A stretch of 20,428 nt of DNA, from positions 1 through 20,428 of IMG/VR virus record IMGVR_UViG_3300030045_000037. One strand, written 5' to 3'. The translations under genes and the position numbers were made by a program. A model generated the notes under the pieces. The model did not search any database, had not been told where the DNA came from, and saw nothing but the letters and a program-made list of their open reading frames with translations. Positions 1-20,428 of the stretch are shown piece by piece; the first letter of the stretch is position 1, and each line of letters starts with the position of its first letter. The DNA is from a virus.

Positions 1-1
1 C

Positions 2-139
2 AGCGACGAGGTTCGCCTTGTGACATTGCGCTGCTTGCTGCGTGCGCAGGAAGCCAATGACAGAGATTTGATTGAGCTACTGGCTGGAATTTTACAGAGG
101 TTGGATAATCCTCCGATGTTTTTTGGTGGCATGAAATGA
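2..139 (+). CDS. C-terminal end of an unknown protein (cut by the left edge)
   Basis: A reading frame is open from base 2 to a TGA at 137-139, giving the last 45 residues of a protein that begins outside the window. The visible part is leucine-rich and probably helical (VRLVTLRCLLRAQEAND, then LIELLAGILQRL) and ends in MFFGGMK. Its stop overlaps the next start in an ATGA, which is the coupling style of the whole left operon and supports it being a real gene. No family can be named from this fragment. Confidence 0.6.
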   Translation, partial: SDEVRLVTLRCLLRAQEANDRDLIELLAGILQRLDNPPMFFGGMK

Positions 140-336
140 CACCCAAGAAATCCACCATCTATCTTCTGGCGCCCATTGCCCTTGGCGGCGGGAGCACTGC
201 GACCGGCCATGTTCGCGAAGAGGGCTCCGCTGGAACGCGGATATTTGACCGCGCGGATTTCAAAGGTAAGTCGCAGTTTTTCCCTGGGCATTTGGTTGAG
301 AGAGTGGAAATAGAAAAGGAAAATGGAAATGACTGA
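136..336 (+). CDS. Small protein of unknown function, 66 aa
   Basis: This small ORF starts in an ATGA overlap with the preceding gene and ends inside the start region of the next gene, so it fits a translationally coupled chain. The N-terminus has a weakly hydrophobic stretch (IYLLAPIALGGG, about residues 8-19). The C-terminal half is charged (VERVEIEKENGND). The hydrophobic part is too short for a confident membrane segment and there is no lipobox. No conserved motif is recognised. It is kept because of its packing between neighbours. It could still be a chance ORF. Confidence 0.45.
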   Translation: MTPKKSTIYLLAPIALGGGSTATGHVREEGSAGTRIFDRADFKGKSQFFPGHLVERVEIEKENGND

Positions 337-724
337 TCTCTGGTCTTTGACGATCGCATTCCGCGGCCCGAACACATCGCTGCGGCTGACGTACAACAGC
401 GGTGAGAAGGCGCAGGCGGCATATGAAATGCTTAAGCGCCCCGCTCAGCCAGCGGAGGAATTTGACCGTGGCCTGGCGGCGACAACCTATGAGAAGGATA
501 TTGAGATCACGGACAGCTACGGCACCACTGCCATGGTGGACCGGGATGCGGTGATGGTGCATTGGATGACGCATTGCGGCAGCGAGGCGGAGGGCGCTAA
601 GGCGACGCAAATTTTAAATGCGCATGCGCAAGCCAGTCTACAACGGCAATTGGCGGCGGATCCGATGCTGAAGGGTGTGATTGGCGGCACTGGCGGCCAG
701 ACTCGCCAGCCGTTCCAGATGTGA
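329..724 (+). CDS. Hypothetical phage protein, 131 aa
   Basis: Mixed alpha/beta-looking protein. The N-terminal part (LWSLTIAFRGPNTSLRLTY) looks like beta strands, a middle part (about residues 40-80) contains TTYEKDIEITDSYG, and the C-terminal third is Ala/Gln-rich and helical (AEGAKATQILNAHAQASLQ). ATG 329 is preferred over ATG 323 because AAGGA at 316-320 lies 8 nt before 329 but only 2 nt before 323. The stop at 722-724 is one base before the J-domain gene start. Packaging-region neighbours suggest a phage morphogenesis accessory role, but no family is recognised and no helix-turn-helix typical of a small terminase is visible. Confidence 0.7.
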   Translation: MTDLWSLTIAFRGPNTSLRLTYNSGEKAQAAYEMLKRPAQPAEEFDRGLAATTYEKDIEITDSYGTTAMVDRDAVMVHWMTHCGSEAEGAKATQILNAHAQASLQRQLAADPMLKGVIGGTGGQTRQPFQM

Positions 725-725
725 C

Positions 726-1346
726 ATGCCGGACCTCTATGCCATCCTGGGCGTGCCGCGCGATGCGGACACTGCGACAATCCGAAAGGCATATCGCAAG
801 GCATCAAAGCGCGCGCACCCGGATGGCGGCGGCACGGCAGAGAAATTCCGCGCCGTGAGCAAAGCGCTGGAAGTCTTGAGCGATGCCGGGCGCCGCAAGG
901 CTTACGATGAGACCGGCACAATCGAGGATAAGCCGGTCGATAACGCGCAAAGCGAACTGATGGGCATTGTCTCGGCGTTGCTGGACGCAGTGCTTGGCGA
1001 TCTGGATCAGGGCGGCATTCCTTACGAGGCGGCTGATCTGGTGCAGCGCATGACCAAGTTGGCGTCTGATCGCCAGATTCATATTCATCAGCAGCGCGCC
1101 AAACTGAAGGCCAACATCACCAAGCAGAAGCGGTTGTTCAAGCGCTTTAAGCTGAAGGGTACTGGCGAGAACTTTATGGAGGCTCTGATTGTCGGGCGCA
1201 TCGCCTTTCTGGAAGGTCAGGACGCGCAGGCGCAGCGGCAGACCGATCAGATGCGCAAGGCGGAGTTGTTTATTCGAGAATACAAATTTGAGAGCGAGAA
1301 TGTGTCGCCGCCATCACGATATGGCTATCAGGTTATGACATGGTAA
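726..1346 (+). CDS. J-domain (DnaJ-like) co-chaperone protein, 206 aa
   Basis: Residues 1-62 are a clear N-terminal J domain. LYAILGV begins helix I, KAYRKASKRA forms helix II, the invariant HPD tripeptide is at residues 31-33, and FRAVSKALEVLSDAGRRKAYDE gives helices III and IV. J domains bind Hsp70 (DnaK) and trigger its ATPase. There is no Gly/Phe-rich linker, zinc-binding region or DnaJ C-terminal domain, so this is a J-domain fusion rather than host DnaJ. Residues 75-206 look helical, with a strongly basic stretch (KLKANITKQKRLFKRFKLKG, about residues 133-152) that might touch nucleic acid. ATG 726 is chosen because the J domain begins right there. A longer in-frame extension to 681 would overlap the upstream gene. 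Its last 7 bases overlap the terminase gene, so the two are probably translationally coupled. Directly upstream of terL is where a small terminase often sits. Whether this protein does that job is not shown. Confidence 0.9.
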   Translation: MPDLYAILGVPRDADTATIRKAYRKASKRAHPDGGGTAEKFRAVSKALEVLSDAGRRKAYDETGTIEDKPVDNAQSELMGIVSALLDAVLGDLDQGGIPYEAADLVQRMTKLASDRQIHIHQQRAKLKANITKQKRLFKRFKLKGTGENFMEALIVGRIAFLEGQDAQAQRQTDQMRKAELFIREYKFESENVSPPSRYGYQVMTW

Positions 1347-3226
1347 AGCGCGCGACCAGATGGCTGCGGCCATTCGAGAATTTTCTTGGAAACATGCGCA
1401 TCGACTCCAAGGAAGTTGCGGCGGTCGATGAGCATGGCTCGCCGCTTAATCTATGGGACAGCCAGCGCATATTTTTGAATGAAGTGGCCTACGGCCTGGA
1501 AGATGGGCAGCACACATTCATGGCTCTCAAGGCGCGGCAGCTGGGCGTCTCAACTATCTCGCTGGCGATCGATATTTTCTGGTGCCTCGTGCATCCCGGC
1601 ATGATGGGCGCGCTGGTGACGGATACTGAGGCCAACCGCAATATCTTTCGCGCCACCATCGAGCGCTACATCAAGAATCTGCCGGTTAGTTTGGTTGGCG
1701 AAAACTTCAAACTGCCGCGCATCAACCGAGACTTCGTGCAGTTTCCGAACGGAAGCCGTCTGGATTTTTTGGTGGCCGGCACACGCAGCAAGGCGACATG
1801 GGGCGAGGGCCGCGGTTACACGCTGGCGCATTTGACGGAGGTTGCGAACTACGGCGATCCCAATGGTCTGGCTTCTTTTCGCGAGACGCTTTCTGAAACG
1901 CACCCCAACCGACTTTTCATTTACGAGAGTACCGCCAAGGGCTTTAATCACTGGAAGGATATGTGGGACGAATGCGCCCGCGATCCTTTCACCAAGCGCG
2001 GCATTTTCATTGGCTGGTGGGCCAAGGATCTCAATCGCATCCCGCGCAAGGATCGCCGCTTCCAACTTTACGGCCTTGACCAGCCGGACGGCCAGGAGGC
2101 TGAACTTATCAACGCGGTCAAGACCAGGTTTGATTTCGATGTCAGCATGGAGCAACTGGCATGGATACGTTGGCGCACATCGGACCAGAGCGCCGATGTC
2201 AGTAATATCTCTCAGAACCTGCCGTGGGTGCCGGAGCAGGCATTTATCTTCTCAGGCTTTTCGTTCTTCCAGACGCGCCTGATCGCCCGCGATCTCAGCG
2301 ACATGGACGACAACGAAAACGAATATGCCTTCAAGGCGTATCGCTATTGGATCGGCACGGACTTCTTTGCTACCAAAATGGAGCAGCTTGGCCAGGGCTC
2401 AAATCCGGATGAGTGGGAGCTGCGAGTTTGGGAAGAGCCGGTCAAGGCGGGTCAGTATGTGATCGGCTGCGATCCGGCCTTCGGGCGTAACGACTGGCGC
2501 GACAAGCATGCGATCTCCATCTGGCGCTGCTACGCGGACCGCTTGGTGCAGGTTGCGGAGTATGCCAGCCACAATATTGAGGCGCACCAATGCGCCTGGG
2601 TGCTGGCGCATCTGGCCAGCGCCTATAAGGATTGCATTGTCAATCTGGAATTGTCCGGCGGGCCAGGCAAGGCGATCATGCGCGAGTTCGACCGGCTGCG
2701 AAATTCTCTGCGTCAGGAAATGTACTCGCGCCAATTGAAAGAGTTCGATTGGGAAGATGTGCTGAACGGCATGCGCTGGTATCTCTATCATCGCCCCGAC
2801 AGCATGGGCGCCGGTTATTGCTATAACTTCCTGACGACGCGCGATTCCAAGTTCGACCTGATGAACCGGCTGCGCAGCGCCTACACCACCCGCGTTCTGC
2901 ATGTGCGCTCGCGCCCGCTGCTGGGTGAGATGCAGGCAGTGGTGCAGGAAGGTTCCACCATCGAGGCACCTGGCCGGGAGAAGGATGACCGCGTGGTTGG
3001 CGCGGCGCTGGCAAACTATGCATGGGACGATTGGATGCGGCCGCAGCTAATTGCCAACGGCATGACCTATGAGCGGGTACGGGCCGAAGAGGCCGGCGAG
3101 GCGAGCGCGTCGCGCGTGATAGTAGACCGCATCGTCTATAATTATTTCCAGCGCGCCGAGGAATTGGCGAATGAGGATCCGCGCGAGCGGGAGCCGAAGA
3201 TACTTTTGGATCGGGGGTTGGTATGA
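1340..3226 (+). CDS. terL: Terminase large subunit (packaging ATPase and nuclease)
   Basis: This is the motor that cuts concatemeric phage DNA and pumps it through the portal. The ATPase part has the terminase-type Walker A KARQLGVST (residues 64-72) and a Walker B-like strand YTLAHLTEV with the likely catalytic Glu at 167. The usual Asp before that Glu is replaced by Thr. The coupling motif YESTAKG is at about 195-201. The RNase H-fold nuclease has its acidic residues in GCDPAFG (Asp378), NLELSG (Glu437) and KDDRVVG (Asp549/550). At 628 aa it is slightly longer than many TerL proteins (about 450-600). It starts at ATG 1340, overlapping the J-domain gene, and ends in an ATGA overlap with the next gene. 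The motif order is complete, so it should be active. Confidence 0.95.
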   Translation: MVKRATRWLRPFENFLGNMRIDSKEVAAVDEHGSPLNLWDSQRIFLNEVAYGLEDGQHTFMALKARQLGVSTISLAIDIFWCLVHPGMMGALVTDTEANRNIFRATIERYIKNLPVSLVGENFKLPRINRDFVQFPNGSRLDFLVAGTRSKATWGEGRGYTLAHLTEVANYGDPNGLASFRETLSETHPNRLFIYESTAKGFNHWKDMWDECARDPFTKRGIFIGWWAKDLNRIPRKDRRFQLYGLDQPDGQEAELINAVKTRFDFDVSMEQLAWIRWRTSDQSADVSNISQNLPWVPEQAFIFSGFSFFQTRLIARDLSDMDDNENEYAFKAYRYWIGTDFFATKMEQLGQGSNPDEWELRVWEEPVKAGQYVIGCDPAFGRNDWRDKHAISIWRCYADRLVQVAEYASHNIEAHQCAWVLAHLASAYKDCIVNLELSGGPGKAIMREFDRLRNSLRQEMYSRQLKEFDWEDVLNGMRWYLYHRPDSMGAGYCYNFLTTRDSKFDLMNRLRSAYTTRVLHVRSRPLLGEMQAVVQEGSTIEAPGREKDDRVVGAALANYAWDDWMRPQLIANGMTYERVRAEEAGEASASRVIVDRIVYNYFQRAEELANEDPREREPKILLDRGLV

Positions 3227-3429
3227 AGCGGGTATGGGCTATCGTTGGTGGAACCTTCGTTGTTCCGCTTGCTGAAATTTCGGCGGCGGAGATGAATGAG
3301 ATTAAATCCAATCGCAGGCTCACCAGCTTTTGTGCCGTCCCGGTCTATTGGAGCGAAGGGCTTGGCGTGTGGCCTCACCCGACTAGCGAGTGCATCATTG
3401 TTTCTGAAATCAAAGAGGATGAAATCTGA
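3223..3429 (+). CDS. Small hypothetical protein, 68 aa
   Basis: The start codon lies in an ATGA overlap with the terL stop and the stop lies in a TGATG overlap with the next start, so this gene is wedged into the operon and is very likely translated. The sequence has a hydrophobic start (VWAIVGGTFVVPLAEI), a short charged middle (EMNEIKSNRR) and a C-terminal part with two Trp residues and CIIVSEIKEDE. A purine-rich GGGGG stretch lies just upstream. No domain is recognised. The first segment is too short and too broken by Pro/Glu to be called a membrane helix. Confidence 0.65.
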   Translation: MKRVWAIVGGTFVVPLAEISAAEMNEIKSNRRLTSFCAVPVYWSEGLGVWPHPTSECIIVSEIKEDEI

Positions 3430-3782
3430 TGGCCTTAACCCAACAACCCAAACCGATTTTTAAAGCGCCGGAGCAAAAACCGTTCAAGGCGCACGAGCCG
3501 GCGCCTGTGGCAGACGTGCCACCGCCGCCCAGAGATGGCGAATGGCAGCCGATCGAGACGGCGCCAGAGAATGCCGATGCCGTGTTCATGGTGCGCGCCA
3601 CAGTCAACGGCAAGCCGATTGGCGGCACCGAAATGCTGGTGCGCTATCGCGCATCCCGCAAGATGGTGGGCAGCAAGTGGCAGCCGGCGCTCACGATTAT
3701 TGACGACAGGCTGGGCACGAAGCTGGGATTCCGGCCGACAGAATGGGCGCCAGCGCCTGAGAAAAAGAAAGGCAATGTCTGA
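3429..3782 (+). CDS. Hypothetical protein with a W-Q-P-I-E-T-A-P motif, 117 aa
   Basis: The first 37 residues are Pro/Lys/Ala-rich and probably disordered (KAPEQKPFKAHEPAP). The second part begins EWQPIETAPENADAVFMV and ends FRPTEWAPAPEKKK. A 'W-x-P-I-E-T-A-P ... P-T-x-W-x-P-x-P' frame of this type is common in small phage and prophage proteins of the DUF551-like kind, which have no known function. That assignment is by eye only. It starts in a TGATG overlap with the previous gene, helped by an AGAGG at 3414-3418, and its last 8 bases overlap the next gene. Confidence 0.75.
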   Translation: MALTQQPKPIFKAPEQKPFKAHEPAPVADVPPPPRDGEWQPIETAPENADAVFMVRATVNGKPIGGTEMLVRYRASRKMVGSKWQPALTIIDDRLGTKLGFRPTEWAPAPEKKKGNV

Positions 3783-4413
3783 GGAAACCCAATACCTTGG
3801 TCATGCGCCAGTCAAAGGCGAGGGGTTCATGGAGCCAGATCGTTACCGGGTAAAGTGTCGATGCCTCAGATGCGGACATAACTATTCGCGCATATACAAG
3901 GTCGTTCCCAAGATCGACCCGCCATGCCCCAAGAAGGCGTGCAAGGAAGCCATTGCCGCCGAGCAGCAAGAAAAGGAAACGTCGCATGTCGAGGCGATGC
4001 TGGAAACTGGCGAGACGCCTGGCCACATCGGCAACAACGTCAAGGTCAAGGCGGTAGACGCGACGGCGGAGATCGTCATGCAGGATTACGGCATGACGGA
4101 TCTGAAGGACAATATGCGCGCTGGCGATGCGATGACGCCGAAGCTCACCATTCGCCAGCAAAAAATGAGCGAAGGGTTCTGGGGTGGAAAGCGTCAAAGC
4201 GACAGACGCAACCCAACTTATCAGCCCGGCATTCAGGCGCATAAGAAATCCATTGTCGATAATGCGATGTCGGGCGGGTACTTGCCGAATGTTGCGGGGG
4301 CCGCGCCGGCCGATTCTGTCACCGGCAATACGGTGCTGACCGACATTCACCGCAATCGCTACAAGCCGCCGGTCAATATTATCTACGATGCGAACAAGGT
4401 TCCAAAGAAGTGA
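3775..4413 (+). CDS. Hypothetical phage protein with a zinc-ribbon-like N-terminus, 212 aa
   Basis: The N-terminal part has a cysteine cluster. Cys28, Cys30 and Cys33 (CRCLRC) are followed 18 residues later by Cys51 and Cys56 (CPKKAC), which is the spacing expected of two zinc knuckles in a ribbon. The rest has a charged helix (AIAAEQQEKETSHVEAML), a basic middle (RQQKMSEGFWGGKRQSDRR) and a C-terminal tail rich in Asn, Pro and Lys. ATG 3775 is chosen because GAAAGG precedes it and the protein becomes non-biased from there. The frame stays open back to 3535, but that upstream part reads as an Arg/Trp/Ser-rich shadow of the preceding gene. Its role is unknown. A basic zinc-ribbon protein beside the terminase could bind DNA or support packaging, but this is inference. 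Confidence 0.8.
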   Translation: MSEETQYLGHAPVKGEGFMEPDRYRVKCRCLRCGHNYSRIYKVVPKIDPPCPKKACKEAIAAEQQEKETSHVEAMLETGETPGHIGNNVKVKAVDATAEIVMQDYGMTDLKDNMRAGDAMTPKLTIRQQKMSEGFWGGKRQSDRRNPTYQPGIQAHKKSIVDNAMSGGYLPNVAGAAPADSVTGNTVLTDIHRNRYKPPVNIIYDANKVPKK

Positions 4414-4421
4414 GGTAAACC

Positions 4422-4646
4422 ATGAAGTCCGCTCTTAAACTTGTCTCTCAAAAACCGTCTGCACCAGCGCCATACGATGAGCAGCGAGGTCGCAAGCGCA
4501 TCGTTATGCTGCATGGTCATCTCTTAGCCGCGGTCGTCCGGTATGTGAATGAAGGCGCTGCTGGTACGATGAAGGATCGCATTCGGGAGGCTAGCGACCT
4601 ATCCGGCATCCCGCGCAGCCTTATTGAAGTGGAGATTAAGCGATGA
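4422..4646 (+). CDS. Small hypothetical protein, 74 aa
   Basis: A good ribosome site (GAGG at 4412-4415) precedes the ATG and the stop overlaps the next gene in an ATGA. The first 25 residues are Lys/Pro/Ala-rich and likely flexible. After RGRKRIVM the rest looks helical (HGHLLAAVVRYVNEGAAG, then MKDRIREASDLSGIPRSLIEVEIKR). No helix-turn-helix or other known family could be assigned. It lies in the packaging operon between the zinc-ribbon-like protein and the lipoprotein. Confidence 0.7.
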   Translation: MKSALKLVSQKPSAPAPYDEQRGRKRIVMLHGHLLAAVVRYVNEGAAGTMKDRIREASDLSGIPRSLIEVEIKR

Positions 4647-4999
4647 GGCGCGCAGCTTTAATGTTTGCGACATTGATGGTGACGGGGTGCGCGCACGACA
4701 ACTATAGCGCTTCATCGCATGTCGCATCCAAGGATGAAACAGCATCCGCCGTCCGCTCTTGCAAGCGGGATATCATGCAAAGCTATGCGGTGTCAGCACC
4801 ATCCAATCATAACGGCGCCTTGATTGGTGCAGTTCTGGGGGGACTGATGGGCGGCGCGCTTGGCGGGGCCATCGGCGGTGGTGCCGGCGCGGCTGCAGAT
4901 CAAGCTAACGGTGTTGATCGGTATAGCAACATCGATCAGGATATGGAGCGCTGCATGGCCGACAAGGGGTATGTCGGCACAAGCGATGACGATCACTGA
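4643..4999 (+). CDS. Glycine-zipper lipoprotein, 118 aa
   Basis: The N-terminus is a lipoprotein signal peptide, with RR at residues 2-3, a hydrophobic core AALMFATLM and the lipobox VTGC with Cys16 as the lipidation site. The residue after Cys is Ala, so outer membrane sorting is expected if the host uses the Lol +2 rule. Residues 58-86 form a glycine zipper (GALIGAVLGGLMGGALGGAI...) that could pack in a membrane. Two more cysteines (40 and 104) could form a disulfide in the periplasm. The ending ERCMADKGY resembles many bacterial glycine-zipper lipoproteins, which hints at a host origin. GGAG at 4631-4634 lies 8 nt before the ATG. It is too long and lacks the Pro-rich body of a typical Rz1 spanin. 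Possible roles are superinfection exclusion or envelope alteration, both inferred. Confidence 0.8.
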   Translation: MRRAALMFATLMVTGCAHDNYSASSHVASKDETASAVRSCKRDIMQSYAVSAPSNHNGALIGAVLGGLMGGALGGAIGGGAGAAADQANGVDRYSNIDQDMERCMADKGYVGTSDDDH

Positions 5000-5001
5000 T
5001 C

Positions 5002-5029
5002 GGCGGCGCTATTTCTTTTTTCCGCCGCC
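5002..5029. terminator. Possible hairpin between convergent genes
   Basis: A 7-bp perfect inverted repeat (GGCGGCG at 5002-5008 and CGCCGCC at 5023-5029) encloses a 14-base loop containing a run of six T. It lies where the lipoprotein gene and the portal gene converge, only 9 bases apart, so a terminator would be useful here. The T run is in the loop rather than after the stem, and the right arm also encodes the portal's Gly-Gly tail, so it is a weak candidate. Confidence 0.25.
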
Positions 5030-6805
5030 AGCGCCCTTTTGAAGCAACTCCGGATGCTGCTTTATCAATTCTGCTTCAGCCATTTTCTTGCGTTCCGCAT
5101 CTGCGACAAGCTCATCTTCCATTGGCGGATGGGTAAGTTCGATCAGGCGCTCCTGGCTGATAGCGCCGGCCTTGGCCAAAGCGAACACTAGCTCGCGGGC
5201 GTCGGACGCAAAGACTGGCGATGACGAATGGCTATCGACCGACACGCGCGAATCCTCATCAACGTCCTTAAGATAAAACTCGATTGCCTTCATCTTTGGT
5301 GCCGGCGGCTGAGCCAGAAGATCGCTGGGCGGCAAGGATGCCTGAATGCCGGCGTCTTCTTCGGTAACGTATGCTTTGAACTTCGTGTCGCTCTTTGCCT
5401 GCAGGATCATAAAGGCCAGCGCGCCAATTCTGGAAACCTGTTTTTCTCCGCGTAGCGCCCGGCGCTTTAGCCGCGGGCTCGCCATGCGCACCAGAGTCTC
5501 GGCATGGCCTTGGGCGCGAACGCCGGACTCGCCGCGACCTGACATCACCGCAGTTGCGTCCGCCATATCGTCAAAGATGCCCTCGGCTTCGTGCATGCTT
5601 TCATAGAGGCCGACAGGTATCTCCGGAAGTATAGGCTTGACTTCGGCGTTCGGGTTGGGATCCGTCATCCAGCCGCCAGGCTTGCGCAGACGGCTGATGG
5701 CGATTTCATTCTGGGACGATCCGCGTACAAACAGCGGCGGATCTTCCTGCTTGCGCAAAAGCTTGTTGATACCATCGATGCGGGCGTTGAGCGTCTTCTG
5801 TGCGAGACCGACGCACGCCACTTCCGAGCGGCCCCAGAAATAACCAGCGATTGGGTTAAGGCAAATTTCCGAGAATGGGTGCTGACCCTTGAGGGGATTT
5901 TCGTCATCGGCGCCGGACAGTGGATTGGTGGGATCGGTTGAGAAAATATTACGCTGGACGGTCTTGCCTTCCAGCACGCAGTCGGGGCCGATGAGCTGGA
6001 TCGTCACCCAGTCAGAGCGCTCAGTATCCCAAACCCATAATTCATCAAACTTGATAAGCCCCGCGAGCGTCTTTGGGGACCATGTTGGTGCCGGACCGGA
6101 CAACCAATTCACCAAGCCGCGCGAGGTCTGCGATGTGTTCTGGCCAGCGACCTGATAGGGATTGGTGCCGCCCAAGATAACCTGCTTGAGCATCGTGTCG
6201 CGATCGGGGCCTTCGCCATCCTTGGCTGGCGTGATGTAGGTCTGCGCGCGCTTCCATATTTCTTTTGCATCATGTCGGTCAGCGATCATCCGCTCAAATT
6301 CTTGCGGGATCATGTAGGTAGTTTGGAAAAACGCTTCCTGCCGGTCTAGCTCGCACACATCTTCGCGCATGACGCCCATAAATTCCGGCTGGATCATCCA
6401 TGCATCGATGCGCTTGTGCGATGGGTTCCAAAGTTGCTTTACGAAGGTCTTGCCTTTGATAAGAGCCCAGTCGAAAGCCTCGCATAATTTGAGATCGATA
6501 TCGGCGCCGCGGATTTGCGAGTTGAGTTCCTTGGCGGCGCGCGATCCCTTGGCGCGCTCTTCAGGCCCGACATCTTCCGGCGGAGTAACGGCAAAACGAA
6601 GGTCGGCCGGCGAGTAGATGTTGGAGGAAAGCTTTTCGATATAGGATAGCGTTTTGTTGTAAGTTTGCGGGCTACCGTTCTCGTCGCCGGTCAGATACAT
6701 CGAGCGATAAACGGCGCCGCGCTGAACGCGATCAACCAGCGAAACTGAGCAGTTTTGAATGACTTCTGTTGCCCAGTGGCCGATGTGCTTCTTGGGAATG
6801 CGCAT
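5009..6805 (-). CDS. Portal protein, 598 aa
   Basis: The portal is the dodecameric ring at one capsid vertex through which the terminase pumps DNA and to which the tail attaches. Length is normal for a short-tailed-phage portal. Supporting features are the helical start with YNKTLSYIEKLSSNIY, FDWALIKGKTFVKQLW (about residues 111-126), and the wing/stem signature HPFSEICLNPIAGYFWGRS (about 309-327). A long helix follows (LNARIDGINKLLRKQEDPP). The motif GRGESGVRAQGHAETLVR and a Gly/Lys-rich C-terminus complete it. It is the only gene in the window on the minus strand, set between the packaging and capsid blocks, and needs its own promoter in 6806-6952. No good Shine-Dalgarno precedes ATG 6805. 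A TATAAA box lies just 3 nt upstream of the start on this strand. Confidence 0.88.
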   Translation of the reverse strand: MRIPKKHIGHWATEVIQNCSVSLVDRVQRGAVYRSMYLTGDENGSPQTYNKTLSYIEKLSSNIYSPADLRFAVTPPEDVGPEERAKGSRAAKELNSQIRGADIDLKLCEAFDWALIKGKTFVKQLWNPSHKRIDAWMIQPEFMGVMREDVCELDRQEAFFQTTYMIPQEFERMIADRHDAKEIWKRAQTYITPAKDGEGPDRDTMLKQVILGGTNPYQVAGQNTSQTSRGLVNWLSGPAPTWSPKTLAGLIKFDELWVWDTERSDWVTIQLIGPDCVLEGKTVQRNIFSTDPTNPLSGADDENPLKGQHPFSEICLNPIAGYFWGRSEVACVGLAQKTLNARIDGINKLLRKQEDPPLFVRGSSQNEIAISRLRKPGGWMTDPNPNAEVKPILPEIPVGLYESMHEAEGIFDDMADATAVMSGRGESGVRAQGHAETLVRMASPRLKRRALRGEKQVSRIGALAFMILQAKSDTKFKAYVTEEDAGIQASLPPSDLLAQPPAPKMKAIEFYLKDVDEDSRVSVDSHSSSPVFASDARELVFALAKAGAISQERLIELTHPPMEDELVADAERKKMAEAELIKQHPELLQKGAGGGKKK

Positions 6806-6837
6806 GTTTTATAGCCCGGCCACTATGGATTGTGTAG

Positions 6838-6884
6838 ACACCATATATCATGTTGACGAAGAAGCTAGTACGAGAATATGGTGT
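6838..6884. promoter_or_regulatory. Inverted repeat in the divergent control region, possible operator
   Basis: The 9-bp arms ACACCATAT (6838-6846) and ATATGGTGT (6876-6884) are perfect inverted copies separated by 29 bases. They lie in the 147-base gap between the portal gene (left-going) and the polybasic micro-gene (right-going), and the arms bracket the candidate rightward promoter. A regulator binding both arms could block it. The arrangement is seen directly. The regulatory role is inferred. No other repeat copy was noticed in the window. Confidence 0.35.
6853..6880 (+). promoter_or_regulatory. Candidate sigma-70-type promoter for the capsid operon
   Basis: TTGACG (6853-6858) matches five of six bases of the -35 consensus. 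At 16 bases' spacing there is AATATG (6875-6880), a weak -10. It points right, toward the micro-gene and capsid genes, in a divergent gap where a promoter is needed because the upstream gene goes the other way. Phage-specific promoters may differ, so this is a modest call. Confidence 0.35.
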
Positions 6885-6901
6885 GCTTTGTCTGTGGGCA
6901 A

Positions 6902-6925
6902 GTTGGATCGAAATGGTTCTCCAAC
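6902..6925 (+). promoter_or_regulatory. Leader hairpin upstream of the micro-gene
   Basis: GTTGGA (6902-6907) pairs with TCCAAC (6920-6925), and GAA/TTC (6910-6912 and 6917-6919) extend the stem after a 2-base bulge, giving 9 pairs and an ATGG loop. It would sit in the 5' leader of the transcript from the candidate promoter, 14 bases before the AAGGAG ribosome site. It could stabilise the RNA or tune translation. Confidence 0.3.
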
Positions 6926-6939
6926 ACCCAAGTCTTAGC

Positions 6940-6945
6940 AAGGAG
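6940..6945 (+). promoter_or_regulatory. Strong ribosome binding site of the micro-gene
   Basis: AAGGAG is one of the best matches to the anti-Shine-Dalgarno in the window and lies 7 bases before ATG 6953. It is the main reason to treat the following 14-codon frame as a real gene. Confidence 0.55.
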
Positions 6946-6952
6946 CCAAGCT

Positions 6953-6997
6953 ATGAAACGCAAGGGTCGTAAGTCGAAGCGCAGCAAGCGCAAGTAG
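6953..6997 (+). CDS. Polybasic micropeptide, 14 aa
   Basis: The frame encodes MKRKGRKSKRSKRK followed by an amber stop. Ten of 14 residues are Lys or Arg, none is acidic, and the rest are Gly and Ser, as in protamine-like or nucleic-acid-neutralising peptides. It has its own strong ribosome site and follows the candidate promoter and leader hairpin, so it would be the first gene of the capsid transcript. The codons are mostly AAG and CGC, not rare ones, which suggests good expression rather than ribosome stalling. Possible roles are a DNA-condensing or capsid-interior peptide, or a leader peptide controlling the downstream genes. Tiny basic DNA-binding proteins are known in microviruses (protein J), but no relation is claimed. 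The frame stays open after the amber codon up to a TGA at 7082-7084. Confidence 0.5.
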   Translation: MKRKGRKSKRSKRK

Positions 6998-7007
6998 TCC
7001 GGTGAAG

Positions 7008-7040
7008 CGGTGAGGCGGGTTAACCGCCAGAGCCTCACCG
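7008..7040 (+). promoter_or_regulatory. Hairpin after the micro-gene
   Basis: CGGTGAGGC (7008-7016) pairs perfectly with GCCTCACCG (7032-7040) over 9 bp with a 15-base loop. A competing inner stem GCGG/CCGC is also possible. It starts 10 bases after the amber stop. No T run follows, so it is not a classic intrinsic terminator. It could end or protect the micro-gene transcript, attenuate the capsid genes, or affect reading through the amber codon. Confidence 0.4.
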
Positions 7041-7084
7041 TCCACCTACTTCGCCGCGCTTATCAGGGCAAAAGATTTTTCTGA

Positions 7085-7483
7085 ATGGACATGCCATCAC
7101 CAACCCCCGCCGCCGCTCCGCCCCCCATGGGCGGAATGCCGCCGCGCCCCCCGGCCCATATTGGTCCGGTCACAACGCCGAGCATCAATGGCGGCAATCA
7201 GGTTTCCGCTCATGCCGCGATCAAGAACGCCGCTGAGCTTCTCCAGCAGTCGCTCCTTCAGCTTCCGATGGGCGGCGAAGAGCACACCAAACTTCTCGGT
7301 ATCGTCAAGCAGCTCGCCGGCATGACTGCCGATAGTGCGCCGGACCCGCACGCGCAGATGCAGTCTCTTGTCGAGATGGCGCGCAAGGCTGGCCAGGGCG
7401 GCCCGCCCCCCGGACTCAATGGCGCCATGCCCGCCATGGCTCCCCCACCCCCTCCGCCAGACGCTTCGGCGGGGGCAGCTTAA
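7085..7483 (+). CDS. Pro-rich head-region protein of unknown function, 132 aa
   Basis: The two ends are Pro/Ala/Gly/Met-rich and likely disordered (AAAPPPMGGMPPRPP near the start, APPPPPPDASAGAA at the end). The core, about residues 42-105, is helical (SAHAAIKNAAELLQQSLLQL, EEHTKLLGIVKQLAGM, MQSLVEMARKAGQGG). ATG 7085 directly follows a TGA in the same frame and has no good Shine-Dalgarno, which would fit translation coupled to ribosomes ending at 7084. ATG 7091 is an alternative. It opens the scaffold-capsid cluster, so a role in head assembly or as a minor head protein is plausible but unproven. Confidence 0.8.
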   Translation: MDMPSPTPAAAPPPMGGMPPRPPAHIGPVTTPSINGGNQVSAHAAIKNAAELLQQSLLQLPMGGEEHTKLLGIVKQLAGMTADSAPDPHAQMQSLVEMARKAGQGGPPPGLNGAMPAMAPPPPPPDASAGAA

Positions 7484-7495
7484 CAGGAGATCGCA

Positions 7496-7681
7496 ATGGG
7501 CGACAGCACAGGCAAATTCCCCGGTCCGTACATAAATGACGTTCGTAAGGACGATCCGATCATGAAGCGCGTCCCGATGGACACGCTCGACATTGGCGCC
7601 CGCAAGTCCGGCATGCCGAAGTCCATGGATGACCAGGCCAAGATCCAGCATGTTGGCGAAGCCGCTTCGGGGAGGAAGTAA
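7496..7681 (+). CDS. Small hypothetical protein, 61 aa
   Basis: AGGAG at 7485-7489 lies 6 bases before the ATG, giving a strong translation start. The product is charged, Gly/Lys/Asp-rich and probably largely unstructured (MGDSTGKFPGPYINDVRKDD, then KRVPMDTLDIGARKSGMPKS). Small proteins of this kind often lie between portal and scaffold genes in short-tailed phages. No family is recognised. It ends 3 bases before the scaffold-like gene and holds its ribosome site. Confidence 0.75.
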   Translation: MGDSTGKFPGPYINDVRKDDPIMKRVPMDTLDIGARKSGMPKSMDDQAKIQHVGEAASGRK

Positions 7682-7684
7682 GCC

Positions 7685-8281
7685 ATGAGTGAGACCGTCA
7701 CCGTTCTCAAGGCCGAACTTGATACGCTGCGTGCGATCAAGGCCCTGATGGACAAGACCTGGGACAGCAAGGAAACCGGCTCGAAGCTGCGCGCCCTGCT
7801 GAAGACCGTCGATCCGAACCTGAAAACTCCGGAAGACATTACGGATTCCGTGATTGCGCCGGTCAAGGGCGAGATGGAAGAAACCCGCAAGCAGGTCACT
7901 GGCCTGACTGAGCGCTTGGACAAGTTTCTGACCGAGACCAAGGACAAGGACGACACCGCCACGCTGCGCGCCGATCTGGCCAAAGCCCAGAAGAAATTTG
8001 GCCTGGATGACGAAGGTCTGACCAAGGTCATGCAGCGCATGAAGGACAAGAGCAATCCGGATGTGGAAGCCGCGGCCGCGTGGGTTGCCAGTGAGGCACC
8101 CAAGCCGATGCCGATTTCCGACCATGGCATTACCCCGCTTGGCGCCGATCTTTTCGGCACCACGAAGGAAGACGACAAGTGGAAGGGCCTGCAGACTGGT
8201 GGCGATCCGTTCCGCCCCGGTGGCTGGTTCGACCAGGAAGCGATCAAGATTCTCAACGAGCCGGCGGAGCAGGCGGCATAA
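7685..8281 (+). CDS. Probable capsid scaffolding protein, 198 aa
   Basis: The position directly before the major capsid gene and the composition fit a scaffold. It is Lys/Glu/Asp-rich, mostly helical, and has a probable coiled coil at about residues 58-100 (VKGEMEETRKQVTGLTERLDKFLTETKDKDD). A short Pro-rich hinge (APKPMPI) follows, then a C-terminal tail containing GGDPFRPGGWFDQEAIKIL. Scaffolds guide capsid assembly and then leave or are degraded, and their sequences diverge strongly, so the call rests on synteny and physical character. GGAGG at 7671-7675 is the ribosome site. No protease domain is seen. Confidence 0.65.
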   Translation: MSETVTVLKAELDTLRAIKALMDKTWDSKETGSKLRALLKTVDPNLKTPEDITDSVIAPVKGEMEETRKQVTGLTERLDKFLTETKDKDDTATLRADLAKAQKKFGLDDEGLTKVMQRMKDKSNPDVEAAAAWVASEAPKPMPISDHGITPLGADLFGTTKEDDKWKGLQTGGDPFRPGGWFDQEAIKILNEPAEQAA

Positions 8282-8316
8282 TCGCCTAACGGCAGAGCAA
8301 GGGGAGTTGGAGTAAC

Positions 8317-9372
8317 ATGGCAGCGTTTAGCGGTGGAATTACAGGGGGCATTGTCCCCGGCGGCGCAATTGGCGCGCAACTTGCGGCGATCACCCGCCGC
8401 GCGGCTGTGCCGTCCGTCTTCGTCCAGATTTACCAGGGGCATCCGCTTCTGTCGCTATTGCTTAGCAACGCGCAGTCGGCCAAGGGTGGTATCAGCCAGG
8501 TCACGATCCCGGCGCAGGGCGCATCCTTTGTGCAGTTCTCGTGGGGCTCTTTTGCCGGCGACTTCCCGATGCCGGAAGATCAGGCCGCGATTCAGAATGC
8601 CCAGTTCAATCTCAAGCTTGGCATGTGCCCGATTGGCTTCTTCGGCATGGAGGCGCTGATCCAGTCATCGGAAGTCATCATTCCGAAACTTCGCGCCGTG
8701 ATGAGCGACGCCGCGATTGTCATCAAGCAGAACTTCGCCAGCGCGCTCTACACCAACAACTATGCCAACACCTTGGCGTTCGACTCGCTCTATCAGGCGT
8801 ATGACAACGGCACAAATGTCCCAGCCTATGGCGGCATTACACGCGCCGGAAACCAGTGGTGGAATGGCCAGTACATTCCCAATCAGGCTTCCATTGCCAA
8901 CCGCACCGGCATGGCCATTACCCTGACCCGCGTGCAGAACGGCGCGGGCGGCGAGGCACCGGACTTTGCCGTGATGAACCCGGCCGATTGGGCGACGCTC
9001 ATGGCCGACTTCATGGGCTACGAGCAGTACCAGACCCGTCCGAAGTCGATCTACGGCAAGGATGATGTGGTCAACGCCGGCTTCCGTGCAATCCGCGTGC
9101 TGGACACGCCGATCTTCCCGGATCCCTTCTGTCCGCAGGGCGAGATGTACGCGCTTAATTCGCGTTATCTCGCGATGTATGTTTCCGAATATGCGCCGTT
9201 TGTGTTCTCCGGTTTCGAGTCAACGATTCCGCAGGGCCAGATCGCGAGCATCGGTGTTCTGATTTCGGCGCTCAACTTGGTCTGTGCAAAGCCTTCTTCG
9301 GGCGCGCATCTGACCGGGCTGGCAGCGCCGGCATGGCCTGGCGTCCTCGGCACAACGCCGGCCGTCATTTAA
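8317..9372 (+). CDS. Major capsid protein, HK97-fold type, 351 aa
   Basis: The length fits, as does the place between scaffold and connector genes. A Gly-rich N-arm is followed by VTIPAQGASFVQFSWGSFAG. A long helix (EVIIPKLRAVMSDAAIVIKQ) would be the spine helix. The block LAFDSLYQAYDNGTNVPAYG followed by GITRAGNQWWNG resembles the 'G-I-x-R ... W' section of many HK97-like coats. The P domain and A domain would follow, with FAVMNPADWATLMADFMGY near residue 220 and a hydrophobic end (IASIGVLISALNLV). It is strongly GC-rich with regular codons, as expected for a highly expressed virion gene. GGGGAG and GGAG sites precede the ATG. The exact capsid subfamily cannot be told by eye. Confidence 0.85.
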   Translation: MAAFSGGITGGIVPGGAIGAQLAAITRRAAVPSVFVQIYQGHPLLSLLLSNAQSAKGGISQVTIPAQGASFVQFSWGSFAGDFPMPEDQAAIQNAQFNLKLGMCPIGFFGMEALIQSSEVIIPKLRAVMSDAAIVIKQNFASALYTNNYANTLAFDSLYQAYDNGTNVPAYGGITRAGNQWWNGQYIPNQASIANRTGMAITLTRVQNGAGGEAPDFAVMNPADWATLMADFMGYEQYQTRPKSIYGKDDVVNAGFRAIRVLDTPIFPDPFCPQGEMYALNSRYLAMYVSEYAPFVFSGFESTIPQGQIASIGVLISALNLVCAKPSSGAHLTGLAAPAWPGVLGTTPAVI

Positions 9373-9393
9373 CGAGAGAAGCGGGAGAGTTTC

Positions 9394-10473
9394 ATGGCAG
9401 GACCAGTTTATGGCGGCGCGGGCATCACGGGGACACTCCGTGGCCAGTCCACGAATGTTCTCAATTTGCAGGCGGGGCAGGTGGCACTTATCCCATCCGG
9501 CAAGTGGTATCTGGAATGCGGGCCGTATTGCGCGTACCAGGAATACGACATCATCACTGGCATCTGGCGCTCGATCGGCAACGATACGCGCGCCAGCCGG
9601 ACGGTCTATTCCGATGGCGCAAACTTCCGCGTTGCCAATCAGAGCGGCTGTGTTATCGGTGCCCTGCTGACCAATAAGGGTTCGGGGTACACTTCGGTCC
9701 CGACCGTCACCGATGCCACGACTGGCGCAGTGTATCAGGCCATTCTGGGTCCAGTGGTCAATACGGTCGTGACTGTCAGCAATGGCGGCACCGGCTACAC
9801 CTATCCTCCGATTGTGACGTTCTCGGCGCCGCCGCAGCCGGGCGTGCAGGCTACCGGCCATTGCGCGATTTCGGGCGGTATCGTCACCACCGTGACGGTA
9901 GACGATCAGGGCGCCGGCTACACTGTCAACCCGACCGTCACCTTCACCAATGATCCACGCGAGGGTCTGAATGGCGTTGCCATCGGCAGCGGTGCCCAGG
10001 CGACTGCCACCACGACCGGGGCACTGACCGTTGGCGCGGTTGTGGTTCTGGACCATGGCAACCCGGTCACGTCGATCCCGACCATCACGTTTGCGGGCGG
10101 CGGCGGTGCTTCCGCCGCGGCGACTTGCATCATGAACTGGGCGATCACGGCCTATACCGTCACCACTTCCGGCACCGGCTATACCGGCGTTGTGGAAGTG
10201 ACCGGCTTGGGCGGGTTCCCGGCGACGGGCGCGGCCTATACCAATCCCACGATCCAGTCCAACCTTCTGCGTGGGCGCCGTGCTTCGATCCTGGCGGCCT
10301 TGGCTACGACCTTCGCCAACATTACGGCGACGGGCCAGACCGTCTATGACGGTGGCGCTTATCCCGGCGTTCCGAGTGCGCTAGTGACTTCCACGTCGGC
10401 ATTCACAACGGCGGCCGGTCTTGGGTTTGCGGTTGGCGGTGTGAATGATACCTATCGCCTGTTCGCGTCGTAA
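9394..10473 (+). CDS. Head decoration or fibre-like protein with G-x-G-Y repeats, 359 aa
   Basis: Residues 1-85 form an N-terminal domain (QVALIPSGKWYLECGPYCAY, then DGANFRVANQSG), which resembles capsid- or fibre-attached phage proteins. Residues 86-290 are about five degenerate 35-45-residue beta repeats built on G-(S/T/A)-G-Y-T-x-x-P-x-V-T. Clear copies are GSGYTSVPTVT, GTGYTYPPIVTF and GAGYTVNPTVTF. A Gly/Ala/Thr-rich C-terminal part follows. Placed right after the major capsid gene with its own GGGAG site, it is probably an abundant surface protein. The same repeat appears in the large tail protein two genes downstream. No enzymatic motif is seen. The call is by position and repeats. Confidence 0.65.
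   Translation: MAGPVYGGAGITGTLRGQSTNVLNLQAGQVALIPSGKWYLECGPYCAYQEYDIITGIWRSIGNDTRASRTVYSDGANFRVANQSGCVIGALLTNKGSGYTSVPTVTDATTGAVYQAILGPVVNTVVTVSNGGTGYTYPPIVTFSAPPQPGVQATGHCAISGGIVTTVTVDDQGAGYTVNPTVTFTNDPREGLNGVAIGSGAQATATTTGALTVGAVVVLDHGNPVTSIPTITFAGGGGASAAATCIMNWAITAYTVTTSGTGYTGVVEVTGLGGFPATGAAYTNPTIQSNLLRGRRASILAALATTFANITATGQTVYDGGAYPGVPSALVTSTSAFTTAAGLGFAVGGVNDTYRLFAS
9649..10262 (+). repeat. Five degenerate G-x-G-Y beta repeats (protein-level)
   Basis: The encoded repeats cover residues 86-290 of the decoration-like protein. Four keep the G-x-G-Y core (copies 1, 2, 3 and 5), while the fourth has lost it (HGNPVTSIPTITFAGGGG). DNA identity between copies is low, so this is an old protein repeat and not a recent DNA duplication. 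Confidence 0.7.
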
Positions 10474-10481
10474 CAGATCAA

Positions 10482-10517
10482 CGCGCGGGGCGCGCTTAGT
10501 TTAAGGCGTCCCGCGCG
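10482..10517 (+). promoter_or_regulatory. Strong intercistronic hairpin
   Basis: CGCGCGGGGCGC (10482-10493) pairs with GCGTCCCGCGCG (10506-10517) over 12 bp with one G-U pair. The inner CTTA/TAAG (10495-10498 and 10502-10505) extends it by 4 bp across a single bulged G, with a GTT loop. It almost fills the 64-base gap after the decoration-like gene. No T run follows, so it is more likely an mRNA-stabilising or processing element, or a partial terminator lowering expression of the tail genes relative to the capsid genes. Confidence 0.55.
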
Positions 10518-10537
10518 TCCCGCCATCGGAGTAGAAG

Positions 10538-11317
10538 ATGGCGCAGGAACTTGGCTGGTATTTGAACGACGCCTCGGCTTTGCTCCGGGATTCGTCCAAT
10601 CTGTTCACATCACAAGCGCAGCTCACCCGCTGGATCAATCAGGCCAGGCGCGAGGCTGCCAAGTTTACCGGCTGTATCCGCGCGCTGATTGCTGGCACTG
10701 CCCCCCAAGGCAATAGCGCCCTCGCTGGAACGATGATCGCAGGCGCCGCCCTCGCCGGTCTGGACCAGCAGACATCTTTTGCCACAATCCCAGGCGTTGA
10801 GATGTACCCTTACGAGTTTGCCAATCCGTACTTGCGGGCGCAGAACGCCGGTATAAAGGCGATCATCGATGTTCTGGATATTTCGGTATCGTGGGGGGCG
10901 ACGCGGCCGACCTTGAACTGGATGCCGTGGGGAGACCTTCAGGCGCTGGCGCGGTCCTACAATGTCGGCGTGACCAGCTATCCATTTGCCTGGGCGTGCC
11001 AGGGTGATGGCACCCGCGGCAAGGTTTTTCTCTTTCCTATCCCCAGCGTTGGCGGCATCAGTGGTGAGATGGAGTGGGATGTTATTTGCATTCCGACAGA
11101 TCTTAATACCAACGATGACTATGACGCTATTCCGGAATCCTTTCAGGATGCGATCAAGTACCGCGCGGTCGCGCTTGCCCTCATGGCATCGTTTCGGTTT
11201 ACCGAGTCTCAGGTTCATACCCAGATGTTCTTGACTGAACTCGGTGTTGATCGCGCGTCAGCCAAGCGCGGCGCAGTTCAGAATTATTATTGGCAAACTG
11301 ATGTATTGGGCAGCTAA
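10538..11317 (+). CDS. Probable head-tail adaptor (gp4/gp11-like), 259 aa
   Basis: The N-terminal part is helical (ASALLRDSSNLFTSQAQLTRWINQARREAAKF), like the adaptor proteins that dock under the portal. The middle contains WMPWGDLQALARSYN and a strand pattern KVFLFPIPSVGG. It is followed by EWDVICIPTDLNTNDDYDAIPESFQDAIKYRAVALALMAS. That last 'P-x-x-L ... P-x-x-F-x-x-A-I-x-Y-x-A' pattern is typical of P22 gp4-like or T7 gp11-like connector proteins. The place between head genes and the nozzle-like gene agrees. GGAG at 10526-10529 supports the start. It ends in a TAATG overlap with the nozzle gene. The family is assigned by pattern only. Confidence 0.65.
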   Translation: MAQELGWYLNDASALLRDSSNLFTSQAQLTRWINQARREAAKFTGCIRALIAGTAPQGNSALAGTMIAGAALAGLDQQTSFATIPGVEMYPYEFANPYLRAQNAGIKAIIDVLDISVSWGATRPTLNWMPWGDLQALARSYNVGVTSYPFAWACQGDGTRGKVFLFPIPSVGGISGEMEWDVICIPTDLNTNDDYDAIPESFQDAIKYRAVALALMASFRFTESQVHTQMFLTELGVDRASAKRGAVQNYYWQTDVLGS

Positions 11318-14100
11318 TGCCGGACATCAATGAACAGGCCAAACTTAACGCCGCCGCATCAAGGAGTTTAGGGCGGCCAGAAGGCTTTGCGCTTTATTCG
11401 CCGTTTCCGTTTGGCGGGATGAATTATCAGTCTTCCAGAATAGCTATAACAGATCAAGAATTTTATTGGCGCGAGAATTTCGTCCGCATTGGTGATGGTA
11501 ATCTACGTACGACATGGGATGTTGGAACGCCGATTTATACTGCGTCCGGTAAAACCATTGTTTCATTTTTCTTCTTCTACATAGATGAAGATAATTTTGT
11601 GGCCATTTTCTTTTCGGACGGAACAGCAATTCAACTTGATCTTGATCTTGGTACAACCGTATCGATCAGCTCGACGGTGGGGACATTCTATCTTCCCGGC
11701 GGAAATCTCCCGGCGTGCGTGCAGTGGGGCAGTCAGTATCTCCTAATCTCAAACAACAACACGCAAAACGATTACTGGATTTGGGATGGAGATGGCGGAC
11801 CGCCGTTTGCCGGGCTTTATTCTGCGGGCGGTCTTGGTCCAGATGTAACGATCCTTGCCAATGGCAGCAATTATAATTCTACGCCGACGATGACCGTGTA
11901 CGGGGGCTCTGGCTCCGGTGTTGTCTTGAGCGCGACTATTCAAGATGGCGGCGTAGTTCTCTTGGATGTTGTTAATCCAGGAACGGGATATGAAGTTGGC
12001 GATCAGCCGCAAGTGGCGTTCTCTGGTGGCGGCAGTAATGACAGCGCCATTTTGGAAGCGGTGCTCGCGTCCGGTGGCGTGCTGGCTGTTGATATTACCG
12101 CCCATGGAACGCTTTACACGACTCCGCCGACAATAGGATTTTCCGGCGGCGGCGGGTCAGGTGCTGCCGCCACCGCCATAATGGGCGTGTCTGCAATTGC
12201 CATAACGGCCGGCGGAACAACTTACACGACGCCGCCAACTGTTGTGTTTACAGGCGGTGGCGGATCTGGCGCAGCTGGGGTTGCTGTAATTAGCGGCGGG
12301 GCCGTCATATCTGTTACCATGACCAATCGTGGGACGGGGTATACCTCTGCACCAGGCATTAGCTTCACAGGTGGCGGCGGATCTGGCGCGACAGCGACAT
12401 CCACTCTTTTTGTTATCGGCGCGACCGTCACGTTGCCGGGCTCCGGCTACACATCAAATCCGGCGGTTTTGATTTCAGGTGGTGGTGGGTCGGGTGCGAC
12501 AGCGACCGCCTATATTACGTCCGGCGGCATTGGTTCGGTTACTGTCGTATATGGTGGGACTGGGTTTATTACGGTTCCGACGTTATCAGTGGTTGGCGGC
12601 AATGGAACCGGGGCGCTATTAACGGCGGTTCTGGCGGCAACAAGCGTCTCATCTGTCGATGTTCAAAACGGCGGATCCGGCTTTTTTAATGCACCAGTCA
12701 TTACGCTTACAAGTTCAAGCGGGATTGGTTCTGGCGCTACAGCAACCGCTGTTTTACAGGGTGGTGCGATAGTTCAAATTGTCGTGACAAATGCCGGTAG
12801 CGGATACGAGGCGCCCCCGACCGTTCTCATTACTCCGAATGCTCTGGATACCTTGGCGACGGGGGCTGCGGCGGTTTCTGTTTTAGTCCCGACCTCAATC
12901 GCCTCCGTTATCGTGACGGCGGTGGGACAAGGCTACACTCAGACGCCGGCCGTTGTCGTTGCGTCAGGTTCTAATAATGCGGCCTATGCCACGCTTGAGA
13001 TGATGCCGTTTGGGGTGAGTGGAACGTCAATTGAAAGCTTTCAGAGTCGCGTTTGGCTCGCACATCCGTTTAAAGAGTTATCGCATAAGTCCACTGGCGA
13101 TGTTATTTTGGTTTCGGCGCCAGACTCGACAATTGATTTTGCGACTTCTGACGGCGGCCTCATCTACACATCCAATAGCCCAGTTTTGCGTCAGCACTAT
13201 ACTGGCCTAAAGGTTGTCGGAGATTTTTTATACCCTATTGCTGACTCTTCCGTTGACGTGATCTCAAATGTCCAGACTTCTGGCGATCCGATCACCACGA
13301 CATTCAATGAAAATAATACCGATCCTCAGACCGGCACGCCGTATCGCTCAACCATTCAGGATTATTCTCGCACGGCGCTCTTTGCCAATGCGCTAGGTGT
13401 TTTCGGCCTATATGGCGGCGCGGTGACGAAGGTCAGCGAGAAGATCGATGAGATATTCGAGAATGCTATTTTCCCGCCGTCCGCCGGGGCGATCACGCCA
13501 TGCGCGGCCATAGCCGAGTTGCATGAGAAAAAGTGCTACCTGCTTTTGATGACGGTATTGGACCCGCTCACCAATCAAAACCGCAATGTCATGGTTACAT
13601 GGGATGAGAAGGAGTGGTTCATTGTTAGCCAGTCCAACATGCCGATCTATATCGACACTAGAATTGTGGATAGCGTTCCCAGCGCGTGGGGAACGGACGG
13701 GAGTACGATCTACCAGATTTCCGCAACGCCATCTGCAAAAATCACTAAGAAGCTTTCCACCAAACTTTATGGGGCGAATAGTTTCCCCGCGGTCAAATTG
13801 GCGATGAGTCTGCATCTGATGGCAGAGGATAAGTCGAGCAACAGTGCCGGCGTTAGCTTCCAGACCGGAACGCTTGACACCGAAAACCAGCCTTATGCGC
13901 TAGAGGGCCTGCCGCTCAATTTTGGCGCCGGGGTGAAATCCACGCCAATCCTGGCGGCCTATAGTGGGGATATTTATGGCTGTTTCTTGGGGTTGACAAT
14001 CGCCTCGACATCGCCGGACTTTGCGTTGCAGCATATGGCTATCGGGTATAGAGTGATATGGGGCGGCTTCGGCTCGCCGCCCTCGATTGAAGGGAGTTAG
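11317..14100 (+). CDS. Nozzle/stopper-like tail protein with an internal repeat array, 927 aa
   Basis: Residues 1-170 and 562-927 read as the two parts of a beta-rich tail hub. The first has the typical FGGMNYQSSRIAITDQEFYW...ENF frame and WDGDG. The second has MPFGVSGTSIESFQSRVWLA, an all-beta body, and KCYLLLMTVLDPL followed by VMVTWDEKEWF. These patterns resemble P22 gp10-like or T7 gp12-like nozzle proteins, which close the DNA channel below the adaptor. Between them, residues 172-561 are about ten copies of a beta repeat (G-x-G-Y-x-x-x-P-x-V-x-x-x-G-G-G-G-S-G-A-x-A). Without that insert the protein would be about 540 aa. It starts in a TAATG overlap with the adaptor gene. The codons are visibly more AT-rich than those of the capsid genes, suggesting a different history. 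Confidence 0.65.
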   Translation: MPDINEQAKLNAAASRSLGRPEGFALYSPFPFGGMNYQSSRIAITDQEFYWRENFVRIGDGNLRTTWDVGTPIYTASGKTIVSFFFFYIDEDNFVAIFFSDGTAIQLDLDLGTTVSISSTVGTFYLPGGNLPACVQWGSQYLLISNNNTQNDYWIWDGDGGPPFAGLYSAGGLGPDVTILANGSNYNSTPTMTVYGGSGSGVVLSATIQDGGVVLLDVVNPGTGYEVGDQPQVAFSGGGSNDSAILEAVLASGGVLAVDITAHGTLYTTPPTIGFSGGGGSGAAATAIMGVSAIAITAGGTTYTTPPTVVFTGGGGSGAAGVAVISGGAVISVTMTNRGTGYTSAPGISFTGGGGSGATATSTLFVIGATVTLPGSGYTSNPAVLISGGGGSGATATAYITSGGIGSVTVVYGGTGFITVPTLSVVGGNGTGALLTAVLAATSVSSVDVQNGGSGFFNAPVITLTSSSGIGSGATATAVLQGGAIVQIVVTNAGSGYEAPPTVLITPNALDTLATGAAAVSVLVPTSIASVIVTAVGQGYTQTPAVVVASGSNNAAYATLEMMPFGVSGTSIESFQSRVWLAHPFKELSHKSTGDVILVSAPDSTIDFATSDGGLIYTSNSPVLRQHYTGLKVVGDFLYPIADSSVDVISNVQTSGDPITTTFNENNTDPQTGTPYRSTIQDYSRTALFANALGVFGLYGGAVTKVSEKIDEIFENAIFPPSAGAITPCAAIAELHEKKCYLLLMTVLDPLTNQNRNVMVTWDEKEWFIVSQSNMPIYIDTRIVDSVPSAWGTDGSTIYQISATPSAKITKKLSTKLYGANSFPAVKLAMSLHLMAEDKSSNSAGVSFQTGTLDTENQPYALEGLPLNFGAGVKSTPILAAYSGDIYGCFLGLTIASTSPDFALQHMAIGYRVIWGGFGSPPSIEGS
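11830..12999 (+). repeat. About ten tandem 37-42-residue G-x-G-Y repeats inside the tail protein
   Basis: Repeat cores seen in order are GSNYNSTPTMTV, GTGYEVGDQPQVAF, GTLYTTPPTIGF, GTTYTTPPTVVF, GTGYTSAPGISF, GSGYTSNPAVLI, GTGFITVPTLSV, GSGFFNAPVITL, GSGYEAPPTVLI and GQGYTQTPAVVV. Each is followed by a Gly/Ser linker and a short Ala/Thr strand. The central four to five copies are also similar in DNA (GGCGGATCTGGCGC is shared), suggesting more recent duplication in the middle of the array. Confidence 0.85.
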
Positions 14101-14104
14101 TTGC

Positions 14105-14356
14105 ATGGCGTCGTCGCGCAAAACCTTTGGAAAAGACCTGATCGCCTTTGGGGAAAATCCGAATGGACAGGTTAGCCAGACGGCTGACAGCACCATTCGC
14201 AATCAGGACGGCCTTGGTCCGCAGGAATATCACTGGAACCAGAGCGCAGACGGTGATCGGTGGAATAACGGATTCCAGCAAAAGCCGGTTTGGGATACCG
14301 CACCCGCGACGGCCGCGAGAAAGACGATACCGGCTCCTTCCAGCAAGCGCCGGTAA
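14105..14356 (+). CDS. Small hypothetical protein, 83 aa
   Basis: AGGGAG at 14091-14096 lies 8 bases before ATG 14105, which decides the start over a TTG at 14087 inside the previous gene. The product is hydrophilic and rich in Asn, Gln, Ser, Asp and Trp (QVSQTADSTIRNQDGLGP, then YHWNQSADGDRWNNGFQQ), with a basic end (PAPSSKRR). No membrane segment or known domain is seen. It might be a small virion or tail accessory protein given its place, but nothing in it shows this. Confidence 0.7.
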   Translation: MASSRKTFGKDLIAFGENPNGQVSQTADSTIRNQDGLGPQEYHWNQSADGDRWNNGFQQKPVWDTAPATAARKTIPAPSSKRR

Positions 14357-14359
14357 GCC

Positions 14360-14692
14360 GTGCTTCCGATTCTTTATAACGCGCCATCATCCGAGAGCGA
14401 GTGGAATATTTGGAGTTTGAGCCACGCTGCATCGCATACCAAAATTCTTCAAGCAATAAAGGCGCAGAAAAGCCTAAGCCTATCTCAATATCAACTTGAT
14501 CCGATAGCCTTCAATGCAGTCGATGTTTTTTTGAATAACAATCAGCAGGCTCACAATGACATGCTGGGAGCGTTGGGAATTTCAGGGGCTGACTTGCAGC
14601 AAGTGGATTTGAAAGATCCCAACCAACGAAGGGCATGGGTGTATATCCACGCTAAGGAACATGCCGATGCCGAAGGGGCTCTTAAAGTCTGA
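14360..14692 (+). CDS. Hypothetical protein with GTG start, 110 aa
   Basis: The frame begins with GTG three bases after the previous stop and ends 26 bases inside the GNAT-like gene. The residues are well mixed and suggest a globular helical protein. They include EWNIWSLSHAASHTKILQAI, LSQYQLDPIAFNAVDVFLN, a helix NNQQAHNDMLGALGISGADL, and then NQRRAWVYIHAKEHADAEGA. The ribosome site is weak (GGTAAG just upstream), so translation is probably coupled to the gene before. The function is unknown. Small proteins of this size are common before GNAT-like genes in short-tailed phages, so it may be a partner. Confidence 0.7.
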   Translation: MLPILYNAPSSESEWNIWSLSHAASHTKILQAIKAQKSLSLSQYQLDPIAFNAVDVFLNNNQQAHNDMLGALGISGADLQQVDLKDPNQRRAWVYIHAKEHADAEGALKV

Positions 14693-15443
14693 CGTTCGCG
14701 TATGGCGCGAGACCGATGCGGTTGGCGTTAATGCGATCTTGAATAACTCCACCGTTCGCCCGTGGGTCGCGGATGTTGCCGATGGCCCGCTTGATGTATC
14801 GGCGTCCGTCGCCAATCAGGATAATATCCTCCTGATGGGAAAGTATGGTGCGATATTTTTCCTTTGTGTCATGCCTGGAACTTATGAGTGCCATACCCAG
14901 ATACTTCCGAGTGGGCGCGGTCAGTGGGCATTTGAATTTGCCATCGCCACTTTGGATTGGATGTTCGCGCGCAGCAATGCGTGGGAGATCACAACCCGCG
15001 TGCCGGCCGGGCATCTTGGCGCGCTCACCCTGGCGCGCAGCGTCGGATTCCGTCACGAGTTCACGTCGATGGAGCCCTGCAAATTTCGCGGCAAGGTGGT
15101 GCAGGCGTCGATTCTGCGGCTCGGCATCCACGAGTGGGTTGCGCAGTCTGAATGCTATTTTCAGCTAGGCGAGACGCTGCACGATCAGATGGCGGCGGAG
15201 GCGGACCGGCTTGGGATTACAGCTAGGCCGCATGCAGAAGATGTGTACCATGACCAAATTGCTGGCTTGGCCATAGAATTGGCCCGGTATGGGCTGATCG
15301 TGAAAGGCTCGATCGTCTACAATCGGTGGGCCATCTTGGCACGGCACCGCACAATCTCTATGGTGTCGAAGGAACCGCCTGTGGTCGGGATGGACTTGGG
15401 GCATATGCGCATCAAGGAAACCGGCATCGAGATCGTCGCATGA
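14667..15443 (+). CDS. GNAT-fold (N-acetyltransferase-like) phage protein, 258 aa
   Basis: Residues 10-135 follow the GNAT order. A strand and helix (VRVWRETDAVGVNAIL) come first, then central strands (ILLMGKYGAIFFLCVM, then YECHTQIL), the acyl-CoA pyrophosphate-binding loop SGRGQWA (82-88) before a long helix, the strand EITTRVPAG, and the ending ALTLARSVGFRHEF. The last is the usual 'A-x-x-x-x-x-x-G-F' signature. The loop SGRGQW is close to the R/Q-x-x-G-x-G/A motif, so CoA binding is plausible. The C-terminal 120 residues are unassigned. AAGGA at 14654-14658 is 8 nt before ATG 14667 but only 2 nt before ATG 14661. The stop overlaps the next gene in an ATGA. GNAT-like proteins occur in other phage structural blocks, with mostly unknown substrates. 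Confidence 0.75.
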   Translation: MPKGLLKSDVRVWRETDAVGVNAILNNSTVRPWVADVADGPLDVSASVANQDNILLMGKYGAIFFLCVMPGTYECHTQILPSGRGQWAFEFAIATLDWMFARSNAWEITTRVPAGHLGALTLARSVGFRHEFTSMEPCKFRGKVVQASILRLGIHEWVAQSECYFQLGETLHDQMAAEADRLGITARPHAEDVYHDQIAGLAIELARYGLIVKGSIVYNRWAILARHRTISMVSKEPPVVGMDLGHMRIKETGIEIVA

Positions 15444-16843
15444 TTAAGTTTCATCGGATCGGCACGGACTTATCGGTGTGTGAAATTTCACACCCCTTGA
15501 TGTGTGAATTTGGCATCACCGAGGGCCTCAGTCTGGCGATCGCCTCGTTTCTGACCGCAGATGTCGGGGTGGGCGCGGCGACGGCTGGCGTTCTGGGGAC
15601 CGTTGGCGCTGGTGCCCTAGAGGGCGGCGCGATCGGCGCCATTACCGATCCTAAAAATCCCCTAAAGGGCGCGGAAGGCGGCGCTATCACCGGGGGCATA
15701 GCGTCCGGCATATCGCCCTTTGTAGGTGATGCCCTTGGGCTTGGCTCGACGGCTACGGCGGGTATCTCCGGGGCCATAGGCGGAGCTGCTGGAGCCGCGG
15801 CGACCGGGGCCAATATCGGGACCGGCGCGCTGACGGGCGGCATTGGGAATGCCGTAGGGAGCGTCGTCAACGGGGCTATCAATGGGCCGTCCGCTTCAAC
15901 CCCCAATGCTGCCCCGGCGACAGGCGGCCCTGGCGGCAGCGCCGGTTCGTCGGCTGCTCCAGCGTCGGTTGGGGCTGCTGCGGCACCATCCCCGGCAGAG
16001 GGTTTGGGCGACGTGGCCAGCCTCGATTCCAGCGCCCAGCTCGGCTATTCCGCTGACGGTACCAGCGCCGCCCCTGGTAGCGGGGTGTCCGGCGCTCCCG
16101 GACCCGGCGCCGGTGCGCCGTCGCCAAGCATCGGAACATCTACCCCCACCATCGGAACGACCGCCACATCACCGGCTGCCGCGGCTACCGGCATCGGAAA
16201 TGCGCCGGCCGGGACCGTGACGGCACCCAGTAGCATCGACACCGGCATTACAGGTGCGGGACTATCTGGAGCGACGCCGACCCTTCCCGCGGTTGCCACC
16301 GCCACGCCTGCCGCATCTGCTGCGCCCGCTTCAACCGGCACCGGCATTGGCGGTTTTCTAAAAGACAATGCATGGTTGCTTCCGGCGGCCGGGCTGGCTT
16401 ACGAAGCGACCGCTGGGCAGGCACCGCTTCCGGGAGAAAGCAACCTTCAGGCGAGCGCGACTAATCTTAGCGCTCAGGCTAATCAGTTGCAGAATTATTT
16501 CACCAGCGGCACCCTGCCGCCCGGCATCCAGTCCGGCATCACCCAAGCGTCGGATGCGGCCAAGGCAGCGATCCGGTCGCAATATGCGTCCATGGGAAAC
16601 ACGGGATCTAGCGCCGAAGCGCAAGACCTTGCTGCGGTTGACAGCCGCGCCGTTAGTCAGGGCAGCCAGATCGCGCTCAGCCTTTTACAGCAGGGCGTGA
16701 GCGAGCAGGGTATGGCCAACCAGCTCTATATGGAATTGATGAATACCTCGCTCAATCAGGATCAGCAGCTTGGAAGTTCCATCGCGGCGTTTTCGTCTGC
16801 GCTTGTTCCGCATACCACTGTTAACTTGGCGGCGGCGGCATAA
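15440..16843 (+). CDS. Probable internal/DNA-ejection protein 1, Gly/Ala-rich, 467 aa
   Basis: Residues about 30-150 are a run of glycine-zipper-like small hydrophobic helices (GAGALEGGAIGAI, GAITGGIASGISPFVG, GISGAIGGAAGAAATGANIG) able to insert in or span a membrane, as expected for proteins injected with phage DNA. Residues 150-320 are a low-complexity Ala/Pro/Ser/Thr/Gly linker. The C-terminal part is helical and Gln/Ser/Ala-rich (NLQASATNLSAQANQLQNYF, SQYASMGNTGSSAEAQDLAA), like virion proteins that bind the tail or portal lumen. ATG 15440 overlaps the GNAT gene stop in an ATGA. ATG 15500 (MCEFGITEGLSLAIASF) is a good alternative, in which case the 16-bp palindrome would lie just before the start. 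First of three coupled genes of this type. Confidence 0.65.
   Translation: MIKFHRIGTDLSVCEISHPLMCEFGITEGLSLAIASFLTADVGVGAATAGVLGTVGAGALEGGAIGAITDPKNPLKGAEGGAITGGIASGISPFVGDALGLGSTATAGISGAIGGAAGAAATGANIGTGALTGGIGNAVGSVVNGAINGPSASTPNAAPATGGPGGSAGSSAAPASVGAAAAPSPAEGLGDVASLDSSAQLGYSADGTSAAPGSGVSGAPGPGAGAPSPSIGTSTPTIGTTATSPAAAATGIGNAPAGTVTAPSSIDTGITGAGLSGATPTLPAVATATPAASAAPASTGTGIGGFLKDNAWLLPAAGLAYEATAGQAPLPGESNLQASATNLSAQANQLQNYFTSGTLPPGIQSGITQASDAAKAAIRSQYASMGNTGSSAEAQDLAAVDSRAVSQGSQIALSLLQQGVSEQGMANQLYMELMNTSLNQDQQLGSSIAAFSSALVPHTTVNLAAAA
15478..15493. promoter_or_regulatory. Perfect 16-bp palindrome, possible operator
   Basis: GTGTGAAATTTCACAC is a perfect palindrome, and after one mismatch the flanks add GG/CC. 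A half-copy GTGTGAATTT follows at 15502-15511. It lies 6 bases before ATG 15500, so it would be a 5' control site if that start is used, or coding sequence if ATG 15440 is used. It could bind a dimeric regulator or fold in mRNA. Confidence 0.3.
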
Positions 16844-18343
16844 ATGGCTCAGGGTCTCAGCCTTTCCGATGCGATCTCCGGCTATCAGGGCGGTCTGAAG
16901 GATCACGCCGCCGATGTGACAAAGCAGATCGGTGAGGCGAAGGATACCTACGAATCCAAAATTGCCACTGCCGATAAAGCAGAGGCGGCACTAGACCCCA
17001 ATGCTCTAACCCCCCCGAAGATGGAGCCGCCGCCTAATACTCAAGGTACGACCCCGATGCACGAGTGGGGTTCTGCTGCGATGGCGATTGCGGCGCTTGG
17101 CGGTATGCTCACGCGGCGCCCGCTCATTAACTCTTTGAACGCCGCTGCCGGGGTAATGAACGCTTATAAGCAGCAGGACGCCGCCGCCGCCCAGTCTGCC
17201 TATGACACATGGAAAGTTACGACAGCGAATGCGGTCAAGATGGCGCAGTTCAGCATTGATGCCTACAAGACCGCGCTCACAAAGATAGATTCCGACAAGA
17301 GGGCCGCACTGACGGACTTCACCACCACGGCGAAGGCGCTTGGTGATGAGAACGCTGCTTATGTGGCGGAACATTATGGTATTGATGCCGCGATCAAGTA
17401 TACCGATGCGCTGCAAGCTCACGTTGATCGCATGGCCAAAACTGGCGAAGAGATGAGTCGGCAGAAGCCGAAACTTGACGCGCAGTTGGCGATGGTCAAT
17501 GGGATTAAAAATCTTCAGGCGGCCAGGAAAACCGGAGATCCGGCGAAAATTGCAGCGGCTACCCAAGTGGTAAAAGATGCGAACGAGCAATTGCAGGCGT
17601 TTAAGAGCGGTGCGGGCGGAGATGTCGGAAATTCATTAAGTGACGAAGACTTAAAATCTATGGCCGAACAATACTTGGCTGGCGACAAATCTGTGGTAAC
17701 TAGTTTGGGATATGGAAGCGCGGGGGCAGCAAATCGCGCTCGTCTTCAGGATATAATTCGCAAGTCGGCCAAAGCACAGGGAATGAGTGGGGGCGATATT
17801 GCTGCTCACATGGCAGAGTTCCAGGGCATGACTGCCGGCGAGCGGACATTAAGCACGACGCAGGCGCGCATCGGGTTGGGCGCGGCGGAAATTCAGAAGC
17901 TTGAGCCCCAAGTACTGGAAGCGTCCAAACAGCTTGAGCGGACAAATTATCCGAGTTTCAATTCTCTAATCCAGGCCGGACAACACGAGACGGGTGATCC
18001 GGCATTGAAAAATCTTGCCGTGCGTTTGCAGGGACTGAAAAGCGCATTTTCGCAAGTCCTGACGCGCGGCGGCGTTCCGACCGACAGCGCCCGCGCCACC
18101 ACTGACGAACTGTTTAATACAAAAGACCCAGTTCCTGTCATGAAGGCTGCGATGGACGCGATGAACGCAGAAACCGGCGCGATTGAACAGGCGCCAGGTG
18201 TAGTGCGTAAGCAGTTGCGCGAAAACATATCCAGCGATAAGCCGGACAGTACGAGAGGCCCGGCGCCTGCGCATCTTCATGGCAAATCTATCTGGCCGGA
18301 AGGCGATCATTGGGTCTATGAGGACGGGTCGCCCGCAAAATAA
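16844..18343 (+). CDS. Probable internal/DNA-ejection protein 2, 499 aa
   Basis: The ATG follows the previous stop without a gap and the stop overlaps the next ATG (TAATG), so the three genes are coupled. The N-terminus is helical (ADVTKQIGEAKDTYESKIAT), followed by a Pro-rich linker (about residues 52-70). A hydrophobic region, about residues 73-108 (EWGSAAMAIAALGGMLTRRP, then AAAGVMNAY), comes before a long Ala/Lys/Asp/Glu-rich helical body with coiled-coil character. This build fits virion proteins stacked in the capsid and expelled at infection (compare P22 gp16/gp20 and T7 gp15/gp16). No lytic transglycosylase motif was found. The family is assigned by build and position only. Confidence 0.55.
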   Translation: MAQGLSLSDAISGYQGGLKDHAADVTKQIGEAKDTYESKIATADKAEAALDPNALTPPKMEPPPNTQGTTPMHEWGSAAMAIAALGGMLTRRPLINSLNAAAGVMNAYKQQDAAAAQSAYDTWKVTTANAVKMAQFSIDAYKTALTKIDSDKRAALTDFTTTAKALGDENAAYVAEHYGIDAAIKYTDALQAHVDRMAKTGEEMSRQKPKLDAQLAMVNGIKNLQAARKTGDPAKIAAATQVVKDANEQLQAFKSGAGGDVGNSLSDEDLKSMAEQYLAGDKSVVTSLGYGSAGAANRARLQDIIRKSAKAQGMSGGDIAAHMAEFQGMTAGERTLSTTQARIGLGAAEIQKLEPQVLEASKQLERTNYPSFNSLIQAGQHETGDPALKNLAVRLQGLKSAFSQVLTRGGVPTDSARATTDELFNTKDPVPVMKAAMDAMNAETGAIEQAPGVVRKQLRENISSDKPDSTRGPAPAHLHGKSIWPEGDHWVYEDGSPAK

Positions 18344-19875
18344 TGGCTGACAAGCTGCCACCCTTGCCTCCGGGCGCATCTATGATGCCGCCGCTCCCGC
18401 AGGGGGCTGAAATGACTAGCGTCGCGGTGTCTCCTAAGCTCCCCGCCGAAGCGCCGGAGCCATCAGCCGTAGATCATCCGCTTTTATATGCCGAGCATGA
18501 GATAAGCGCGCCAGTGGAATCTGCATGGGATCAGTTGAAGACTGATTTCAAGGCTAGTATGCCCGATAAAACTAAATGGCAGCATGAGGGTATGTGGGAC
18601 CAGATGAAGGATCAATTCCGCGCCAATGTTGCGGCTGGAAAGGTTCCCATCGATGCCTTCAATTTAGTTACAGCGCCGATTTCTGGCGCTGTTCATGGCG
18701 CGGTTATACAACCCGCCGCCAAGGGCATGACGTATGGGCTGAATGAAATTATTCCGGGCTATATGAATGAGCCAGCAGCAGAGAATTTAATCAGCTCATC
18801 TATGATGGCGCTCGGTCCAGAGGGCAAGGGCATCGGCGGTGCATTGGGCAAAGAGAGCCCTATGGCTACGGCATTGAAAACATCAAAGGCGGCGCCAAAA
18901 ACTTTACCAACGCCTTCCGGGCCATATGCCGAAGCTGTCAAGCAGTTGCAGAGCGAGGGTGTTGACCTGACATTAGGCCAGACGCACGGTGGTGTTGTTA
19001 GGCGAGCGGAAGAAGCCCACAAGAGTAATCCCCTTACTGGAACGGCGATCCGAGAGGCCGAAAATAAGTCTATCCAGACATTCAACCGCGCAACTTACAA
19101 TCGCGTTCTTGCTCCCATAGGCGAAAAATTCACAGGCGATGAGATTGGCCGGGCTGGGGTAAAGCAGATCGGTGACAAGATTTCTGCGGCATATGACCGG
19201 ATCAAACCAAAGCTAACATTAACGCCGGACGATCAGTTCCTCACTGATATGGCGGAAATTCGTAGCGGCGCGTCTGAAATGCCAGATACCCAGGAAAAGC
19301 AATTTGAGACGATATTAAACAACCGCCTCTTAAAGAGGGTTGGCCCAGATGGGAAAATAGATGGCAGCACTTTCAAGCAAGTTGAAAGTGAATTAACCCA
19401 TCTTTCATCCGTCTATAAAAGCTCTGGCGACGCCGCTCATCGAGAATTAGGCGGCGCGATTGGCGATGTTGTAACGGCGCTTAGGGAAAATTTGGAGCGC
19501 TCATCTGATCCGTCTGTGCGCGAGGAATTGAAGAAGATTAATACATCATGGGCCATGCTGACGCGGCTGGAAGGCGCGGCCAGCAGGCGCGCGACGACTG
19601 GCGGCGTTTTCACGACTGGCGATCTTTTAGCTGCGGTTAAATCTGGTGACAGATCGGCGCGCAAGCGCACCTTCGCCCGCGGCGATGCATTGCTACAAGA
19701 TTTTGCGGAAACTGCTCACACCGTTTTACCCAATCGCCTGCCTGACAGCGGCACGGCGGAGCGTGAACAGTGGAATAATCTCACCGGCATTATTCTTAGA
19801 GGCGCCGGGGTTGCAACGAATCCGCTTTATAAGCGCGCCGCAGAGGCAATGAAGAAGACCTATGCAGAGCCATAA
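18343..19875 (+). CDS. Probable internal/DNA-ejection protein 3, 510 aa
   Basis: The start overlaps the preceding stop (TAATG). Residues 1-45 are Pro-rich and repeat LPPLPPGA/MPPLPQGA, which looks like a flexible anchor. Residues 55-95 contain two related segments (AWDQLKTDFKAS and MWDQMKDQFRAN), an internal duplication. A Gly/Ala-rich weakly hydrophobic part follows (about residues 100-165), then a helical body. The C-terminus has GVFTTGDLLAAVKSGDRSARK and ends in the LPDSGTAERE region, a pattern familiar from C-termini of phage virion proteins near ejection genes. No catalytic motif of a peptidoglycan hydrolase was found. It is the last gene before the epimerase and its codons are more AT-rich than those of the capsid genes. 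Confidence 0.55.
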   Translation: MADKLPPLPPGASMMPPLPQGAEMTSVAVSPKLPAEAPEPSAVDHPLLYAEHEISAPVESAWDQLKTDFKASMPDKTKWQHEGMWDQMKDQFRANVAAGKVPIDAFNLVTAPISGAVHGAVIQPAAKGMTYGLNEIIPGYMNEPAAENLISSSMMALGPEGKGIGGALGKESPMATALKTSKAAPKTLPTPSGPYAEAVKQLQSEGVDLTLGQTHGGVVRRAEEAHKSNPLTGTAIREAENKSIQTFNRATYNRVLAPIGEKFTGDEIGRAGVKQIGDKISAAYDRIKPKLTLTPDDQFLTDMAEIRSGASEMPDTQEKQFETILNNRLLKRVGPDGKIDGSTFKQVESELTHLSSVYKSSGDAAHRELGGAIGDVVTALRENLERSSDPSVREELKKINTSWAMLTRLEGAASRRATTGGVFTTGDLLAAVKSGDRSARKRTFARGDALLQDFAETAHTVLPNRLPDSGTAEREQWNNLTGIILRGAGVATNPLYKRAAEAMKKTYAEP

Positions 19876-19889
19876 ATATGTGGCAATGT

Positions 19890-19902
19890 TGCGATAATCG
19901 CA
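19890..19902. promoter_or_regulatory. 13-base odd palindrome before the epimerase gene
   Basis: TGCGATAATCGCA is a perfect palindrome around a central A, placed in the 46-base gap between the last ejection gene and the epimerase. It could be an operator or a small hairpin ending the ejection operon. No T run follows, and a match this short can occur by chance. Confidence 0.2.
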
Positions 19903-19921
19903 GCACTAGCCGGGGAACATC

Positions 19922-20428
19922 ATGAAAGTATTTATTACCGGGATCGCCGGTTTTTTGGCCGGTCATTTAGCTGACGCTCTCACCGTTGCCGGGCATGAGA
20001 TATACGGCTGTGATATTGTGCCTGTTGGCATGGCGGAAATACTCTGGCTGCCAAGCGCGAGATATGGTGACATAGCTACGGCGGATTGTCGTGATTTTGC
20101 GATGATGTCCAGCCTGATGAAATCATCCCGGCCAGATGTGGTTGTTCACTGTGCCGCATTCCCTCACGAAGGGCTTTCAGTATTCTCGCCATCGACCATC
20201 ACCGACAGCATCTATGGCGCATCGGGTTCAGTCTTTAGCGCCGCCATCGCCTCTGGCGTTCGCCGTATTGTGAATTGCAGCTCCATGAGCCGCTACGGTG
20301 CCATCCCTTCGCCTTTCCATGAGTCGGACGAACCCAAGCCAGTTGATCCTTATGGCATCGCCAAACTAGCGGCGGAGCGCACATTGGAATGTCTGTCAAA
20401 AATCCATGGCGTGGAGTATGTGACTGCC
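19922..20428 (+). CDS. NAD-dependent epimerase/dehydratase, extended SDR family (cut by the right edge)
   Basis: The 169 visible residues give an extended short-chain dehydrogenase/reductase. FITGIAGFLAGHLADAL holds the G-x-x-G-x-x-A/G nucleotide-binding loop (Gly7, Gly10). Asp31 at the end of the second strand (IYGCDIV) favours NAD over NADP. VVVHCAAFP matches the 'HxAA' strand, NCSSMSRYG carries the catalytic Ser, and DPYGIAKLAAE has the Tyr-x-x-x-Lys pair. The family acts on nucleotide-sugars (such as UDP-glucose/galactose or dTDP- and GDP-sugars), but the substrate-binding C-terminus is outside the window. A GGGGA lies 6 bases before ATG 19922. It is probably the first gene of a carbohydrate or surface-modification segment of the phage. 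Confidence 0.9.
   Translation, partial: MKVFITGIAGFLAGHLADALTVAGHEIYGCDIVPVGMAEILWLPSARYGDIATADCRDFAMMSSLMKSSRPDVVVHCAAFPHEGLSVFSPSTITDSIYGASGSVFSAAIASGVRRIVNCSSMSRYGAIPSPFHESDEPKPVDPYGIAKLAAERTLECLSKIHGVEYVTA

Follow-up and report, generated by a model that had tools for sequence, protein, structure and literature searches.

A conserved, unannotated polybasic micro-ORF beside the head genes of a tailed-type phage family

The micro-ORF and its gene neighbourhood

The DNA analysed here is a virus record of 20,428 bases, hereafter called the window. Between its portal gene and the genes of its head block lies a micro-ORF encoding a putative peptide in which ten of the 14 residues are K or R and none is acidic (Table 1). 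The ribosome site, 7-nt spacer, start codon, peptide and amber stop reported by the first-pass annotation were all confirmed in the window sequence, as was the basic composition. Counting both strands and nested starts, the window has 148 ORFs of 10-20 aa starting with ATG, and this one alone reaches a K+R content of 50%. No listed ORF of at least 60 aa overlaps it on either strand.

Table 1. Features around the micro-ORF, in window positions
Feature	Position	Strand	Remarks
Portal protein	5009..6805	-	Identified by homology to portals annotated in relatives; oriented divergently to the micro-ORF in the window lineage
Sigma-70-like promoter TTGACG-18-TATGGT	6853..6882	+	1 found vs 0.2 expected in shuffles
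Possible 5'-UTR hairpin GUUGGA...UCCAAC	6902..6925	+	Predicted fold, before the Shine-Dalgarno site
Shine-Dalgarno site AAGGAG	6940..6945	+	7 nt before the ATG; relatives pass a filter requiring a Shine-Dalgarno-like site
Micro-ORF MKRKGRKSKRSKRK	6953..6997	+	ATG at 6953, 14 codons, amber stop TAG at 6995-6997
Strong RNA hairpin	7000..7056	+	Right after the stop; -30.1 kcal/mol, z -3.71
Pro-rich 132-aa protein	7085..7483	+	Next gene of the head block; homologues follow the micro-ORF in relatives
61-aa small protein	7496..7681	+	Homologues in relatives
198-aa protein, scaffold-like	7685..8281	+	Name inferred from position only
Major capsid protein (MCP)	8317..9372	+	phrog_9953 major head protein, E 1.7e-21

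The micro-ORF is too short for gene finders, whose length cut-offs hide it. That it would escape annotation had been anticipated, and the two annotated relatives MW202825 and MW202753 indeed carry no calls for their micro-ORFs. In these two genomes, antisense 'hypothetical proteins' are called over both micro-ORFs (L035:8246-8506 and L036:4740-5038) and are probably miscalls.

As the peptide is too short for PHROGs and Pfam scans, these were applied to the neighbouring proteins, where they identified the MCP, some structural-protein families, a DnaJ domain and an SU10 adaptor; Pfam also gave two weak sub-cutoff matches among these proteins. The DnaJ-domain ORF (window 681-1346, E 2.4e-18) lies directly before a terminase-like gene (1340-3226). 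Downstream of the MCP, the regions 9394-10473 and 11317-14100 encode long proteins in which Gly-rich motifs recur. The product of the former matches head closure Hc2 as well as further virion protein families, and the region 10538-11317 matches the SU10 adaptor.

In the loci long enough to tell, the micro-ORF is flanked by the portal gene on one side and by the Pro-rich, scaffold and MCP genes on the other, i.e. relatives carry it at the position between portal and scaffold genes where the first-pass annotation had proposed to look for it. Portal gene and micro-ORF lie on opposite strands in the window and in 8 of the 109 loci with a portal match from the pattern scans described below (L131, L134, L142, L170, L173, L183, L212 and L241); the remaining loci have both on one strand. 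In the cases with an inverted portal, the micro-ORF stays on the capsid strand. A separate portal scan yielded 2 loci only.

Conservation, selection and distribution

Relatives were retrieved by capsid-protein searches, which gave 31 loci, a further 80 that were retained out of at least 578 relatives, and five from cellular genomes; the phage collection contains two relatives (MW202825 and MW202753). We examined 110 loci with a micro-ORF filter, i.e. an ATG-started ORF of 8-30 aa with K, R or H making up at least half of the residues and a Shine-Dalgarno-like site. This filter matched 131 times in the capsid-upstream regions (301 kb in total), vs 0 times in 502 kb elsewhere on the capsid strand and twice in 913 kb of the opposite strand.

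In 95 loci, more than 1700 bases precede the capsid match. Of these, 85 pass the strict filter, with the micro-ORF located 1281-2784 bases upstream of that match. Five more carry an N-terminally extended form (L043, L046, L048, L050 and L110; e.g. MNALPFEISIDKRGRKMHRKGRK) and L056 (read as L183, same contig) carries MTNLPVLDARHKGRKGRK. A basic micro-ORF of 10-23 residues is thus present in 91 of 95 loci, which are not all independent because they include L002, the window's own virus or a near-identical one (MCP 100%), and close pairs (L005/L006, L061/L062 and L008/L030). MCP identity to the window goes down to 38-39% in MW202825 and MW202753, each of which has two micro-ORF copies. The start, ribosome site and basic codons are retained in the relatives, and the first-pass reading was not refuted by this comparison. 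No cultured relative carrying the peptide was found. Further basic ORFs nearer the MCP pass the filter in L023 (3855), L026 (4070), L028 (1849), L042 (1368) and L052 (1126), and were excluded from later counts by the distance limit.

Selection on the peptide was assessed with a frame test on 26 micro-ORF pairs from 19 independent locus pairs with a capsid DNA identity of 80-98.5%. We counted 64 synonymous and 50 non-synonymous differences, distributed over the three codon positions as 28/17/69. The non-synonymous fraction was 0.439, vs 0.735 +- 0.041 expected, and none of 3000 random placements was as low; in the two shifted frames it was 0.867 and 0.894. In a looser test (32 pairs, MCP DNA identity down to 70%), the effect persisted and was smaller, with 170.5 synonymous and 201.5 non-synonymous differences and a non-synonymous fraction of 0.542 vs 0.740 +- 0.023. 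Amino-acid changes are hence avoided in the micro-ORF frame only, which answers the earlier suggestion to look for synonymous-site conservation. At the DNA level, the micro-ORF is no more conserved than its 3' flank (25.6% vs 13.4% differences, the flank value being biased low by gaps).

Composition is held while sequence varies. The C-terminal residue is K or R in 127 of 129 micro-ORFs and C in the other two, D and E are absent from 119 of 128, the stop is TAA in 110 of 129, and the net charge of the product averages +7.4 (range 5 to 10). The codons had been described as common ones, and this was borne out: CGT and CGC make up 87% of Arg codons in the 129 micro-ORFs vs 74% in MCP genes. What the loci have in common, and what selection maintains, is a short polycation encoded next to the head genes and preceded by a good ribosome site.

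The relatives were divided into clade A (L002-L064 and L110, minus L035 and L036; capsid identity of at least 56%) and clade B (the group at roughly 40% capsid identity). Over 90 loci with 129 micro-ORFs, 57 loci have one copy, 27 have two and six have three (43/9/1 in clade A and 14/18/5 in clade B), these numbers being lower bounds because the strict filter misses copies such as the first ones in L045, L109 and L111, which were seen by eye. In the 18 two-copy loci of clade B, identity is 0.45 between the copies of a locus, and between loci 0.50 for first copies and 0.66 for second copies, a modest sign that the copies may be separately kept. Three tandem basic micro-ORFs stand upstream of the head genes in L014 (1886-2148), L077 (3338-3563), L081, L082, L084 and L102. 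A pattern search for extra copies in 12 whole records matched 3 of them, with a pattern too strict for most known copies.

Distribution beyond the sampled relatives was surveyed by scanning viral contigs with two patterns. The first (SD-ATG-...-RKGRK-stop) gave at least 119 new loci, at least seven of the 119 being on contigs already sampled. Among the matches listed, 117 of 119 combine an ORF in frame with at least one homologue of a family gene (portal, capsid, terminase, scaffold or neighbouring proteins), the two exceptions being L133 and L237; the first 79 of these loci were inspected in detail. The second pattern (...RGKRK-stop) found 24 stretches, of which 18 are in frame within the same phage family (nine already sampled), four have no in-frame start and two are in frame outside the family. 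Among the matches listed, the micro-ORF is almost restricted to one phage family under these two patterns; forms with other C-termini outside the family would be missed, because both patterns fix the C-terminus. The two second-pattern contigs that are in frame outside the family, without a match to family genes, carry, on the minus strand, a Shine-Dalgarno-led in-frame MPVSRGKRK (L261:4228 and L262:3934), which may be due to chance or belong to another system.

Eight distant phages with weak capsid similarity, among 18 listed, were inspected with a looser filter (K, R and H of at least 35%, GTG and TTG starts allowed), i.e. Mx8, TM7 phage, Mwe-JY13, MW202803, MW202566, BUCT555, ppBjS10J-1 and Brad. 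None has a comparable intergenic ORF, and the lone ORF with at least 50% K, R and H is a GTG frame within a larger TM7 phage gene. Hydrogenobaculum phage 1 (first 16,826 of 19,351 bases) has two basic minus-strand frames without a clear upstream Shine-Dalgarno site. No publication describing such a peptide in tailed phages turned up in literature searches at the level of titles and abstract openings.

Given the filter counts vs controls, the substitutions limited to one frame and the near-restriction to one family, the micro-ORF is a real, conserved and unannotated peptide gene kept by natural selection.

Promoters and RNA structures in the two clades

A TTGAC motif was looked for in two intervals, one lying 61-120 bases upstream of the first micro-ORF and the other 40-100 bases downstream of the last. 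In clade A, the upstream interval contains the motif in 39 of 53 loci (4.0 expected) and the downstream interval in none of 53. In clade B the motif precedes the first micro-ORF in 9 of 35 loci (1.0 expected) and follows the last one in 29 of 37 (2.9 expected). From these positions, the micro-ORF looks promoter-proximal in the head operon in clade A and in the window, and placed mostly before the head promoter in clade B. The first-pass statement that the peptide heads the capsid operon therefore holds for the window, with its promoter-like site, and not for the second clade of relatives.

The 5'-UTR fold has a mean z of -1.21 in clade A, with 17 of 52 below -1.5, vs -0.16 (4 below) in the control; support for a 5'-UTR hairpin is weak, because RNAalifold predicted no pairs on the clade A 5'-UTR alignment. 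Hairpins after the last micro-ORF are common: z is below -1.5 in 41 of 53 loci in clade A (mean -2.79) and 28 of 37 in clade B, vs 23 of 90 in the control, and in 9 of 26 spacers between tandem copies. A terminator scan of the window found none, and the window's 3' hairpin is not a canonical intrinsic terminator because it lacks a T-run. Canonical terminators follow the micro-ORF only in some loci (L005, L032, L046, L048, L050 and L110).

Part of clade B has a predicted H-type RNA pseudoknot immediately upstream of the Shine-Dalgarno site that serves the last copy, with helices GGG/CCC and GGCUGCUU/AAGUGGCC; examples are L036:4819-4860, L085:3425-3465 and L103:1441-1480. A loose pseudoknot motif was found in 23 of 36 clade B loci and is absent from the window and from all 53 clade A loci. 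We collected 40 distinct sequences by motif and aligned 20 of them; 92.5% of cells pair, which is not an unbiased frequency because the sequences were picked by a motif with parts of both helices. Changes on both sides affect 18 cells vs 5.4 in shuffles. The covariation score is 0.211 vs 0.097 +- 0.016, with 0 of 500 shuffles as high, and reaches 0.347 vs 0.133 +- 0.037 for the first helix alone. The counts of pairs that covary (3) and of different pair types (8) lie within the shuffles (155 and 187 of 500), and the alignment slid by one column still scores 0.167. Rfam searches at gathering threshold on seven sources returned 0 matches.

Candidate functions of the peptide

Judging from its conservation, in-frame selection, composition, tandem copies and position, there is about an even chance that the product is a trans-acting nucleic-acid-binding polycation of 10-23 residues, involved in head assembly or DNA packaging; this is the simplest mechanism. 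We infer that the peptide is translated with high output, binds DNA and is present in the virion, and that in part of clade B it feeds back on its own mRNA via the pseudoknot. It would be made together with the head proteins and would bind phage DNA as a counter-ion or condensing agent, either in the head or on entering it; nucleic acid in the procapsid would be an alternative target. Some members may limit their own synthesis through structured mRNA, as T4 gp32 does. The DNA-condensing or capsid-filling role initially put forward for this putative peptide is compatible with these data. We propose more tentatively, and with some doubt, that a whole family of tailed-type phages uses directly encoded polycations, mostly 10-14 residues long and with one to three genes in tandem, to neutralise or organise packaged dsDNA, with pseudoknot feedback in part of one clade.

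Known systems offer partial likenesses. VP8 of SpV4, a polypeptide rich in arginine and lysine, is described as important for packaging of the DNA (PMC11281519). Like the micro-ORF product, J/VP8 of Microviridae (phiX174, SpV4) is a short Arg/Lys-rich phage product encoded in the capsid-gene region, and it is located inside the capsid. However, Microviridae are tailless and have ssDNA, whereas the genomes with the micro-ORF have a terminase and a portal. SpV4 VP8 ends in a buried Phe38, whereas the peptides described here, encoded by one to three tandem genes, end almost always in K or R, and this missing hydrophobic or aromatic C-terminal anchor counts against a packaged polycation. Adenovirus mu (X), a basic peptide of 19 residues with about 100-300 copies per mature virion and a DNA-binding precursor, is cleaved by a protease from a 79-residue precursor (PMC7998265), whereas the micro-ORF peptide is encoded directly, with its own ATG and stop. 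Since it has no buried aromatic C-terminus and is no cleavage product, we filed it with neither J/VP8 nor mu; by analogy, it may work like one of them. Gene 32 of T4 and RB69 has a pseudoknot 5' of its own Shine-Dalgarno site and a nucleic-acid-binding product (PMC535899). A candidate H-type pseudoknot occupies this position in part of clade B, whereas gp32 is a full-size ssDNA-binding protein and the motif is missing from the window and from clade A.

Other observations also count against a nucleic-acid-binding polycation: the micro-ORF is absent from four of the 95 loci (L027, L095, L113 and L114), the eight distant phages have no comparable ORF, and as DNA the ORF shows no higher conservation than its flank. 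In tailed phages, DNA condensation generally relies on a motor and small cations, which we counted on the same side, together with the hairpin after the ORF, which fits a regulatory leader in clade A. The chief rival is indeed a cis-acting leader peptide or attenuator, in which translation of the polybasic frame, slowed either within the exit tunnel or on reaching the stop, would control the 3' hairpin and read-through into the head genes. The trp and his attenuator leader peptides likewise consist of a tiny ORF followed by a hairpin, and clade A presents the order promoter, micro-ORF and close hairpin in many loci, with some canonical terminators. We nevertheless consider this explanation unlikely: in clade B, the ORF is mostly not between promoter and genes, the promoter-like TTGAC following the micro-ORFs (29/37), copies occur in tandem, the window hairpin has no T-run, and instead of runs of one rare codon we found common codons, Lys and Arg mixed and frequent synonymous changes. 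Because the promoter-like site for the capsid genes mostly comes after the micro-ORFs in clade B, a leader is probably not the shared function, and the first-pass alternative of a leader tuning the downstream genes is weakened, suited by the anatomy of clade A and at odds with that of clade B.

The remaining explanations are less probable still. An Arg-rich regulator acting in trans as antiterminator or repressor, for which lambda N is an analogue in principle, would bind structured elements in its own late mRNA, either hairpins or the pseudoknot. Structured RNA near the micro-ORFs in both clades and the candidate covarying pseudoknot before the last Shine-Dalgarno site in part of clade B speak for it, but the pseudoknot motif is limited to that part of one clade while the peptide character is shared, and no common loop was noticed among the 3' hairpins examined; we regard it as rather improbable. 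It is more doubtful again that the peptide is aimed at a host component such as the ribosome or RNA polymerase: tiny basic eL41 provides a model for a ribosome-directed peptide, and size, composition and conservation would suit, but in the loci seen the micro-ORF is located within the late head block. Finally, the absence of any gene, i.e. an ORF arising by chance over a DNA or RNA element that is itself conserved, would explain why the basic block tolerates much change and why the ORF is no more conserved than its flank. We rejected it as highly improbable on the filter counts (131 matches vs 0 and 2 in controls), the frame test, in which the synonymous excess appears in the micro-ORF frame only, the retained start, Shine-Dalgarno-like site and stop, and the uniqueness of the ORF among the 148 short ORFs of the window.

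If the reading as a nucleic-acid-binding polycation is true, these genes of mostly 10-14 residues would, to our knowledge, be among the smallest virion-morphogenesis genes. The micro-ORF serves as a marker of a largely uncultured phage family and gives a clean test case for pseudoknot autoregulation and micro-gene detection. Should the peptide be packaged, it would represent a protamine-like agent in tailed phages and would bear on how dsDNA is neutralised in their heads.
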